A stretch of 64,000 bases of DNA, taken from contig NZ_CP024633.1 of NCBI RefSeq assembly GCF_004924335.1, forward strand, positions 1,922,001 to 1,986,000. The letters run 5' to 3'. The DNA comes from Mycobacteroides salmoniphilum (lineage in GTDB: Bacteria > Actinomycetota > Actinomycetes > Mycobacteriales > Mycobacteriaceae). Positions 1 through 64,000 of this stretch are shown here, piece by piece (position 1 is the stretch's first letter; each line of letters begins with the position of its first letter). A model generated the notes under the pieces. The model was given only the letters and a program-made list of their open reading frames with translations, did not search any database and was not told the origin of the DNA. The position numbers and the translations under genes are program-made.

Positions 1-1
1 G

Positions 2-2341
2 GCCGACCGATTCCGTGGTGCGGTCTGGGAAGAGGTGATCCTGCATCTGCCCGAGGATGTTGCCTTGGCCAGTCTGTCGGCCACGGTGAGCAACGCCGAG
101 GAATTCGGCGGCTGGATCAAGACGGTCCGCGGAGATACCACCGTGGTGGTCGACGAGACCCGGCCGGTTCCCTTGTGGCAGCACGTCATAGTCGGGCGGC
201 GGCTGTTCGACCTGTTCGATTACGACGGTAAGAAAACCGACGTCGATCCGGAGCTCACCCGCCACATAGCTCAGCGTCGCCAGGCCGATCGCTTCGCCGA
301 CTTCGACCGCCCGCACCGACGGCCACACCAGGGAGGGTCGAACCAGCGTTCGGGGAGGCCGCCCACCCTCTACCGGCCGCCGTCGCGACCCGAAGTCATC
401 ACCCGGCTCGATGAGGATGGGCTGCTTCCGGCGATTACGTTCATCTTCTCGCGCGCCGGATGCGATGGTGCTGTGGCCCAATGCCTTCGGTCCAGGTTGC
501 GCCTGACCACCGAGGAGCAACGGCGGGAGATCGTCGCCGTCATCGACCGCCGCACCGAAGGGCTGCCCGAGGGCGACCTGGACGTGCTCGGGTATTGGCA
601 GTGGCGGGAGGGGCTGTTGCGCGGTATCGCCGCTCACCATGCGGGCATGCTGCCGGTGTTCCGGCACACCGTGGAGGAGCTGTTCACCAAGGGGCTGGTG
701 AAGGCGGTATTCGCTACCGAGACACTGGCATTGGGTATCAATATGCCCGCACGCACGGTGGTGCTGGAGCGGTTGGTCAAGTTCAACGGGGAGCAGCACG
801 CGGCGTTGACTCCCGGGGAGTACACCCAGTTGACCGGGCGCGCGGGCCGGCGCGGCATCGACGTCGAGGGACACGCCGTCGTGTTGTGGACACCCGAGGT
901 GGAGCCCAGCGAGATCGCGGGACTGGCGTCTACCCGCACCTTCCCGCTACGCAGCTCCTTCGCGCCGTCGTACAACATGACGATCAATCTGGTGCACCGC
1001 ATGGGCCCGGGTCCGGCACGCGAACTACTGGAGCGATCCTTCGCGCAGTTCCAGGCAGACCGCTCCGTGGTGGGATTGGTGCGTGGCATCGAACGTGGTC
1101 AGAAAATGCTCGACGAGATCGCCAATGAGCTTGACGGACACGACGGTTCGGTTCTGGAGTACGTCCGGATGCGCGGCAACCTCGCCGAGCGTGAGCGCGC
1201 CGCCGCACGTGAGTCACGGCTTGAACGTCGCGGTGCGGCCAACGACGCCCTGGCCGCGCTCAAGCGGGGCGACGTCATCGCGATCCCACATGGCCGTCGC
1301 AACGGTGTGGCCGTGGTGCTGGAGCCGGCCAACGACAACGACGACCCCCGTCCTTTGGTGTTGACCGAACACCGTTGGGCCGGGCGGATTTCGTCGGCGG
1401 ATTACACGGCAGGCGCTGAACCGCTCGGATCCATCGCACTGCCCAAGCGGGTCGAGCATCGTCAGCCCAAGGTGCGACGCGATGTGGCGTCGGCGCTGCG
1501 GTCAGCGCTTGACGAGGGCCGGGTACGCAGGCCGCAACCCGTGAAGGGCCGCAAGAACGGTGCGGGCGCCGACGGCGCAGATCTGGGAGTCGAGGTCGAA
1601 CGGTTACGTCATGAAATCCGGCAGCATCCGGTGCATCGTGTCCCCAACCGCGAGGAGCTGGCACGGACAGCCGAGCGCTATCTGCGCATCGAACGCGACA
1701 ACGCGCAACTGCAGAAGAAGGTGTCGGCCGCGACCAATTCGCTCGCGCGCACTTTTGACCGGATCCTCGCGCTGCTCACCGAACGTGGATACGTCGAGGA
1801 CAGCGCCGAGCTCGGTGTGAAGGTCACCGAGGACGGCATGCTGCTGGCACGCATCTATAGCGAAAGTGATCTGCTGGTGGCCGAGTGTCTGCGGCGCGGG
1901 CTGTGGGCAGGACTCAAACCCGCGGAGCTGGCGGCCGTGGCATCGGCCGTGCTGTACGAGTCGCGGGGTGATGCGGTGTCGGAGACGGGTGAGGCGCCGA
2001 CGGCCGCGCTGCGGGCGGCACTCGCCGAGACCCACCGGGCCCTGGCCCGGTTGCGCCGCGACGAACAGCAGTACCAGCTCTCGCCCACCCGCGAGGTCGA
2101 CGAGGGCTTCGTCGCAGCGGTGTACCGATGGGCGACTACCGGTGATCTGGCGGCATCGCTGGAGGCGGCCGGCAATACGGGCACCGCGTTGCCGGCGGGT
2201 GATTTCGTGCGGTGGTGCCGGCAAGTGGTTGATCTGCTCGACCAAATCAACAAGGCCGCGCCGGACACCACGGTGCGCTCGGTGGCACGGGCCGCGGTCG
2301 CCGACGTGCGGCGTGGCGTCGTCGCCGTTGATGGCACATAA
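2..2341 (+). CDS. helY: HelY-type DEAD/DEAH-box (Ski2-like) helicase, 5' end missing
   Basis: This is the C-terminal part of an ATP-dependent superfamily 2 helicase acting on RNA or structured nucleic acid in the cytoplasm. The reading frame is open from base 2, so the gene starts upstream of the window. Visible helicase motifs are SAT (motif III), AHHAGML, FATETLALGINMPA and QLTGRAGRRG (motif VI). A long C-terminal region with DSHCT-like content and a charged coil follows. About 780 residues are present; the Walker A and DEVH motifs of the family lie outside. The downstream order (DUF4333 protein, exonuclease, pepE) matches the Rv2092c neighbourhood of M. tuberculosis. A small inverted repeat at 2363-2378 (GAGCGT / ACGCTC) just after the stop could be a weak terminator. 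Confidence 0.9.
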   Translation, partial: ADRFRGAVWEEVILHLPEDVALASLSATVSNAEEFGGWIKTVRGDTTVVVDETRPVPLWQHVIVGRRLFDLFDYDGKKTDVDPELTRHIAQRRQADRFADFDRPHRRPHQGGSNQRSGRPPTLYRPPSRPEVITRLDEDGLLPAITFIFSRAGCDGAVAQCLRSRLRLTTEEQRREIVAVIDRRTEGLPEGDLDVLGYWQWREGLLRGIAAHHAGMLPVFRHTVEELFTKGLVKAVFATETLALGINMPARTVVLERLVKFNGEQHAALTPGEYTQLTGRAGRRGIDVEGHAVVLWTPEVEPSEIAGLASTRTFPLRSSFAPSYNMTINLVHRMGPGPARELLERSFAQFQADRSVVGLVRGIERGQKMLDEIANELDGHDGSVLEYVRMRGNLAERERAAARESRLERRGAANDALAALKRGDVIAIPHGRRNGVAVVLEPANDNDDPRPLVLTEHRWAGRISSADYTAGAEPLGSIALPKRVEHRQPKVRRDVASALRSALDEGRVRRPQPVKGRKNGAGADGADLGVEVERLRHEIRQHPVHRVPNREELARTAERYLRIERDNAQLQKKVSAATNSLARTFDRILALLTERGYVEDSAELGVKVTEDGMLLARIYSESDLLVAECLRRGLWAGLKPAELAAVASAVLYESRGDAVSETGEAPTAALRAALAETHRALARLRRDEQQYQLSPTREVDEGFVAAVYRWATTGDLAASLEAAGNTGTALPAGDFVRWCRQVVDLLDQINKAAPDTTVRSVARAAVADVRRGVVAVDGT

Positions 2342-2420
2342 GGTCGAGCAAACGCTAAGGTGGAGCGTCAGCACGCTCTTACACACCGGTAAGTAACAAT
2401 GTCGCGACACGGGAGGAACG

Positions 2421-3131
2421 ATGAGCGGTCCACAGGGAACCGAACCTGGCGGACAGTGGGCGCCGCAACCTGGGCAAGGCCAAGAGCCGTGGCAGACACC
2501 GCAATCCTCAGATCCGGCAGGGCAGGGCGAGCAGGGTTGGCAGCAGCCGGCCTACGGTCAGGGACAGCAGTATCCGCAGTACCAGCAGCCGGGTTTCCCG
2601 GGTGGTGGATTTGGGGATCCGAGCCAGTTCGGCCAGCAGCCCGGTCAGCAGGGATTCGGCGAGCCGAGTCAGTTCGGCCAGCCCGGCGCCTACGGCCAGC
2701 CAGGACAGTACGGGCAGCAGGGTGGATACCCGGGCCAATACGGGCAGCAGCAGGGACAACCTTTCCCGCAGTTCGGTGCTGGTAAGCCGCAGCGTTCCAC
2801 CAAGACCATCGCCATCATCGGCGGCATCGTCGCGGCCGCGGTGATCCTGATCGTGGTGCTGGTTACCGCCTTCCTGGCTCCCGGCTGGGCCATGACCACG
2901 ACCCTGGACGTCAGCAAGGCGCAAGAGGGCGTGACCAAGGTTCTTACCGACGAGACCAACGGATATGGCGCCAAGAACGTCAAGGACGTCAAGTGCAATG
3001 ACGGCAAGAACCCCGAGGTGAAGAAGGGCGCCACCTTCAACTGCGATGTCAGCATCGACGGCACCAAGCGGCAGGTCACTGTCACGTTCCAGAACGACAA
3101 GGGCACCTACGAGGTAGGCCGCCCCAAGTAG
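2421..3131 (+). CDS. Gln/Gly/Pro-rich membrane-anchored DUF4333 protein
   Basis: This 236-residue protein has a low-complexity N-terminal half rich in Q, G, P and Y, with repeated FGQPG/YGQQ-like units over residues 10-120. One transmembrane segment follows at about 128-150 ([15 protein letters not shown]). The extracytoplasmic C-terminal domain is of the DUF4333 type, with two cysteines (VKCNDG, FNCDVS) that could form a disulfide. The start is an ATG behind GGGAGGAACG. Position and composition match Rv2091c. The function is unknown; the topology suggests a cell-envelope protein with a disordered cytoplasmic tail. Confidence 0.85.
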
Positions 3132-3144
3132 ATCGATTCTCGAG

Positions 3145-3182
3145 AAAACGCCGAGTGCGCAGATCCGCGCACTCGGCGTTTT
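3145..3182. terminator. Bidirectional intrinsic terminator between convergent genes
   Basis: A perfect inverted repeat with 14-bp GC-rich arms (3147-3160 and 3167-3180, AACGCCGAGTGCGC) and a 6-nt loop. It extends by A:T pairs and is followed by a T run on plus and an A run before it, giving a T run on minus. It lies between the convergent DUF4333 and exonuclease genes. Confidence 0.9.
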
Positions 3183-3187
3183 TGTGT

Positions 3188-4150
3188 TTAGGGGAGCCCG
3201 TCGAGCGCCTTCTGCAGGCGTGTGATCGCCGACCCGATCCCCAATGCGGCGCCCAGTTCGGCGACTCGCTGAGGATCTCGCGCTGTCAGCGGTAGCGCAT
3301 CGCTGCCGCGATCGATCGTGACCGGCGCATCCACGGCCACGCGCACCACCGGTTCTGCGGCTGCGATGTAGTCGGTAGCGGCCAACAGCTTGGCGCGAAC
3401 CGCCTTGGCCAGCCCGGATTCTGGATCGTCGACCGCGGCAAGGATGCCGGTCAGTGACCCGTACTCGGCAAGAAGTTTGGTTGCCGTCTTCTCACCCACG
3501 CCGGCGACACCGGGCAGGCCGTCGGACGGGTCGCCGCGCAGCAGGGCCAGCTCCGCATACGCCGCGCCGGCACGCTCCACGGGCACTCCGTACTGCTCGG
3601 ACACCTCGGCCGGTCCGAACAAGGTGGCCTTGGCGAACCCGCGGCCCATGTAGAAGACGCGAATCGGGACCGGGGCATCGGTGACTACCTGCAGCAAGTC
3701 GCGGTCACCGCTGACCACGATCACGGGGTCCCGGCGTTCGGTCGCGGCGAGCGTGCCCAGCACATCGTCTGCCTCAAATCCCGGGGCACCGGCCGACGCG
3801 ATGCCGAACGCGTCCAGCATGGCGGCGATCATGTCGACCTGGGGTGTCAGCTCGTCGGGTACCTCTTCGACGTCAACGTCTGTGGCAATCGCCTCGACGA
3901 CTCTGTGTGCCTTGTACGACGGAATCGCCGCCACCCGCCAGGCCGGACGCCAGTCCAGATCCAGGCACACCACCAGCCGATGAGGCCGGTGCACGGTGAT
4001 GAGCTGCGACACGGTGTCGAGGAACCCACGGACGGCATTGACGGGTCTGCCGTCGGGTGAGGTGATGGAATCCGGAACCCCGAAGTATGAGCGGAACCAC
4101 AGGCTGGCGCCATCGAGCAGCAGGACGGGTCGCGCGAGGTCATCTTGCAC
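3188..4150 (-). CDS. 5'-3' exonuclease (PIN / FEN-like, H3TH), Rv2090-type
   Basis: A stand-alone 5'-3' exonuclease related to the N-terminal nuclease domain of DNA polymerase I. The N-terminus carries [15 protein letters not shown] with a metal-binding Asp. Further acidic motifs are GFEADDVLG and [10 protein letters not shown], and the helix-3-turn-helix region reads [18 protein letters not shown]. It presumably removes RNA primers or flaps in repair. A start at GTG 4150 (320 residues) is preferred because TAGGTT lies exactly 7 nt upstream, a leaderless arrangement; TTG at 4159 would add three residues. It is divergent from the M24 peptidase. Confidence 0.85.
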
Positions 4151-4183
4151 GGCACTCAACCTATGCCAGATAACCTGGACCGT
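4151..4183. promoter_or_regulatory. Divergent leaderless promoters for exonuclease and M24 peptidase
   Basis: On plus, TAACCT (4171-4176) lies 7 nt before ATG 4184. On minus, TAGGTT lies 7 nt before GTG 4150. Neither gene has a convincing Shine-Dalgarno site. The spacing fits a -10 element whose transcription start is the first base of the start codon. Confidence 0.55.
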
Positions 4184-5326
4184 ATGGCACCCCAGCGTTT
4201 CGAGTCCGATGTGTACGCCGACCGCCTGCGACGTGCTGCCCGCGAGGCGGCGGCGGCCGGGGTGGCGGGACTGGTGATCACACCCGGATACGACCTGCGG
4301 TACCTGACCGGTTCGCGTGCGCAGACATTCGAGCGGCTCACCGCGTTGGTGGTGCCGGCCTCGGGCGCGCCCACCGTGGTCGCACCGCGGATGGAGCTTG
4401 CGGCGCTGCAGGATTCGGCGATCGGCGACCTTGACATCCCCATCAGCGACTGGGTGGACGGCGAGAACCCCTACGAGCTGGTGCGTGCGGCATTGGGTTC
4501 CGCGGGCGGTGTTGTATCAGGCACGGTGGCGGTCACCGAGTCGATGCCCGCGATGCATCTACTTCCGCTGACCGAATTGATCGGGAGCGTGCCGGTACTG
4601 GCCACCGGGGTGTTGCGCCGACTGCGCATGGTCAAGGATGCCTCCGAGATCGATGCGCTGCGCAAGGCCGGGGCCGCAATCGACCGGGTGCACGCCCTGG
4701 TGCCCGAGCTGCTGGTGCCGGGGCGCACGGAGGCTCAGGTGGCCGCCGATATCGCTGAAGCGATTGTGGCCGAGGGCCATTCGGAGGTTGCCTTCATCAT
4801 CGTGGGTTCCGGCCCGCACGGGGCCGACCCGCACCACGAGTGCTCCGATCGAGAGCTGCGGGCTGGGGACATCGTGGTGGTGGACATCGGTGGCAGCTAC
4901 GAGCCGGGCTACAACTCCGACAGCACACGTACCTACAGCATTGGTGACCCTGATCCCGATGTGGCTCAACGTATTTCGATCCTTGAGCGCGCGCAGCAGG
5001 CTGCGGTTCAGGCGGCTCGTCCCGGGGTGAGTGCCCAGTCCGTGGATTCCGCCGCGCGGCGCGTTCTCGTCGAGGCCGGGATGGGGGAGGCGTTCGTGCA
5101 TCGCACCGGGCACGGCATCGGGCTGTCGGTACACGAGGAGCCGTACATCGTGGAGGGCAACGACCTGATCCTGGAGCCGGGAATGGCCTTCAGCATCGAG
5201 CCGGGTGTGTACTTTCCGGGACAGTGGGGCGCACGCATCGAGGACATCGTCATCGTCACCGAAAACGGTTGTGAGTCGGTGAATTCACAGCCGCACGGCC
5301 TGACAGTGGTGCCGTTCGGCCGCTAA
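4184..5326 (+). CDS. pepE: Xaa-Pro dipeptidase / aminopeptidase, M24 family (PepE)
   Basis: A cytoplasmic metallopeptidase that cleaves peptides at proline. The N-terminal creatinase-like domain (about 1-140) is followed by the pita-bread catalytic domain. Metal-ligand motifs are visible: VVVDIGG and [10 protein letters not shown] (Asp pair), [15 protein letters not shown] (His), [11 protein letters not shown] (Glu) and ARIEDIV (Glu). The 380-residue length fits the family. ATG 4184 (MAPQRFESD) is chosen over ATG 4163 because of the TAACCT box 7 nt upstream and because it matches the start of the M. tuberculosis protein. Its end overlaps the convergent PPOX gene by 4 bp. Confidence 0.88.
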
Positions 5327-5748
5327 TCAGCTGCGGTGTCGCCGCGGTTCAGCAGATCCGAGGATCCCAGCACCCGCTCGATCTTGACCTCGATGACCAC
5401 TCGCTTCGGGTTGACGCGTGGGGTGCGGTAGCGCTGCGCGTAACGCAGCTCGGCGTCGCGCACGGCTTCCTTGTCGGTGACGACGGTGGCCGCACCCTCC
5501 AGGGAGAGCCAGCGGGCTCCGTCGACCTGACTCAGCACTGCGAGGCCACCGCGCTCGGCGTTGACCGACTTCTGCGACCCGCCGGTGGTGATGACCCGCG
5601 CGATGTGGGTCGCGGGGTCGAAGGTGAAGCCGACGGCCACCACATGCGGGCTGTTGTCCTGCCGCAACGTGGTCAGCATCGCGAGATGGCGCTCGGAGAG
5701 GAACGCCAGCGCATCATCGGTAAGTCGAGTCGTAGGGGTGTTCGGCAT
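5323..5748 (-). CDS. F420-dependent PPOX protein, biliverdin-reductase type (Rv2074-like)
   Basis: A 141-residue split-barrel flavin/deazaflavin-fold protein. The sequence around [29 protein letters not shown] and [11 protein letters not shown] closely resembles Rv2074 of M. tuberculosis, which is described as an F420H2-dependent biliverdin reductase. The cofactor and substrate here are inferred from that resemblance. ATG 5748 is chosen; TTG 5751 would add one residue. A TAGCGT box 8 nt upstream suggests a leaderless transcript divergent from the SDR gene. Confidence 0.8.
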
Positions 5749-5783
5749 CAACTCTCACGCTAGCGCAGGACATAATCGCTGAC
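5749..5783. promoter_or_regulatory. Compact divergent promoter region (PPOX / SDR-cobLMK)
   Basis: Only 35 bp separate two divergent start codons. CATAAT (5771-5776) is 7 nt before GTG 5784 on plus, and TAGCGT is 8 nt before ATG 5748 on minus. The 8-bp palindrome CGCTAGCG (5758-5765) overlaps the minus -10. Confidence 0.5.
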
Positions 5784-6575
5784 GTGACCGACACGGTGCG
5801 ACACTCCGGCCAGCTTGGGGATGATCCGCTTGCGGGAAGACCGTCGACGGTGGTGATTTTCGGCGGCCGCAGCGAAATCGGGCTGGAGGTGGCGACTCGC
5901 CTCGCACCGGGAAATACCGTGGTTCTGGCAGCGCGCCGGGCCGATGACCTGCACGACGAGGAACGACGCGTCCGTGATGCCGGTGCCGTTGCCGTGGACT
6001 GCGTCGAGTTTGACGCAGACCGGCTCGACACCCACGAATCGGTGTTGGCCGCCATCATCGAGCGACGTGGAGCCATTGACGTGGCGGTACTCGCGTTCGG
6101 GCTGCTCGGCGATCAGGCACAGGCAGAAACAGATCCCGCTCATGCGGCGGCCATCGTGCACATCGACTACGTGGCACAGGTTGCCTTGTTGACTCAGTTG
6201 GCGGTTCGCATGCGCGGCGCCGGCCGCGGCGCGCTGGTGGTGTTCTCGTCGATCGCCGGATGGCGGGTGCGGCGCGCCAATTACGTGTACGGGTCCGCCA
6301 AGGCGGGGCTGGACGGTTTCGCGAACGGGCTGGCCGACGCCCTGCACGATTCCGGCGTGCACCTGTTGATCGCGCGCCCCGGCTTCGTGATCGGCCGGAT
6401 GGCGGCGGGCATGTCACCGGCGCCGTTGGCGAGCACACCACCCCAGGTGGCAGCGGCGACCGTGCGGGCTCTGCGGCGCGGGAAGCGCACCGTGTGGATT
6501 CCGCGAGCACTGGGAACGGTGGCATTCGTCATGCGGTGGGTACCGTCGTCTGTATGGCGCAGGATGCCGCGATGA
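5784..6575 (+). CDS. Short-chain dehydrogenase/reductase (Rv2073c-like, DprE2-related)
   Basis: A 263-residue classical SDR. It has a Rossmann motif variant VVIFGGRSEIGLEV, a catalytic YVYGSAKAG (YxxxK) at about residue 172, and the Ser motif VVFSSIAGW upstream of it. The spacing and C-terminus resemble the decaprenyl-phosphoryl ribose epimerase subunit DprE2 family, but the substrate cannot be read from sequence. It is the first gene of the block with cobL, and its TGA overlaps the cobL ATG, so the two are probably translationally coupled. Whether it serves cobalamin synthesis is unknown. Confidence 0.82.
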   Translation: MTDTVRHSGQLGDDPLAGRPSTVVIFGGRSEIGLEVATRLAPGNTVVLAARRADDLHDEERRVRDAGAVAVDCVEFDADRLDTHESVLAAIIERRGAIDVAVLAFGLLGDQAQAETDPAHAAAIVHIDYVAQVALLTQLAVRMRGAGRGALVVFSSIAGWRVRRANYVYGSAKAGLDGFANGLADALHDSGVHLLIARPGFVIGRMAAGMSPAPLASTPPQVAAATVRALRRGKRTVWIPRALGTVAFVMRWVPSSVWRRMPR

Positions 6576-7789
6576 GTCCCCCGGGGCAAGAGCGTCGAGC
6601 ACAGCTGATCACCGTGGTGGGAATAGGCGCGGACGGGGTTGACGGGCTGTCGATGCGTTCTCGCCATGAATTGCAGCGTGCATCAGTCATTTTCGGCTCA
6701 CTGCGCCAGCTGGAACTGCTGGCCGCAGAATCCCTGGCCGCCGAATGTCGAATGTGGCCCTCGCCGCTGCTGCCCGCGCTGTCCACCATGTTCGACGGTC
6801 TCGGCGACGTTCACGTGCTGGCCAGTGGTGACCCCATGTTGCACGGCGTCGGCACCACGTTGACCCGGCTGTTCGGCGCCGAGCGGGTGCGGGTGTTTCC
6901 GCATGTATCCAGTGTGTCGTTGGCCTGCGCCCGAATGGGTTGGGCGGTGAACGATGTCGAGGTCATCAGCCTGGTGAACGCACCGGCCGACTCGGCTCGC
7001 AGGTACGGCGGGCGGGCCGTGGTGCTGAGTCGCAATGCCAACACCCCGGGGGACCTGGCACGAGCCCTGACCGGCTCGGAGCTTGGCGCTTCACAATTGA
7101 CGGTCTGGGAACAGCTGGGCGGTACGGCCGAGCGTTCGTTCGCCGGGGCTGCTTGTGGTTGGGACCATTCGCCCGGCGACGCGCTGAATGTCATTGCCGT
7201 CGAATATATTCCGGCAGCGGAGGGTACAGTCCTGCCGCTGGTCGCGGGACTGCCCGAGAGCGTGTTCGAACACGATGGGCAGATCACCAAGCGTGAGATC
7301 CGGGCGGTCACGTTGGCGTCGCTGGCGCCGCGGCCGGGCCAGCGGCTGTGGGACGTGGGCGCGGCGTCGGGCAGCATCGCCATCGAATGGTCACGGAGTG
7401 GAGCCGGCTGTAGCGCCTCGGCCTTCGAGATCGAGCCATCGCGACGGGCCGCCATCACCGCCAACGCGGCGAAGTTCGGCGTCGATATCGAGGTTTTCGG
7501 TTCGGCACCACAGGATTTTGAGCAGGCCACGGCCCCGGACACGATTTTCGTCGGTGGTGGCGTTACCGGCCCCGGATTGCTTGAACACTGCTGGGAGCGA
7601 CTGCCGAGTGGAGGCCGTATTGTCGTCAATGCGGTGACTGCGGAATCCGAAGCGCTTTTGTTGCAATGGTATTCCGAACACGGGGGCGAGCTGCGCCGGT
7701 ATCGCGTCGAGGATGCCGCCCCACTCGGGGGCTTTACCAGCTGGAGGTCCCGGCTGCCTGTCACTCAATGGAGCGCGGAAAAGTCATGA
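6572..7789 (+). CDS. cobL: Precorrin-6Y C5,15-methyltransferase (decarboxylating) CobL
   Basis: This enzyme methylates C5 and C15 of precorrin-6Y and decarboxylates the acetate side chain at C12, giving precorrin-8X in the aerobic cobalamin pathway. The N-terminal CbiE-like tetrapyrrole methylase half carries VVGIGADGVDGL and HVLASGDPMLHG. The C-terminal CbiT-like half has the SAM site LWDVGAASGSIAIEW and the motif DTIFVGGGVTGP. The total of 405 residues fits the two-domain enzyme. The ATG at 6572 (ATGA overlap with the SDR stop) is preferred; an in-frame ATG at 6554 would add six residues. Confidence 0.93.
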   Translation: MSPPGQERRAQLITVVGIGADGVDGLSMRSRHELQRASVIFGSLRQLELLAAESLAAECRMWPSPLLPALSTMFDGLGDVHVLASGDPMLHGVGTTLTRLFGAERVRVFPHVSSVSLACARMGWAVNDVEVISLVNAPADSARRYGGRAVVLSRNANTPGDLARALTGSELGASQLTVWEQLGGTAERSFAGAACGWDHSPGDALNVIAVEYIPAAEGTVLPLVAGLPESVFEHDGQITKREIRAVTLASLAPRPGQRLWDVGAASGSIAIEWSRSGAGCSASAFEIEPSRRAAITANAAKFGVDIEVFGSAPQDFEQATAPDTIFVGGGVTGPGLLEHCWERLPSGGRIVVNAVTAESEALLLQWYSEHGGELRRYRVEDAAPLGGFTSWRSRLPVTQWSAEKS

Positions 7790-8541
7790 CGGTCTACTTC
7801 ATCGGGGCGGGACCGGGCGCGGCCGACCTCATCACGGTGCGCGGGCAGCGGATCCTGCAGCGGTGCCCGGTCTGCCTGTACGCGGGATCGATCATGTCGC
7901 GTGACCTTTTGGAGGTCTGCCCGCCGGACGCCCGGATCATCGATACCGGGCCACTGACCTTGGATGCGATCATCGAGGAGATATCGCGCGCCGATGCACA
8001 GGGACTCGATGTCGCTCGGCTGCACTCGGGCGACCCCTCGCTGTACAGCGCGGTCGCCGAGCAGTGTCGTCGGCTGGATGCCCTCGGCATCGGCCATGAG
8101 ATCGTGCCGGGTGTTCCGGCCTTCGCCGCCGCCGCGGCGGCATTGGGCACCGAACTCACCGTTCCCGGCGTCGCGCAAACCGTGACGATCACCCGGGTTT
8201 CGACGTTGTCCACCGCGATGCCCGCCGGCGAAGATCTGCGCACCCTGGCCGCCCCGGGGGCAACACTGGCCTTGCACCTCGCGGCGGCCCAAATCGATAC
8301 CGTCGTGGCAGAGCTCGTTGCCGGGGGATACCCGCCGCAGACGCCGGCCGCTGTGGTGGCGTATGCCAGCTGGCCATCAGAGGTCATCCTTCGCGGCGCC
8401 CTTGCGGATATCGCCGGGCAGATGAGGGAGGCGGGCGTCACCAAGACGGCGGTCATCTTCGTCGGGAAGGTGCTTGCGGCAGAGGGTTTTACCGACAGTT
8501 ATCTGTACTCGGCGGGACGTCGTAGAGGGGCTGCGCACTAA
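7786..8541 (+). CDS. cobM: Precorrin-4 C11-methyltransferase CobM
   Basis: A SAM-dependent tetrapyrrole methylase that methylates precorrin-4 at C11. The sequence shows VYFIGAGPGAADLITVRG at the N-terminus, the family motif RLHSGDPSLYSAVAEQ, and EIVPGVPAFAAAAAALG. At 251 residues it has the same length as the M. tuberculosis enzyme. The ATG at 7786 overlaps the cobL stop in an ATGA; the frame is open further upstream but that is not family sequence. Confidence 0.94.
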   Translation: MTVYFIGAGPGAADLITVRGQRILQRCPVCLYAGSIMSRDLLEVCPPDARIIDTGPLTLDAIIEEISRADAQGLDVARLHSGDPSLYSAVAEQCRRLDALGIGHEIVPGVPAFAAAAAALGTELTVPGVAQTVTITRVSTLSTAMPAGEDLRTLAAPGATLALHLAAAQIDTVVAELVAGGYPPQTPAAVVAYASWPSEVILRGALADIAGQMREAGVTKTAVIFVGKVLAAEGFTDSYLYSAGRRRGAAH

Positions 8542-9278
8542 TGCAGATCTTGATCCTCGGAGGTTCGGCGGAGGCACGCCAGCTGGCCGAGCGGCTCGCA
8601 CCCCGGTATGACGTCATCACCTCGCTCGCGGGTCGGGTGCGCAACCCGGCGGTACCGGCGGGGCGGCTGCGCATCGGAGGTTTCGGTGGTGAGGTAGGCC
8701 TACGGACATGGTTGTTGGACAACAATATTGATGCGGTGATCGATGCCACCCATCCATTCGCCGCAACGATCACCGAGAACGCCGCCGCGGCCTGCGGGCG
8801 GCTGGGCATCCCACACCTCATCCTGCGCCGCCCGCCCTGGCCGGCAGGCGATGCGGCGGTGGTTTCTTCGGCGGCCGAGGCCAAGGATGCGGTAGTGGCG
8901 CAGGGTTTTTCGCGGGTGTTCCTTACCTCGGGGCGTTCGAGTATCGGGGCGTTCCTGTTCTCGGACGCCTGGTTCCTGATTCGTGTGGTGGAGCCGGTGC
9001 CCGCCGACGAGCTACCCGAGCGGCACCATGTGTTGTTGTCGCGCGGACCGTACTCGCTCGAGGAGGAAACCGAGCTCATGCGCCAGTATGAGATCGAGGT
9101 TCTGGTCACCAAGAACAGCGGGGGAACGATGACCTCGGCCAAGTTGGAAGCCGCTGCGGCGCTGGGCATTCCCGTCGTGATGATCGACAGACCGGCGTTA
9201 CCGGATAACGTGCGCACGGTGACCACCGTGGACGCGGCGCAGCAATGGGTTACTGAGCGGGATACCGCCGAGGCGTGA
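8541..9278 (+). CDS. cobK: Precorrin-6A reductase CobK
   Basis: An NADPH-dependent reductase converting precorrin-6A to precorrin-6Y (dihydro-precorrin-6x). It has the characteristic N-terminus ILILGGSAEARQLAE, DATHPFAA, LTSGRSSIGAF and LVTKNSGG...KLEAA. The 245-residue length is typical. The start ATG overlaps the cobM stop (TAATG). The 3' end overlaps the convergent cobIJ gene by 29 bp. Confidence 0.94.
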   Translation: MQILILGGSAEARQLAERLAPRYDVITSLAGRVRNPAVPAGRLRIGGFGGEVGLRTWLLDNNIDAVIDATHPFAATITENAAAACGRLGIPHLILRRPPWPAGDAAVVSSAAEAKDAVVAQGFSRVFLTSGRSSIGAFLFSDAWFLIRVVEPVPADELPERHHVLLSRGPYSLEEETELMRQYEIEVLVTKNSGGTMTSAKLEAAAALGIPVVMIDRPALPDNVRTVTTVDAAQQWVTERDTAEA

Positions 9279-10737
9279 ACACCTGAGGCCCGGAATCGGT
9301 GTCCTGCCACTGCGTCTGCGAGGACCCGACGATCAGCAGGGTGCGCATGTCGACCTCTGACGGGTCGAGCTCACCCAGCGTCGTCACCCGCACGGATTCC
9401 CCCGCGCCGCCGACATCGCGTCCCAACACGACCGGCGTCACCGGGTCGCGGTGTTCCAGCAGCACATCACGCATGGATGCCACTTGCCATGTCCGCGACT
9501 TCGAGGCCGGGTTGTACACGGCGAGCACGAGATCGGCCGCCGCCGCCGCACGGAGGCGGGATTCGATGATCTCCCATGGTTTGAGACGATCGGACAGCGA
9601 GATCACCGCATAGTCATGGCCCAGGGGAGCCCCCACCCGGCTGGCCACGGCCTGCGCCGCCGTCATCGCCGGGAGCACCCGCACCGTGACATCGGGCCAT
9701 GCGCGAGCCTCTTCCATCACCGCCGCGGCCATCGCGAACACGCCAGGGTCCCCGGAGGACACGACGGCGACCCGGCGGCCGCCTGCCGCGAGCTTGAAGG
9801 CCAGTTCGGCGCGTGCGGGTTCGTCGCGGTTATCGCTGGCATGACGAACCTGGCCGTCTCGCGCGGCGATGCGATCCAGGTAGGGGCCGTAGCCGATGAT
9901 GTCGGTGGCGCGCGCCAGTTCCTGACGCACCTCGGTGGTGGTCCAGTCGTGGTGGCCCGGGCCCAAACCCACCACCGTCACCAATCCGTCGAGCCTGGTG
10001 TCGGCGGTGGGTTGCGCTCCGGGAATCAGGACCAGTGAGAAGTACGGCACTGAGGACGGATCGACATCGGCGGCGGGCAGTACCCGTTGTGCCGCGGTGC
10101 TGGCCCGTTCCACGTAGTACGCGCGGTCCAACATCCCGGAGGTGTCCAAAGCCTGCCGGACGGCGCCGTATGAGCGGCCCAGCTTCATGATGACCGCGGC
10201 GCCTCGATATTTGAGATCGGCGAGCCTGCTTGCGATCTCGTCGGCAGGCAAAGTGCCGGGAATGACGGTGAGTATCTCGTCGCCCTCTACCAGGGGCGTC
10301 CCCGTCGCCGCGGAGGCGGCGCTGACCGACGTCACACCGGGGATGATGACCGCATCGAACCTATCGGTCAGGCGACGGTGCATGTGCATGTACGAGCTGT
10401 AGAACAGCGGATCGCCCTCGGCCAGCAACGCTACGTTGCGGCCGGAATCTAAATGGGCGGCAATCCGATTCGCGGACTCTTCGTAGAAATCATCGATGGC
10501 GCCGCGGTATCCGCCCGGATGCTCCGTCGTCTCGGTGGTCACCGGGTAGACAAGATGCTCCTCGATCTGGCCCGGCCGTAGATACGGCTGCGCGATCGAG
10601 CGGGCGATGCTGCGGCCATGCCGGGCGCTGTGGAACGCCACCACATCGGCCTCACCGATGAGTCGGGCCGCCTTGACGGTCACCAGCTCCGGATCACCGG
10701 GGCCCAGGCCCACACCCCACAGGGTTCCTCTACTCAT
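9250..10737 (-). CDS. cobIJ: Fused precorrin-2 C20- / precorrin-3B C17-methyltransferase CobIJ
   Basis: A bifunctional protein of 495 residues. The N-terminal CobI domain (about 1-240) opens with [15 protein letters not shown] and contains [13 protein letters not shown]. The C-terminal CobJ domain (about 245-495) opens with [15 protein letters not shown] and contains [13 protein letters not shown] and [11 protein letters not shown]. It catalyses C20 methylation of precorrin-2 and ring-contracting C17 methylation of precorrin-3B. The same fusion is found in M. tuberculosis (annotated cobI). It is the third gene of a coupled cobG-cobH-cobIJ block, and its ATG overlaps the cobH stop by 4 bp. Confidence 0.93.
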
Positions 10738-11360
10738 TCTTGATCGCTCGCCATCGCGTTGACCGCGGCGGCCGCCATCGCGCTGCCGCCCCGTCGTCCC
10801 CGCACCACGAGGTAGTCCATGCCACGCGGACGGTCGATCAGCTCTTGTTTGGACTGTGCCGAGCCGACGAAACCGACCGGGCCGCCGAGGACGGCCACCG
10901 GGGGAGCAACCCCTTCGTCGACGAGTTCGAGGATGCGGAACAGGGCAGTGGGGGCATTCCCGATCGCGGCGACCGATCCCGGCAGCCGATCGGCCCAGAG
11001 GTCCACGGCGGCAGCCGATCTTGTGGTTCCGGTGCGCTGCGCCAAATCCGCGGCGCGCGGATCGGCCACCAGGGACACCACCTCGTTGTCGGCGGGTAGG
11101 CGCAAGCGGGTGATCCCGGCCGCGACCATCGACGAATCACACAGGATGGGGGCACCGGCGTCCAGGGCCGCCCGGGTGCGCGTCACCACGTCGGGGGAGA
11201 AGGCGATTTCGTCGGGCAGATCCACTTGCCCGCAGGTGTGAATGAGCCGGACCACCACGCGCGCGACATCGTCGGGGAATGCCGAAAGATCGGCCTCGGC
11301 CCTGATGGTCGCGAACGATTGCCGATAGATCTCGGCTCCGTCTCGCACGTAGTCCAGCAC
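10734..11360 (-). CDS. cobH: Precorrin-8X methylmutase CobH
   Basis: This enzyme moves the C11 methyl group to C12, turning precorrin-8X into hydrogenobyrinate. The 208-residue protein shows [17 protein letters not shown] at the N-terminus, the active-site His in [10 protein letters not shown], and the conserved [14 protein letters not shown] and [12 protein letters not shown]. It lies 9 bp downstream of cobG and overlaps cobIJ. Confidence 0.95.
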
Positions 11361-11369
11361 GCGCTAACC

Positions 11370-12530
11370 CTACGGGTGCCGCTGCAGCGGTCGATAACCC
11401 AGCTCCGTCGCCACTAGCACCTGGCCCGTGGCGGGGGAGCCGCAGGCCCGGGGACAGCCAACCCAGTGCCGATGCACCGGGGAATGGATACCGCTGGCGA
11501 TTTCCTCGGCCACTTCGAGCCGTACGTCCGCATGCACATCGGCCCGCGAACGCCCACATCCCGGTAGCCCGGTGCACGAACTTGCGTTGAGCCACGGGGA
11601 GCGCTCATCGAACACCAGGCCCAGAGGCGCGAGCACCCGCAGCACCACGTCGGCGTCTTCGTGGGGCAGATCGCACAGCAGCACAGATCGCCACGGGGTG
11701 ATCACGACAGGTTTCTCGGCGGCCGCCAACAGTGCGGCCACTCTCGCCGAGAGCTGACCCAACGGAACCGCGGCGCCCAGCGTCACCAAGGCGTTGGAGG
11801 AGTCGCCCGAGGAAGGCTGTTCGATCCATCCCACGGGTGCACGCACTGCGGCCGTGGGACGGTGTGGTTCTTCGATCAGTGTTGCCGCGATCGCCTCGGC
11901 AAGGGTCGCGGCGGCGTCCGGAAGTTCCGCCACCCGCCATGCGTTGCCCCGGATCTGCACGAAGGTCCGCGCGACCGCGAGCACGCGTGCCACGGCGGCA
12001 TCCGGATCCTCGACGCATACCGACGTGGCGCGACCGTCGAGGATCAGTCGCCACCCATCCGGGTCGTGCCGCAGTCCGATATCGGCACCCATGGCCGCCA
12101 TATCGCCGCGCCCGTCGTCGAGACTGAACAAAAAACGACCCGGCAGGTCAGCGAGAACGGGAGAAGAGATCAGCCCGCGGTCCAGCGCGAGGACCAGCGC
12201 ACGCACATCGGGGAAGCTGCCGGCCCGCCCCGACAGCGGGGATGCCACGATGTTGCGCACCCGTTCATGGCTCGGCGACGGCAGCAGCCCGGCCTCGGAT
12301 AAGAGGCTGCCCACCGCGTCCGCATCACGGATCGATCGAAGCTGAATGTTGCCACGGGAGGTCAGCTCCAACACCGGCGCGCCGTAGTCGCCTGCGGCCT
12401 GCGCCAACGCGGCCAACTGCGCGGACGTGACCATTCCGCCGGGCAGCCGGACGCGTGCCAGCGCTCCATCGGCAGCCTCGTGCAGGCGCAGCGCACCGGG
12501 GCACGCGTCGTCGGGGCTGGAGCGGGTCAC
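11370..12530 (-). CDS. cobG: Precorrin-3B synthase CobG
   Basis: An oxygen-dependent mono-oxygenase that makes precorrin-3B from precorrin-3A. It resembles one half of a sulfite/nitrite reductase. Ferredoxin-like repeats include RLPGGMVTSAQL and LTSRGNIQLR. The Fe-S/siroheme-type cysteines lie in SCTGLPGCGRS and VGCPRACGS (CX5C and CX3C). Its presence marks the aerobic route. It starts at GTG 12530 with TACGGT 6 nt upstream and is divergent from cobN. Confidence 0.92.
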   Translation of the reverse strand: MTRSSPDDACPGALRLHEAADGALARVRLPGGMVTSAQLAALAQAAGDYGAPVLELTSRGNIQLRSIRDADAVGSLLSEAGLLPSPSHERVRNIVASPLSGRAGSFPDVRALVLALDRGLISSPVLADLPGRFLFSLDDGRGDMAAMGADIGLRHDPDGWRLILDGRATSVCVEDPDAAVARVLAVARTFVQIRGNAWRVAELPDAAATLAEAIAATLIEEPHRPTAAVRAPVGWIEQPSSGDSSNALVTLGAAVPLGQLSARVAALLAAAEKPVVITPWRSVLLCDLPHEDADVVLRVLAPLGLVFDERSPWLNASSCTGLPGCGRSRADVHADVRLEVAEEIASGIHSPVHRHWVGCPRACGSPATGQVLVATELGYRPLQRHP

Positions 12531-12563
12531 CTACTCACCGTAGGACTACGGTACGAATGTCCT
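12531..12563. promoter_or_regulatory. Divergent cobG/cobN promoter with inverted-repeat operator candidate
   Basis: Only 33 bp separate the GTG starts of cobG and cobN. The centre is an inverted repeat ACCGTAG-GA-CTACGGT (12537-12552) with perfect 7-bp arms. On minus, one arm contains TACGGT 6 nt before GTG 12530. On plus, TACGAA (12552-12557) lies 6 nt before GTG 12564. A bound dimeric regulator would cover or abut both -10 boxes. No room exists for a cobalamin riboswitch. Confidence 0.6.
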
Positions 12564-15500
12564 GTGAGCAATGCCCCGATTCTGATTCTGTCGACATCCG
12601 ACACTGACCTGCTGAGTGCGCGTGCCAGTGGTGTGAACTATCGATGGGCCAACCCTTCTCGTATCCACGTCGACGACCTGCCGGACCTGCTCGACGGGAT
12701 GGGTGCGGTGGTTGTTCGGCTTCTCGGTGGTCGTCGCGGTTGGGAGGAGGGCATCGACGCCGTCATCGCCTCCGGTGTGCCGGCCGTCGTGGTCTCCGGT
12801 GAACAGGCCCCCGATGCCGAGCTCATGGAATGCTCGACCGTCCCGGGCGGCGTCGCGCTGCAGGTCCACCGCTACCTGGCCGAGGGCGGGACGGCGAATC
12901 TGCGGCAGCTGCACGCCTTCGTGTCCGACACCGTCCTGATGACAGGGATCGGCTTCGAACCACCGGCGACAAACCCGGCCTGGGGGGTGCTACAGCGTGC
13001 TGCCCGGAATGCCGATGGTCCCACCATCGCGGTGCTGTACTACCGCGCCCAACAGCTGGCCGGAAACACCGCGTACATCGAGGCTCTCTGTACCGCCATC
13101 GAAAACCTTGGAGGACGGGCACTTCCGGTGTACTGCGCGTCGCTGCGTACCGCGCCGGCGGAGCTTCTGGAGACGCTGGCGGCCGCCGACGCCATGGTGG
13201 TTACCGTCCTGGCCGCCGGTGGTGCGACCCCGGCGGCCGTGGGAGCCGGAGGAGCCGACGACGAGTGGAATGTCGGCCACCTTGCGGCCCTGGATATCCC
13301 GATACTGCAGGGGCTGTGCCTGACCAGCCCCCGCGATGATTGGGACGCCAACGACGACGGTATGAGTCCGTTGGACGTCGCCACCCAGGTCGCGGTTCCC
13401 GAATTCGACGGTCGCATTATCACCGTGCCCTTCTCGTTCAAGGAGATCGACAGCGACGGCCTCATCACCTACGTTCCCGACCTGGAGCGCTGCGCGCGGG
13501 TGGCGGGTATCGCGTTGCGGCATGGAAAACTTCGATCCATCCCCGCCGGTGAGCGTCGGATAGCGCTGGTGTTCTCCGCGTATCCCACCAAGCACGCCAG
13601 GATCGGCAACGCGGTGGGGCTGGACACTCCGGCGAGTGCGGTGGCACTGCTGACCGCCATGCGTGCGGCGGGCTATGACGTGGGCGCCGACGGTGACATT
13701 CCCGGACTGCCCGCCACCGGTCGTCCCGCCACGGACGGCGACGGGGACGCACTGATTCACGCGCTCATCGAGCGGGGTGGCCAAGATCCAGACTGGCTGA
13801 CCGCGGAACAGCTGGCGGGCAATCCCATTCGTGTTCCGGCGCGACAGTACCGGGAATGGTTCTCCCGATTGGCGCCTGGGCTCGCCGAGCAGGTGGTCAA
13901 GCACTGGGGCCCGCCACCGGGCGAGCTGTTCGTCGACACCAGCGTCAACCCCGACGGCGATATTGTGATTGCTGCGTTACAGGCAGGAAATGTCCTGCTC
14001 CTGGTGCAGCCGCCCCGCGGATTCGGGGAGAATCCGGTAGCCATCTACCACGACCCCGACCTGCCACCCAGTCACCATTACCTCGCCGCGTACCGCTGGC
14101 TGTCGGCCGCGCGCGAGGAGGGCGGGTTCGGCGCGGATGCTTTGGTGCACCTGGGCAAGCACGGCAATCTGGAGTGGTTGCCCGGGAAAACTGTTGGGCT
14201 GTCAGCAGATTGCGCTACCGACGCCGCGATCGGTGATCTGCCGCTTATCTACCCCTTCCTGGTCAACGATCCGGGCGAGGGCACTCAGGCCAAACGGCGC
14301 GCACACGCAACCCTGGTCGACCACCTCATACCGCCTATGGCACGCGCTGAAACCTATGGGGACATAGCGCGTTTGGAGCAGCTGCTCGATGAGCACGCGA
14401 ACATCTCGGCGCTGGATCCGGCCAAACTACCGGCCATCCGCCAGCAGATCTGGACGCTGATGCGCGCGGCGAAGATGGACCACGACCTGGGGCTTCAGGA
14501 TCGCCCTGACGAGGATGTCTTCGACGACATGCTGCTGCATGTCGACGGATGGCTCTGTGAGATCAAAGATGTGCAGATCCGCGATGGCCTGCACATTCTG
14601 GGCAGCGCGCCCGTCGGGGGAGCTCAGGTTGATCTGGTGCTGTCGATCCTGCGCGCCCGCCAGATGTGGGCCGGTGAACAATCGGTACCTGGATTGCGTC
14701 AGGCACTCGGGCTGGCCGAGGACGGCACCGATGACCGTGTGCGCGTGGATGAAATTGACCAGCAGGCACATTCGCTGCTGACCGCGTTGCAGGGCACGGG
14801 CTGGAACCCCGATGCGGTGGGCGATCTCAGCGATGACCCTCAGGTCGCGCAGATCCTGCGGTTCGCGGCGACCGAGGTGGTGCCCAGGCTGGATGGCACC
14901 AACGGCGAGATCGACGCGATCCTGCGTGCCCTCGATGGCCGGTTCATCGAGGCCGGACCCTCTGGCTCGCCGCTGCGGGGACTCGTGAACGTGCTGCCGA
15001 CCGGGCGCAACTTCTATTCGGTGGACCCCAAGGCGGTTCCGTCGAAGCTGGCCTGGGAGACCGGGCAGGCCATGGCGGACTCGCTGTTGGAGCGATACCG
15101 CACCGACTACGGACATTGGCCACGGTCGGTGGGACTTTCGATCTGGGGAACCTCGGCGATGCGAACCTCCGGTGACGATATCGCCGAAGTTCTTGCGCTC
15201 CTGGGTGTTCGCCCGGTGTGGGACGAGGCCTCCCGGCGCGTGGTGAGCCTGGAGGCGATCTCCCTGGCAGAACTCGGGCGCCCACGGATAGATGTCACGG
15301 TGCGCATCTCCGGATTCTTCCGGGATGCCTTCCCACACGTGGTCACCATGCTCGATGATGCGGTCGCGCTGGCGGCGGGTCTCGATGAATCGGCGGAGCA
15401 GAACTATCTGCGGGCGCACGCCGAAGCGGATCGCGCCGAGCACGGGGATTGGCGGCGCGCCACCATGCGCATCTTCGGCTCCAAGCCCGGCACCTATGGT

Positions 15501-16181
15501 GCAGGACTACTTCAGCTGATCGATAGTCAAAACTGGCGTAACGACTCGGATTTGGAGCAGGTTTACACCGCGTGGGGCGGATTTGCCTATGGCCGTGGAC
15601 TAGATGGTGCCGCCGCGAATGAGGATATGCGTCACCAGTATCGCCGAATCGCGGTCGCGGCGAAGAACACCGACACCCGCGAACACGATATTGCCGATTC
15701 GGACGACTACTTCCAGTACCACGGCGGCATGGTCGCGGCGGTACGGGCGCTCACCGGTAAGGCTCCCGCGGCGTACATCGGTGATAACACCCGACCGGAT
15801 GCGGTGCATACTCGCACGTTATCCGAAGAAACCACAAGGGTTTTCCGTGCGCGTGTGGTCAACCCGCGGTGGCTGGAGGCAATGCGCCGGCACGGCTACA
15901 AGGGTGCGTTCGAAATGGCTGCCACCGTCGACTACCTGTTCGGATACGACGCCACCGCGAACGTGATGGCGGACTGGATGTACGAGCAGCTCACCAACAG
16001 CTATGTGCTCGATGAGCAGAACCGCAAGTTCATGCAGCAGTCCAATCCGTGGGCACTTCATGGTATTGCGGAGAGGTTGCTGGAGGCCGCCAGCCGGGGG
16101 CTCTGGGAGAAGCCCGATCAGCAAGTTTTGAATGATTTGCGGTCGGTGTTCCTGGAGACCGAGGGCGAGCTGGAGTCGTAG
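12564..16181 (+). CDS. cobN: Cobaltochelatase large subunit CobN
   Basis: The large subunit of the ATP-dependent, class I cobalt chelatase that inserts Co2+ into hydrogenobyrinic acid a,c-diamide. The 1205-residue product fits the CobN/BchH family and is close throughout to M. tuberculosis CobN (STSDTDLLSARASG at the N-terminus, HLGKHGNLEWLPGK, EWNVGHLAALDIPILQG, FRARVVNPRW). GTG 12564 is chosen because the longer open frame upstream runs over the divergent cobG promoter and lacks family sequence. The AAA+ partner subunits are not in this window. Confidence 0.95.
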   Translation: MSNAPILILSTSDTDLLSARASGVNYRWANPSRIHVDDLPDLLDGMGAVVVRLLGGRRGWEEGIDAVIASGVPAVVVSGEQAPDAELMECSTVPGGVALQVHRYLAEGGTANLRQLHAFVSDTVLMTGIGFEPPATNPAWGVLQRAARNADGPTIAVLYYRAQQLAGNTAYIEALCTAIENLGGRALPVYCASLRTAPAELLETLAAADAMVVTVLAAGGATPAAVGAGGADDEWNVGHLAALDIPILQGLCLTSPRDDWDANDDGMSPLDVATQVAVPEFDGRIITVPFSFKEIDSDGLITYVPDLERCARVAGIALRHGKLRSIPAGERRIALVFSAYPTKHARIGNAVGLDTPASAVALLTAMRAAGYDVGADGDIPGLPATGRPATDGDGDALIHALIERGGQDPDWLTAEQLAGNPIRVPARQYREWFSRLAPGLAEQVVKHWGPPPGELFVDTSVNPDGDIVIAALQAGNVLLLVQPPRGFGENPVAIYHDPDLPPSHHYLAAYRWLSAAREEGGFGADALVHLGKHGNLEWLPGKTVGLSADCATDAAIGDLPLIYPFLVNDPGEGTQAKRRAHATLVDHLIPPMARAETYGDIARLEQLLDEHANISALDPAKLPAIRQQIWTLMRAAKMDHDLGLQDRPDEDVFDDMLLHVDGWLCEIKDVQIRDGLHILGSAPVGGAQVDLVLSILRARQMWAGEQSVPGLRQALGLAEDGTDDRVRVDEIDQQAHSLLTALQGTGWNPDAVGDLSDDPQVAQILRFAATEVVPRLDGTNGEIDAILRALDGRFIEAGPSGSPLRGLVNVLPTGRNFYSVDPKAVPSKLAWETGQAMADSLLERYRTDYGHWPRSVGLSIWGTSAMRTSGDDIAEVLALLGVRPVWDEASRRVVSLEAISLAELGRPRIDVTVRISGFFRDAFPHVVTMLDDAVALAAGLDESAEQNYLRAHAEADRAEHGDWRRATMRIFGSKPGTYGAGLLQLIDSQNWRNDSDLEQVYTAWGGFAYGRGLDGAAANEDMRHQYRRIAVAAKNTDTREHDIADSDDYFQYHGGMVAAVRALTGKAPAAYIGDNTRPDAVHTRTLSEETTRVFRARVVNPRWLEAMRRHGYKGAFEMAATVDYLFGYDATANVMADWMYEQLTNSYVLDEQNRKFMQQSNPWALHGIAERLLEAASRGLWEKPDQQVLNDLRSVFLETEGELES

Positions 16182-16190
16182 CATCGGAAC

Positions 16191-16595
16191 ATGGCCCGGA
16201 AACACGGCTTGGACATCGGCACGGTGGCGGTAGGCCGCTACATCCTGTTGACCACCTTCACCAAAGACGGTGTGCCCAAGCCGACTCCGATGGGCTTCGT
16301 CGTCGAGGGCGATGAGCTCCTGCTGACCACGAGTGCGAACACGTGGAAGGTGCGAAGGATCCGGCGAGACCGGAAGGTGAGGGTGGCCGTCTGTACGCAG
16401 CGTGGCCGGGTGATCAGTCCGGCCGCCGACGCCACCGCGGTGATCGTCGAAGATCCGGCCTCCGTGGCGCGTATCCGGGCGGCGGTGGTCACACGGTACG
16501 GATTGCCCAGCCGGATCGTGACGGCGTGGTTAGACCGGCGCAACGGCGCCAGGGTCGGTATTTCGGTGACGCTCGGCGCGCCGGAGACGCTCTGA
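16191..16595 (+). CDS. PPOX-class F420-dependent protein (Rv2061c-like)
   Basis: A 134-residue split-barrel protein with RYILLTTFTKDGVPKPTPMGF and TWKVRRIRRDRKVRVAVC, the strand and loop pattern of F420/FMN-binding PPOX proteins. The same family sits downstream of cobN in M. tuberculosis. It starts 9 nt after cobN and could be co-transcribed. The substrate is unknown. It is a tandem paralogue of the following gene. Confidence 0.78.
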   Translation: MARKHGLDIGTVAVGRYILLTTFTKDGVPKPTPMGFVVEGDELLLTTSANTWKVRRIRRDRKVRVAVCTQRGRVISPAADATAVIVEDPASVARIRAAVVTRYGLPSRIVTAWLDRRNGARVGISVTLGAPETL

Positions 16596-16614
16596 CGTTC
16601 CTAGACTGATCGGC

Positions 16615-17007
16615 ATGGGTGCGAACCTCCCGGTGCCGACATTCGATGACGTCTGTGCCGCCAAATATGTCCTGTTGACCACCTACACCAAGGACGGTCG
16701 CGCCAAACCGGCCGCGGTGTGGGCGGCGCCCGAGGCCGGTGAACTTCTGGTGTGGACCGAAACCACATCCTGGAAAGTGCGCCGGATTCGCAACACCCCG
16801 CGCGTGACGCTGGCCGTCTGCGATGTACGCGGCAAGGTCCGCAGCGGTGAGATCGAGGGCACCGCGCGAGTCCTGGACCCCGAGGGCACCGAGCGGGCAC
16901 GCGCGGCCATCACCCGTAAGTACGGCCTGCTGGGGTGGGTGCTGGTCAAGGCCAGTGTGCTGCGTCGCGGCAGCAGCGGCACCATCGGGCTGGCCGTGAC
17001 CGCCTGA
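16615..17007 (+). CDS. PPOX-class F420-dependent protein, tandem paralogue
   Basis: A 130-residue protein aligned end to end with its upstream neighbour. Shared blocks are Y-V/I-LLTT-Y/F-TKDG-x-x-KP, SWKVRRIRNTPRVTLAVCDVRGKV and KYGLLGWVLVKASVLRRGSSG. The differences are spread along the length, so the duplication is not recent. It probably binds F420 or FMN; function unassigned. Confidence 0.75.
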   Translation: MGANLPVPTFDDVCAAKYVLLTTYTKDGRAKPAAVWAAPEAGELLVWTETTSWKVRRIRNTPRVTLAVCDVRGKVRSGEIEGTARVLDPEGTERARAAITRKYGLLGWVLVKASVLRRGSSGTIGLAVTA

Positions 17008-17058
17008 CCCGGAACGCCGAATCGGGAACCCGGCGACGGGCCGGTGCGTTGTCCGGGT

Positions 17059-17571
17059 ATGTGGCCAGGCCTGTTTCTGCTGTATGTGATCGTCGAGGTG
17101 TCCGCCCTGGTGGCGTTGACCTCCGCGGTGGGCATCGGCTGGACCATCGTCGCTGTCGCTGCGGCCTTTGTCGTGGGTCTGATACTTGCGGGCTCGCAGG
17201 CCCGGCGCGCCATTGATCAGCTGCGGCGGGGAGTGCGATCCCCCGGAGGAGCCGTCGCGGACGGTGCGCTCATCGCGCTCGGAACGGTCGCGGTCGTGAT
17301 CCCGGGGCTGGTGTCCTCGGCCATGGGGCTGCTCATGCTGCTGCCGCCGACCCGTGCCGTGCTGCGGCCGGTGCTGACCCTCGTCGCGGCACGGCAGCTG
17401 AGTCGGCGCGCGCCTCTCATCACCGTCATTCCCGCCGGATACGGCGCGTTTCAGGCCGGCCGAACGCGGGCGAGCACCGTCGACTACATCGACGGTGAGG
17501 TCATCGACGTGAATGACGAGCAGCCTGGACCGTCCGCGCGTTACCGTCCCGGCCACGACCTGCCTGCGTAG
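17059..17571 (+). CDS. fxsA: FxsA-family membrane protein
   Basis: A protein of 170 residues with two N-terminal hydrophobic segments (LFLLYVIVEVSALVAL; IVAVAAAFVVGLILAG) and a second pair around LIALGTVAVVIPGL and MGLLMLLPPTRAVLRP. The VxLIxP/LLPPxR pattern is typical of FxsA (suppressor of F exclusion). The cytoplasmic tail is polar. ATG 17059 is chosen because family members begin just before the first membrane segment; a GTG at 17044 would add five residues. Confidence 0.8.
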   Translation: MWPGLFLLYVIVEVSALVALTSAVGIGWTIVAVAAAFVVGLILAGSQARRAIDQLRRGVRSPGGAVADGALIALGTVAVVIPGLVSSAMGLLMLLPPTRAVLRPVLTLVAARQLSRRAPLITVIPAGYGAFQAGRTRASTVDYIDGEVIDVNDEQPGPSARYRPGHDLPA

Positions 17572-17600
17572 ACGTCGTCCGAACCCGGCAGAATTACCGA

Positions 17601-19199
17601 GTGCAGACTCAACTGCTCGTCAACGCGCGCGTGCATAGCCCGTCGCATCCGGCGGCGACCGCCATGGCCGTGACCGGTGATGTCATCAGCTGGATCGGCG
17701 AGGACGACCTTGGTCGCGCGGAGTTCCCCGGCGCCGACATCGTCGACCTGCAGGGTGCCTTCGTCGCACCCGCGTTCGTCGACGCCCATGTCCACCTCAC
17801 CGCACTCGGGCTCTCCATCATCGGACTCGACTTGTCCGACATGACCTCGCGCGAACAATGCCTGGCCCGACTGGCCGCGTACGCCGGTGAGCACGCCGAT
17901 GAGGTGATCTGGGGACACGGCTGGGACGAATCGCGATGGTCGGATCGGGAGCCGTTGAGCACCACAGAACTGGACGCGACGGCACCGGGCCGGGCCGTCT
18001 ACCTCACCCGTATCGATGTGCACTCGGCCGCGGCGTCGACCGCGCTGCGCCGGCAGGTGCCGGGGCTCTGCGATGCCACGGGATTTCACCCCGAGCGTCC
18101 GCTGGCCGGGGCGGCTCACCATCTGTTGCGGGCACACGCGCGCGGTGCGCTCTCCGTCAAGGGGCGGGCGAGGGCACGGCGCGCGGCGCTCGACAGCGCG
18201 GCATCGCTCGGCCTGGTGTCGGTGCACGAATGCGGCGGGCCCGAGATCAGTGGGCTGGATGATTTCCGCGAGCTGTTGGCCACCGAGCATGGCGTGCAGG
18301 TCACCGGGTACTGGGGTGAGCCCGCGCGCGACCCCGATCATGCGCGCGAGCTCGTCGCCTCAACGGGGGCTGCCGGCCTGGCCGGTGACCTCTTCGTCGA
18401 CGGCGCGCTGGGATCGCACACCGCCTGGCTGCAGGAGCCGTATCACGATGCGCCGCACACCTGCGGCACGATGCATCTGGATGCCGAAACGGTTGAGACG
18501 CATCTGGACTCGTGCACTCAGGCCGGTATCGCCGCGGGATTCCACGTGATCGGCGACGCCGCCGTCACTCAGGTGATCGACGCACTCGACCGTGTCGCGG
18601 ACAGATATGGCGTGCCGGCCGTGGCGCGGTGCGGACATCGCCTGGAGCACCTCGAAATGGTCTCGGCGGCACAGGCCGGGCAACTCGGTCGTCTCGGGGT
18701 GATCGCCAGCGTGCAACCGGCCTTTGACGCCCTCTGGGGTGGCCCAGAGGGCATGTATGCGGAACGACTCGGCCCACGCCGAGGTACTCAGCTAAACCCG
18801 CTGGCGCTGTTAGCATCCCAAGGCGTGCCTCTCGCGTTCGGTTCTGATGCCCCTGTCGCGCCCATGGATCCGTGGGTGGCGGTGCGGGCGGCTGTCCATC
18901 ACCGCACCGCGAGCAGTTCGGTTTCGGTGCGCGCGGCGTTCGGCGCCGCGACCCGGGGCGGCTGGCGCGCACAGGGAGTTCATGACGGTGTGACCGGCAC
19001 GTTGACCCCGGGAGCTCTCGCCAGCTATGCGATCTGGGAGACGGGGGACTTGACCATCAACACCAGCCAACCGGGAGTGCAGCGGTGGTCCACGGACCCG
19101 CGCTCACGGGTCCCGGCCCTGCCGGACTTATCGGACGCCGCGGCTGTGCTCCCCACATGTCTACGGACCGTGCACCGCGGCAAGGTCATCCATGGCTGA
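17601..19199 (+). CDS. Amidohydrolase family 3 (YtcJ-like) metal-dependent hydrolase
   Basis: A 532-residue TIM-barrel amidohydrolase. Metal-binding HxH is in [12 protein letters not shown]. Later His and Asp ligands lie in [16 protein letters not shown] and [11 protein letters not shown]. The overall plan (N-terminal beta-sandwich, barrel, C-terminal sandwich) fits the family. The natural substrate is unknown. GTG 17601 has CAGAAT 6 nt upstream, so the message may be leaderless. Its 3' end overlaps lnt by 8 bp, linking it to the lipoprotein/mannolipid operon. Confidence 0.82.
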
Positions 19200-20997
19200 C
19201 GAAACTGTCGACGAATCCGTCGACGAGATTGTTGATGAGGACGTGACGGGTCGCCATGCGCAGGCCAACGTTCCGATAGACGAGGAGCTGCAGGCTCCGG
19301 GCGAGACAGGCCCGTCACGCGGTGCGGCCTTCGCGGGGGCCCTGCGCGCTCGCGGTATCGCGTTCGTTCAGGCCTGGCTGCGCGCGGCGAGCCGCCAGGG
19401 CGCGGCGTTGATCGGAGGCCTCGCATTGTGTGCGAGCTTCCCGCCTTGGGGTTTCTGGTGGGCCGCGTTCCCGGCCCTGTCGATTCTGGGATGGGTGCTC
19501 TGGTCTCCGAAGACCAGGCTGCGCGGTGGGCTCGGGTATGGGCTGCTGTTCGGTCTCGCGTTTTACATCCCGCTGCTGCCCTGGACGGGTCAGCTGGTGG
19601 GCGCCGTCCCATGGCTGGCACTGTCCTTGCTCTGCGCGACCTGGATGGCCCTGTTCGGTGTGGTGGCGGTCGCCGTGCGGAACCTGCCGGGTTGGCCGCT
19701 GTGGTTCGCCGCCGCGTGGTCGGCTGCCGAATGGGGTAAGGCAAGCGTTCCGTTTGGCGGGTTCCCTTGGGGGCGTATCGCTTTCGGACAAGGCGACGGT
19801 CCCGTACTGAGCCTGGCGCGATATGGGGGAGCGCCGTTGGTGTCCTTCACGGTGGCCCTGGGTGCCTTCGCGGTGACCGCACTCGGCATCGAGATGTATC
19901 GCTGGTGGCGCAGCCCGTCCCTAGGCCCGGATGGTGCCCGGCCGGTGCCCTCGGTGCTACTGCCCGGGGCCTGCGTGTGTCTTGTGCTGTTCGCCATGGC
20001 GGTGAGCTGGCAGCAGGTTCGGCACGCCAGCCACGGTGCCACGGATGGGCGGACCGTCACCGTCGCCGCAGTGCAGGGGAACGTTCCGCGTTTGGGGCTC
20101 GATTTCAACGCCCAACGGCGCGCTGTACTCGACTACCACGTGAAGGAAACTCTCCTGTTGGCCCAGGACGTGAAGGCGGGTAAGGCTCCGGCACCGCAGT
20201 TCGTCGTGTGGCCGGAGAACTCCTCGGATATCGATCCGATCCGCAACGCCGACGCGGCCGAGGCCATCACCGAAGCAGCACAGGCCATCGGCGTACCCAT
20301 CCTGGTCGGCGGCGTGCTGCGGCACCCAGATTCCACCCCCGAACAGCCCAAATCGATCAATTCGATCATCGTGTGGGATCCCAACAGCGGCCCGGGTGAA
20401 CGTCATGACAAGCAGATCGTGCAACCGTTCGGTGAGTACCTGCCGTGGCGGAGTTTCTTCGCGAACTTCTCGGAGTACGCAGACCGCGCCGGATACTTCG
20501 TCCCGGGGGATGGCAACGGTGTCGTCACCGCCGGTGGAGTGAAGATCGGTGTGACGACGTGCTGGGAGGTCCTGTTCGACAGGGCGGCGCGGCTGTCCAC
20601 TCTCAACGGTGCCGAAATTCTCGCGGTGCCGAGCAACAACGCCCTGTTCGGTACTGCGATGAGTGAACAGCAGCTGGCCATTTCCAAGGTTCGGGCCGTC
20701 GAACACGACCGGGAGGTCATCGTCGTCGGCACCACCGGGATCAGCGCATTTATCTCTCCCGACGGCGTCGATGCGGGCCGCACCAAGTTTTTCGAACCGG
20801 CGTACATCGACATGCAAGTGCGACTGCACGACGACCTGACACCCGCCACCCAATGGGGTCCCTGGATCGAATGGGCTCTTGCTGTGATCGCGGGACTTGC
20901 CGTCCTGGCCTCGGCTGGCCTGGCGATACTGCACAATGGAGGGCTGAAGAGGCCGGAACGTGAGGTAGAGCCGTCCTCACCGATTAAGGAGACCTGA
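19192..20997 (+). CDS. lnt: Apolipoprotein N-acyltransferase (stand-alone Lnt domain)
   Basis: A membrane enzyme adding the third acyl chain to the N-terminal cysteine of lipoproteins. An acidic N-terminal extension (1-60) precedes six or seven membrane segments (about 65-270). The nitrilase-type domain (about 290-570) has Glu342 in VVWPENSSD and Cys457 in [10 protein letters not shown] as catalytic residues, and a final membrane helix ends the protein. In M. tuberculosis this domain is fused to Ppm in one protein; here it stops at 20997 and ppm begins 5 nt later, as in M. smegmatis. The two genes remain coupled. Confidence 0.92.
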
Positions 20998-21002
20998 CCG
21001 GA

Positions 21003-21764
21003 GTGGATCCCGTGACCGAACGTCCGAGCGCCCGGACCCTGGTGATCATTCCGACGTACAACGAGCGGGAGAATCTCCCGCTGATCCTTGGTCGGCTGCA
21101 CAAGGCGCAACCCGATGTCCATGTGCTGATCGTCGATGACGGCAGCCCCGACGGCACCGGCGAACTCGCCGATGAGGCCGCGCTTGCCGATCCGGATCGC
21201 GTGCACGTCATGCATCGCAAGGAAAAGGGTGGCCTGGGCGCCGCCTACATTGCCGGCTTCGGTTGGGGCCTGGCACGTCAGTACTCGGTACTGGTGGAGA
21301 TGGACGCCGACGGTAGTCACGCCCCCGAACAGCTGTCTCGGCTGCTCGATGCCGTGGACGCCGGAGCCGACCTGGCGATCGGTTCTCGCTACGTTCCAGG
21401 GGGCACCGTCGTCAACTGGCCGTGGCGGCGGTTGGTGCTGTCCCGTAGCGCGAACGTCTATGCCCGGTTGGTACTGGGCGTCAAGCCGCACGACATCACC
21501 GCGGGATACCGCGCGTACCGGCGTGAGGTGCTCGAAAAGCTGGATTTGGCAGCCGTCGAATCACACGGCTATTGCTTCCAGATCGACCTCACCCTGCGCA
21601 CCATCGCGCACGGTTTCGAGGTTGCCGAGGTGCCGATCACCTTCACCGAACGCGCGATCGGCGAATCCAAGATGAGTGGGTCGATCATCAACGAAGCCCT
21701 GGTCAAGGTGACCAAATGGGGTATCAGAAACCGCCTGGATCGGGCGCGCGGCATCAATCGCTGA
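21003..21764 (+). CDS. ppm1: Polyprenol monophosphomannose synthase (GT2)
   Basis: A glycosyltransferase family 2 enzyme transferring mannose from GDP-mannose to polyprenyl phosphate, the donor used for lipomannan, lipoarabinomannan and protein mannosylation. The sequence shows [29 protein letters not shown], the DxD-type [13 protein letters not shown], and [15 protein letters not shown]. The protein has 253 residues and no membrane anchor, so it probably depends on Lnt for membrane location. GTG 21012 is a possible alternative start. Confidence 0.93.
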
Positions 21765-21776
21765 GGTAGTCAGCCC

Positions 21777-22538
21777 TCACGCATTGCGGGCCATCAGGCC
21801 GCCGTCGACGGGGATGACGGTGCCGGTGAGATAGGACGCCGCCGGTAGGCACACGCTCAATGTCATGTGCGCGACTTCTTCGGCGCGACCATAGCGACGC
21901 AGCGCGGTGCGCCGACGGGCATAAGTGTCCTTGTCCTCGGCGGAGATCGCCGCCGTCATCGCGGTGTCGATGGGCCCCGGACAGATGCAGTTCACCGTGA
22001 TCCCGTCTCGTCCCAGGTCGACAGCCAAACTCCTGGTCAGACCGGCCAGGCCGGACTTGGCCGCGACATATGGACTGTCATACGGGGTGGCACCGAGAGC
22101 CTCCGTGGAGGCGATGTTGACCACGCGCGGGGCAGGGGAGTTACGCAGGAACGGAAGCGCCGCACGGACAATCCGTTGGGGTGCGGTCAGATGGACGGCA
22201 AGGGAGCGAGCCCAGGTGTCGCCGTAGTCCGGGTCATCGAGCGACCTGAACGCGGCAAAACCGGCGTTGTTCACCACAATGTCCAGTCGGCCGAATCGTT
22301 CGGCGACGGCCGCGACCACCTCGGTGATCTGCCCATCATCGGTGACGTCCAGCGCCCAGGGGGCTGCCGAATCACCGATCTCAGCGGCGACTGCTTGTGC
22401 GTCCTCCAACCGAAGATCGGTCACCGCGACAAAGGCGCCATCCTCGGCGAAAACCCGGGCAGTGGCCTTCCCCATGCCGCTGGCGGCACCGGTGATCAGA
22501 ACGGCCGAACCCGCGACAGACCTGCCGGAGGCACTCAT
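21777..22538 (-). CDS. Classical SDR family oxidoreductase
   Basis: A 253-residue NAD(P)-dependent dehydrogenase with TGAASGMGKATA (cofactor binding), IVVNNAGFAAF, a catalytic Ser in VVNIASTEALG, YVAAKSGLAG (YxxxK) and PGPIDTAM. The C-terminal YLTGTVIPVDGGLMA is typical of 3-oxoacyl-reductase or glucose-dehydrogenase-like enzymes. The substrate is unknown. It lies 24 bp downstream of rbpA on the same strand and convergent with ppm1. Confidence 0.85.
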   Translation of the reverse strand: MSASGRSVAGSAVLITGAASGMGKATARVFAEDGAFVAVTDLRLEDAQAVAAEIGDSAAPWALDVTDDGQITEVVAAVAERFGRLDIVVNNAGFAAFRSLDDPDYGDTWARSLAVHLTAPQRIVRAALPFLRNSPAPRVVNIASTEALGATPYDSPYVAAKSGLAGLTRSLAVDLGRDGITVNCICPGPIDTAMTAAISAEDKDTYARRRTALRRYGRAEEVAHMTLSVCLPAASYLTGTVIPVDGGLMARNA

Positions 22539-22562
22539 CAGGGCGAGTTACGCTGCCGCGCC

Positions 22563-22898
22563 CTAGCCCCTGCGACGGCCCTTGATCAGTTCCAGACGCT
22601 CCTTGAGTAGCTCGTCGAGCTCCTCAACGCTGCGGCGCTCCAGGAGCATGTCCCAGTGCGTACGCGGGGGCTTCACCTTCTTGGGCTCGGGCACATCGCC
22701 GTCGAGGAGGGTGCCTTCCAAACCATTGCGGCATGCCCAGTTGGCCGGGATCTCGGCATCGTGGGCGAAGGGAACGTCGAACTCCTCACCGTTATCGGTG
22801 CGGTAGCGAGCCATACGGCGGGGCGCCAGGTCGTGGTCACGATCGGTTTCGTAGCTGACGGCGCCGAGTCGGCTGCCCCGTAGAACACGATCTGCCAT
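22563..22898 (-). CDS. rbpA: RNA polymerase-binding protein RbpA
   Basis: An actinobacterial transcription factor that binds RNA polymerase and group I/II sigma factors and stabilises open complexes. The 111-residue protein shows the N-terminal tail MADRVLRGSRLGAVSYE, the core YRTDNGEEFDVPFAHDAEIP with CRNGLEG, the basic linker KKVKPPRTHWDMLLERRS, and the sigma-interaction helix ELDELLKERLELIKGRR. A strong Shine-Dalgarno GAGGAGAAG precedes the ATG. Confidence 0.95.
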   Translation of the reverse strand: MADRVLRGSRLGAVSYETDRDHDLAPRRMARYRTDNGEEFDVPFAHDAEIPANWACRNGLEGTLLDGDVPEPKKVKPPRTHWDMLLERRSVEELDELLKERLELIKGRRRG

Positions 22899-23022
22899 GT
22901 GTACTTCTCCTCTTCACTGCGGGTCTCTGCGGATCGGATCCCGCGCTCGAATTGCTGGTGGCTGTCTATCTCAACGCCGTACCCGCGCCGTTAGTTCCCT
23001 GTTCGCGCAGGTTGTGGCCCCC

Positions 23023-23028
23023 ATTATA
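23023..23028 (-). promoter_or_regulatory. Consensus -10 element upstream of rbpA
   Basis: A perfect TATAAT on minus, about 125 nt before the rbpA start, in the 202-bp gap between the methyltransferase and rbpA. No clear -35 hexamer is visible at 16-18 bp. Nothing else is recognised in the gap apart from the rbpA ribosome-binding site. Confidence 0.45.
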
Positions 23029-23100
23029 GCTGGTGAACGCCGTTGTGACGCTCACCGCTGTGCGTCTGCGACGCGTGGCGGGGTATCACGATTACCCGAG

Positions 23101-23997
23101 TCAGCCGCGCTGTGCCGTGGTGATAGCTGCCCGGCCGTCGGCGGGCGATCGGCTGGCATAGGTCGGTGCGTACCGCTGCAGCAGTTCGCGTGTGGTCAGG
23201 TGCTTGCGGCACTGGAACCCGTGCGCGGCCAGCAGTGCGTCGGCATCATCCGCGGTGAGTCCCGTCAGGTACGGCTCGCCAAACCGAGCGGCCGCCTCGG
23301 TCCATAGCCTGGCGCGTACCGACGTGCTGTCTCCTCCGGTGACGACACTGGTATCGAGGTAGTCGAAAACCAGCAGGCTCCCTGGCGCGCATACCGTCGC
23401 GAGGTCGGCAAGTGTCGCGTCGAGCGCGTCCTGGGTGAGGTAGGCGGTCACGCCGAGCCAGATGAACAGGCTCGGCCGGGTGGGATCAAACCCGTTGGCG
23501 AGGAGTCTTTCGCGTAATACATCGTGTTCGAAATCGCAGGGCACCCACACGATCTGATTGTTGTCTTCGGGTGATCGGAGCCGTTCCATGACGGCACGTT
23601 TGTCCGCTTGCGTGGTAGGCGCGTCGACCTCGAAGATCCTGACGGAGCCGTGTGCCGCCCGGCGCAACGTGGTGGTGTCGAATCCGGCACCCAGCAGTAC
23701 AACCTGATCGACGCCATCCTTGATGGCGGCATCGAGGACGTCATCGGTGTAGCGCACCCGTAAGACCAGGAAGAAGTGACCCGCGGCGCCGAACACGGAT
23801 TTCAGCGCTCCGATAAAGCCGCGCGCCACCAAAGGATGAATCAAACAGGCCCGTAGCAGGGGACTGCGGATGAAATGCCGCGAGTACGGATCGTCGAGCA
23901 GGCGCCGCCGTGGCGGCTGCAACGTTTCCGCCGCGCGTTGGGCCGCGCAGGATTGCGCCGTAAAACTCGCCCGACGATCAAGACGACGACTACTCAC
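23101..23997 (-). CDS. SAM-dependent methyltransferase, leucine carboxyl methyltransferase-like family
   Basis: A 298-residue class I methyltransferase of the large mycobacterial LCMT-like (TIGR00027-type) family. The SAM-binding loop is VVLLGAGFDTTTLR, the acidic residue after strand 2 is in IFEVDAPTTQADK, and further motifs are FIWLGVTAYLT and VFDYLD. An N-terminal helix region has YSRHFIRSPLLR. It starts 45 nt after mmpL on the same strand, so it is probably the third gene of an mmpS-mmpL-methyltransferase operon. It may act on the lipid exported there; the substrate is not known. Confidence 0.8.
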   Translation of the reverse strand: MSSRRLDRRASFTAQSCAAQRAAETLQPPRRRLLDDPYSRHFIRSPLLRACLIHPLVARGFIGALKSVFGAAGHFFLVLRVRYTDDVLDAAIKDGVDQVVLLGAGFDTTTLRRAAHGSVRIFEVDAPTTQADKRAVMERLRSPEDNNQIVWVPCDFEHDVLRERLLANGFDPTRPSLFIWLGVTAYLTQDALDATLADLATVCAPGSLLVFDYLDTSVVTGGDSTSVRARLWTEAAARFGEPYLTGLTADDADALLAAHGFQCRKHLTTRELLQRYAPTYASRSPADGRAAITTAQRG

Positions 23998-24042
23998 ACC
24001 GGTCTCCGCATCTGGTGGCCAACATATTCCCTACATCCACGT

Positions 24043-27000
24043 CTAGGCCCGGTGTCCGCCGGACGTCGAGCCGACCAATGCCGGGTCCGACTCCCGCAGC
24101 GCGCGGCACGGCACGCGCATTGGCCACCAGAACCACCGGCCCAGGAGGGTCGCGATGGAGGGGATGACGAGCGAGCGGACGATGAGCGTGTCGAGTAAGA
24201 GTCCGACACCAACGGTCGTGCCGATCTGCGCGAGCGTGCTGGAATAGCCCGCGATCAACGCGAACATCGTGAAACCGAAGATCAGTCCCGCGGTGGTGAC
24301 CACACTGCCGGTCCCCACCATGGCGCGGATGATCCCGGTTTTGATTCCGGCGCGGAGCTCTTCCTTGAACCGGGCGACGAGCAGCAGGTTGTAATCGGCG
24401 CCGACCGCGACAAGGAAGATGAAGGAACACGGTGCGACAGCCCAGTGCAGGGGCAGACCGATGCCGTACTGCCAAATGGCGACACTGAGCCCCCACGCGG
24501 AAAGAAAGGACAGTCCCACGGTGCCGACGACGGCGACCGCGGCGACGAAGCTGCGCAACAACAGCAGCACGACGCAGAACACGAAGGCGAATGCCGCGAC
24601 CGCACTGGTGAGGAAGTCCTCCTTGGCGAAGGCGGCGATGTTGAGCAGCGTGCCCCCGGCTCCGCCGATGCTCACCGTGCTCCCGCCGAGTGACGTGCCC
24701 TTGAGCGCGGCCTTGGCCGCGGGGACGATCTTTGCGCTGTAGTCCATGCTCTCGCGGCTGAACGAATTCACATCGCCCATCACGAGCATCCGGGTGATCT
24801 TGCCGTCGGGAGAGAAGAAGACAGAGAGCGCGGATTGGAACAACGGGGATTCGAAGGCCTGGCTCGGAAGGAAGAAGTACCCGCTCGGGTCTCCCTTCAT
24901 ATACGTGTCTGCGATCTCTCGCAGGAATTGGGTGACCTCGTTCATCTGTACGAGCAGCGAGTCCGCCATGCCGCGGATCGGTGTCAGCGTGCGTTGCGAG
25001 TCGGCGAGAAAACGGTCGAGCATCCGCACCTGGGCCACCAAGTTGGGCAATGATTCCGAGGCGACGCGGGAGGCGTCCACAATGTCCTCGAACTTGCGTC
25101 CTCCCGTCTGGTTGAGTCCGTCGAGAACAGCGAGACCGGTGAGCGCGGTGTTGCACGGGAGAAGCTGCTTGCAGTCGGGAACCATGTCGACGAGCTGGCC
25201 TGCCGCGTCGATGCCGTCCGCAACGAGCGGCTGCATTTGGTTATGGATGCCCTTCGCCATCTTCAACAGCTCGATGAGACGTTGCCGGGTGGCCGCGCCG
25301 GTGCCGCCGGGCAGCTCGACCGCGCGCTGGGTCACCTCAAGGTCTTTGAGGACCACCTTGACCCCTACGGACAGCTGATCGATCTGACCGGTGATTCTGG
25401 CGATGCCGTTGAGCTGCGTGCTCACCATCTCGGCTATCTGCGACATCCGTTCGCCGATGTACCCGCCCTGATAGGTCAGGGTGCCTTGGGGAAGAGGAGT
25501 GATAAGTGGGCGGGTGATGCCTTGCACCGCTTGGACGCCGTCCACCGAGTACACGGCGTTTGTCAGCTTCGCGAGTGCGATCAGGTCGGCGGAGTTGCGC
25601 ATGTCGTGATCGGACTCGACGAACAGGAGATTCGGGTTCAGCATATTGGGCGGCAAGTGCCGATCCGCGGCATCCAGACCCAGGTTCGCCTCGGTGTTGG
25701 CCGGTTGGGCCGCACGCTCGTTGTAACTGATGACATAGGTCGGCAGCACAAGAATCGCGAGTGCCAGCACGGCGAGGCTGCCGGCGAGCACCGGACCCGG
25801 CCAGCGCACCACGTGGGTGGCGATGCGCCGCCAGCGCCGGACGGCGCGCTCTCCGCGCGGTTCGTACAGTCCGAGCCTGCATCCGATCGCCAGCAGTGCG
25901 GGGCCGAGGGTCAACGCCGCGGCAAGAGCGGTGAGGATGCCGATGGTGCATGGCAGACCGGAGGTAGAGAAGGCGGCGAGTCTGGTGAGCGTCATGCATG
26001 CGGTCGCGCCCGCCACGGTCAGCCCCGAGGCGAAGATGATGCGCTGCACGCTCGACAGTGCGGTGTAGTACGCCGTGGTCGGATCCTGGCCGGCTCGTCG
26101 TGCCTCTTGATATCTGCCGAGCAGGAAGATGCCGTAATCGGTCCCCGCGCCAAGGACGATTCCGGCCAGCAAGCTTGACGCGAAAATGGAAATGCCGATG
26201 ATCTCGTGCTGGCCGAGAAGAGCGACGATCGGCCGGGCCGTGACCAAAGCGACGGCCACCACGAGCAGTGGCATCGCGGCCGTGAATAGCGAGCGGTAGG
26301 TCAACGACATGATGATGGTGATGCAGATGGCGCACGCGAAGATGATCGGCAGGATCGATCGGTTGATGGCGAGCAGCTCGTCGTTCACGACCGCGGACGG
26401 ACCGGTCACGTAGATCTTGACTCCCGACGGGGGCGGATACGCCTTGACGATGTCGCGCACGGCCTGAGTGGACTCCATGGCCAGCGCGGTGCCCATGTTG
26501 CCACCCAGGTTGAGGTAGCTGAAGGAAGCCTTCCGATCCTGGCTTTCGAACGCCGGAGCAAACGATGGGTCGGACCATAGGTCGATCGTCGTGATGACGT
26601 GTTTCTTGTCCGCCTTGAACTTCTCCATCAGGTTGGCGTAGTACTGGTGCATCTCCGCGCCGAACGGTTGGTCGCCCTCGGCGAGCACCGCGACGAAGTT
26701 GTTCGTACCGCCGTTGCCAAAATACTTGCCCATGTTCGACAGCGCCTGTACCGATGAGGCCTGATCGGGCAAGAAGGACAGGGCGTGTCCCTCAATCACC
26801 TTCTCCAACTGAGGGCCTGCGGCGTTGAGCCCGCACGCGAGTAATACCCATAGGACAACAATGGGTATGGAGAGTCCATACAGCAGTCGGGCGTACAGGG
26901 GTCGGTGCTGCTCGGTGCCCGCGTAGGTCTCACGACGGAACGGCACAGAGAATTCCCCGCGCACTCGGCGACCGAATGCGCGCGATCGGGCGGCGAACCC

Positions 27001-27078
27001 ATCAGCTGCGGCAGACGCCGCAGGTGTGCCGGGAGCGGGTATCGGGCCGGTATCCGCTTCGGCCTCGTTCCCGGTCAT
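24043..27078 (-). CDS. MmpL-family RND transporter
   Basis: An inner-membrane lipid/siderophore exporter of the RND superfamily, 1011 residues. The start is the ATG in the ATGA that overlaps the mmpS stop. One membrane segment near residue 60 is followed by the first periplasmic porter domain, then a bundle of five or six helices (about 200-390), a second large periplasmic domain (about 430-740, with a coiled segment and two cysteines in PDCKQLLPCN), and a second bundle (about 760-960). The proton-relay Asp-Tyr pairs of MmpL proteins are visible in GAGTDYGIFLLGR and GADYNLLLVAR. The cargo is most likely the product of the divergent PKS. Confidence 0.93.
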   Translation of the reverse strand: MTGNEAEADTGPIPAPGTPAASAAADGFAARSRAFGRRVRGEFSVPFRRETYAGTEQHRPLYARLLYGLSIPIVVLWVLLACGLNAAGPQLEKVIEGHALSFLPDQASSVQALSNMGKYFGNGGTNNFVAVLAEGDQPFGAEMHQYYANLMEKFKADKKHVITTIDLWSDPSFAPAFESQDRKASFSYLNLGGNMGTALAMESTQAVRDIVKAYPPPSGVKIYVTGPSAVVNDELLAINRSILPIIFACAICITIIMSLTYRSLFTAAMPLLVVAVALVTARPIVALLGQHEIIGISIFASSLLAGIVLGAGTDYGIFLLGRYQEARRAGQDPTTAYYTALSSVQRIIFASGLTVAGATACMTLTRLAAFSTSGLPCTIGILTALAAALTLGPALLAIGCRLGLYEPRGERAVRRWRRIATHVVRWPGPVLAGSLAVLALAILVLPTYVISYNERAAQPANTEANLGLDAADRHLPPNMLNPNLLFVESDHDMRNSADLIALAKLTNAVYSVDGVQAVQGITRPLITPLPQGTLTYQGGYIGERMSQIAEMVSTQLNGIARITGQIDQLSVGVKVVLKDLEVTQRAVELPGGTGAATRQRLIELLKMAKGIHNQMQPLVADGIDAAGQLVDMVPDCKQLLPCNTALTGLAVLDGLNQTGGRKFEDIVDASRVASESLPNLVAQVRMLDRFLADSQRTLTPIRGMADSLLVQMNEVTQFLREIADTYMKGDPSGYFFLPSQAFESPLFQSALSVFFSPDGKITRMLVMGDVNSFSRESMDYSAKIVPAAKAALKGTSLGGSTVSIGGAGGTLLNIAAFAKEDFLTSAVAAFAFVFCVVLLLLRSFVAAVAVVGTVGLSFLSAWGLSVAIWQYGIGLPLHWAVAPCSFIFLVAVGADYNLLLVARFKEELRAGIKTGIIRAMVGTGSVVTTAGLIFGFTMFALIAGYSSTLAQIGTTVGVGLLLDTLIVRSLVIPSIATLLGRWFWWPMRVPCRALRESDPALVGSTSGGHRA

Positions 27079-27488
27079 GCGACTTGCACCTTGCAACTGG
27101 CGATACCGCCGGTGGCCGTCGCGACTTGTTCGTCGCGGACCTGTCCGTTGACAGTGATCCGGCATCCGACCCCAGCGGCATTGGATTGCACGACCATGCT
27201 GGTCACAAGGGAGGGCTCGACGGTGCGCAGCGCCTCCTGCCATGGCAGGACCGCGCCGACATTCTGGTTGTGGCCGTTGTCATCAAGATAGGACACCGTC
27301 GCCACCGTCCCGGCGGGCCCGATGGCTTCGTACTGGATGGTCCGCTCGGAGAGGCTGCCGAGTACGGGGAGGCGGCTCACGGTTCCCACCGCCTCATCGG
27401 GGATCTCGCTCGACCGCAACTTCAGAATGAACACGGCCGCGACCGTAAGGACCGCCAGCACAACAAGATACACCCAGGCGCTTCTCAT
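27075..27488 (-). CDS. MmpS-family accessory membrane protein
   Basis: A 137-residue partner of the downstream MmpL. One N-terminal membrane helix (AWVYLVVLAVLTVAAVFIL) precedes an extracytoplasmic beta-rich domain with IQYEAIGPAGTVATVSYLD, WQEAL and paired cysteines (GVGCRITVNG, ASCKVQ). These features define the MmpS4/MmpS5-like family. ATG 27488 is chosen for the family-typical short N-terminus; the frame stays open to 27545. It is divergent from the PKS. Confidence 0.9.
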   Translation of the reverse strand: MRSAWVYLVVLAVLTVAAVFILKLRSSEIPDEAVGTVSRLPVLGSLSERTIQYEAIGPAGTVATVSYLDDNGHNQNVGAVLPWQEALRTVEPSLVTSMVVQSNAAGVGCRITVNGQVRDEQVATATGGIASCKVQVA

Positions 27489-27698
27489 CAAGCGACCTTT
27501 GGAGGAAGCGGCAAATCCATTGTGAAACACCCTTCGTGTTGCCAATCAGGCGCGTACAGTGCGAATTCCACAGGATGACACGGCAGGCAAAGCTTCTTCG
27601 ATGATGACGATGATTGCAGATGAGTTAAGAGCGTCCCGCTGTTTCGGCAAAAGTTCCATTGTTTCCGGACGGTCCAATAACTAGGAGAGGGCAGAGCA
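27489..27698. promoter_or_regulatory. Divergent control region between mmpS and the PKS
   Basis: This 210-bp gap holds the promoters of both arms of the lipid locus. A short inverted repeat AACAC-CCTTC-GTGTT lies about 40-55 bp before mmpS. A 27-codon ORF (27601-27684, ATG to TAG) ends inside the PKS Shine-Dalgarno AGGAGAGG (27683-27690). No convincing -35/-10 pair could be assigned. Confidence 0.4.
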
Positions 27699-30600
27699 TT
27701 GGTCGCGGTGGCCATTATTGGCATTGGATGCAGGTTCCCCGGGGGCATTGAAGACGCGGATTCCTTCTGGGAGTTCGTATTGCGCAGAGGCGACGCCGTG
27801 GCCGACATCCCGAAGGATCGGTGGGACGCGGACAAGTACTACGACCCCGATCCCGACACCCCGGGCCGGATGTACACCCGGCGAGGCAGCTTCCTCACCC
27901 AAGGATTCCGGCGGTTCGACGCGGACTTCTTCGGGATCTCGCATCGCGAGGCCGCCGTCCTGGACCCACAGCAGCGGCTCCTTCTCGAAACCTCCTGGGA
28001 GGCACTCGACGACGCGGGCATCGCCGGAAAAGCTTTGGGCGGCAAAGTGGGAACGTTCATTGGCGGCTTTATGAACGACAACATGGTCAGCCGGGCGCTC
28101 GCCCGCAACCTCGAAAAGATCAACAACTTCGCCGCGTTCAGCGCGTCCCAGACTTTGCTGTCGAACCGCATCGCCCATGCGCTGGACCTGTGGGGGCCCA
28201 GCATGACCGTGGACACGGCGTGCTCTTCCTCCCTGGTGACAACGCACCTCGCGGTGCGGGCGGTCGCGGGTGGTGAGTGCGATGTGGCGCTCGCGGGTGG
28301 CGTGAACGCCATGTTCCAGCCGGAAACCTTCATCACGATGTGTAAGGGCAGGTTTCTCGCCGCGGACGGCCGTTGCAAGTCATTCGATGCGGCCGCCGAT
28401 GGCTACGGTCGTGGTGAGGGCGTCGGTGTTGTCGTGCTCAAAAACCTCGAACAGGCGCAGCGCGACGGCGACCGCATCTACGCGGTGATCCGGGGCAGCG
28501 GGGTCAATCAGGACGGCAGGACGATAGCGTTGCCCGTGCCGAATCCGGTGTCGCAGCAGCGGCTTGCCGAGCAGGTGCTCGAGGAGGCGGGCGTCGACCC
28601 CGCCCTCGTCGGATACATCGAGGCCCATGGCACGGGCACGAGTGTCGGCGACCCGCTGGAGGCGGAGGCGTTGGGCCATTCGTACGGTCAGGCGGCCGGC
28701 CGCACGCAGCCTCTGCTGATCGGATCGGTGAAGAACAACTTCGGGCACACCGAGGCCGCCGCGGGCGTCGCGGGTCTGATCAAGGCCGCGCTCACCGTGC
28801 AGCGCAGGACCGTTTTGCCGCAGGTCGTCCTCGACAAGCTCAACCCCGCAATCCCCTTCGACGAGCTCGGGATTCGGATTCCGACCGAGGTTCAGGCCTA
28901 CCCCGATCTGGGTGCCCCGGCGTACGCCGCGGTGAACAGCTTTGGCTATGGCGGGACCAACGCACACGTCCTTGTGGAGGAGCCGCCGGCGCCGGTCGCC
29001 GTGGCGCCGGTCAGGGACAGCATCCGGATCTTCCCGGTCTCCGCCCGCAGTGGTGCCGCGCTCCACGAGGTCGCCGGCCGGTACGCCGAACTCCTCAAGT
29101 CCGAGGGGGGTGCAGCGGGCACAGAAGGCACAGTCTCCGACGAGACCGCACAACGCCTGAAGACCGCGGTCACCGGGCGCCGGGCGCAGCATTACCTCCG
29201 GAAGGGTTTCCTCTACAGCGGCGCGGATGACCTTCTCGCACAGCTAAATTCGTATGCCCAGAGTGACGAGGCGGCGCCCGCGCGTGCGCTGGTCGAGGGG
29301 ATCTCCGATCCCGTGTTCGTCTTCAGCGGCATGGGTCCGCAGTGGTGGGGGATGGCGCGCGGCCTGTTGGAGCGCCCTGGCGCCTTCCGCGATGCGGCCG
29401 CCGAGATCGATGCGGTGTTCCGGGAGGTGTCGGGTTGGTCGGTGATCGCCGAGTTGCTGCGAACCGAGGGGAACTCCCGTGTCAGTCGTACGGAGATCGC
29501 GCAGCCGGCGAACTTCCTTGTGCAGGCGGCACTTGCGAAGCACCTCCAACAGTTCGGGATCCGGCCCACGGCGGTGGTGGGACACAGTGTCGGGGAGGTC
29601 GCCGCGGCGTATGTGAGCGGCGCACTGTCCCTACGGGACGCCGCCACCGTCTCGTATCACCGTTCCCGCCTGCAGGCCAAGACGGCGGGGTCCGGCGGCA
29701 TGCTCGCCGTGGGTCTGGATGCGGGGGAGGCCCAGCGCCGGATCGCGCGCTTCGGATCGGCGGTGTGTGTCGCGGCGATCAACAGCGCCGCGGCAACCAC
29801 GCTGTCCGGTGATTCGAAAGCCCTGCGGGTACTGCACGATGAGCTCGCCGACGATGGCGTCTTTGCCCGGATGCTGCATGTGGAGGTTCCGTATCACAGT
29901 CAGCTCATGGACCCCATCCTTGGTGAGCTCGCGGCGGCGCTGGCCGGACTTGCCCCCCGTCGGGCGGACGTGCCGCTGTATTCGACGGTCACCGGCGAAA
30001 AGGCCGATGGTGAGGCATTCGCCGACCCGGACTATTGGTGCAAGAACGTGCGCGAAAGCGTGCTGTTCGCGAAGGCCATCGACACGCTCATCGATGACCG
30101 GTACCGGGTGTTCCTGGAGCTTGGGCCGCACCCGGTGCTCCTCGGGAACATTCGTGAAAGCTTTGTGCGCCATAGTGTTTCGGGCGCCGCCGTCCCGACA
30201 CTGCACCGTGAGCAGGATGACGAGCAATCAGTGCTGCAGGCCGTCACCGACTTGTACGCGGTGGGTGCGATCGATACTCCCGGTGAGGCCGATCTCTACA
30301 CGAACGGCTCGATCCCGCATATGGATCTACCGAAGTACCCGTGGTCGCAAGAGGAATTGTGGGAGGAAGACCCCCTCACGCTGCGCGCGCGCTACGGAGA
30401 CGCCGATCGCTTTGCTCTTCTCGGCGATAGGGCAGAAGCGCTGACACCGCAATGGGAGGTGACCCTGGCTCCCGCGAACCTGCCCTGGTTGCCCGACCAC
30501 ACGGTCCTCGGTTCGGTCGTGCTGCCAGGAACCGCGTATCTCGACGCCGCGCTGTCCGCCGTGCGTCAACGCTCTGGCCGTGGGCAGGCCGGACTGGACT

Positions 30601-33600
30601 CGGTGGTCTTCGCGGTGCCGCTGGTCGTCGCCGAACACGACGCGCCGATCACCCGTCTGACCGTGGACGAGCCCACCAAACGGTTCACCGTCAATGGCCG
30701 TTCCGCGCAGACCCAGCTGTGGACGGCACATGCCAACGGCAGACTGGTTGAGGCGAATCTGGGGTCGTTGCGGATTGATGTCCCGCAGTCCGAGCACGAC
30801 AGGGTCTTCGAGGGCGAAGACGTCTACAAGGGTTTGGCCGCGGTCGGACTGTCCTACGGTCCCGCGTTTCAGCGCATCCAGAATGTGCGTATCGGCTCGG
30901 CGGGCTGCGTCGCGCAGCTGGCGAGTCCGGAAGCGGTACCCGAGCCGGGGACCACACCCAAGCACGCCGTCCACCCCGCACTCGCCGACGCGGCCCTGCA
31001 GTGCATCGCGGTCCTCTTGGCGGCGCGTCCGGAGCTGGACATACCTCCGACGGCGCATATCCCGGCCTCGGTGGACCGGGTGCGCCTGTACCACGAGCTG
31101 CCCGAGGACCCGATCGCGGTCGTCGAGATCACGAGCACGCAGCCGCTGCGCGCGAACGCCTATCTCGCTTCGCCGGACGGCGATGTCGCGCTGGCCATGA
31201 TCGGAGTGACGCTGCGACCCGTGGGGTCGGCATCGGACCCGCTATCCGAACTTGACCAGTACTTCTACGAGCCTCGTTGGGAGCCGTTCGACGAGGAGCC
31301 GGAAGGGCAAGAGGGACAACGCGCCCCGGCGCCTGTTACCACTGTTCACACGGCGAACGCGATCGTCGAGATCGGGGATGTGGCCGCCGCTGTCTCCGAA
31401 GGTGCCCGCCGCGCGGCAGGCGCCGGTGTAGCGATCCTGCGCGCCGAAGCTCAGCTGGCAGATCTCGCCGAGACATTCGGCGAAGCGTTGCACGCCGACA
31501 CGTTCTTGCGTGTGTTGGTGACCGTCGGCTCCGGGAAATCCTCGGTAGAGAACCTCCATCAGCTCGTCATGGTCGCGCAGGCATTGCGGACGGTTCTGGA
31601 GGCCGAGACCGAGCGCGGTGTCGTGAACCCGGACGTGCAGGTCGTCGTCGTGAGCACGCACGCCTTCCTCGCACCGGGCGATCGCGACCTCGTCCTGGAC
31701 CAGGCCGCGCTCGTGGGGGCACGCCGGGTGTTGGCGAACGAGCAGCATCCCGCCAAATGGTCTCTGGTGGACTTGTCCGATTCGGTCACCGCGGACGAGG
31801 CGGCCGCAGAGATCAACGCGATGAATCGAGCGGAGGAAGTCGCGGTACGCGCGGGTGTGCGGTGGACCCAGCGGATGCGTCGGTCGCTGTCCGAACTCGT
31901 CGCGCCGTGGGAAGAGACGTTCGAGCCCACGGACCCGGACGTGGCCTATGAGGTACAGATCCCGGATACGCGGACGCTCAAGGACATTGCGCTTCGTGCG
32001 TGTGATCGCGTCGAGCCGGGACCCCGGCAAGTGGAGGTCCGCGTCGAGACCCTGGGACTCAATTACAAGGACCCGCTGAAGGTCCTCGGAATCCTGACAG
32101 AGCGTGAGCTCGGTGAGACCTACTTCAAGCTGGAGCCCGGCATGGAGGGCTTCGGCGTTGTCACGCGCGTTGGCTCCGCGGTCAACGAGCTCCGGGTCGG
32201 CGAGAGCATCGCGGTCGCGGAGCGGGGACTGCTGCGCCGCTACCTGACCTTCGACCTCGACGGTGGCGCCGCCTGGGAGCGGATAGAAGAAGAGCATCTC
32301 CAGCGTGAGGACTTCGATCCGCTCGCGGTGGGTTCCGGTGTTCCGTTCTTCACGGCGGGCTATGCCTTCTACAAGCTTGCCGATCTGCAGCCCGGCGAGA
32401 CGGTCCTTATCCACGGCGCGGCGGGCGGCATGGGCATGGGCGCGGTGCAGATCGCGGTCAACATGGGCGCGGTCGTGTATGCGACCGCCGGTAGTGAGGA
32501 GCGCCGGCGTGCGGCACTGGAGCTCGGCGCTACCGCGGCCTTCGATTCGCGGTCGGTCGGGTTCGTCGACGACATACTGCGGATCACCGAAGGGCGCGGA
32601 GTAGATGTCATCTACAACTCGCTGCCCGGCGAGATGATCGCCCAGAACTTCGCGGTCGCCGGGGAGTTCTGCCGGATCATCGAAATCGGGAAGGCGGACA
32701 TCTACTTCGGCGGAGCGATGGATCTCAAGCCGTTCAGTGGCAACTTGTCGTTCCACGCGATCGACATGGACCGCATGCTGCGGCTGCGTCCGGAAACATT
32801 TCGCGAGCTGCGGCGCGAGTGCACCGAGATGCTCACCTCGGGCAAGCTCACCCCGCTCCCGTTCACGCGGTTCCCGATCGACCAGGTCGTCGGGGCGTTC
32901 GAGGCGGTGTTCCGGGCAGCGCACATGGGACGGATCGTGCTGGATTTGCGCGATCAGACACCCAAGCTGCTGCCGCGCAAGCCAGATCCGGCGCCGGTGC
33001 GTCCCGGCTGCTCCTACCTCATCAGCGGTGGATTCGGCGGCTTCGGGTTGGCCACCGCACGCTCGTTGGCCAGGTCCGGGGCGACCCATCTGATCCTCGC
33101 GGGTCGCAGCGGCGCCACGACGGAGGTTGCGCGGGCGCAGATCGAGGCGCTCAGGGCTGCCGATGTCGACGTGTGGGAAGAACGGATCGACATCAGCGAC
33201 TACGACCAGGTCGCGGATCTGGTCGCGAAGGTGGAGGCCTCGGGCCATCCGCTGCGCGGCGTCTTCCATGCCGCGGCGGTGGCCCATGACGAGGTACTCG
33301 CGGACATCAGTGCGGAGTCGTTGTACAAGGTGTTCGGGCCCAAGGTCGAGGGTGCGCTGAACCTTGACAAGGCCACCCGCGAGCACGATGTGCCACTTGA
33401 CCACTTCGTGCTGTACTCCTCGATCAGTGGCCTCATCGGCATTGTTCCGCAGCTGACCTACGCGGCGGCGAACAGCACACTGGACGGCCTCGCTCAGGCG
33501 CGGCACGCGGCCGGGCTGCCCGCCCTGTCGGTGAGCTGGGGTGCGATGAGTGGCGGTGGCATGGCCGAGGTAGAGGCCATCGTGAAGTTTCTTGATTCGG

Positions 33601-34100
33601 TCGGGCTGCGCCGCCTCAACATGGATCTCGGAGCGGCGCTCATGCACGAGTGCTCCCGATTCACGCTTCCGCATGTCGCCATCGCGGGCGTCGACTGGGG
33701 GGTCTTGCGCACGCCGCTGCCCTCGACGGCCAAGAGCACGCGCTTCGCGCATCTGTCCGCAGAGGCCGCCGCGGTGTCGAACGAACAGGCTGCCTTCCGT
33801 GCGGCGGTGTTGGCCCTGCCGGAGGAAGAACGCGGCCCGATGGTCACCAAGGAACTGGCCAAGGAGCTCGCCAACGTGCTCAAGGTTGACGTGGACAGCA
33901 TCGACCCCACCGGGCCGATCGCCGACCTGGGGATCGACTCCCTCATGGCGGTGGAGTTCGCCGCCCGTGCCGGCAAGCAGTTGAACATCCAGATCAGTGC
34001 GTTCCAGTTCACCCCCGACCTCACCCTCGAGGCTGTCGGTGCCCGCGTCGCACTACTCATTGCGCAAGGGGTCGGCGATCCCGAGCACGACGCGATATAG
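27699..34100 (+). CDS. Single-module fully reducing type I polyketide synthase (MAS-like architecture)
   Basis: A 2133-residue synthase with the domain order KS-AT-DH-pseudoKR-ER-KR-ACP, as in mycocerosic acid synthase. KS: Cys175 in DTACSSSL. AT: Ser630 in GHSVGEV, with the selectivity motif VPYH (Tyr732-His733) rather than methylmalonyl-type YASH. DH: His934 in DHTVLGSVVLPG and Asp in HPALADAALQ. ER: HGAAGGMGMGAVQIA near 1570. KR: SGGFGGFGLATA near 1777 and YAAANS. ACP: Ser2081 in GIDSLMAVEF. All reducing domains look intact, so an iteratively extended saturated acyl chain is predicted. The start is TTG 27699 with AGGAGAGG 8 nt upstream. No FadD or PapA gene is adjacent. Confidence 0.93.
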   Translation: MVAVAIIGIGCRFPGGIEDADSFWEFVLRRGDAVADIPKDRWDADKYYDPDPDTPGRMYTRRGSFLTQGFRRFDADFFGISHREAAVLDPQQRLLLETSWEALDDAGIAGKALGGKVGTFIGGFMNDNMVSRALARNLEKINNFAAFSASQTLLSNRIAHALDLWGPSMTVDTACSSSLVTTHLAVRAVAGGECDVALAGGVNAMFQPETFITMCKGRFLAADGRCKSFDAAADGYGRGEGVGVVVLKNLEQAQRDGDRIYAVIRGSGVNQDGRTIALPVPNPVSQQRLAEQVLEEAGVDPALVGYIEAHGTGTSVGDPLEAEALGHSYGQAAGRTQPLLIGSVKNNFGHTEAAAGVAGLIKAALTVQRRTVLPQVVLDKLNPAIPFDELGIRIPTEVQAYPDLGAPAYAAVNSFGYGGTNAHVLVEEPPAPVAVAPVRDSIRIFPVSARSGAALHEVAGRYAELLKSEGGAAGTEGTVSDETAQRLKTAVTGRRAQHYLRKGFLYSGADDLLAQLNSYAQSDEAAPARALVEGISDPVFVFSGMGPQWWGMARGLLERPGAFRDAAAEIDAVFREVSGWSVIAELLRTEGNSRVSRTEIAQPANFLVQAALAKHLQQFGIRPTAVVGHSVGEVAAAYVSGALSLRDAATVSYHRSRLQAKTAGSGGMLAVGLDAGEAQRRIARFGSAVCVAAINSAAATTLSGDSKALRVLHDELADDGVFARMLHVEVPYHSQLMDPILGELAAALAGLAPRRADVPLYSTVTGEKADGEAFADPDYWCKNVRESVLFAKAIDTLIDDRYRVFLELGPHPVLLGNIRESFVRHSVSGAAVPTLHREQDDEQSVLQAVTDLYAVGAIDTPGEADLYTNGSIPHMDLPKYPWSQEELWEEDPLTLRARYGDADRFALLGDRAEALTPQWEVTLAPANLPWLPDHTVLGSVVLPGTAYLDAALSAVRQRSGRGQAGLDSVVFAVPLVVAEHDAPITRLTVDEPTKRFTVNGRSAQTQLWTAHANGRLVEANLGSLRIDVPQSEHDRVFEGEDVYKGLAAVGLSYGPAFQRIQNVRIGSAGCVAQLASPEAVPEPGTTPKHAVHPALADAALQCIAVLLAARPELDIPPTAHIPASVDRVRLYHELPEDPIAVVEITSTQPLRANAYLASPDGDVALAMIGVTLRPVGSASDPLSELDQYFYEPRWEPFDEEPEGQEGQRAPAPVTTVHTANAIVEIGDVAAAVSEGARRAAGAGVAILRAEAQLADLAETFGEALHADTFLRVLVTVGSGKSSVENLHQLVMVAQALRTVLEAETERGVVNPDVQVVVVSTHAFLAPGDRDLVLDQAALVGARRVLANEQHPAKWSLVDLSDSVTADEAAAEINAMNRAEEVAVRAGVRWTQRMRRSLSELVAPWEETFEPTDPDVAYEVQIPDTRTLKDIALRACDRVEPGPRQVEVRVETLGLNYKDPLKVLGILTERELGETYFKLEPGMEGFGVVTRVGSAVNELRVGESIAVAERGLLRRYLTFDLDGGAAWERIEEEHLQREDFDPLAVGSGVPFFTAGYAFYKLADLQPGETVLIHGAAGGMGMGAVQIAVNMGAVVYATAGSEERRRAALELGATAAFDSRSVGFVDDILRITEGRGVDVIYNSLPGEMIAQNFAVAGEFCRIIEIGKADIYFGGAMDLKPFSGNLSFHAIDMDRMLRLRPETFRELRRECTEMLTSGKLTPLPFTRFPIDQVVGAFEAVFRAAHMGRIVLDLRDQTPKLLPRKPDPAPVRPGCSYLISGGFGGFGLATARSLARSGATHLILAGRSGATTEVARAQIEALRAADVDVWEERIDISDYDQVADLVAKVEASGHPLRGVFHAAAVAHDEVLADISAESLYKVFGPKVEGALNLDKATREHDVPLDHFVLYSSISGLIGIVPQLTYAAANSTLDGLAQARHAAGLPALSVSWGAMSGGGMAEVEAIVKFLDSVGLRRLNMDLGAALMHECSRFTLPHVAIAGVDWGVLRTPLPSTAKSTRFAHLSAEAAAVSNEQAAFRAAVLALPEEERGPMVTKELAKELANVLKVDVDSIDPTGPIADLGIDSLMAVEFAARAGKQLNIQISAFQFTPDLTLEAVGARVALLIAQGVGDPEHDAI

Positions 34101-34109
34101 GGGATCCGT

Positions 34110-34895
34110 GTGACCGTTGCGACTCCGCGTGAATGTTGGTGGTGGCCCAGGGCTTATCAACCGTCCCTGCCCACCGTGCTGTTCTTTCCGGGCGCCGGGG
34201 CCAATCACGCCGGTGAGCAGCACCTGGTTCCGCATCTGGCGGGGGTGAACTTCGGGGTGTGGCGGATGCCGGGGCGCAGCACCCGATCGACCGAGCCATC
34301 GCCGGAGAGTCTGCGCGCGCTGTCGGCGGACTGCGCGTCGGCGATCATCGGGCTCGGCTGCCGTCGACCGGTCCTCGCGGGAAAGAGTTTCGGCGGGCTA
34401 TTCGGTTACACGGTGTGTCAGGCGTTGGAGTCGCGGGACTTCGCGGTGGGCCGGTTCGTCCCGGTGGTGAGCGGGCATCCGTCTTTGTGGCGAATGGATG
34501 CTCTCTACGCCAAGACGCGGGGCCATAACCCGAAACAACACGCGCTCTGGCGGCTTACCAATGACGAGCAGCGCGGGGCGTGGCCGCCGAAGAAGATAGC
34601 GGATGAGTCGCTGCTGGAGCAGGCGCGGCTGCATGCGGTAATCGATTTCAGTCTTGGCCTGCAATCGATTTCACGGCGCCGGATCCAGACGCCGATCACC
34701 GAGGTGAGCGCAAAGGACGATGAGGTGATCCCGAAGTTTGCGCCGCCACGCCGATGGGCCCCATACACAAAGGGGGAGTTCACGAGCATCCTCGTGACAG
34801 GCGGGCACTACTTCTATTGGTCGAATCCGCAGGCCTTGGCGACAATCTTGACGCACGAGGCAGAGCTGGCCCTCGGCGGCTCGTACTCCTATTAG
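34110..34895 (+). CDS. Type II thioesterase-like alpha/beta hydrolase
   Basis: A 261-residue alpha/beta hydrolase 9 nt downstream of the PKS and probably co-translated with it. FFPGAGANHAG supplies the oxyanion loop. The nucleophile is Ser93 in AGKSFGGLFGY, where the usual His of GHSxG is Lys. A candidate Asp lies in SAKDDEVIP and the His in VTGGHYFYW. It would either release the finished acyl chain from the PKS, which has no TE domain, or edit stalled chains. The length fits stand-alone type II thioesterases. Confidence 0.8.
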   Translation: MTVATPRECWWWPRAYQPSLPTVLFFPGAGANHAGEQHLVPHLAGVNFGVWRMPGRSTRSTEPSPESLRALSADCASAIIGLGCRRPVLAGKSFGGLFGYTVCQALESRDFAVGRFVPVVSGHPSLWRMDALYAKTRGHNPKQHALWRLTNDEQRGAWPPKKIADESLLEQARLHAVIDFSLGLQSISRRRIQTPITEVSAKDDEVIPKFAPPRRWAPYTKGEFTSILVTGGHYFYWSNPQALATILTHEAELALGGSYSY

Positions 34896-34904
34896 CCGCC
34901 GAGG
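34871..34904. terminator. Inverted repeat between convergent thioesterase and secreted-protein genes
   Basis: Perfect 11-bp arms CCTCGGCGGCT (34871-34881) and AGCCGCCGAGG (34894-34904) with a 12-nt loop. The thioesterase stop codon overlaps the start of the right arm. No T run follows on either side, so it would be a GC-rich hairpin terminator of the mycobacterial kind. Confidence 0.55.
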
Positions 34905-34915
34905 CCGACGCGGTA

Positions 34916-35281
34916 CTACGGGGTTTCGCGCTGGCAGTCCGGGCCGGTGTACTGCCAGTTCGGATTGCTTGAGTATTCGCAACCCGGACCCACGTACTTC
35001 CAGTTCGGGGCCGGGGCCGGCAGTCGCCCGCCTTCGCCCTGCCAGTTTCGGCCTGAGTACCGCCAACCCCACGCGTCGAACCAGCTGTCGGGGTTGACAC
35101 AGCCTTCGACGTTTCCTGGTCCCCACGGAGGCGGGGGTGAGGGATACGGTCCGTTAAAGCACACATCCGTGGGGGCGGGAGTCGGCTGCGCCGACGCCGG
35201 GCCCGCGCTCAGCAGAGCGATCGGGGCGGCGATGACGCCTGCTGCTAACACGGCCTGCCCGACCATGATGATCTTGTTCAT
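34916..35281 (-). CDS. Small secreted Trp/Pro-rich protein with four cysteines
   Basis: A 121-residue protein with a clear signal peptide (MNKIIMVGQAVLAAGVIAAP, predicted cut after Ala31 in GPASA). The mature part, about 90 residues, is rich in W, P, G and Y. It carries four cysteines (41, 61, 101, 116) and a repeated unit NWKYVGPGC / NWQYTGPDC near the C-terminus, preceded by a related WRYSGRNW. The ATG has GGAGG 8 nt upstream. I do not recognise a named family. It is probably exported, disulfide-bonded and surface-associated or extracellular. Confidence 0.8.
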   Translation of the reverse strand: MNKIIMVGQAVLAAGVIAAPIALLSAGPASAQPTPAPTDVCFNGPYPSPPPPWGPGNVEGCVNPDSWFDAWGWRYSGRNWQGEGGRLPAPAPNWKYVGPGCEYSSNPNWQYTGPDCQRETP

Positions 35282-35556
35282 CGCACAACCTCCGACGTTG
35301 GATGCCGCTGTGATTCCGCAAGATTAGCGCACTGTTGCGCGTTTTCTCGGTAATTGTGGTAATTGCGCTCGTTGGCGTATCACCATCCGAAACGAGGTCT
35401 ATCGCGCGTGCGCTACCAGCCGTATTGCCCGTCTGAACGGTGTCGATATCTCGGCCGCGGCGGCGGCCGATCGGTTCGCTGATCCAGGCCGCGCCCACGC
35501 GGCGGAGAGCTCACCGCGCAGCGGCGCGAACCGGGTCACCGCTACGCTGCTGAGAC
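35282..35556. promoter_or_regulatory. Intergenic promoter region of the secreted-protein gene
   Basis: A 275-bp gap between divergent genes. On minus, TAATCT (35321-35326) is a candidate -10 about 40 nt before the secreted-protein start. Just upstream lies a 9-bp tandem repeat, GGTAATTGT followed by GGTAATTGC (35349-35366), where an activator might bind. GCGCA-CTGT-TGCGC (35327-35340) is a small inverted repeat next to the -10. Nothing convincing is seen for the plus-strand gene. Confidence 0.4.
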
Positions 35557-35886
35557 GTGGCACGTCGCAAACATGCTCAGCCCTGCAAGTGGTGCGGGCG
35601 CGAAGTCGATGACGCAGAGCTGGGCCGCCGGCGCCAATACTGTCGCCAATCCTGCCGCCAGCGCGCGTATGAACAGCGCGCGGCGGTCAAGGGCACTTCG
35701 GTGCCCGCAGATGCCGTCGTGCTGACCGCTGACGAAGCGACGGACCTGGCCGATCGGGTGTACCAGGCGCGGTGCGCGGCCGAGGATGTCGCGACTGCCG
35801 TCGAGGAGGGCGCGACCCACGACGAGCTGCGCCAGTTGTGCGAGGAACTGCTGCGTGCCACCAAGGCCGCCGACGGCTGGCGCTAG
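35557..35886 (+). CDS. Small Cys4 (zinc-ribbon-like) conserved protein
   Basis: A 109-residue basic protein. The N-terminal CKWC (Cys10, Cys13) and YCRQSC (Cys29, Cys33) form a CX2C-X15-CX3C set that could bind zinc, flanked by a strongly basic helix RRRQYCRQSCRQRAYEQR. The C-terminal half (about 50-109) is acidic and helical. The fold resembles short zinc-finger proteins of actinobacteria; a nucleic-acid-related role is plausible but unproven. Start GTG 35557. Confidence 0.7.
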   Translation: MARRKHAQPCKWCGREVDDAELGRRRQYCRQSCRQRAYEQRAAVKGTSVPADAVVLTADEATDLADRVYQARCAAEDVATAVEEGATHDELRQLCEELLRATKAADGWR

Positions 35887-35969
35887 CTTCTGCCGTTCGC
35901 TCAGGTGAGGGATACCCGTCGAATCAGCGCGATATTAACTCTTCACGGAATCCAAACGCGCCCATAGTT

Positions 35970-35997
35970 TGTCAACACCTGTCGATACCTTGTCGAT
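35970..35997. promoter_or_regulatory. Three phased TGTC repeats upstream of the sulfonate operon
   Basis: TGTCAAC (35970-35976), TGTCGAT (35980-35986) and TGTCGAT (35991-35997) repeat at 10- and 11-bp intervals, one helical turn each, ending 36 bp before the permease ATG. This is a plausible operator array for a sulfur- or sulfonate-responsive regulator, or an UP/-35-like element. Confidence 0.45.
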
Positions 35998-36033
35998 GCT
36001 AGCCGCCGACCCGTGAGGATTCCCGAGCTTTTC

Positions 36034-36867
36034 ATGACCACCCGCAATACGTTGGTGGCCGCCGCGGCGACTGACACAGATGCCCCGATATCCACCCCGC
36101 CCCGGCGGGAGTGGATCCTCGACCGGCGCTGGGAGATCATCCGATTTCTTTCGCCGTTCGTGGTGCTGCTTGTCTGGCAAGCGGGAAGTGCCTGGGGGCT
36201 GATCGATCCGGACATTCTGCCGGCGCCGTCGACGATCGCGCACGCCGGAATCGAGTTGATCGGCAACGGCCAGCTCGCCGAGGCGCTACGCGTCTCCGGA
36301 ATCCGTGCCGCCGAAGGACTGCTGCTGGGTGGCTTGGTAGGTGTGGTGCTGGGCGCGGCGGTGGGGTTGTCGCGGCTTGTCGATGCCGTGGTGGACCCGA
36401 CCATGCAGATGATTCGGGCGCTGCCGCACCTCGGGCTCATCCCGCTGTTCATCCTGTGGTTCGGAATCGGCGAGCTTCCCAAGGTGCTGATGGTGGCCCT
36501 CGGCGCGGCCTTCCCGCTGTACCTCAACACCACCTCGGCGATTCGGCAGGTGGACCCCAAACTGTTCGAAACCGCACAGGTACTTGGGTTTTCGTTTTGG
36601 CAGCGGTTGCGGGTCATCGTCATCCCCAGTGCGACTCCGCAGGTGCTTGTCGGGCTGCGTCAATCCCTGGCGCTGTCGTGGCTGACGCTCATCGTCGCCG
36701 AGCAGATCAACGCCGATGCCGGGGTGGGTTTCCTTATCAATAATGCGCGCGATTTCCTGCGTATCGACGTCATCATCTTCGGGCTCGTGGTCTACGCACT
36801 GTTGGGCATTGTCACGGACGCCATTGTGCGCGTGCTGGAACGGCGTGCGCTGCGGTACCGATCATGA
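36034..36867 (+). CDS. ssuC: Sulfonate-type ABC transporter permease
   Basis: An inner-membrane permease of 277 residues with six predicted helices. The EAA-type loop is visible in LFETAQVLGFSFWQRLRVIVIPSATPQVLVGLR, and PHLGLIPLFILWFGIGE is characteristic of SsuC/TauC/NrtB. It is the first gene of a permease-ATPase-binding protein-monooxygenase operon. GTG 36013 would add seven residues and cannot be excluded. Confidence 0.85.
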   Translation: MTTRNTLVAAAATDTDAPISTPPRREWILDRRWEIIRFLSPFVVLLVWQAGSAWGLIDPDILPAPSTIAHAGIELIGNGQLAEALRVSGIRAAEGLLLGGLVGVVLGAAVGLSRLVDAVVDPTMQMIRALPHLGLIPLFILWFGIGELPKVLMVALGAAFPLYLNTTSAIRQVDPKLFETAQVLGFSFWQRLRVIVIPSATPQVLVGLRQSLALSWLTLIVAEQINADAGVGFLINNARDFLRIDVIIFGLVVYALLGIVTDAIVRVLERRALRYRS

Positions 36868-36877
36868 AAGGCACATC

Positions 36878-37627
36878 ATGACAGCGGTTTTCGAGGTAAC
36901 CGAATTGTCGCGGCAAGCCGCTGTACCGGCGGCCGAGCTCACGTCGGTCACCAAATGGTACGGACGTAACCGCGTTCTCGACGACGTCTCACTGCGGGTC
37001 GGTAGTGGCGAGATCGTCGCGCTGGTGGGCCGCAGTGGCTCGGGCAAGTCGACGGTGCTCAGGGTGCTGTCGGGGTTGGCCGGCGACTATGAGGGCGAAC
37101 GGGAGGTGCTGGGCGCTCCTGCGGTGGCCTTCCAGGAGCCGCGACTGTTCCCGTGGCGCTCGGTGCGCGACAACGTGCTGTACGGACTCACCCGCACCAA
37201 GTTGTCCAAGGCGGAAGCGCTTTCCCGCGTCGACCGGGCCCTTGATGAGGTGAGGCTTGCGGACAAAGCACAAGCCTGGCCGCTGACGCTCTCGGGCGGG
37301 CAGGCGCAACGCGTGTCTCTGGCGCGTGCGCTGGTCGCGGAGCCGCGGCTGCTGTTACTCGACGAGCCCTTCGGCGCACTCGACGCGCTCACGCGGCTCT
37401 CGATGCACCGACTCTTGTTGAACCTGTGGCGGGAGCACCAGTTCGGCGTATTGCTGGTTACCCACGATGTGGACGAGGCGATATCGCTGGCCGACACCAT
37501 CCTGGTGCTGGATGAGGGTCGACTGGTGCACACGTTGCGCATCGGCAATCCCCGTAAACCTCACGGCAAGCACGACGCCGAAACCGAGAACTACCGAGGA
37601 GAGCTCCTTGCGCAGCTTGGTGTTTAA
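36878..37627 (+). CDS. ssuB: Sulfonate-type ABC transporter ATP-binding protein
   Basis: A 249-residue ATPase with Walker A GRSGSGKST, Q-loop FQEPRLFPW, signature LSGGQAQR, Walker B LLLLDEPFGALD and switch His THDVDEA. The FPWxxVxDN pattern is typical of SsuB/TauB. The ATG 36878 follows GAAAGG and lies 10 nt after the permease. The frame is open further upstream but within ssuC. Confidence 0.9.
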   Translation: MTAVFEVTELSRQAAVPAAELTSVTKWYGRNRVLDDVSLRVGSGEIVALVGRSGSGKSTVLRVLSGLAGDYEGEREVLGAPAVAFQEPRLFPWRSVRDNVLYGLTRTKLSKAEALSRVDRALDEVRLADKAQAWPLTLSGGQAQRVSLARALVAEPRLLLLDEPFGALDALTRLSMHRLLLNLWREHQFGVLLVTHDVDEAISLADTILVLDEGRLVHTLRIGNPRKPHGKHDAETENYRGELLAQLGV

Positions 37628-38633
37628 GTCAATCGTCAGCGCGACCGCGATCCTGCTGTCGTTGACGGCCTGCAGCTCCGGTCGCGACGATAAGGGCGAT
37701 TCTGCGGTGCCGCAGCTCGTCCCGCTGTCCGAGCTGTCGAATCTCACGCTGCGCGTGGGCGATCAGAAGGGTGGCACCGAGTCGCTGTTGCGGGCGGCGG
37801 GGGAACTGGACAACGCACCGTACAAGGTCGAATTCTCCACCTTCACCTTTGGCCCCCCGCAGATTGAGGCGCTGACCGCGGGCAAGATCGACTTCGCCGT
37901 CACCGGCAACACACCGCCGATTTTCGGCGCCGCGTCCAAGGCGAGAATCAAAGTGGTGTCCGGGTATACGAATGACGCCTCCGGTGACCAGATCCTGGTT
38001 GCCGACACCTCACCAATCCATTCCGTGGCGGATCTGCGGGGTAAGAAGGTGGCTGTCGGTAAGGGGAGTTCGGCGAACGGTCATCTGCTGCTTCAGCTGC
38101 AGAAGGCCAATCTCACCATCAAGGACATCCAGCCGGTGTTTCTGCAGCCGGCCGATGCGTTCACCGCACTGAGTCAGGGACAGGCCGACGCGTGGGCGAT
38201 CTGGGATCCCTACACGGCGCTGGCCGACAAACAGCTGAAGGTTCGCACCCTGGTGACCGCGACCGGCGTCGCGAACGGGTACGGATTCGGTGTCGCATCG
38301 CAGGTGGCGCTGCGTGATGCTCAACGCAATACCGCACTGTCCGACCTGGTGCAGCGCGTCGCGCGTGCCAGCGCATGGGCCCAGGCCCATCCACAGGAGT
38401 GGTACGCAAAGTATGCCGCTGCAATCGGAATCGACCCTGCGGCAGCAGAGTTGGCGCAGTCGCGCAGCCTGCGGCAACCGATACCGCTCGACGGAGAGGT
38501 GACGGGCTCGGAGCAGAAGCTGGCCGACCTGTTCGCGCAGTCGGGCCAGATTCAGGGCAAGCCCACGTTCTCCGATTTCGTCGACAACCGCTTCAACGAC
38601 GTCCTCACGCAGTACTTCGCCAAGTCTCAATAG
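37608..38633 (+). CDS. ssuA: Aliphatic sulfonate-binding lipoprotein
   Basis: The extracytoplasmic solute receptor of the ssu transporter, 341 residues. The lipoprotein signal ends in LSLTAC (Cys22). The mature part has the SsuA/NMT1 fold, with LRVGDQKGGTESLLRA, IDFAVTGNTPPIFGA, LRGKKVAVGKGSSANGHLL and QGQADAWAIWDPY. The TTG start at 37608 overlaps ssuB by 20 bp and has GAGGAGAG just upstream. It is probably acylated by Lnt. Confidence 0.88.
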   Translation: MRSLVFKSIVSATAILLSLTACSSGRDDKGDSAVPQLVPLSELSNLTLRVGDQKGGTESLLRAAGELDNAPYKVEFSTFTFGPPQIEALTAGKIDFAVTGNTPPIFGAASKARIKVVSGYTNDASGDQILVADTSPIHSVADLRGKKVAVGKGSSANGHLLLQLQKANLTIKDIQPVFLQPADAFTALSQGQADAWAIWDPYTALADKQLKVRTLVTATGVANGYGFGVASQVALRDAQRNTALSDLVQRVARASAWAQAHPQEWYAKYAAAIGIDPAAAELAQSRSLRQPIPLDGEVTGSEQKLADLFAQSGQIQGKPTFSDFVDNRFNDVLTQYFAKSQ

Positions 38634-38670
38634 ACCGCACATCCCATCCCACACAAGGAGAGCAATTCCC

Positions 38671-39768
38671 GTGGCCGCCAAGTTCTTCTGGTTCCTGCCC
38701 ACCAATGGTGACAGCCGTTCCATCGTGGGCGCCTCGCATGCGTCATCGCATCACACCATCCCGGTGGGGTACCGCGAGCCGAGCCTGCGTTATCTCGGCG
38801 AGATAGCCCGCGCCGCGGACCGATTGGGCTTCGAGGGTGTGCTGACTCCCACCGGCACGTGGTGTGAGGACGCATGGCTCACGGCTTCGGCGCTGCTGGA
38901 GCAGACCGAACGCCTGAAGTTCCTCGTGGCCTTCCGGCCGGGATTGGTGCCGCCGACACTGGCCGCGCAGCAGGCGGCTACATTTCAGCGGTTCTCGGAT
39001 GGGCGGCTGCTGCTGAACGTCGTCAGCGGCGGTGACGATACCGAGCAGCGCCGCTTCGGTGATTGGCTCACCCACGACGAGCGCTATGAGCGCACCGGCG
39101 AGTTTCTGCAGATTGTTCGGGATATCTGGAAGGGCGAACCCGTCGACTATTCGGGAAAGCACTACACGGTGACCGATGCGCGAGTATCGGAGCCGCCAAC
39201 ACCGTTGCCGCAGTTGTATTTCGGCGGATCGTCTCCCGCGGCACTGCCTATCGCCGCAGAGCACGTCGACGTGTACCTGACCTGGGGTGAGCCGCCGGCG
39301 GCCGCAGCCGCGAAGATCGAGACGGTGCGCGCGTTGGCCAAGGAGCGTGGGCGCAACCTGCGATTCGGTATCCGCCTGCACACGATTAGCCGCGACACGT
39401 CCGAGGCGGCGTGGGCCGTCGCGAACTCGCTGGTGGGGGAGCTGACTCCTGATCAGATCGCCGCGGCGACTGCGCTGCATTCCACATCCGAATCCGAGGG
39501 GCAGCGGCGCATGACGGCGCTGCACGGCGGTCGCCTGGACAAACTGGAGATCTATCCGAACCTGTGGGCGGGCGTCGGGTTGGTGCGTGGCGGTGCGGGT
39601 ACGGCATTGGTGGGCAGCCATGAAGAGGTCGCCAACCTGATTTCCGAATACCACGAGCTCGGGTTCGACGAGTTCATCCTGTCCGGATACCCGCACCTGG
39701 AAGAGGCGTACTGGTTCGCCGAGGGTGTGCTTCCGCTGCTCAAGAAGCGGGGAGCACTGGCCGCCTAG
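38671..39768 (+). CDS. ssuD: FMNH2-dependent alkanesulfonate monooxygenase
   Basis: A 365-residue bacterial-luciferase-fold enzyme that releases sulfite from alkanesulfonates using FMNH2 and oxygen. Features are FFWFLPTNGDSR, FEGVLTPTGTWCEDAW (Cys conserved in SsuD), RLLLNVVSGGDDTEQRRFGD, SEPPTPLPQLYFGGSSP and the C-terminal SGYPHLEEAY. Shine-Dalgarno AAGGAGAG precedes GTG 38671. It completes a desulfonation operon, although no SsuE-type flavin reductase is present here. Confidence 0.92.
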   Translation: MAAKFFWFLPTNGDSRSIVGASHASSHHTIPVGYREPSLRYLGEIARAADRLGFEGVLTPTGTWCEDAWLTASALLEQTERLKFLVAFRPGLVPPTLAAQQAATFQRFSDGRLLLNVVSGGDDTEQRRFGDWLTHDERYERTGEFLQIVRDIWKGEPVDYSGKHYTVTDARVSEPPTPLPQLYFGGSSPAALPIAAEHVDVYLTWGEPPAAAAAKIETVRALAKERGRNLRFGIRLHTISRDTSEAAWAVANSLVGELTPDQIAAATALHSTSESEGQRRMTALHGGRLDKLEIYPNLWAGVGLVRGGAGTALVGSHEEVANLISEYHELGFDEFILSGYPHLEEAYWFAEGVLPLLKKRGALAA

Positions 39769-40652
39769 CGCAGGCCCGCGCTGTCGTTGTCGAGATCGTT
39801 GCGCTGCAACCCCATGGGTGTTGACGACGGCAGATCGCCACCCGCGATGACCTGCCGCGTGATCGGGGTGAGCGCATGAAAGAGGCCCTCCACCTCGGCG
39901 TCGGTCAGGGCGTCGAGTACCGGCAGTGACACCCGGTCGGTTCGGCTCTCGATATCGTTCTTTAATGCGCGGCCTTCTGGCGTCAGCGCACCGCCGTCGC
40001 CGAGCAGGCCGCGCCGAGTCAGGTTCTGTTCGATGGTCGCCCACTCGCCGTCGTCATAGTCGCGGCTGCGCATGATGCCGTCCTTGGTGGCCCGTCCCGC
40101 CGCGACCTGAAACACGTTCGATTCACGGCCGTCAATGCCCGCGGCGACCAGTGCGGCGACATGGGCGTCGCCGCGCTGCTCGCGGAGCAGGGTGGCGGCA
40201 TGCCACAGCGCCGCGACGGGTTCATCGGGCCACGGAACGGCGGTGAGCGCCGCGTACAAGGGGCGCCCGGCCGGCGAGGCATTGCGGGCCACTCGGCCGA
40301 GTAATTCTGCTGCGGTACGCAGGTTTTGGTCATCGGTGAGGCCGTAGCGCCGCAACGCCGCGACGGCGCCGCTCTGCCGCGCGGCCAGTGCCTGCTCGGG
40401 GCCGACGGTTTCCCAGGCGCCATCGAGTGACCTGGCGACCCGGAATGAGGCGAAGTTGTAGAAGACGGCTTCGACGACTCTGGGTGCGACCCTGCCCAGG
40501 GGCGCGGATCGGGTAGCGAAGTATCCGCGCCAGAATCCGCGGTAGCCGAGCTCGTCGGCGGCGGCGCGCGCTTCGGGGGCGAAGTAGGTAATGCCGTGTA
40601 CCGGCTCGAAACGTTCGAAGAGACGCCGGGCGAGGACGTGTGGACGTGCCAT
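39765..40652 (-). CDS. SCO6745-family helix-rich protein
   Basis: A 295-residue actinobacterial protein. It begins MARPHVLARRLFERFEPVHGITYF and has two related halves, each with a helical segment and a winged-helix-like end (LTDDQNLRTAAELLGRVA; IEQNLTRRGLLGDGGALTPEGRALKNDIESRTD). This is the pattern of the SCO6745/SalK group, which has no firmly known function. The start is set at ATG 40652; sequence further upstream in the same frame overlaps the divergent PPOX gene and is unlike protein. The end overlaps ssuD by 4 bp (convergent). Confidence 0.75.
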   Translation of the reverse strand: MARPHVLARRLFERFEPVHGITYFAPEARAAADELGYRGFWRGYFATRSAPLGRVAPRVVEAVFYNFASFRVARSLDGAWETVGPEQALAARQSGAVAALRRYGLTDDQNLRTAAELLGRVARNASPAGRPLYAALTAVPWPDEPVAALWHAATLLREQRGDAHVAALVAAGIDGRESNVFQVAAGRATKDGIMRSRDYDDGEWATIEQNLTRRGLLGDGGALTPEGRALKNDIESRTDRVSLPVLDALTDAEVEGLFHALTPITRQVIAGGDLPSSTPMGLQRNDLDNDSAGLR

Positions 40653-40730
40653 CGATCCAGTCAACCACGGGGCCCCGCGCGGATTGTCGAGTCCGGTGCG
40701 GTTGTCGGTGCGGGCTCGTAGGGTGGACTC

Positions 40731-41165
40731 ATGGGATTGAGTTTGGAAGAACGACAGGCATTTCTGGCCGAGCCCCACGTGGCGGCAATCTCGGTGAGTG
40801 CCGGGGTGGACCGCGCTCCGCTGACCGTGCCGATCTGGTACTTCTACACCCCGGGCGGTGACCTCTGGATTCCGACGGGCAAGGGATCGCGCAAGCACCA
40901 GCTGATCGAGGCCGCGGGTCGGCTGACGCTCATGGTCGACCGTGAGCAGCCGACGGTGCGGTACGTGAGCGTAGAGGGACCGGTGACCAAGGTCGTACCT
41001 CTCGAGCACGACCAGCATCGGCAGGTGGCCGCCCGGTACATCCCGGAAGAGCTGCTCGACGGGTATCTCAAATATTCGGAAGGGTACGGCGAGCAGATCG
41101 CCGTTTATGTCTCCCCGGAGCACTGGCTCTCGGCGGACCTCGGCGGCCCGGAGAACTGGGGTTAG
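40731..41165 (+). CDS. Pyridoxamine 5'-phosphate oxidase-family (PPOX) protein
   Basis: A 144-residue split-barrel protein with LAEPHVAAISVSAGVDRAPLTVPIWYFYTPGG, IPTGKGSRKHQLIEAAG and VRYVSVEGPVT. Members bind FMN or F420; the substrate is unknown. TAGGGT (40719-40724) lies 6 nt before the ATG, suggesting a leaderless transcript. It is convergent with the CocE-type gene. Confidence 0.78.
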   Translation: MGLSLEERQAFLAEPHVAAISVSAGVDRAPLTVPIWYFYTPGGDLWIPTGKGSRKHQLIEAAGRLTLMVDREQPTVRYVSVEGPVTKVVPLEHDQHRQVAARYIPEELLDGYLKYSEGYGEQIAVYVSPEHWLSADLGGPENWG

Positions 41166-41178
41166 CGTTCCCGGTTGA

Positions 41179-43065
41179 TCACTGGGGCATCGGGAACTGT
41201 TCGGTTCCCGGATCCCCTGCGGGTATGACGGGCAGTGTGAGTGTGGACGGGTGCGCCGCATCGTGCAGGATCGTCTGCGTGGCGGTGTGCAGCTCGGAGT
41301 TCTGTCCGAATGGTGCGCCCGTGTTGGGGTTGGGCGCGTACTGCGGGAAGTCGCTGCTGGAAATCTCCAGTCGAATGCGCTCACCGGCGCGGAACTGATA
41401 GCTCACCGGCCATACGTCGATGCGGTACCTGTGCGGCTGGGCCGCCGCGAGGGGGCGCAGCTCGGATAGTGATTGCGCCAGCGAGGTGCGGACAACTCCA
41501 TTGTTGAGATTCACGGCGGCACCATCGGATTGCACGACAACGAGTTTCGCGGTGAAGTCGGTGTCCGGGGCCGAGGACGAGGCCCATAGATCGACGCTGA
41601 TCGGTCCGGTGACCTCGGTGTCGGAGGTGAGCGGCTCGCTGGTGTAGGTCAGCACATCGGGGCGCTGTTCCACGGTGCTCTGGTCGTAACGTCCTTCCGG
41701 GGCCGAATCCGCGGCACAGCAGGAGTGTCCGCCCGCGCTTGGTACCGGATGGGCAGGGTCGTAGAGGTAGGTGTCGGGCGGATCGTGGAGTGAGCTCGAG
41801 TTGCTGAGCCTCCCATCGTGCTTCGCGCCGGGACCGCCCAAGTGATACACGGTCCAATTCGTCTGCGGTAGTGGCCAGGAAGGGGCGCTCTTCCATCGGT
41901 TGGCGCCCATCAGGTAGTAGTCGACGCGGGGCGACTCGGCGGCGACACCATTGTCGGTACCCTTGAGGAAGTGGTCGAACCATGCCAGTTGCAGCTCGTT
42001 CACGGGGCTGCTGGCGCCGGCCCCCAGGCCCTTCAACAGTGGTGAAGGACTTGATGTTTCACGGCCCCAGGCGAGATGGTCCCAGGGGCCGATGACAATG
42101 CGCTGGTGCCGACGCGCCTCCGGCGACCCGCCGCGCGTGGACATGCCGGCGAAGTTCTCTAGGCCGCCGCGCAGGAAGGCGTCGTACCAGCCCTCGAAGT
42201 GCAGCACCGGCACCTTCACGTTCTCGTACCGATCCCGGATGCTCCATCGCTTCCAATAGTCATCGCGGGTCGCATGCCGGATCCACTCGAAATACCACGG
42301 CGCGACGTGGGGATTTCCCGGCTGCATCGGTGGAAGATCCTGGTAAGGAAGGAAATTGAGCCAGCGATCGCGTTCCTTGTCGGCCGCCTCCAATTGTTCG
42401 ACGGTCGTGTCATCGCCCCGGTTCTTCGCTGCGGTGGTGGCAATCGTCTCGATCGCCCACGGCAGCACGAAGCCGAGCCGGAATGCGCCGCCCTCGTAGG
42501 TCCACCCGTCGTAGTAGTCGGAGGCGGTGTTGGACGGCACGATGGTGGTCAGGTGCGGGGGAGCTGTGGTAGCGGCGAGCCATTGTGTGGCACCGACATA
42601 CGAAGACCCGTACATCCCGACCTTGCCGGTGGAACCGGGCAGTCTGGCGGCCCACTCGACGGTGTCATAACCGTCGTTACCGTCATTGCCGAACTCGGTG
42701 AATATCCCATCCGAGGCGCCTTGACCCCGAACATCCTGTACCACCACGAGATAGCAGTGTGAGGCGAACCAGTCAGGAGTCCGGAACCGCGAGGGCTTGA
42801 CCTGCGCGCTGCTCTTGCCGTACTGGGTGCGCATCAGAATGACCGGCACGGGGTCCTTGAGCTTGGGACGGTAGACATCGGCGCGCAGGATCGTGCCGTC
42901 GCGCATGGTCGCCGAAACGTCGGTCTTCTTGGCGACCGCACAGGGGCCGCGGCGGTCGGCCGGCGGCCAGGAGGTGGGATCAGGACTCTCGTGGCCGCAC
43001 GCCGTGATTATCAGGCCCACAATGGCGGCGAAAACTCCCAGACGTCTGGCCGAACCTGCGATCAC
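41179..43065 (-). CDS. CocE/NonD-family hydrolase, lipoprotein
   Basis: A 628-residue X-Pro dipeptidyl-peptidase (S15)/cocaine esterase-type hydrolase. A lipobox LIITAC (Cys23) anchors it outside the membrane. The alpha/beta hydrolase domain follows with the nucleophile Ser155 in GMYGSSYVG, HFEGWYDAFLRGG supplying the Asp region, and GPWDHLAWG the His. The C-terminal jelly-roll domain (about 400-620) includes TGPISVDLWASSSAPDTDF. The substrate (acyl ester or peptide) is unknown. It starts at GTG 43065, downstream of the ESX-3 operon terminator. Confidence 0.87.
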   Translation of the reverse strand: MIAGSARRLGVFAAIVGLIITACGHESPDPTSWPPADRRGPCAVAKKTDVSATMRDGTILRADVYRPKLKDPVPVILMRTQYGKSSAQVKPSRFRTPDWFASHCYLVVVQDVRGQGASDGIFTEFGNDGNDGYDTVEWAARLPGSTGKVGMYGSSYVGATQWLAATTAPPHLTTIVPSNTASDYYDGWTYEGGAFRLGFVLPWAIETIATTAAKNRGDDTTVEQLEAADKERDRWLNFLPYQDLPPMQPGNPHVAPWYFEWIRHATRDDYWKRWSIRDRYENVKVPVLHFEGWYDAFLRGGLENFAGMSTRGGSPEARRHQRIVIGPWDHLAWGRETSSPSPLLKGLGAGASSPVNELQLAWFDHFLKGTDNGVAAESPRVDYYLMGANRWKSAPSWPLPQTNWTVYHLGGPGAKHDGRLSNSSSLHDPPDTYLYDPAHPVPSAGGHSCCAADSAPEGRYDQSTVEQRPDVLTYTSEPLTSDTEVTGPISVDLWASSSAPDTDFTAKLVVVQSDGAAVNLNNGVVRTSLAQSLSELRPLAAAQPHRYRIDVWPVSYQFRAGERIRLEISSSDFPQYAPNPNTGAPFGQNSELHTATQTILHDAAHPSTLTLPVIPAGDPGTEQFPMPQ

Positions 43066-43101
43066 CCCGAAAGGGTACCGAGGGCCGCTGTGGACGACGG
43101 C

Positions 43102-43129
43102 GGGCTAGCGCACCCGCGTGCGCTAGCCC
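43102..43129 (-). terminator. Hairpin terminator after the ESX-3 operon
   Basis: Perfect 12-bp arms GGGCTAGCGCAC (43102-43113) and GTGCGCTAGCCC (43118-43129) with a 4-nt loop, 6 bp beyond the eccE3 stop. There is no T run, as is frequent in mycobacteria. It separates ESX-3 from the CocE-type gene on the same strand. Confidence 0.65.
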
Positions 43130-43135
43130 TCGTGT

Positions 43136-44122
43136 TCAGACCAGTGCCGGCGCCTCGTCCTGCTGTGTGAGGCTGTCGAGGAATTCTTCGGTGACCGCGG
43201 TGCCGGTTCCACGGAAGGTGTCGGACGACAGTGGGTTCATCGCCTCCAGGACGAGCAGGTGCTCGCCCCAGCACGGTGTCAGCCCGGCCCACGGTGCGCG
43301 GGACTCCGGCTTCTCCTGCGTACGTAATGCGCACACCACGGTCAGCTGGGGAGCGTCGGTGGTGCCGGTGAGCTCAAGAGCGGTCCAGCGCTCCGGCAGT
43401 GGCGCATTCCAGATGTTCCCGAGGGTATCCGGCAGATCGCCGTTCACCGTGGCGCGGTAGGCGGCCAGGTAGCCGCGATCGTCGGAGACCGCCCGTGATC
43501 CCTCTTTGACCTCCGCGGGCAGCGGAGCATCGGGGACATCGACGGCGCTGACCTGCCAGCCCAGCTCGCGCAGATGATCGGAGAGTCGGCGCCCCACGAT
43601 ATCGGCACTCTCGCGCAAAGGGATTCGCGGAGAGCGTGCCTGCAGTGCGGCGAGATTGTCCGCGGCGCTCAGGGTCAGGCTTACCCAGGTCTTGCCCTCG
43701 GCGCCGACGATATCGGCGGTGGTGACGCGGATCGAGGAGCAGCGCATGCCGTAACGGTCCAGGTACCCGGCGAGAAGCCCGACCGGTACCTCCTCACCGG
43801 ATGCAGGCGCTTTGAGCTCGAGTGCCACCGTGGAACGCGCGTCGACTCCCGCCGCGACAATCTGCGCGGTGTTCGCGGGGGACCGCCGAGAGATCCTGCG
43901 GGTCAGCATCTTCGTGAAGCGTCCGAGAATGTCGGTCAGGAAGGTGCCACGCCACCACACCAGCAGCACCAGCGCCAGCACCCCAGCGGTGATCGCGATC
44001 CAGCGGTCGGCGGGGTCTCGACGGTAGAGCGCGAACGCGCCCGCGGCAACCAACGTCGCCACCAGGGTTAGCCGCAACGTGCACGGCACCGGGGGGCGAT
44101 ACAGCTTCACGTTCTTACTCAC
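43136..44122 (-). CDS. eccE3: ESX-3 secretion component EccE3
   Basis: The peripheral-flank subunit of the ESX-3 type VII membrane complex, 328 residues. Two N-terminal membrane helices (LRLTLVATLVAAGAFALY and WIAITAGVLALVLLVWW) precede a periplasmic/cytoplasmic alpha-beta domain. GTG 44122 (VSKNVKLYRPP) is chosen because it overlaps the mycP3 stop by 8 bp and matches family starts. It is the last gene of the operon. Confidence 0.9.
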   Translation of the reverse strand: MSKNVKLYRPPVPCTLRLTLVATLVAAGAFALYRRDPADRWIAITAGVLALVLLVWWRGTFLTDILGRFTKMLTRRISRRSPANTAQIVAAGVDARSTVALELKAPASGEEVPVGLLAGYLDRYGMRCSSIRVTTADIVGAEGKTWVSLTLSAADNLAALQARSPRIPLRESADIVGRRLSDHLRELGWQVSAVDVPDAPLPAEVKEGSRAVSDDRGYLAAYRATVNGDLPDTLGNIWNAPLPERWTALELTGTTDAPQLTVVCALRTQEKPESRAPWAGLTPCWGEHLLVLEAMNPLSSDTFRGTGTAVTEEFLDSLTQQDEAPALV

Positions 44123-45473
44123 TCGTGCTCTCCTGTCTGCGACGTGCACTGAGCCCGGCGACGACGATCACCGCGATCAGACATATACCGGCGCCAAGGA
44201 AGGCGAGTCGCCGGGGAAGGGGGTTTTCGGGGGTGGGGAGGGGCGGCGGAACGACGGCGCGGGCACTGGGGCCTGCCGGCGCGCTTCCATCCGCGGGGAC
44301 CTCCCAGGTGAGCGCGGCCACCGGGTCGACCGTTCCGGTACCCACAAGATTTGACGGAGACCTGCCCGCATCACGAGCGGTCCTTTGCAGCCGCGAAACA
44401 ACCTGGTGTGCGCTCAGATCGGGGAATCGGCTGCGTACCAGCGCGGCGACCCCAGACACGTAGGCGGTCGCGTAACTGGTTCCAAAGAGGGGATGCGGCT
44501 TGCCATCCTGGCCGACCATTCCGTTGGCCAGCCCGCCCGTTTCGTCGTTGGACAGCGATGTCACGTTCTCGCCATTTGCCGCGATGCCTACCCACGGGCC
44601 GGACATCGTGAACTTCGAGGGCGTGCCATCGGCGGACACTGATCCCACCGATAGCACGTACGGCTGCCACCATGAGGGAACCGAAACGGATTCCACTCCA
44701 GTCCAATTCCTCGGGTCGGCGCCGGAACCGCTGAGTGGGTTCGGTTGACAGTTGGCGCCACCACCGCTGCTGTTGCCGGCTGCCGCGACCACCACGGCGT
44801 CCTTCTCCTCGACGGCATACCGCAGGGCGGCACCCAGGGCGGCCTGATCGATGGGCTTGGCCGCCGGAACGCACACGACCGACGAGATATTGATCACGCG
44901 CGCACCGAGATTCGCGGCGTGCACGATGGATCGGGCCAGTGTGTTGACAAAGTGGGTAGCGCCGTTGGTGGTCGGATCGCCACCGGTGATTCGCGGGGAG
45001 AACTTCGAAGACTCCTGGCGAATCGAGATCAGCTTGGACGCAGGTGCGATGCCGGAGAATCCGTCAGGGCCGGGCTGGGCACCGATGATTCCCGCGACCA
45101 TGGTCCCGTGCCCGTCGCAGTCGGTGAGTCCGTTGGTGGACTGTACGTAGTCGCCCCCGCCTTCGACATGCAGCCGTGAACTCGGCTGCACGCCGGTGTC
45201 GATGATGGCCACGCTTTGACCCTCACCGCGAGAGAAGCGCCATGCCTCCTCGAACTCCGGGGACGGTTTTCCGCTTGTGCCCGTACCGGGCATCAACACG
45301 GTGGTGCTGCACGCGGCGGACTGCATGCCAGCCGTAGCGCTGGGGGCCGAATCCCGTGGCAGCGCAGCGGGGTCAGCGTCTGGACGGGTCACCGCATACG
45401 CGGCCGGAGCTGTCATCGGAGACAGCGCCAGCAGCATCGCGGCGACGGCGCCCACAGACATGAATCGGATCAT
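44115..45473 (-). CDS. mycP3: Mycosin-3, ESX-3 subtilisin-like protease
   Basis: A membrane-anchored S8 serine protease required for ESX-3 stability and secretion, 452 residues. An N-terminal signal ends near residue 27. The catalytic triad is Asp92 (IIDTGV), His122 (DGHGTMVAG) and Ser333 (GTSYATAYVSG), with the oxyanion Asn234 in AAGNSSGGG. A proline-rich linker and a C-terminal membrane helix (FLGAGICLIAVIVVAGL) follow. It overlaps eccD3 by 4 bp. Confidence 0.95.
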   Translation of the reverse strand: MIRFMSVGAVAAMLLALSPMTAPAAYAVTRPDADPAALPRDSAPSATAGMQSAACSTTVLMPGTGTSGKPSPEFEEAWRFSRGEGQSVAIIDTGVQPSSRLHVEGGGDYVQSTNGLTDCDGHGTMVAGIIGAQPGPDGFSGIAPASKLISIRQESSKFSPRITGGDPTTNGATHFVNTLARSIVHAANLGARVINISSVVCVPAAKPIDQAALGAALRYAVEEKDAVVVAAAGNSSGGGANCQPNPLSGSGADPRNWTGVESVSVPSWWQPYVLSVGSVSADGTPSKFTMSGPWVGIAANGENVTSLSNDETGGLANGMVGQDGKPHPLFGTSYATAYVSGVAALVRSRFPDLSAHQVVSRLQRTARDAGRSPSNLVGTGTVDPVAALTWEVPADGSAPAGPSARAVVPPPLPTPENPLPRRLAFLGAGICLIAVIVVAGLSARRRQESTSE

Positions 45474-46855
45474 CGGTTGAGGATCCAGGTGAATAGCCCG
45501 GTGAGGTATGCGATGACCGGCAACAGCGAGGCGTCGATCCCCGAGGCGAGGAATCCCAGGAGCCGACGGCTGGGCAGCGAGTAGGTTTCTGCCTCACCGA
45601 TCTTCGGGTTGAAGACCACGACAGCCAGTGCGGCGACCAAGAATGCCAGCACTGCGAGTGCTACCAGCGCGCCGGCGTAACGCCCCGCGAAGGCAAAGAT
45701 CACCAGCAGTGTGGACGTCACGACGAACGGCACCGCCAACAGCCAGGCCTTGCATACCGCCGAATCCCATACGCGGGCACGCAGTGCCGCTCCCGCGCTC
45801 ACCGCGACCACCAGGTACCAGGCCCAGGGGCTTGCCGGTGTCGAGCCACCAACGAGGGCCAGTGATCCCAGGATGGCCAGAAGTGAAGCGCCCGCAATGA
45901 ATCCGCTTTGGTGCGAGTCGCTCAGCTGGACGCGTCGCGGGAGGTCCTTGAGAACCGACATCGCCGGCGCGGAAGGCGTCGGGTCACCCGGCGCGGGAAT
46001 GGTCGGCAGCGGGAAGCGCGCGGCGAAGGCCGACAGCTGCGCGGCACGCACTGTGACCAGCAGCGCCACCACGATCAGTCCGGAACCCACGGCCAGTAGG
46101 GATGGGTGCCAGAGGATCTGGGCACCCGCGGCACCGGCGATGCCAAGGGACAGCACCGTGGTAGCCGTGAAGAACGCGGTCTGCTGGCGCGCCACGATCA
46201 GGTAGATCAGCGACCACGCCGCGACTCCAGCGGCGCCCAGGAGCGCGCGGGGGGCCAGTCCATCTCCGGGTATGGCAAGGGCGAGCGCACCGGCAATGGG
46301 AGCCAGGGCGGTGATCGCCAGCTCTGCGCCCAGACGCGGTGAGCGCACGTGCGCCACCAGCGCCCCGATCGAGGCGGCGACCGCCACCACGGCCAGGCCG
46401 GCAAGGCTCAGCGCCGATCCGGTGCGCACGTTGTGCACGATGGCCAGAACCGTTGCCGCCACGATCAATCCGAGGACACCCAGGCGGGTGACGCGCGCGA
46501 TGTGCTCGGCACCCCACGGGCGCTTGCGTGATTCGGAGAAGATGACGGCGGCATCCGCGATGTCCTCGACGATGCCGGGCGCGGCGGGTCCCACGGGAGT
46601 CGGACGCAATGTGAGCAGGTCTCCGTCGACGACGCCCACGGTGTCCAGGGTCGCATCGGCACTGAACGGTGCACCGTTGATCGGGGCCAGGCTCAGCCGC
46701 TGAGGTGTGGCCTCAGTGGCATCGGGGGCCACCATCCGGTGTACCGCAGGAATGATGTCGCGCATCGGTAGCTGAGTCGGCAAAGCGACCTCGGTCAGCT
46801 TTTCTTCACCGAGCACGGCTACCCGGACGATGGGCATCACGGCGTTGTCAGACAT
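45470..46855 (-). CDS. eccD3: ESX-3 membrane channel component EccD3
   Basis: A 461-residue polytopic protein. The cytoplasmic ubiquitin-like domain occupies about 1-85 (PIVRVAVLGEEKLTEVALP ... GDLLTLRP), followed by about eleven membrane helices (120-460). EccD dimers form the hydrophobic vestibule of the type VII complex. ATG 46855 (MSDNAVMP) is chosen; the frame runs 13 codons further upstream without family similarity. Confidence 0.94.
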   Translation of the reverse strand: MSDNAVMPIVRVAVLGEEKLTEVALPTQLPMRDIIPAVHRMVAPDATEATPQRLSLAPINGAPFSADATLDTVGVVDGDLLTLRPTPVGPAAPGIVEDIADAAVIFSESRKRPWGAEHIARVTRLGVLGLIVAATVLAIVHNVRTGSALSLAGLAVVAVAASIGALVAHVRSPRLGAELAITALAPIAGALALAIPGDGLAPRALLGAAGVAAWSLIYLIVARQQTAFFTATTVLSLGIAGAAGAQILWHPSLLAVGSGLIVVALLVTVRAAQLSAFAARFPLPTIPAPGDPTPSAPAMSVLKDLPRRVQLSDSHQSGFIAGASLLAILGSLALVGGSTPASPWAWYLVVAVSAGAALRARVWDSAVCKAWLLAVPFVVTSTLLVIFAFAGRYAGALVALAVLAFLVAALAVVVFNPKIGEAETYSLPSRRLLGFLASGIDASLLPVIAYLTGLFTWILNR

Positions 46856-46920
46856 GGTGTTTCGTTTGACTCTCTCGATAGGGGGGTGGAGCACAGTGGG
46901 GAACTATTAGAGGGACGGCA

Positions 46921-47784
46921 TCAGTCGAAGTCTCGGGTCAATCGGGCATCCGGGAACCAGTGCCCGTCCGGGAGCGTGGCCATCAACTGCTCGACGGCCA
47001 CCGCGATCGCGAATGGAGCTCCGGGGGCAAAGGTCGACAGCCAGGTGCCGTCCCCTGCGCGGCGTGGGCTGACGAGGATGCGCCCAGCGCTGGTGTCCAC
47101 CACGCTGATCCCCACCTCGGAGGTCTGTTGAGTTGCGTTATTACGTTGCCCAGCAACCACTTCCACATAATTGCGGTTGCCGATGAATGCCGATTCCACC
47201 ACGGCCTGCGCGGCGGGTGGGACACCCAGGTACCCCACGACATCGGCCAGCGAGGCGCCGGAACGCAGCTGCTCGTCGGCCTTTGCCCCCACATGGGTGG
47301 GCAGGGTGAACTCGGGGAACTGTGCAGGTGCGCGCCATCGCAGTCCCGCGACCACACTGGGCACAAGTGCCGAAGGGTCGTCGGCGTCGACCGCGGTGAA
47401 GGTGATCAGGTGAGCATTACGCAGTGACACCACGGTCTGCGGGCGACCCTGCAATTGCCTGTGGGCGATGATGCCGCGCATCACGTCCGGATTCTCCGAA
47501 CCCGCCGCGACGTATCGCAGTTCGAGCCAACGTTCTGGGCGGCACACGGTACGGATCCATTCCGCCACAGCGGGATCCACCGCGCCTTCGGCGTTAAGGA
47601 CGCCGACCCGGGTGAGTTCCTGGACGCGCTGAGCATTGAATCCCGCGCGCTGCGTCTCATCCCGGAAGGGGACCGTGATCGCCAGCACCCAGGGAAAGGT
47701 GCCGGCGCTCAACGTGTCTGCGAGGAACCAGGCCTGGTCGACCGTCAGCTCGACGGCATCCGGCGACCGGGTGGCCTGGTTCAT
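46921..47784 (-). CDS. espG3: ESX-3 cytosolic chaperone EspG3
   Basis: A 287-residue chaperone that binds the hydrophobic tip of cognate PE-PPE heterodimers (here PE5-PPE4) and keeps them soluble for secretion. Family landmarks are VELTVDQAWFLADTLSAGTFPWVLAITVP near the N-terminus, RPERWLELRYV, and the C-terminal VEQLMATLPDGHWFPDARLTRDF. ATG 47784 is chosen from comparison with M. tuberculosis EspG3; ATG 47829 overlapping the esxH stop is the alternative. Confidence 0.92.
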   Translation of the reverse strand: MNQATRSPDAVELTVDQAWFLADTLSAGTFPWVLAITVPFRDETQRAGFNAQRVQELTRVGVLNAEGAVDPAVAEWIRTVCRPERWLELRYVAAGSENPDVMRGIIAHRQLQGRPQTVVSLRNAHLITFTAVDADDPSALVPSVVAGLRWRAPAQFPEFTLPTHVGAKADEQLRSGASLADVVGYLGVPPAAQAVVESAFIGNRNYVEVVAGQRNNATQQTSEVGISVVDTSAGRILVSPRRAGDGTWLSTFAPGAPFAIAVAVEQLMATLPDGHWFPDARLTRDFD

Positions 47785-47816
47785 CGCACGATCAGATGCA
47801 GGAGCACCAAGGGCGT

Positions 47817-48107
47817 TTATGCGCCCCATTTGGCTCCTTCGGCCATGTCGCGGGCGTTCATGGACAGGGTGTTGGTTTCGTGGGTGGTGCCCATGGCGCG
47901 GTAGGCGCGGATGAGTTCTTCCATGGCGGTGTTCCATTGGGCCTGCCAGGCGGCTTGGCTCATGGAGGTATCGCCGTGCCAGACGGCCTGCAGGGAGGCC
48001 TGCTGGGCGGCCAGGTCGGCGCCCAGGGCGGTCAGTACACCGGAGTAGGTGTTCATCTCGCCGGCGTGGGCGAGCATCGCGGGGTAGTTGAACGTGATCT
48101 GCGACAT
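47817..48107 (-). CDS. esxH: ESX-3 secreted WXG100 protein EsxH (TB10.4-type)
   Basis: A 96-residue secreted helical hairpin that pairs with EsxG. The start [18 protein letters not shown], the WHG turn ([17 protein letters not shown]; the family WXG position) and the C-terminal METN/AKWGA match TB10.4. The secretion signal YxxxD/E-like segment lies after the second helix (YRAMGTTHE). The EsxG-EsxH dimer binds zinc in M. tuberculosis and functions in iron acquisition. Confidence 0.96.
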
Positions 48108-48128
48108 TTTTGTGTTTCTCCCTTGGTC

Positions 48129-48422
48129 TTAGACGCCGATGTAGCGGCTGGCGGCGGCGGCGTCCTCGGCCACGTAGGTGGCGGCGGCATCACCGAGGTT
48201 GATCTGGGCGATATCGAGCAGCGCGTTGACCTTGGCGGCCACTTCCACGAACCGGGCGTGCGCGGCCTGGAAAGCCACCGAGGACTCACCGACATGGAAG
48301 GCCTGCGCCGACATCGCGGCCTGCTCGGCCTGCGAAATCGTCGAACGCATCAACGCGGTCTTGGCACCGAAAGTGCCCTCAGCGGCCACCAAAGCCGGAA
48401 TATGTGCATCAAGCAAACTCAT
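48129..48422 (-). CDS. esxG: ESX-3 secreted WXG100-type protein EsxG
   Basis: A 97-residue partner of EsxH. MSLLDAHIPALVAAEGTF, AEQAAMSAQAFHVGESSVAFQAAHARFVE (the helical turn lacks the Trp of WXG, as in M. tuberculosis EsxG) and the C-terminal YVAEDAAAASRYIGV with its YxxxD-type export signal are all present. It lies 21 bp upstream of esxH. Confidence 0.96.
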   Translation of the reverse strand: MSLLDAHIPALVAAEGTFGAKTALMRSTISQAEQAAMSAQAFHVGESSVAFQAAHARFVEVAAKVNALLDIAQINLGDAAATYVAEDAAAASRYIGV

Positions 48423-48468
48423 TATTCATCTCCTCAATCGTGTTGTGTTGTCGGTGATTTCTGGTTGT

Positions 48469-50016
48469 CTATGGCCGATCAGGTGCTGGCCCCCCTTCAG
48501 CGCTGTCCTCGGGGTCCAGGTTTGCATCGGTGCCCCAGGTAGTAGGCAGCATCGGTGTGGTGCGGGTGCCGTCCACGGCACCGGCGGCTGCTTCGCGTTC
48601 GATCAGTCCGGCCGCCGTGGTCGTGGAGGTGGTCCTGGGCACTGTCCCGGCGAAACCGAGCCTGCCTGACCCGCGCGCCGAAGCTCCGACGGCTGCGCTC
48701 TGTCGTGCGGCCGGCCCGGAAAAGTCCGGATCCACCGTCGAATTCATGTCCATGAACTGCGGGGCCGGATCCTTGATCCGAGCCCCACGCTTACGGCGCG
48801 CCCGCGAACGCGCCGAGGCCGCCGCGGCGGCCGCCGCCGAAATCCCCGCCGCCGGCGCCTTCGCGCCGGCACCCTCATTCAACGTCGGCCCAAACCGCAC
48901 CGGAGGCGGATCCTCACGCACCGCGTACACCATGTACGCCGGAGTCGCAGCCGCCGCAGCGGACGAGGCCGGTGTGGCAGGCGCCGACGGTGCTCCCGAA
49001 CCACTTGTGATTGCGGTACCGCCGCTCCCCGGCATTCCGCCCATCGCAAACGGTTGCTGCTGAGGCGAGTTACGCGCGATCTGCGCCGCTTGCGGTGCGG
49101 GCTCCTCTGCGGGCACGTCGGCGTCGACCGGAACCGGGTTGATCAGCTGAGCCAGTCCGACCAGCAGCAGCGGGAGCCACAGTGGTGCGGACAGCATGAT
49201 GCCCCAGGCGGTGAACCCGAAGGGGATGAAGAACGCCTCGTAGGCGATGAAGAACAGCAGCGGGCCCCAGGCCACGAGTGCCTCAAGGGGATTGCGCAGG
49301 AAGTCATTCAGTATGTTTTGGATTGTCTTCAGGGGATTCGTGAAGAACTCCTGAATCTGTCGCATCAGCTTCTCGAAGAAGCTCTCGCTATCGTCCAGCG
49401 CGGTACCGGATTCGGCCGCCTGCGCCTGTGCCGCCATGCCGGACATATCGGCGGCCATCCGGGACATCTCGCCGCCCGGCGCCATGATCATCGGCGAGGG
49501 CTGCGTCGGCGGGACCGACATCACGGCGGCGGTGGAGACACCCTGGTAGACGCCCATGATGGTGGCGGCCTGGACCCACATCCGGATGTAATCGGCCTCA
49601 TTCAACGCGATCGGAATCATGTTGATACCAAAGAAATTGGTGGCCAGCAGCACGCCGTGAATCATGTGGTTGGCGGCCAGCTCGGCCAGCGTGGGCATGG
49701 CGGCCAGTGCCGTGGTGTAGGCGGCGGCGCTGGTTTCATGCAGCACGGCATTGGTGGCGCTCATCGCGCTCTGCTGAGTCAGCCAGGCCAGGTAAGGAGT
49801 GTGGCTGACGACATACTGGATGGCGCTGGGCCCCTGCCATGATCCGGCGCCGGTGGCGGCCAGTAGCTGCGTCAACTCCGTTGCCGCAGTGGTGTATTGC
49901 ACCGAGAGCGCCTGCCACTGGGTGGCAGCAGCCAACAGTGCTCCCGGCCCGGGTCCGGCGCTCAACAGCGCCGAGTGGACCTCGGGGGGGAATGCCATCC
50001 AGATGGGGGCGCTCAC
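48469..50016 (-). CDS. ppe4: PPE4-type ESX-3 substrate
   Basis: A 515-residue PPE protein. The conserved PPE domain fills about 1-180 ([19 protein letters not shown], WxG turn in [21 protein letters not shown]). A helical/hydrophobic middle (about 220-310, [17 protein letters not shown] and [25 protein letters not shown]) and an Ala/Pro-rich C-terminus with a basic patch RSRARRKRG follow. It pairs with PE5 and is exported through ESX-3. The gene order and length match PPE4 of M. tuberculosis. Confidence 0.93.
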
Positions 50017-50020
50017 AGAG

Positions 50021-50329
50021 TTAGCCTCGCGCGATCATGTACGTGGCGGCGCCCTGCATGTCTCCGGTGGTGTAACTGGCCGCGGACTCCGAGACGCCCA
50101 GCCCGGCCCGCCCCAGTTCTTCGACGGCCTGGGCTGCCACACCGGTGTGCTCAATTCCGCGGGCACTGAAACCGGCCGCGGTCTCCAACGACACCGGGTC
50201 GGCGGCGGGCGGAACCACGGCACCGATCACCGGCGCTGCCGCGGCATGTGCGGCAGCCAGCCGTGCGGTGAGTGCCTCCACGGCCGCACTCGTGGCGGTC
50301 AGACCTTCCGGAACGACGTTGAGATTCAT
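50021..50329 (-). CDS. pe5: PE5-type ESX-3 substrate
   Basis: A 102-residue PE protein consisting of the two-helix PE domain only. The N-terminus reads [26 protein letters not shown] (Pro-Glu at residues 7-8), and the C-terminal export motif YxxxD is in [11 protein letters not shown]. It overlaps eccC3 by 4 bp (ATGA) and precedes PPE4 by 4 bp. Confidence 0.95.
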
Positions 50330-53300
50330 CGCGGGTACTCCCTTCCTTGAGCAGCATGCTCATTGACGAGTGGATTGACGGTCTGTACATATGTCGGAAC
50401 ATCACTATCTGACAACAGGACTCCGCGGCCCGCCGGCAGACGCTCGAAACGATGTCCGCGGATGCGGCCCCCATCCTGTGGGCTACCGCTGAGCATCAGG
50501 GTGTTGGCCTGCAGTTCGTGGAAGCGACGCAACATGGGGTTGGTCATCAGTATGTGACCCGAACCGGTGGCCCGCGCGGTGATGATCACCCGGAGTCCGA
50601 GCTCACGCGCCTCGGCGAGCAGACCCGAGATCGGATTCCAGGGTCGCTGCCCGATGTACGGACCGCTGACGGCCGGCGCATCGGGAATCTGATCGACATC
50701 ATCGATGATGAGGTAATGCCGCTGTGCTGTCACTCCGCGTGACACCCAGTTGTGCAGTTCCTCGGAAGACAAGCCGGCGGGTGGCCGACGCTTTTCCAGA
50801 AGCGCGCCGAGGCCCAGCATCGCCGGGGTGATCCGATCGATATTGGGGGTGTACTCGTTGTCCGGGAACAGTGGTTCGTCGACGAGATGTAGACGCCGAT
50901 CCAGAACCGTGAACGCCACCTCCTCGGGTGTCGAGTGTTCCCGGACGGTGCGGATGATGTGTCGCAGCAGCGTCGTCTTGCCAGACCCGGTATCGCCCAA
51001 CACCATCAGCAGTGGGTTGTGGGCGAAGTCCAGCGCCACCGGTGCCAGATCTTGCTCGCGCTGTCCGATGACCACCTGTTCGCGTCCCGGGTACAGCGGG
51101 CCGATGGCGTTCGGTGCCAGGTCGGCCGGCAGCAGGCGAACTGCGGGCGCCTTCGTACCGGGGTACTCGGCGTTGACAGACTCCACTGTCTTGGCATCGG
51201 AGGCTGCGAACAGGAAGTGCTCTGCTTGCATGGTCAGGCCGCGGCCCGGCTGATCGTGCGGCACACTCTCGGCGGGGCGGCGCAGCGCGCCGGGTACCCG
51301 CACATTGCTGTCCGCCGAGTCATGCAGCTTGAGTTCGAGGCGCAGCCCGAGAGCATCGCGCATCGCCAGCGGCACCTCGATCCAGTTCGGTGTCGTGATC
51401 ACGACGTGGATGCCGTACGACAGTCCGGCGTTGGCCAGCTCGGTAAGCCTGGCCAGCAACGGGTTTCGGGTGTTGAACTGGTCGGTGTTGTCGCGACTGA
51501 ACGCGTACAGGTTGTCCACGAGCAGGAACGTCTCGCCATAGCCGTCGTCCAGCGACCGATCACTGTCGCGCAGCGCGCGCAGTTGACTCACTGAGGCGAT
51601 GCCGCGGTCACGGAACAGACGCTGGCGATAGGCCAGGAGCTGCTCGAGCTCACCGAAGGTGCGGCGGATGCGCTCGGGCTCCAACGCGCTGGCCACGCTG
51701 CCGACGTGCGCCAACCCTTCGAGCGCGTGCAGTTGACCGCCGCCGTAGTCGATGCAGTAGAACGTGACATCGCGCGGGGAGTGCAACGCGGCGGCCGACA
51801 GCATGAAGGTCTGCAGAGCTGTCGACTTCCCGGACTTCGGGCCACCGTGAATGATCGCGTTTCCGGCTGCCGATGTCGCATCGAAGATCAGCGGATCGCG
51901 GCGCATCTGGAACGGCTTGTCGATCTCGCCGAGCGGCCAGCGCAGCTGGCGTGCCGGGATCCCGGTCTGGCTCAGCACATCCGCCAACGGGATCGCCGTG
52001 TCCAGCGGCGGCAGCCATAGCTGCGGTGCACGCGGACCCACCTTGGCGAGCTGGTCGCCGACGGTCGAGACCAGCTTGCGCGCCGGCTGCCGCGGCCGGT
52101 CGGATCCACCCTTGACGATCACCGTGGTGGGATCGGAGGCCACCGGCAGCGCGGTGAACTGCCTGGGCTGTGGTGTGGCGTGGATCTCCACGGTGGTTGT
52201 TGTTGACGGCGGCTCGTAGACACCGTCGACATAGGTGCTGCGGAACTTGATGGGCACAGCACCGGGTGCGGGCACCAGGAACCCAACGCCCTTGTGGTCC
52301 TTGCCCGATTCGATGTGATAGGCGTCCTCGGTCCCGATGATCTGCCGAGATGAGCTGGGACTGGCCACCTTCAGACCGATGCGGTACGAGGTGTTCTTGT
52401 CGATGTCCTTGATCCTGCCGACGTCGAGGGTCTGTGACGCGAACAGGATGTGGATGCGGAACGAGCGGCCCTTGCGTGCCACGTAGTCGAACAGTTCGGC
52501 GTACTCCGGGTGGTCCTGGAGCATCAAGGTGAACTCGTCGGCCACCACGAACAACGTGGGGATAGGCGGCAGGTCGTGACCGGCGGCGATCGCTTCCTCA
52601 TACTCGCGGACCGAGTTGAAGGCGCTGCCCTGCACATCGCGACCAGCTTGCTTCAGCAGGTTCTCGCGCCGGGCCACCTCGCCACGCAAAGTATCGGCAA
52701 AACGATCTGCCAAGGAACGTTTTTCGGCCATGTTCGAGATCACGGCGACAACCTGCGGGAAGTCGCGGAAGATATCGGCCCCCGCCTCACCCTTGAAGTC
52801 CGCGTAGATCACGATCAGGCGATCAGCGGAATGGGTCGTCAAGAGCGACAACAGAATCGACATCAGGCTCTGAGACTTGCCGGAGCCGGTCATACCGATC
52901 ATCAGGCCGTGCGGCCCCATACCGCCCTCGGCCTCGTCCTTGAGATCGAACATCAGCGGCTCGCCGGAGGCGGTCACGCCGATCGGCACGCGCAGCTCCT
53001 CATCACGCGAACGCGGCGACCATAGGGCCGGAACGTCCAACTGGGAAGCATCCTCGATACCGAGCAGCGAGGTGAAGGTCGCACCACCGGTTGCGGCCGA
53101 CCGCAGCCCCGGATGCGTCGGGTTTGAGTCCCAACGGGAGAGCCGACGCGAGACGTGCGAGGCGGTTCCGACCGTGAGCTGATCGGCCTCGTCGATATAC
53201 GGCTGCCAATCGTTGCCATTCCACCGGGCGATGCGTGCGCTCACACCGTTCCGATTGACCTGCAACACAGGACGTTCTGGGTTCAGGTACTCCGGAAGCT

Positions 53301-54357
53301 TGGAGGAAACGTCGGTTCCGTCGAGCCGCTGGATAACGGTGACGCCGTCCAATCCGGTCGCCGGGATAGGCGAATTCACGCCGCCCAGGTCGTATGTCGG
53401 GTCATCGAGAATGATCAGCAGGTGCTTGTGCGCACCGGATTCGGCCCCGAACAGCGCACGCTCGGAGAGCACGGGCTTCAATGCCTCGAAGAGCTCGGCA
53501 CCTGTGCGGCGCAGGTAACGTGCCGGGCCGACACCGTCGACCTCGCCGCTGATGTCCACGTGGGGAAGCCATTTGAGCCAGGACCACTCGGCGTCTTCGA
53601 CACTGGGGCCGGCCATCGCCACGGTCAGCAGCGTCGGATCGTGGAACGTGACAGCTTGAGTCACCCACGACCGGATGGAGGCGCGGACAATATCGTCATC
53701 ACCGAGCACTGTGATGCGTGAAACCTTGTTCAGGTCGATGCCCAATGGTGCGCTGCGCACTGTGCGCTGGGTGTCCAGTAGCCCACGCAAAGCGCTGTGG
53801 CTCACCGGTTCCAGATCGATCTCGTCGGCGATGTCCTTGACCCGTACGGCACTGACCAGCGGAACATCATGACGTCCGGCGCGTACCACCAGGTAGTCGT
53901 CATCACCTGGATCCCGCTCCCACTGGCGGCGCGTGCCGGGAAGGGTGGTCAGCTCCTCGGGATCCGGGTGCGACCATTCCAGGGCCTTGCGCTGCTGCGA
54001 GGCGTGGGTGCGCAAATTTTCGCGGACCACCGACAGATACCGCAGATAGTCGGCCCGTTCGGCGTCGACCTCCTCGGTGCGGACCTTATCGCCATTTCCG
54101 CGATACAGCGCGGTAGCGGCCAGCAGCAGCACAAAGGGGAAGAAGAGCGTCTGCGGGGAGATGAGGCGGATGCCCGAGGCGACCAGTGCAACCACCATGC
54201 CGACGATCAGGATGACGATCACGACCGGCATAGCGCGCCGTAGGAACGACGGCGGCACCACGCGGGGCAACTGCGGAGGCGCCTCGACGGTCACCGTGGC
54301 ATCGGGTATCGCCGGAGGCGCTACACGCCGATGGGGTTCGAAGATGAGACGGCTCAA
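50326..54357 (-). CDS. eccC3: ESX-3 FtsK/SpoIIIE-type ATPase EccC3
   Basis: The motor of the ESX-3 secretion complex, 1343 residues in one chain. Two N-terminal membrane helices lie at about 41-105, then a DUF-type stalk ATPase region, then three P-loop domains: [11 protein letters not shown] near 490, [11 protein letters not shown] near 840 and [11 protein letters not shown] near 1125. The first domain has the Walker [11 protein letters not shown]; the second and third have LLVDNLYAF and LIIDDVDQI. EsxG/H signals are expected to bind the last domain. It overlaps eccB3 and pe5 by 4 bp each. Confidence 0.96.
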
Positions 54358-55898
54358 CGGGACTCCTGTGCCTGAGCAGATGGGTTATCGGTCTGGATGC
54401 GCGCGGCCTGGCGATCGCTCGGGGCCAGGCTGTCGTGCGCCAGCAGGGCGTCGGAGCGCGAGAGTGACGGCCCGGACGCGAACAGATCCAGAATCGACGA
54501 AGGGATGGTGAGTGCGGGCTTGTGCAGGCCGAGTGCCTCAAGGGTCTTGTCACCCTCGGCCTCGGTGTCGATGCCGTAACGCACACCGGTATCAGATATC
54601 CACTGATATCCGCCGCGGCCGCCCGGTTGCACCAGGTAGCCGATGCCTGGGGTGATGGCGACCCGGGTCGCGGCAGGGGAGATCAGCTGCACGGCGTGCA
54701 CCGAATCAGAAAGGGGCAGTATCGAACCCGCGAGCAGCGACCACGAATCCGAGGCAGCGTCGGCCGTCTTGGTGAACCGTGTGCACAGCACCGGATCCTC
54801 ATTGGCTGCCAGCGGCTTGATGGCGGCGCTGGGGAACACTCTGGTGTCGATCGCAGACGATGTCGGCAAGTGCGCGACCTGATCGGCCGTCAGTCGCGGC
54901 GGTTGTTCCAGACCGTACGAGTTCGCGTTGCGCAGCGCCGAGGCGATCACGGGTGAAACCTGTTGCACGCCATCGGTCAGCACCGCGTAGTACACCGGAG
55001 TGTTGTCGGTGGAGGAGCTCACCAGCACCGAGCCGATGGGCGCTGCCACGGGCAACGGATAGGCGGTAGGCGTCCCAGCTCCCTGGATGGAGGGAACCAC
55101 GAGTGCCGGAGTCTCGGGAATGGCGTTGAGCAGGCTGGTCGTCACGGGCCGCACGGCAGGCGGCGCAGTGAGGCCCAGGGCGCTCGTGACGGCGATATCT
55201 CCGAGGTCGAGCGCGCTGCGGTGCCCGTCCCAGAGCAGCCAGGTGCCTGAGTCGGAGGACACCACGACAGCGCGGTCACGGGTGAGTTCGGTGGCCTTGT
55301 CACCGCTGGTGTCCAGGGCCCCGGCGATCACGGTCACGGTACGGGTATCGGCGGACTCACACACCGCCCAAGCGGCGTCGGTGCTTTTGGCCTGCACCAT
55401 GCGCTCCGGTGCACCCGGAATGCCGATCAGGTTTCCGCGCGGAAACTGGTCAAGTTGAGTGCTTTTCACCATCGTCGGATCCACAGCCTTGCCGGCGATG
55501 AGACGGGCCGACGTGAGGTTGAGCACCGGGTGCAGGTTGTCACCCACCCGCACGTAGAGCGCGGCGGTCGACCGGTCGGCGAGCACCGGATCGGTTCCGG
55601 CGATACCGGACGGCCGCAGCAGGCTGAAGACGAAGCACCCGATCAGGCCGGTGACGACGATGACGGCACCCATGCTGAATGCCCGGGATTGGCTGCGCAG
55701 CGGATCCACCAGCATCCGGGCGTCGTGCAGTGCCACGCCGGATGCGATGCGACGCATGACAAATCGCCATCCGGTGACCTGGTGCCCGGTGACAAATCCA
55801 CGGCGGTACTTCAGCGGTTCGGAATTCTCGCTGGCCGGGGTGCGTGACGTGAAGGCCCGGCGCTCGGAGTTTGCGTTGTTCTCTCGGTTATCGCTCAT
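54354..55898 (-). CDS. eccB3: ESX-3 component EccB3
   Basis: A 514-residue subunit with a cytoplasmic N-terminus ([21 protein letters not shown], conserved in EccB), one membrane helix (about 73-94, [19 protein letters not shown]) and a large periplasmic domain of repeated modules ([53 protein letters not shown]). The two cysteines that usually bridge the periplasmic core are in WAVCESAD and PVLCTRF. It overlaps eccA3 and eccC3 by 4 bp each. Confidence 0.95.
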
Positions 55899-57757
55899 TT
55901 CTTGACCGACACCCCGGGAGCCGACAGTCCGAGGCCGGCGACGATGGCCTCGACTGATGCCTGGACGTCTTCGACGGTGACGGTCATGAGGTCGTCATCG
56001 CTGAACTCTTCGGCGCCTGAGTTATCAAGGCGGTGTTCACGTTCCTCCTCGGAGCGTTCGACGACGTTACGGACGAAGCGACCGTTACCGGCGACGTCGA
56101 TGCTGCGGCGTGCGATACCACGAGTATCGGGAGCCTCTGCCGCACACATCGCCGAGAAGGCGGTGAGCAGCTCGCGGGCGGCACCCTCGTCGAACTTGCT
56201 GTCGCGCACGGATGCCATTGCCGCCGCAATCTCGACGAGTTCGGGCGGTGCGTACGAAGGGAATTCGATGGATCGAGTGAAACGGGAGCGCAGACCCTCG
56301 TTGGTGTCGAGGAACTGGTCCAGCTCGGCGCGGTACCCGGCGACAATCACGACCAAACGGTCACGGTCGTTCTCCATCCGGGCCAGCAGCGTGTCGATGG
56401 CAACCAGGCCGAAGTCGTTCTTGGCGCCGGTGGACACCAGCGCGTAGGCCTCGTCGAGGAACAGGACGCCGTCGAGTGCGCTGTCGATGACGGCGTTGGT
56501 CTTGGCCTCGGTCTCACCGATGTGCTGACCGATGAGGTCGGCACGGTGCACCTCGCGGACATTCTCGCGCTTGAGAAGTCCCAACCCGCAATAGATTTTG
56601 GCGACGACACGGGCGATGGTGGTCTTACCGGTGCCGGGAGGGCCCGCGAACACCAGGTGGTGAGTGCGGTGGCCGACGGCGAGTCCCCGGTCCTGGCGCC
56701 GCAATGCCATGGCCACGGAGCTCTTGAGCCGTGAGACCTGGTCTTTCACCTGCTCTAGGCCGATGAACTCGCTGAGCTGCTGCTCGGCCTCGGCCAGCAG
56801 GATCGCCTTGCGCTCGTGAGCCTCAGGATCGATGAAATCCTCTTCGGTGGGCTCGGTTTCGGGATCCCAGGGATCGGTGCGGGCGGCGATGCGCGCGGAG
56901 GTCGTGGTGTGCAGACCAACGCTCGGATCGGTCAGCGCGTGCTCGATCTCGCTGTTCTCTGGATTGCCCGCGTACAGATCCTGGAGCACCTCGGTCGCGG
57001 TCTCTTCGTCACCATGGTGACGAAGGTTCAGCGCCTTGGCGAGTGCGCCGTCGGTGGTGGCCACTTCGATTGGCCCACTGGGGTCTTCGAGGTAGGACAG
57101 GGCGGGATTGACCATGCCGAGCTTGGCGAGCGCGATGCCCAGGGTGATCCGCACGGCGTGAGATGTGGTGGCCTCCAGTGAGGCGTCGGTGACCACGGGG
57201 GTCAGCAGCGAGACGACATCGGCCCAGCGCTCGGCCCGGTTCTGCATGGCGACAGCGGCCCAGCGGGCGTTGAACCATCCGGGGCGTCGCTCGGTCACGT
57301 CGGCGATCAGCTCGGCGGCCTTGACGTAGTCACCCTTGTCCACGAGGGCCGCCGCGTAGGCGAGGTGATAGTCATCGGGTCCACTGGCGCGAAACTCAAG
57401 GTAGAGCCCGGAGTCGTAGGCGAAGGTGAGATCACCCGGGTGCAGGTTCACCGCGTGCTGAAGGTGCCCGGCGGTGGCCGAAGTCTCCGAAATGGCTTCC
57501 AGGACGTCGATGGTGGCGCCCCCTGAGGCTGCCAGACCGACCCAGACATCACAGTGATCCTGGGCGGTTCGGCACAGCGAAGTGAAGCCGTAACGCGCCG
57601 CTGGCAAATCAGCGGGCCGTCGCCTGTCATTGACGGAGAGACCAAGGGCCCGGCAACAGGTTGCGAATCGGCTCTCTAATTCAGGATCTATGCGCGGCGC
57701 CGGAGCTGTTGCCGTGGCCACACGCTCTAGCTGGCCCACTCGTTCACGAATATCCAC
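55895..57757 (-). CDS. eccA3: ESX-3 cytosolic AAA+ ATPase EccA3
   Basis: A 620-residue CbxX/CfqX-type AAA+ ATPase, thought to release PE-PPE substrates from EspG3. The N-terminal TPR-like helical domain (about 20-280) begins LESRFATCCRALG. The AAA+ domain (about 340-600) has Walker A GPPGTGKTT near 375, Walker B GVLFLDEAYAL, sensor LLARMENDRDR and Arg-finger region LRSRFTR. It starts at GTG 57757 with GAAGGG upstream. Its first residues, MDIRERVGQLER, are nearly repeated in a short ORF in its own leader. It is the first gene of the operon. Confidence 0.95.
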   Translation of the reverse strand: MDIRERVGQLERVATATAPAPRIDPELESRFATCCRALGLSVNDRRRPADLPAARYGFTSLCRTAQDHCDVWVGLAASGGATIDVLEAISETSATAGHLQHAVNLHPGDLTFAYDSGLYLEFRASGPDDYHLAYAAALVDKGDYVKAAELIADVTERRPGWFNARWAAVAMQNRAERWADVVSLLTPVVTDASLEATTSHAVRITLGIALAKLGMVNPALSYLEDPSGPIEVATTDGALAKALNLRHHGDEETATEVLQDLYAGNPENSEIEHALTDPSVGLHTTTSARIAARTDPWDPETEPTEEDFIDPEAHERKAILLAEAEQQLSEFIGLEQVKDQVSRLKSSVAMALRRQDRGLAVGHRTHHLVFAGPPGTGKTTIARVVAKIYCGLGLLKRENVREVHRADLIGQHIGETEAKTNAVIDSALDGVLFLDEAYALVSTGAKNDFGLVAIDTLLARMENDRDRLVVIVAGYRAELDQFLDTNEGLRSRFTRSIEFPSYAPPELVEIAAAMASVRDSKFDEGAARELLTAFSAMCAAEAPDTRGIARRSIDVAGNGRFVRNVVERSEEEREHRLDNSGAEEFSDDDLMTVTVEDVQASVEAIVAGLGLSAPGVSVKK

Positions 57758-57864
57758 TTACAGTTACAGCCCTTCGCCCGATCGGTATGCTCGCTGATTG
57801 GAGTAGTCGGCTCGCGAACGTGATTGGTTCCTGACGATGCTCTGTTGCCAGCCCGGCGAATCTG

Positions 57865-58008
57865 TCATAGGTCGCCCGCATCGCCTCGGACGTTCCCCAA
57901 TCCAGAGGGCATGGCTAGACCGGCGTGACGGTCAACGGCACGGCGTCGTGGTGTGACCGCCGACACAACCGGGCGTTCGAGTTGATCAACTCGTTCGCGA
58001 GTACTCAT
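57865..58008 (-). CDS. Upstream ORF in the ESX-3 leader (47 codons), start resembling EccA3
   Basis: This ORF begins ATG 58008 behind AAAGGCGG and ends at TGA 57865-57867, 107 nt before eccA3 and in a different frame. Its first 12 residues, MSTRERVDQLER, match EccA3 residues 1-12 (MDIRERVGQLER) at 9 positions in register, although the third codon bases mostly differ. The remaining 35 residues (PVVSAVTPRRR... GDAGDL) match nothing I recognise. It starts about 34 nt after the predicted transcription start. It could be a regulatory leader peptide, a relic of a 5' duplication, or coincidence; translation is not shown. Confidence 0.45.
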   Translation of the reverse strand: MSTRERVDQLERPVVSAVTPRRRAVDRHAGLAMPSGLGNVRGDAGDL

Positions 58009-58048
58009 CTACCGCCTTTATTCCTGGCACCGTTGCTTGCTCGGCAAG

Positions 58049-58077
58049 AGATTAGCATTCCCTTACCTAAGTGTCGA
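58049..58077 (-). promoter_or_regulatory. Predicted ESX-3 operon promoter
   Basis: On minus, TCGACA (58077-58072, one mismatch to TTGACA) and TAATCT (58054-58049) are separated by exactly 17 bp. An iron-box-like sequence covers the spacer and the start of the -10. The transcription start would be near 58042, giving a leader of about 285 nt before eccA3. Confidence 0.6.
58052..58070. promoter_or_regulatory. IdeR-box-like site 1 (on the ESX-3 promoter)
   Basis: TTAGCATTCCCTTACCTAA matches 13 of 19 positions of the IdeR consensus TTAGGTTAGGCTAACCTAA, with the outer TTAG and CCTAA intact. It overlaps the predicted ESX-3 -10, the position expected for iron-dependent repression. Confidence 0.55.
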
Positions 58078-58095
58078 TAGCTAACCCTAGCCTTA
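58077..58095. promoter_or_regulatory. IdeR-box-like site 2
   Basis: ATAGCTAACCCTAGCCTTA; read on minus it matches the 19-bp IdeR consensus at 13 positions. It lies just upstream of the ESX-3 -35 and between the two divergent promoters. Confidence 0.45.
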
Positions 58096-58110
58096 TGAAG
58101 CTCAGGATAG

Positions 58111-58129
58111 TTAGGGTAGCCTACGCTAA
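58111..58129. promoter_or_regulatory. IdeR-box-like site 3 (siderophore-interacting protein promoter)
   Basis: TTAGGGTAGCCTACGCTAA matches 15 of 19 IdeR consensus positions. It overlaps a candidate plus-strand -10 (TACGCT, 58122-58127), 31 bp before the ATG of the siderophore-interacting protein gene. Confidence 0.7.
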
Positions 58130-58159
58130 AAGTGAGGTCAGCGAATCGAGGAGGGTGTA

Positions 58160-58873
58160 ATGCCGAACACAGTGACGCAACCGACACGTGGATGGCAGGG
58201 CGCGGTTCTCAAATTGTTCCGGGCCGGCGACCACCAGCTAACTTTGACCGGTCGGCGCGAGCTGACCGATCACTATCTGAGGCTCAGCTTCTCGGCGGGC
58301 GGCCTGCTGCAGGGCCGTGACGTACATCCGACCATGTGGATCCGGTTGTGGTTCGCGGAGGGGGAGAAGTTGCACCAGCGCGGATACACGCTGGTCAACC
58401 CCGATCCGCAGGCCGATACCGTCGATATCGAGTTCGCGCTGCACGACGGGCTCGCAGCTCGTTGGGCACAGTCCGCCCAGGTGGGCGACACCATCGAGGC
58501 AACGGTGCTGGGCAGTCACTTCGAGCTGCCCGATCCGGCTCCCCGTGGATACGTCATCGTCGGTGATACCGCATCCCTGCCCGCGATCAACTCCCTGCTG
58601 GCGGCGATCGGGGACAGCCCGGCCACGGTGTTTTTGGAGGCCGCGCACGAGAGCGACACGACACTGCCGGTCAGTGCGGGTGTGGTCTGGGTAAATCGCC
58701 ATGGCGAACGTTCACTCGCCGATGTCGTACGTGAGGCAGCCTTCGATGCTCCCGAGTTCTTCGGGTGGGTGGCATGCGATACCCGGACCACGCGCGAGGT
58801 CTCGCGCATCCTTAAGGATCACTACGGCATCCCGCGCAGGTCGATCAAGGCCCAGGCCTACTGGATGGCCTAA
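58160..58873 (+). CDS. Siderophore-interacting FAD-binding protein (ViuB-like)
   Basis: A 237-residue flavoprotein of the SIP family, expected to release iron in the cytoplasm by reducing ferric siderophores. The FAD-binding beta-barrel has the RxYT motif (QRGYTLVNPDPQ) and HPTMWIRLWF. The NAD(P)H-type domain has GYVIVGDTASLPAINSLL, and the C-terminus KAQAYWMA is typical. Shine-Dalgarno GAGGAGG precedes ATG 58160. The adjacent IdeR-like box and divergent ESX-3 operon support an iron-starvation role. Confidence 0.88.
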   Translation: MPNTVTQPTRGWQGAVLKLFRAGDHQLTLTGRRELTDHYLRLSFSAGGLLQGRDVHPTMWIRLWFAEGEKLHQRGYTLVNPDPQADTVDIEFALHDGLAARWAQSAQVGDTIEATVLGSHFELPDPAPRGYVIVGDTASLPAINSLLAAIGDSPATVFLEAAHESDTTLPVSAGVVWVNRHGERSLADVVREAAFDAPEFFGWVACDTRTTREVSRILKDHYGIPRRSIKAQAYWMA

Positions 58874-58919
58874 CGGAGACGGCCCCGGGGAAACGGCCTG
58901 ACGGAATGGTCGATTCCTG

Positions 58920-59246
58920 CTACGAGGCGAGCCGCAGTCGCGGCATCTGCCTACCCGCAGCGTCCAGAATGGTGGTGACGGTGCCGAACCGGTCCGTGGC
59001 ACGTCGGCAGAGTTCACGTAGCTGACGCGGGTCGCTGGTATCGGCGGCGATCGCCATGACCTGATCTGCCCCGTAGCCATGGAGCATCCTCGTCAGATCG
59101 GTGGCGTGTCTGCCGCAGACGACGACCCGATGTCCGTTGCGCACCAGAATCCGGACGATCTCACGTCCGCTGGGGTCGTCGGCATTGAGGACGACGATAA
59201 CGTCGGGTGCCGAGTCGTCGGTGCCGGAGGCTGGGTTGTGGTGCAT
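58920..59246 (-). CDS. Short Rossmann-fold (SDR-like) fragment, hypothetical
   Basis: A 108-residue protein with the first half of an SDR Rossmann fold: strand-helix-strand VIVVLNADDPSGREIVRILVRNGHRVVVCGR, then ADQVMAIAADTSDPRQLRELCRRATDRFGTVTTILDAAG. The glycine-rich loop is replaced by ADDPSGR, and the catalytic YxxxK half is missing. Such short forms could be a nucleotide-binding stub or a decayed SDR. Function unknown. Confidence 0.55.
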   Translation of the reverse strand: MHHNPASGTDDSAPDVIVVLNADDPSGREIVRILVRNGHRVVVCGRHATDLTRMLHGYGADQVMAIAADTSDPRQLRELCRRATDRFGTVTTILDAAGRQMPRLRLAS

Positions 59247-59346
59247 GTACCTATTGAGCCAGCGATTCCTGGGGCCCGGATGTGAGCGCCATGTGGATTG
59301 CTTGGATGACCTCTACTGTTGGTTCCATTCACGCCGAGTCGGCGGG

Positions 59347-60492
59347 TCAGGCTCTTGTGCGCTGCCGATATGACCGCGCCGCCTCTTTCAGGCCCTCCGC
59401 AGACTCCTCGCCCCAGGACCGCAGCATCGCGCGGTTGGCCAGCACCACATCGCGTGTCGCCTGGATCCGCCGGGCCTCATAGGAGGCCAACCCGCGTGCG
59501 AGATCGTCGGCGGATTCCGACAGCGCGTGCGCCAACACCCGGGCGTCGAGGACGGACTGTGAACCACCGTTGGCTCCCAGTGGATACATGGGATGTGCGG
59601 CATCGCCCAGCAGGGTGACGCGGCCCCGGCCCCACGCGGGCAGCGGGTCGCGGTCCACCATCGGGTACTCGACGATGCGTGCGGTGCTGCGCACCATGGT
59701 GTCGATATCCAGCCACCCGAAGTCCCAGCCGGGGAAGTGGTCCAGCACCTCATCGGCGGTGACGGAGTCATTCCACCGTGCGCCGGCGGGGAGTTCCCCG
59801 GCGGGATTGGTGCGTGCGAGCGCCACCCAGTTCACGGTGTGCGCGCTGATCGGGTAGGCGATGAGTTCGTGATCGGTGTCGTCGTGCGCGGCGACCATGG
59901 TCTTGCCCGTGAGGAAACGGCCGATATCGGCTGTGCCGCGCCACATTCGCACGCCCGACCAGCGCAATGGATCCACCGGATGCAATTGTGCGCGTATCGC
60001 TGATTTCACGCCGTCGGCGCCCACCAGAACGGTGGCCGCAAAATCGCTGTCAGCTGTGCGTACGCGGACACCAGCCTCGTTGCTCTCGAACCCGAGAACC
60101 CGGCAGGCTGTCCGAATCGCTTGTGGACCAACGCGTTCCCTGACCGCATCGAGCAGCATGAGTTGTAGACGACCGCGATGCACCGAGATCTGTGGGTGTG
60201 GGTAGTCGCCCACGAGTCCCCGCGGCTCGGTGTACAGGACGGTGCCGTGCTTATCGCAGAATCGGATCTCTGTGGTGGCTATGCCCATACTGGCCAGCTC
60301 GTCGCCCAGTCCGAGTTCGGTGAGGACGCCCACGGCATGCGGAAGCATGTTGATGCCGACGCCCAGCGGTCTGACCTCGTGTGCGCTCTCCAGCACCGTG
60401 ACGTCGAAGCCGGCGGCATGCAGTGTCAGGGCTGTGGTGAGCCCGCCGATACCGGCCCCGGCAATCGCTATGGGTGTCGTGTTCTCGCTCAT
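59347..60492 (-). CDS. FAD-dependent aromatic-ring monooxygenase (PHBH-fold)
   Basis: A 381-residue class A flavoprotein hydroxylase. The N-terminal dinucleotide-binding motif is IAIAGAGIGGLTTALTL with the acidic residue in VTVLESA. The DG motif is in VLVGADGVKSAIR and the GD motif in VTLLGDAAHPMYPLGANGGSQ. It resembles 3-hydroxybenzoate 6-hydroxylase and PhzS-like enzymes; the substrate is probably a small aromatic acid. ATG 60492 (MSENTTPIAIAG) is chosen over ATG 60504. The divergent LysR gene is the likely regulator. Confidence 0.87.
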   Translation of the reverse strand: MSENTTPIAIAGAGIGGLTTALTLHAAGFDVTVLESAHEVRPLGVGINMLPHAVGVLTELGLGDELASMGIATTEIRFCDKHGTVLYTEPRGLVGDYPHPQISVHRGRLQLMLLDAVRERVGPQAIRTACRVLGFESNEAGVRVRTADSDFAATVLVGADGVKSAIRAQLHPVDPLRWSGVRMWRGTADIGRFLTGKTMVAAHDDTDHELIAYPISAHTVNWVALARTNPAGELPAGARWNDSVTADEVLDHFPGWDFGWLDIDTMVRSTARIVEYPMVDRDPLPAWGRGRVTLLGDAAHPMYPLGANGGSQSVLDARVLAHALSESADDLARGLASYEARRIQATRDVVLANRAMLRSWGEESAEGLKEAARSYRQRTRA

Positions 60493-60501
60493 GGCATTCA
60501 G

Positions 60502-60513
60502 CATCGGCCGATG
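60502..60513. promoter_or_regulatory. 12-bp palindrome upstream of the flavin monooxygenase
   Basis: CATCGGCCGATG is a perfect palindrome 10 bp from the monooxygenase ATG, flanked on both sides by TTCAG direct repeats (ATTCAG / GTTCAG). It is a candidate site for the divergent LysR-type regulator, although it does not show the usual T-N11-A pattern. Confidence 0.35.
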
Positions 60514-60563
60514 GCGTTCAGAAGTCCAAGATCTATCCATTCACAGTTCTATAATCGACGCTT

Positions 60564-61433
60564 ATGGAGATGCATCAGCTCCGATACCTGCTGGCGGTGG
60601 CGGATGCGGCGAGTTTCACCAGGGCGGCCGCCTTCCTCCATGTCGCGCAACCGGGGGTGAGTGCCCAAATCCGCCTTCTGGAACGAGAGCTGGGGCAAGA
60701 ACTGTTCGACCGGTCGGGCCGCCAAGTCCGGCTTACCGATGCGGGCAAAGCGGTAATTCCCTATGCGCGAGCCGCTCTCGCCGCGGTTGACGGAATCCGT
60801 GAGGCGGCGGACGAGATCGGGGGACTGCTGCGCGGACATATCGCATTCGGCACCGTCACCTCCCACGGCGCCGATCTGCCCGCGCTCCTCTCGGCATTCC
60901 ATCGCGACCACCCCGCGATCAGCATCACCCTTGCCGAAGCCAGATCGGACGAGCTCATCACCGCGCTGCGGGAGGGTCGACTGGACGGCGCCATCGTCGC
61001 GCTGGGGGCGGGGGAACCGGAGGGGGTGGGGCTGCGCATCATCGACGATCAACCTCTGGTGGCCGCGGTTGCGGCCGCTGATCCGCTGGCGAAACGGCGC
61101 ACGGTGACGCTGGAGATGCTCTGTGAGCGCATCCTGATCTGCCTGCCGACGGGCAGCGGTATCAGGGCGATTCTGGAAACCGCGTGCCAGGCGGCGGGGC
61201 TCACTCCGAATGTGGCGTTCGAAGCAAGCTCGCCGCGGTCGCTACTGGTCCTTGTCGAACAGGGGCTTGGTGTGGCGGTCGTGCCCGCTCCATACCTACG
61301 GACCCGGCCGGGCGTGGTGGCGGTGGATATCCAACCGGCGTTACGGGGCCGACTCGCGCTGGCGTGGCGCCTCGGTGGCCCGGCGGGTCCGGCGGCACGC
61401 ACCTTCCTGGACCGGGCCCGGGCCGTTCTCTGA
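60564..61433 (+). CDS. LysR-family transcriptional regulator
   Basis: A 289-residue LTTR. The N-terminal winged helix-turn-helix reads MHQLRYLLAVADAASFTRAAAFLHVAQPGVSAQIRLLE and DRSGRQVRLTDAG. The effector-binding domain (about 90-289) follows with FGTVTSHGADLPALLSAFHRDHP and EQGLGVAVVPA. TATAAT (60550-60555) lies 8 nt before the ATG with no Shine-Dalgarno, so the message is probably leaderless and strong. It is divergent from the flavin monooxygenase, the usual arrangement for a regulator and its target. Confidence 0.9.
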   Translation: MEMHQLRYLLAVADAASFTRAAAFLHVAQPGVSAQIRLLERELGQELFDRSGRQVRLTDAGKAVIPYARAALAAVDGIREAADEIGGLLRGHIAFGTVTSHGADLPALLSAFHRDHPAISITLAEARSDELITALREGRLDGAIVALGAGEPEGVGLRIIDDQPLVAAVAAADPLAKRRTVTLEMLCERILICLPTGSGIRAILETACQAAGLTPNVAFEASSPRSLLVLVEQGLGVAVVPAPYLRTRPGVVAVDIQPALRGRLALAWRLGGPAGPAARTFLDRARAVL

Positions 61434-61637
61434 CGGCCGTTCCGATCACCTTGAATCCAATCCCGGTCGTCGCGCGGCGGTGGCGCAATGGCAGACATCC
61501 GACGGTGCGTAGCAGGTAGGAGTGGGGTGGGGACCGGCGTAATGAAGCAGACCTGACAGATATCGATTTCATTCTCCGGACGGCCGCTGAGCTGGCCTTT
61601 AGCGTGTGGGCGAGGTTGTCTCACGTCAGGAGAGCTT

Positions 61638-62381
61638 GTGGCCGCTGCCGAGCCCACACCATTACGCCGTCCGCGCGCCGACCAGGCGCGGCTGGTCGCC
61701 GACGTGCTGCGCCACCAAATCCACGCCGGGGGCTACAGCGACGGCGGCCTGCCGAGCGAACAGGAGTTGGCCGCGGAGTTCTTTGTGTCCCGCAATACGG
61801 TCCGGGAGGCGCTGACGACGCTGAAGGACGAAGGCCTCATCGAGCGTGGACCTCGTACCGGTACTCACGTGGCGTTGCGCAAGTACGAGCACGGATTGGA
61901 CGCGCTGCTCGGGCTCAAGGAGACCTTCAAGGGATACGGCGAGGTCTGGAATGAGGTCCGCGTCATCCAGGAGGTGAACGCGCCCCCCGCCGTCGCGCAC
62001 AGGTTGCGGCTCGAACCCGGCGCACGCGTCATCTTCATCGAGCGGCTGCGCTACCTCGGCGATCTGCCGCTGAGCCTGGACAAGACCTATCTCACCGCCG
62101 ATGTGGGGGAGGCGGTCATCGAGCACCAACTCGAGACCAATGATGTGTTCGCCCTGATCGAACGGGTGACTGGACGCAGGTTGGGGTCGGCCAATCTGGC
62201 GCTGGAAGCTGTTGCGGCGGACTCGCATTCGGCTGCGACATTGCAAGTACCCGACAGCGCGCCGCTGCTGCTGCTGGAGCGACTGACCCACCTCGATGAC
62301 GGGACCCCCGTCGACCTCGAGTACATCCGGATGCGCGGTGATCGAATCACATTGCGCAGCAATCTATTAAGGGACATCTGA
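61638..62381 (+). CDS. GntR-family (HutC-type, UTRA) transcriptional regulator
   Basis: A 247-residue regulator. The N-terminal winged helix (about 15-80) has LPSEQELAAEFFVSRNTVREALTTLKDEGLIERGPRTGTHVA. The UTRA effector domain (about 95-245) has VIFIERLRYLGDLPLSLDKTYL and LLLLERLTHLDDGTPVDLEYIRMRGDRITL. GTG 61638 follows AGGAGAG. It lies 8 nt before the ferredoxin gene and probably controls the operon in response to the substrate of the adjacent binding protein. Confidence 0.9.
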   Translation: MAAAEPTPLRRPRADQARLVADVLRHQIHAGGYSDGGLPSEQELAAEFFVSRNTVREALTTLKDEGLIERGPRTGTHVALRKYEHGLDALLGLKETFKGYGEVWNEVRVIQEVNAPPAVAHRLRLEPGARVIFIERLRYLGDLPLSLDKTYLTADVGEAVIEHQLETNDVFALIERVTGRRLGSANLALEAVAADSHSAATLQVPDSAPLLLLERLTHLDDGTPVDLEYIRMRGDRITLRSNLLRDI

Positions 62382-62389
62382 GGACTCTC

Positions 62390-62617
62390 ATGACATTGGT
62401 CAACAACCGTATCGACGTTCCGGTCACCATCGACGAATCGCTGTGTATCGACGGCTGCACGCTGTGTGTGGACATCTGCCCACTGGATTCGCTGGCGATC
62501 AATCCAGAAAACGGCAAGGCGTTCATGCACGTCGACGAGTGCTGGTACTGCGGGCCCTGCGCGGCCCGCTGTCCCACCGGTGCCGTCACCGTCAACATGC
62601 CCTATCTCCTCCGTTAA
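62390..62617 (+). CDS. Dicluster 4Fe-4S ferredoxin (AprB-like)
   Basis: A 75-residue ferredoxin with two complete motifs: CIDGCTLCVDICP and CWYCGPCAARCP. Two 4Fe-4S clusters are predicted. The second motif with its aromatic residues, and the short C-terminal tail, resemble the beta subunit of adenylylsulfate-reductase-like flavoenzymes. Its partner could be a flavoprotein encoded beyond the window; none is seen here. Confidence 0.85.
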   Translation: MTLVNNRIDVPVTIDESLCIDGCTLCVDICPLDSLAINPENGKAFMHVDECWYCGPCAARCPTGAVTVNMPYLLR

Positions 62618-62630
62618 GTCAGGACACCCC

Positions 62631-64000
62631 ATGAAGAGAACAGCCCTTCTCTCCGCTTTGCTCCTCGCCCTCGTCACCAGCTGCTCCCTGGACTCCGGGT
62701 CCGGCTCGGCCAACGAAGTGACCGTCGTTGTCGGATATCAGTCGAAGACCATCAACACGGTGACCGCCGGCACGCTGCTGCGCGCCCAGGGGTATCTGGA
62801 GAAGCGGCTCGCCGAGGCCGGTTCGCGCACCGGAAACAAGTACACCGTGCAGTGGCAGGACTACGACACCGGAGCGCCGATCACCGCACAGATGCTCGCC
62901 GAGAAGATCGACATCGGCTCGATGGGCGATTACCCGCTGCTGATCAATGGATCCAAGACCCAGGCCAATGAGAAGGCACGCACCGAGCTGGTGTCGATCA
63001 CCGGGTACAACGCCAAGGGTGCGCTCAACATGGTTGTGGTGCCGCCGAATTCGCCGATCACCACGCTTCCCGAGCTGAAAGACAAGAAGGTGTCCGCGAG
63101 TGTCGGCTCGGCGGGGCATGGCACGCTGGTGCGCGCGCTGCACAACGACGGTCTGGACCCGGCCAAGGATGTCGAGGTGCTGAACCAGCAGCCACAGGTT
63201 GGTGCCTCAGCGCTGGAATCCGGTCAGGTGCAGGCGCTGTCGCAGTTCGTGGCCTGGCCGGGCCTGCTGGTCTTTCAGAAGAAGGCCAAGCTCCTCTATG
63301 ACGGTGCCGAGCTCAATGTTCCGACCTTCCACGGTGTGGTGGTGCGCCGCGACTATGCCAAGCAGCATCCGGAGGTACTCGATGCCTTCTTACAGGCTCA
63401 GCTGGACGCGACCGATTTCATCCACGAAAAGTCTCTCGAGGCGGCTCGCATCGTGGCCGAGGGCAGCGGCTTACCCCAGGAAGTGGTGTACCTCTACAAC
63501 GGGCCGGGTGGCACGTCATTCGACACCACCCTCAAGCCCTCACTCATCGAGGCATTCAAGAGCGATGTGCCCTATCTGAAATCGATCGGGGACTTCGCAG
63601 ATCTCAACATCGACGAGTTTGTGCAGGACGGTCCGCTGCGTCAGGCCTACACGACGCATGCGAAGAATTACGAGACCGAATTGGCCGCCAAGTCCAACCC
63701 GCTGGTGCTGCACCCCGCCGACGGGGCAGACCCGGTCCGCGCCGCCGAGATCTGGTTCGACGGTCAGGATTCCACGCAGGTGTATACCACCCCGCAAGAG
63801 CTGTTGAAAGCCGTCAATGCAGCCAAAGCTGCCGGTCAGAAGGTCCGCGCCGCCTACGTCGCCGACGCCGAACTGGGCACTCGGTGGTTCGCCGACCACG
63901 CCTGGTGGGTCCGGGATTCGGCCGGGTTGCATCCGTTCACCACGAGCGCGGGCGCCAGCCGATACATCTCCACCCACCCGGGTGCAACTTCCCTGGATTA
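62631..64000 (+). CDS. ABC transporter substrate-binding lipoprotein with NosL-like C-terminus, truncated by window end
   Basis: At least 456 residues, open to the last base. The lipoprotein signal ends at LVTSC (Cys18). Residues about 28-330 form an SsuA/TauA/NMT1-type binding domain (VVVGYQSKTINTVTAGTLLRAQGYLEKRL, IDIGSMGDYPLLI, LKDKKVSASVGSAGHGTL). Residues about 355-456 (AAEIWFDGQDSTQVYTTPQE, RAAYVADAELGTRWFADHAWWV) resemble the NosL copper-chaperone fold. Ordinary members end near residue 340. It lies 13 nt after the ferredoxin gene. A sulfonate, taurine or thio-compound substrate is plausible but not established. Confidence 0.82.
   Translation, partial: MKRTALLSALLLALVTSCSLDSGSGSANEVTVVVGYQSKTINTVTAGTLLRAQGYLEKRLAEAGSRTGNKYTVQWQDYDTGAPITAQMLAEKIDIGSMGDYPLLINGSKTQANEKARTELVSITGYNAKGALNMVVVPPNSPITTLPELKDKKVSASVGSAGHGTLVRALHNDGLDPAKDVEVLNQQPQVGASALESGQVQALSQFVAWPGLLVFQKKAKLLYDGAELNVPTFHGVVVRRDYAKQHPEVLDAFLQAQLDATDFIHEKSLEAARIVAEGSGLPQEVVYLYNGPGGTSFDTTLKPSLIEAFKSDVPYLKSIGDFADLNIDEFVQDGPLRQAYTTHAKNYETELAAKSNPLVLHPADGADPVRAAEIWFDGQDSTQVYTTPQELLKAVNAAKAAGQKVRAAYVADAELGTRWFADHAWWVRDSAGLHPFTTSAGASRYISTHPGATSLD

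Follow-up and report, generated by a model that had tools for sequence, protein, structure and literature searches.

The ESX-3 gene eccA3 of Mycobacteroides is preceded by an upstream open reading frame (uORF) whose first codons resemble the start of eccA3 itself. We consider it probable (about 0.6), from comparison of sequences, that this uORF is a leader for translational coupling, derived from a duplicated eccA3 start and perhaps accompanied by a structured RNA element. Coupled uORFs are an already known kind of translation control; what is new here is a putative coupled uORF apparently copied from the downstream gene's own start, located on ESX-3, present in each of the 12 Mycobacteroides leaders compared and divided into two ORFs in one clade.

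ESX-3 is an iron-linked type VII secretion system. The locus lies on the minus strand of a 64,000-nucleotide stretch of Mycobacteroides salmoniphilum DNA (the window, to which all coordinates refer), and its nearest named loci, among Mycobacteroides, are those of Mycobacterium sp. D16Q13, D16Q14 and D16R12. Here eccA3 (55895-57757, minus strand; GTG start; TIGR03922 T7SS_EccA, E 7.3e-230) is followed by eccB3 (54354-55898, minus strand; TIGR03919) and eccC3 (50326-54357, minus strand; TIGR03924 and TIGR03925). We assigned the subtype number 3 from the surrounding genes, the iron box and agreement with the M. abscessus locus as published. Stop/start overlaps link the first genes of the operon: that of eccA3 and eccB3 (55895-55898) reads ATGA in the window and in seven of seven named loci, and that of eccB3 and eccC3 (54354-54357) reads TTGA in the window.

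Upstream, on the same strand, lie a -35 hexamer (TCGACA, 58072-58077) and a -10 hexamer (TAATCT, 58049-58054), which are kept together in most other mycobacterial eccA3 loci. An IdeR-like iron box, TTAGGTAAGGGAATGCTAA (58052-58070, minus strand), sits inside this promoter and agrees at 15 of 19 positions (hand count) with the consensus quoted in the accessible text of PMC9505556. The start site is predicted from the sequence to lie near 58042, and the leader length of ~285 nt depends on that prediction. A siderophore-interacting protein gene (PF04954, PF08021) diverges from eccA3 with its start at 58160, so that 402 nt separate the two gene starts. A second IdeR-like box, TTAGCGTAGGCTACCCTAA (58111-58129; 16 of 19 positions by hand), precedes this divergent gene, and most aligned relatives carry iron-box-like sequence at the same place.

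The promoter is followed by the ORF at 57865-58008 (minus strand; ATG at 58008, 47 codons), and the earlier note was right that it has its own Shine-Dalgarno-like sequence, AAAGGCGG (58012-58019, minus strand), before the ATG. In the window this ORF is out of frame with eccA3 and stops 107 nt before the GTG, as that note had described; the two starts are 251 nt apart. We found that this ORF is only the first part of a longer path. Its stop overlaps (ATGA) the ATG of a second part of 34 codons (57764-57868, minus strand), which holds the conserved C-terminal block and in the window's clade ends 6 nt before eccA3. The gap between uORF stop and eccA3 start is filled by a clade-specific repeat, CTGTAA (57758-57763, minus strand). 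The end block (57764-57832, minus strand) is conserved at the nucleotide level and contains GAAGGG (57770-57775, minus strand), an SD-like sequence of eccA3 recognized by its sequence and pairing energy.

We compared 12 distinct Mycobacteroides leaders (18 sequences including the window, six pairs being identical). The uORF ATG and SD-like region were present in all 12, downstream of an inferred transcript start; the ATG always lay 46 nt from the first base of the -10 hexamer, and CTGTAAGTG was without variation. In eight leaders the same ATG opens a 79-81-codon ORF that is in frame with eccA3 and whose TAA abuts the GTG (0 nt). Three leaders (the window, L006 and L057) form the window's clade, the only one with the CTGTAA repeat and the 47-codon form; there a frame change in the linker yields the two ORFs joined by ATGA. 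In the remaining leader (L007), the usual uORF stops after 54 codons, 80 nt before eccA3, while the frame that runs into the TAA next to eccA3 has no stop as far back as beyond the uORF start; it has a GTG codon 4 nt and an ATG codon 13 nt before that start. The reading frame is changed in four of 12 leaders, and the two frame changes fall in separate clades of the eccA3 tree. In all 12 leaders an open path begins close to the conserved SD and reaches the start of eccA3, in three arrangements, although in the window's clade and L007 this may in part be luck. The stop lies beside the gene start, as in coupled uORF-gene pairs, at 0 nt in eight of 12 leaders and +6 nt in three.

The start of this uORF resembles that of its gene. 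The match of the two N-termini reported in the earlier note was borne out on re-reading: MSTRERVDQLER and MDIRERVGQLER share 9 of 12 residues, with both start codons in register (GTG counted as M). By our own count, 12 of the 36 bases in these codons differ between the copies, seven of them at third positions, so the note's description of the differences as mainly third-position is reasonable, though the bias is modest. The two starts resemble each other more than expected by chance: codons 2-12 were alike at p <= 0.0073 against dinucleotide shuffles in all 12 leaders, and the region from -25 to +45 was alike against plain shuffles at p <= 0.002 in 11 leaders and at 0.058 in the twelfth. The 34 nt upstream of both starts reached p <= 0.05 in four of 12 leaders only (dinucleotide shuffles). 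A covariance model built on the uORF start (R1) re-found the eccA3 start, on the correct strand and in the correct place, in seven of 12 loci (E 0.0012-0.87, three at E <= 0.0043), but it missed the eccA3 start of the window's own locus, and it gave three further matches elsewhere in the 12 loci. Over 198 whole genomes, R1 matched strongly in seven and only weakly in 12 more. The second R1 match was the eccA3 start in three genomes (G169, G092 and G088; E 0.08-0.31); in G147 an unrelated second match (E 0.018) scored better than these. The weak matches were also considered as eccA3 promoters, and none of the five centres inspected was one. In other taxa, R1 found no match in the 18 loci searched out of 60 eccA3 loci.

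Those 60 loci, 55 of them measurable, show where the leader DNA sits. The distance from the -10 hexamer to a conserved EccA3 anchor was 111-157 nt in 54 of the 55 measurable loci of other taxa and 377-388 nt in seven named Mycobacteroides loci; Mycobacteroides thus has about 220-277 nt more between the iron-box promoter and the eccA3 body than other mycobacteria. The sole long leader measured outside Mycobacteroides (463 nt) is that of Mycobacterium MAG Bu41 (L029). In worked cases from other taxa, the eccA3 start lies about 48-75 nt from the -10 (48-49 nt in L064 and L011, by our own arithmetic), with the choice of start uncertain. An old duplication of the eccA3 start, one of two explanations offered in the earlier note, is supported by the genus-wide likeness, by the seven of 12 loci (the window's not among them) in which R1 re-found the eccA3 start, and by a uORF ATG placed roughly where eccA3 starts elsewhere. 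On the simplest reading, eccA3 would once have begun at what is now the uORF start, and its present start would be a copy placed further downstream by the added stretch; that is, a copy of the eccA3 start together with about 200 nt of spacer would have come between the old start and the gene.

The added DNA appears, as far as we looked, to be confined to Mycobacteroides. Among 396 genomes of the broad genus Mycobacterium, 17 matched leader DNA, 11 strongly (the window's own included) and the remaining six over stretches of 31-47 nt only. A wider draw of relatives gave 12 matches in 297, yet no further Mycobacteroides leader. Both the window's leader DNA and the R1 model hit one place each in the window's own genome, with no sign of a multi-copy repeat. 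We found no support for a phage source (the leader ORF of L009 had no phage match) or a plasmid source (the window's leader had no plasmid match).

Substitution patterns suggest that the uORF start is translated, although these tests draw on few changes among related sequences. Codons 1-7 carry seven synonymous changes and one non-synonymous change (events counted by eye), a silent bias that suggests translation of the uORF. The pN/pS ratio was 0.47 over 13 codons and 0.68 over 20. The claim that the peptide is better kept than the bases applies mainly to codons 1-7: the end block (pN/pS 0.84) is conserved as nucleotides, and the linker is near neutral in close intact pairs (0.96). These two values led us to reject peptide-level selection along the whole uORF; the window's clade, however, gave 0.53 for codons 14-47 (18 versus 23 changes) and 0.55 for part 2, again on few changes. 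Synonymous divergence (pS) was 0.13-0.18 in the start and end blocks versus 0.44 in eccA3 codons 22-50, which indicates that the nucleotides of these blocks are constrained too. The openness of the linker was by itself not significant (P 0.15-0.72 per species). The end block is also crossed, in the third frame, by a 45-codon ORF (57744-57881, minus strand) that spans the eccA3 start. We rejected it as a second coding frame because its pN/pS was 1.30 over the 12 leaders; the 0.20 seen in seven close pairs alone, on 11 changes, was taken as noise.

These patterns bear on two other accounts of the uORF. It is very doubtful that a functional small protein of some 80 residues is made from the uORF together with EccA3. 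The N- and C-terminal blocks are similar in all species, and the 0.53-0.55 ratios in the window's clade fit such a protein, as does the existence of one 81-residue entry, P0001, in a 5.8-billion-protein set. This entry was the sole match to an intact uORF peptide among two candidates from a word search and is identical by eye to the uORF of L075; within the limits of that search, gene callers seem to report the uORF rarely. However, a protein of this kind is hard to reconcile with the near-neutral linker, the 0.84 ratio of the end block or the frame changes in four of 12 leaders, and neither P0001 nor the 47-residue ORF matched a Pfam family. It is still harder to credit, and in our view highly improbable, that the uORF is a duplication relic without function. 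A relic would be expected to leave a near-neutral linker, as seen in intact relatives, and frame changes, as seen in two lineages, but the end blocks contain long invariant runs where the linker between them has few invariant columns, and the synonymous sites of eccA3 are far more diverged than these blocks.

The slow synonymous sites raise a further alternative, namely that the conserved entity is a cis-acting structured RNA (or a DNA operator) and that the ORF is incidental or secondary to it. We outlined three possible hairpins on the minus strand that would bind a regulator or shape the leader: H1 (57973-57998), an imperfect palindrome in the start block with 97.2% of cells paired; H2 (57950-57970), with 98.6% paired; and H3 (57787-57821), just upstream of the eccA3 SD, with one pair broken in the window's clade. 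Together they had 97.0% of 300 cells paired and 3 of 25 pairs changed on both sides, a count reached by 4 of 500 shuffles, and their covariation score was reached by 1 of 500. H1 and H2 each have one such pair, changed in one sequence. The hairpins were chosen on the same alignment on which they were tested and each double change is a single sequence, so this structure is suggestive only. Frame changes in two lineages are also easier to accept if RNA is what matters. On the other hand, the full leader folded no better than its shuffles (z 0.15, 55 of 100 at least as good), the start block folded better at p <= 0.05 in one of 12 leaders only, and Rfam gave no family match in the leader, the only sub-threshold match within 55000-61000 lying outside it. 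An exact search for the H1 arm pattern gave a single occurrence in the genome, which argues against a regulon and led us to discard a regulon-wide operator. Nor would an RNA element account for the silent bias in codons 1-7 or for a stop at the eccA3 start. We regard this alternative as unlikely.

Because the start block of the uORF copies the eccA3 start and is also palindromic, two alternative RNA pairings are possible. The duplicated start could accordingly be a switch, in which the uORF start either pairs with the eccA3 start or folds on itself and ribosome loading on the decoy start decides between the two; the modelled start-start pairing would hide the eccA3 GTG, its first codons and part of its SD. 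The uORF-start/eccA3-start duplex was stronger than the shuffle mean in all 12 leaders and reached p <= 0.05 in five, and RNAalifold drew this long-range pairing unprompted. Most of its pairs are invariant, so that covariation speaks neither for nor against it, and we judge such a switch quite unlikely; if it exists, it would be a cis-regulator in which a gene's initiation site is mimicked by a copy of itself. We rejected a pairing between the uORF start and CGTTCGCGAG (57811-57820), complementary at 10 of 10 positions in the window: the duplex reached p <= 0.05 in three of 12 leaders, and inspection by eye showed it disrupted in L007 and L008.

The reading we prefer, a coupling leader, would work as follows. 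Ribosomes would load at the conserved AAAGGCGG and ATG of the uORF, translate up to the stop beside the eccA3 GTG and restart at eccA3, either by termination-reinitiation or through opening of the RNA around the eccA3 start. In the window's clade they would pass through the two-ORF relay joined by ATGA. Leader translation would act under the IdeR-type promoter, with the first ESX-3 cistron depending on it at least partly, and through the ATGA and TTGA overlaps production of EccB3 and EccC3 would also depend partly on it. The uORF peptide beyond its first residues probably matters little. That the uORF, or the relay here, reaches the eccA3 start codon points to coupling rather than to a signalling peptide; of the regulatory leader peptide suggested by the earlier note, the regulatory leader is likely, but its unit is not a 47-residue peptide.

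Several results temper this reading. The frame changes in four of 12 leaders count against coupling. In addition, the GAAGGG of eccA3 has a pairing energy like that of the uORF SD (-7.4 to -8.4 versus -6.2 to -9.6 kcal/mol), so eccA3 could initiate alone. In predictions, access to the eccA3 start changed in no consistent way when a ribosome was placed on the uORF, and we did not use them as support. The GAAGGG and the mixed access results speak against strict dependence on the uORF. It is extremely doubtful that the uORF is instead a classic attenuator peptide, in which a metabolite or a charged tRNA is sensed through ribosome stalling and the leader is switched accordingly. A leader ORF with alternative pairings and the uORFs reported before metal genes of M. 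abscessus in the available text of PMC4974804 lend this idea some appeal, but the uORF translations, read by eye, contain no run of one regulatory codon type, and neither the length nor the codons of the linker are conserved.

Published mutants touch on the same stretch. The accessible part of PMC9505556 describes two M. abscessus mutants with the orange phenotype of esx-3 mutants, whose transposons sit 257 and 6 nt upstream of the annotated start of eccA3, and it treats the stretch before eccA3 as a promoter region. The distances and target sites given there agree with a leader ORF of 246 nt, one insertion falling immediately ahead of it and the other within it, and polarity accounts for the phenotype equally well. 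If ATCC 19977 has an ORF of that length, the transposon coordinates would put its ATG close to 2,261,543 and its TAA immediately ahead of an eccA3 start close to 2,261,297 (complement). None of the leaders we compared contains both target sites, and ATCC 19977 was not recognized among them.

In the text available for PMC11260477, uORF translation is essential for ppe2 in the M. tuberculosis uPPE2-ppe2 pair and acts mainly by termination-reinitiation. This pair is likewise a mycobacterial leader ORF whose stop meets the main-gene start. According to the same text, ppe2 has a B12 riboswitch, an AUGA overlap and no SD; in contrast, the eccA3 leader has no riboswitch family match, a spacing of 0 or +6 nt and an SD-like sequence, and its uORF start resembles a copy of the gene's own start, unlike uPPE2 as described there. 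Coupling at such stop/start spacings is reviewed in the consulted part of PMC12548453, which also covers MIRUs, elements that insert at start codons and bring an ORF coupled to the gene; however, MIRUs are repeats with -4 nt spacing, whereas the eccA3 leader is found at a single locus with 0 or +6 nt. The ribosome-protected uORFs of M. abscessus are likewise small leader ORFs in the same genus, but the uORF section of PMC4974804, as available, names nirA, leuA, ilvB, mgtC, mgtE and others rather than eccA3 or ESX-3. Stop/start pairs of the ATGA type (PMC6728339) are shared by the two uORF parts and by eccA3/eccB3; unlike in general ATGA pairs, the upstream member in the eccA3 leader is a leader ORF and not an annotated gene. 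We found no account of the eccA3 leader ORF in the open-licence literature, although data set S2 of PMC4974804 may list it.

If the first ESX-3 cistron is reached largely through the leader ORF, a translational layer would lie atop IdeR-type control of transcription, and constructs that begin at the annotated start of eccA3 would lack it. The leader would also be a clear case of a copied gene start turned into a leader, and its natural split into two ORFs provides an internal test of coupling. No relative of the Mycobacteroides uORF emerged when we scanned other mycobacteria for coupled ORFs. Six Mycolicibacter loci (L020, L035, L047, L048, L049 and L053) do have a 58-134-codon ORF that overlaps the likely eccA3 ATG by 4 nt. 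This ORF, which begins before the shared promoter, shows no relation to the Mycobacteroides uORF and may reflect independent coupling or chance.
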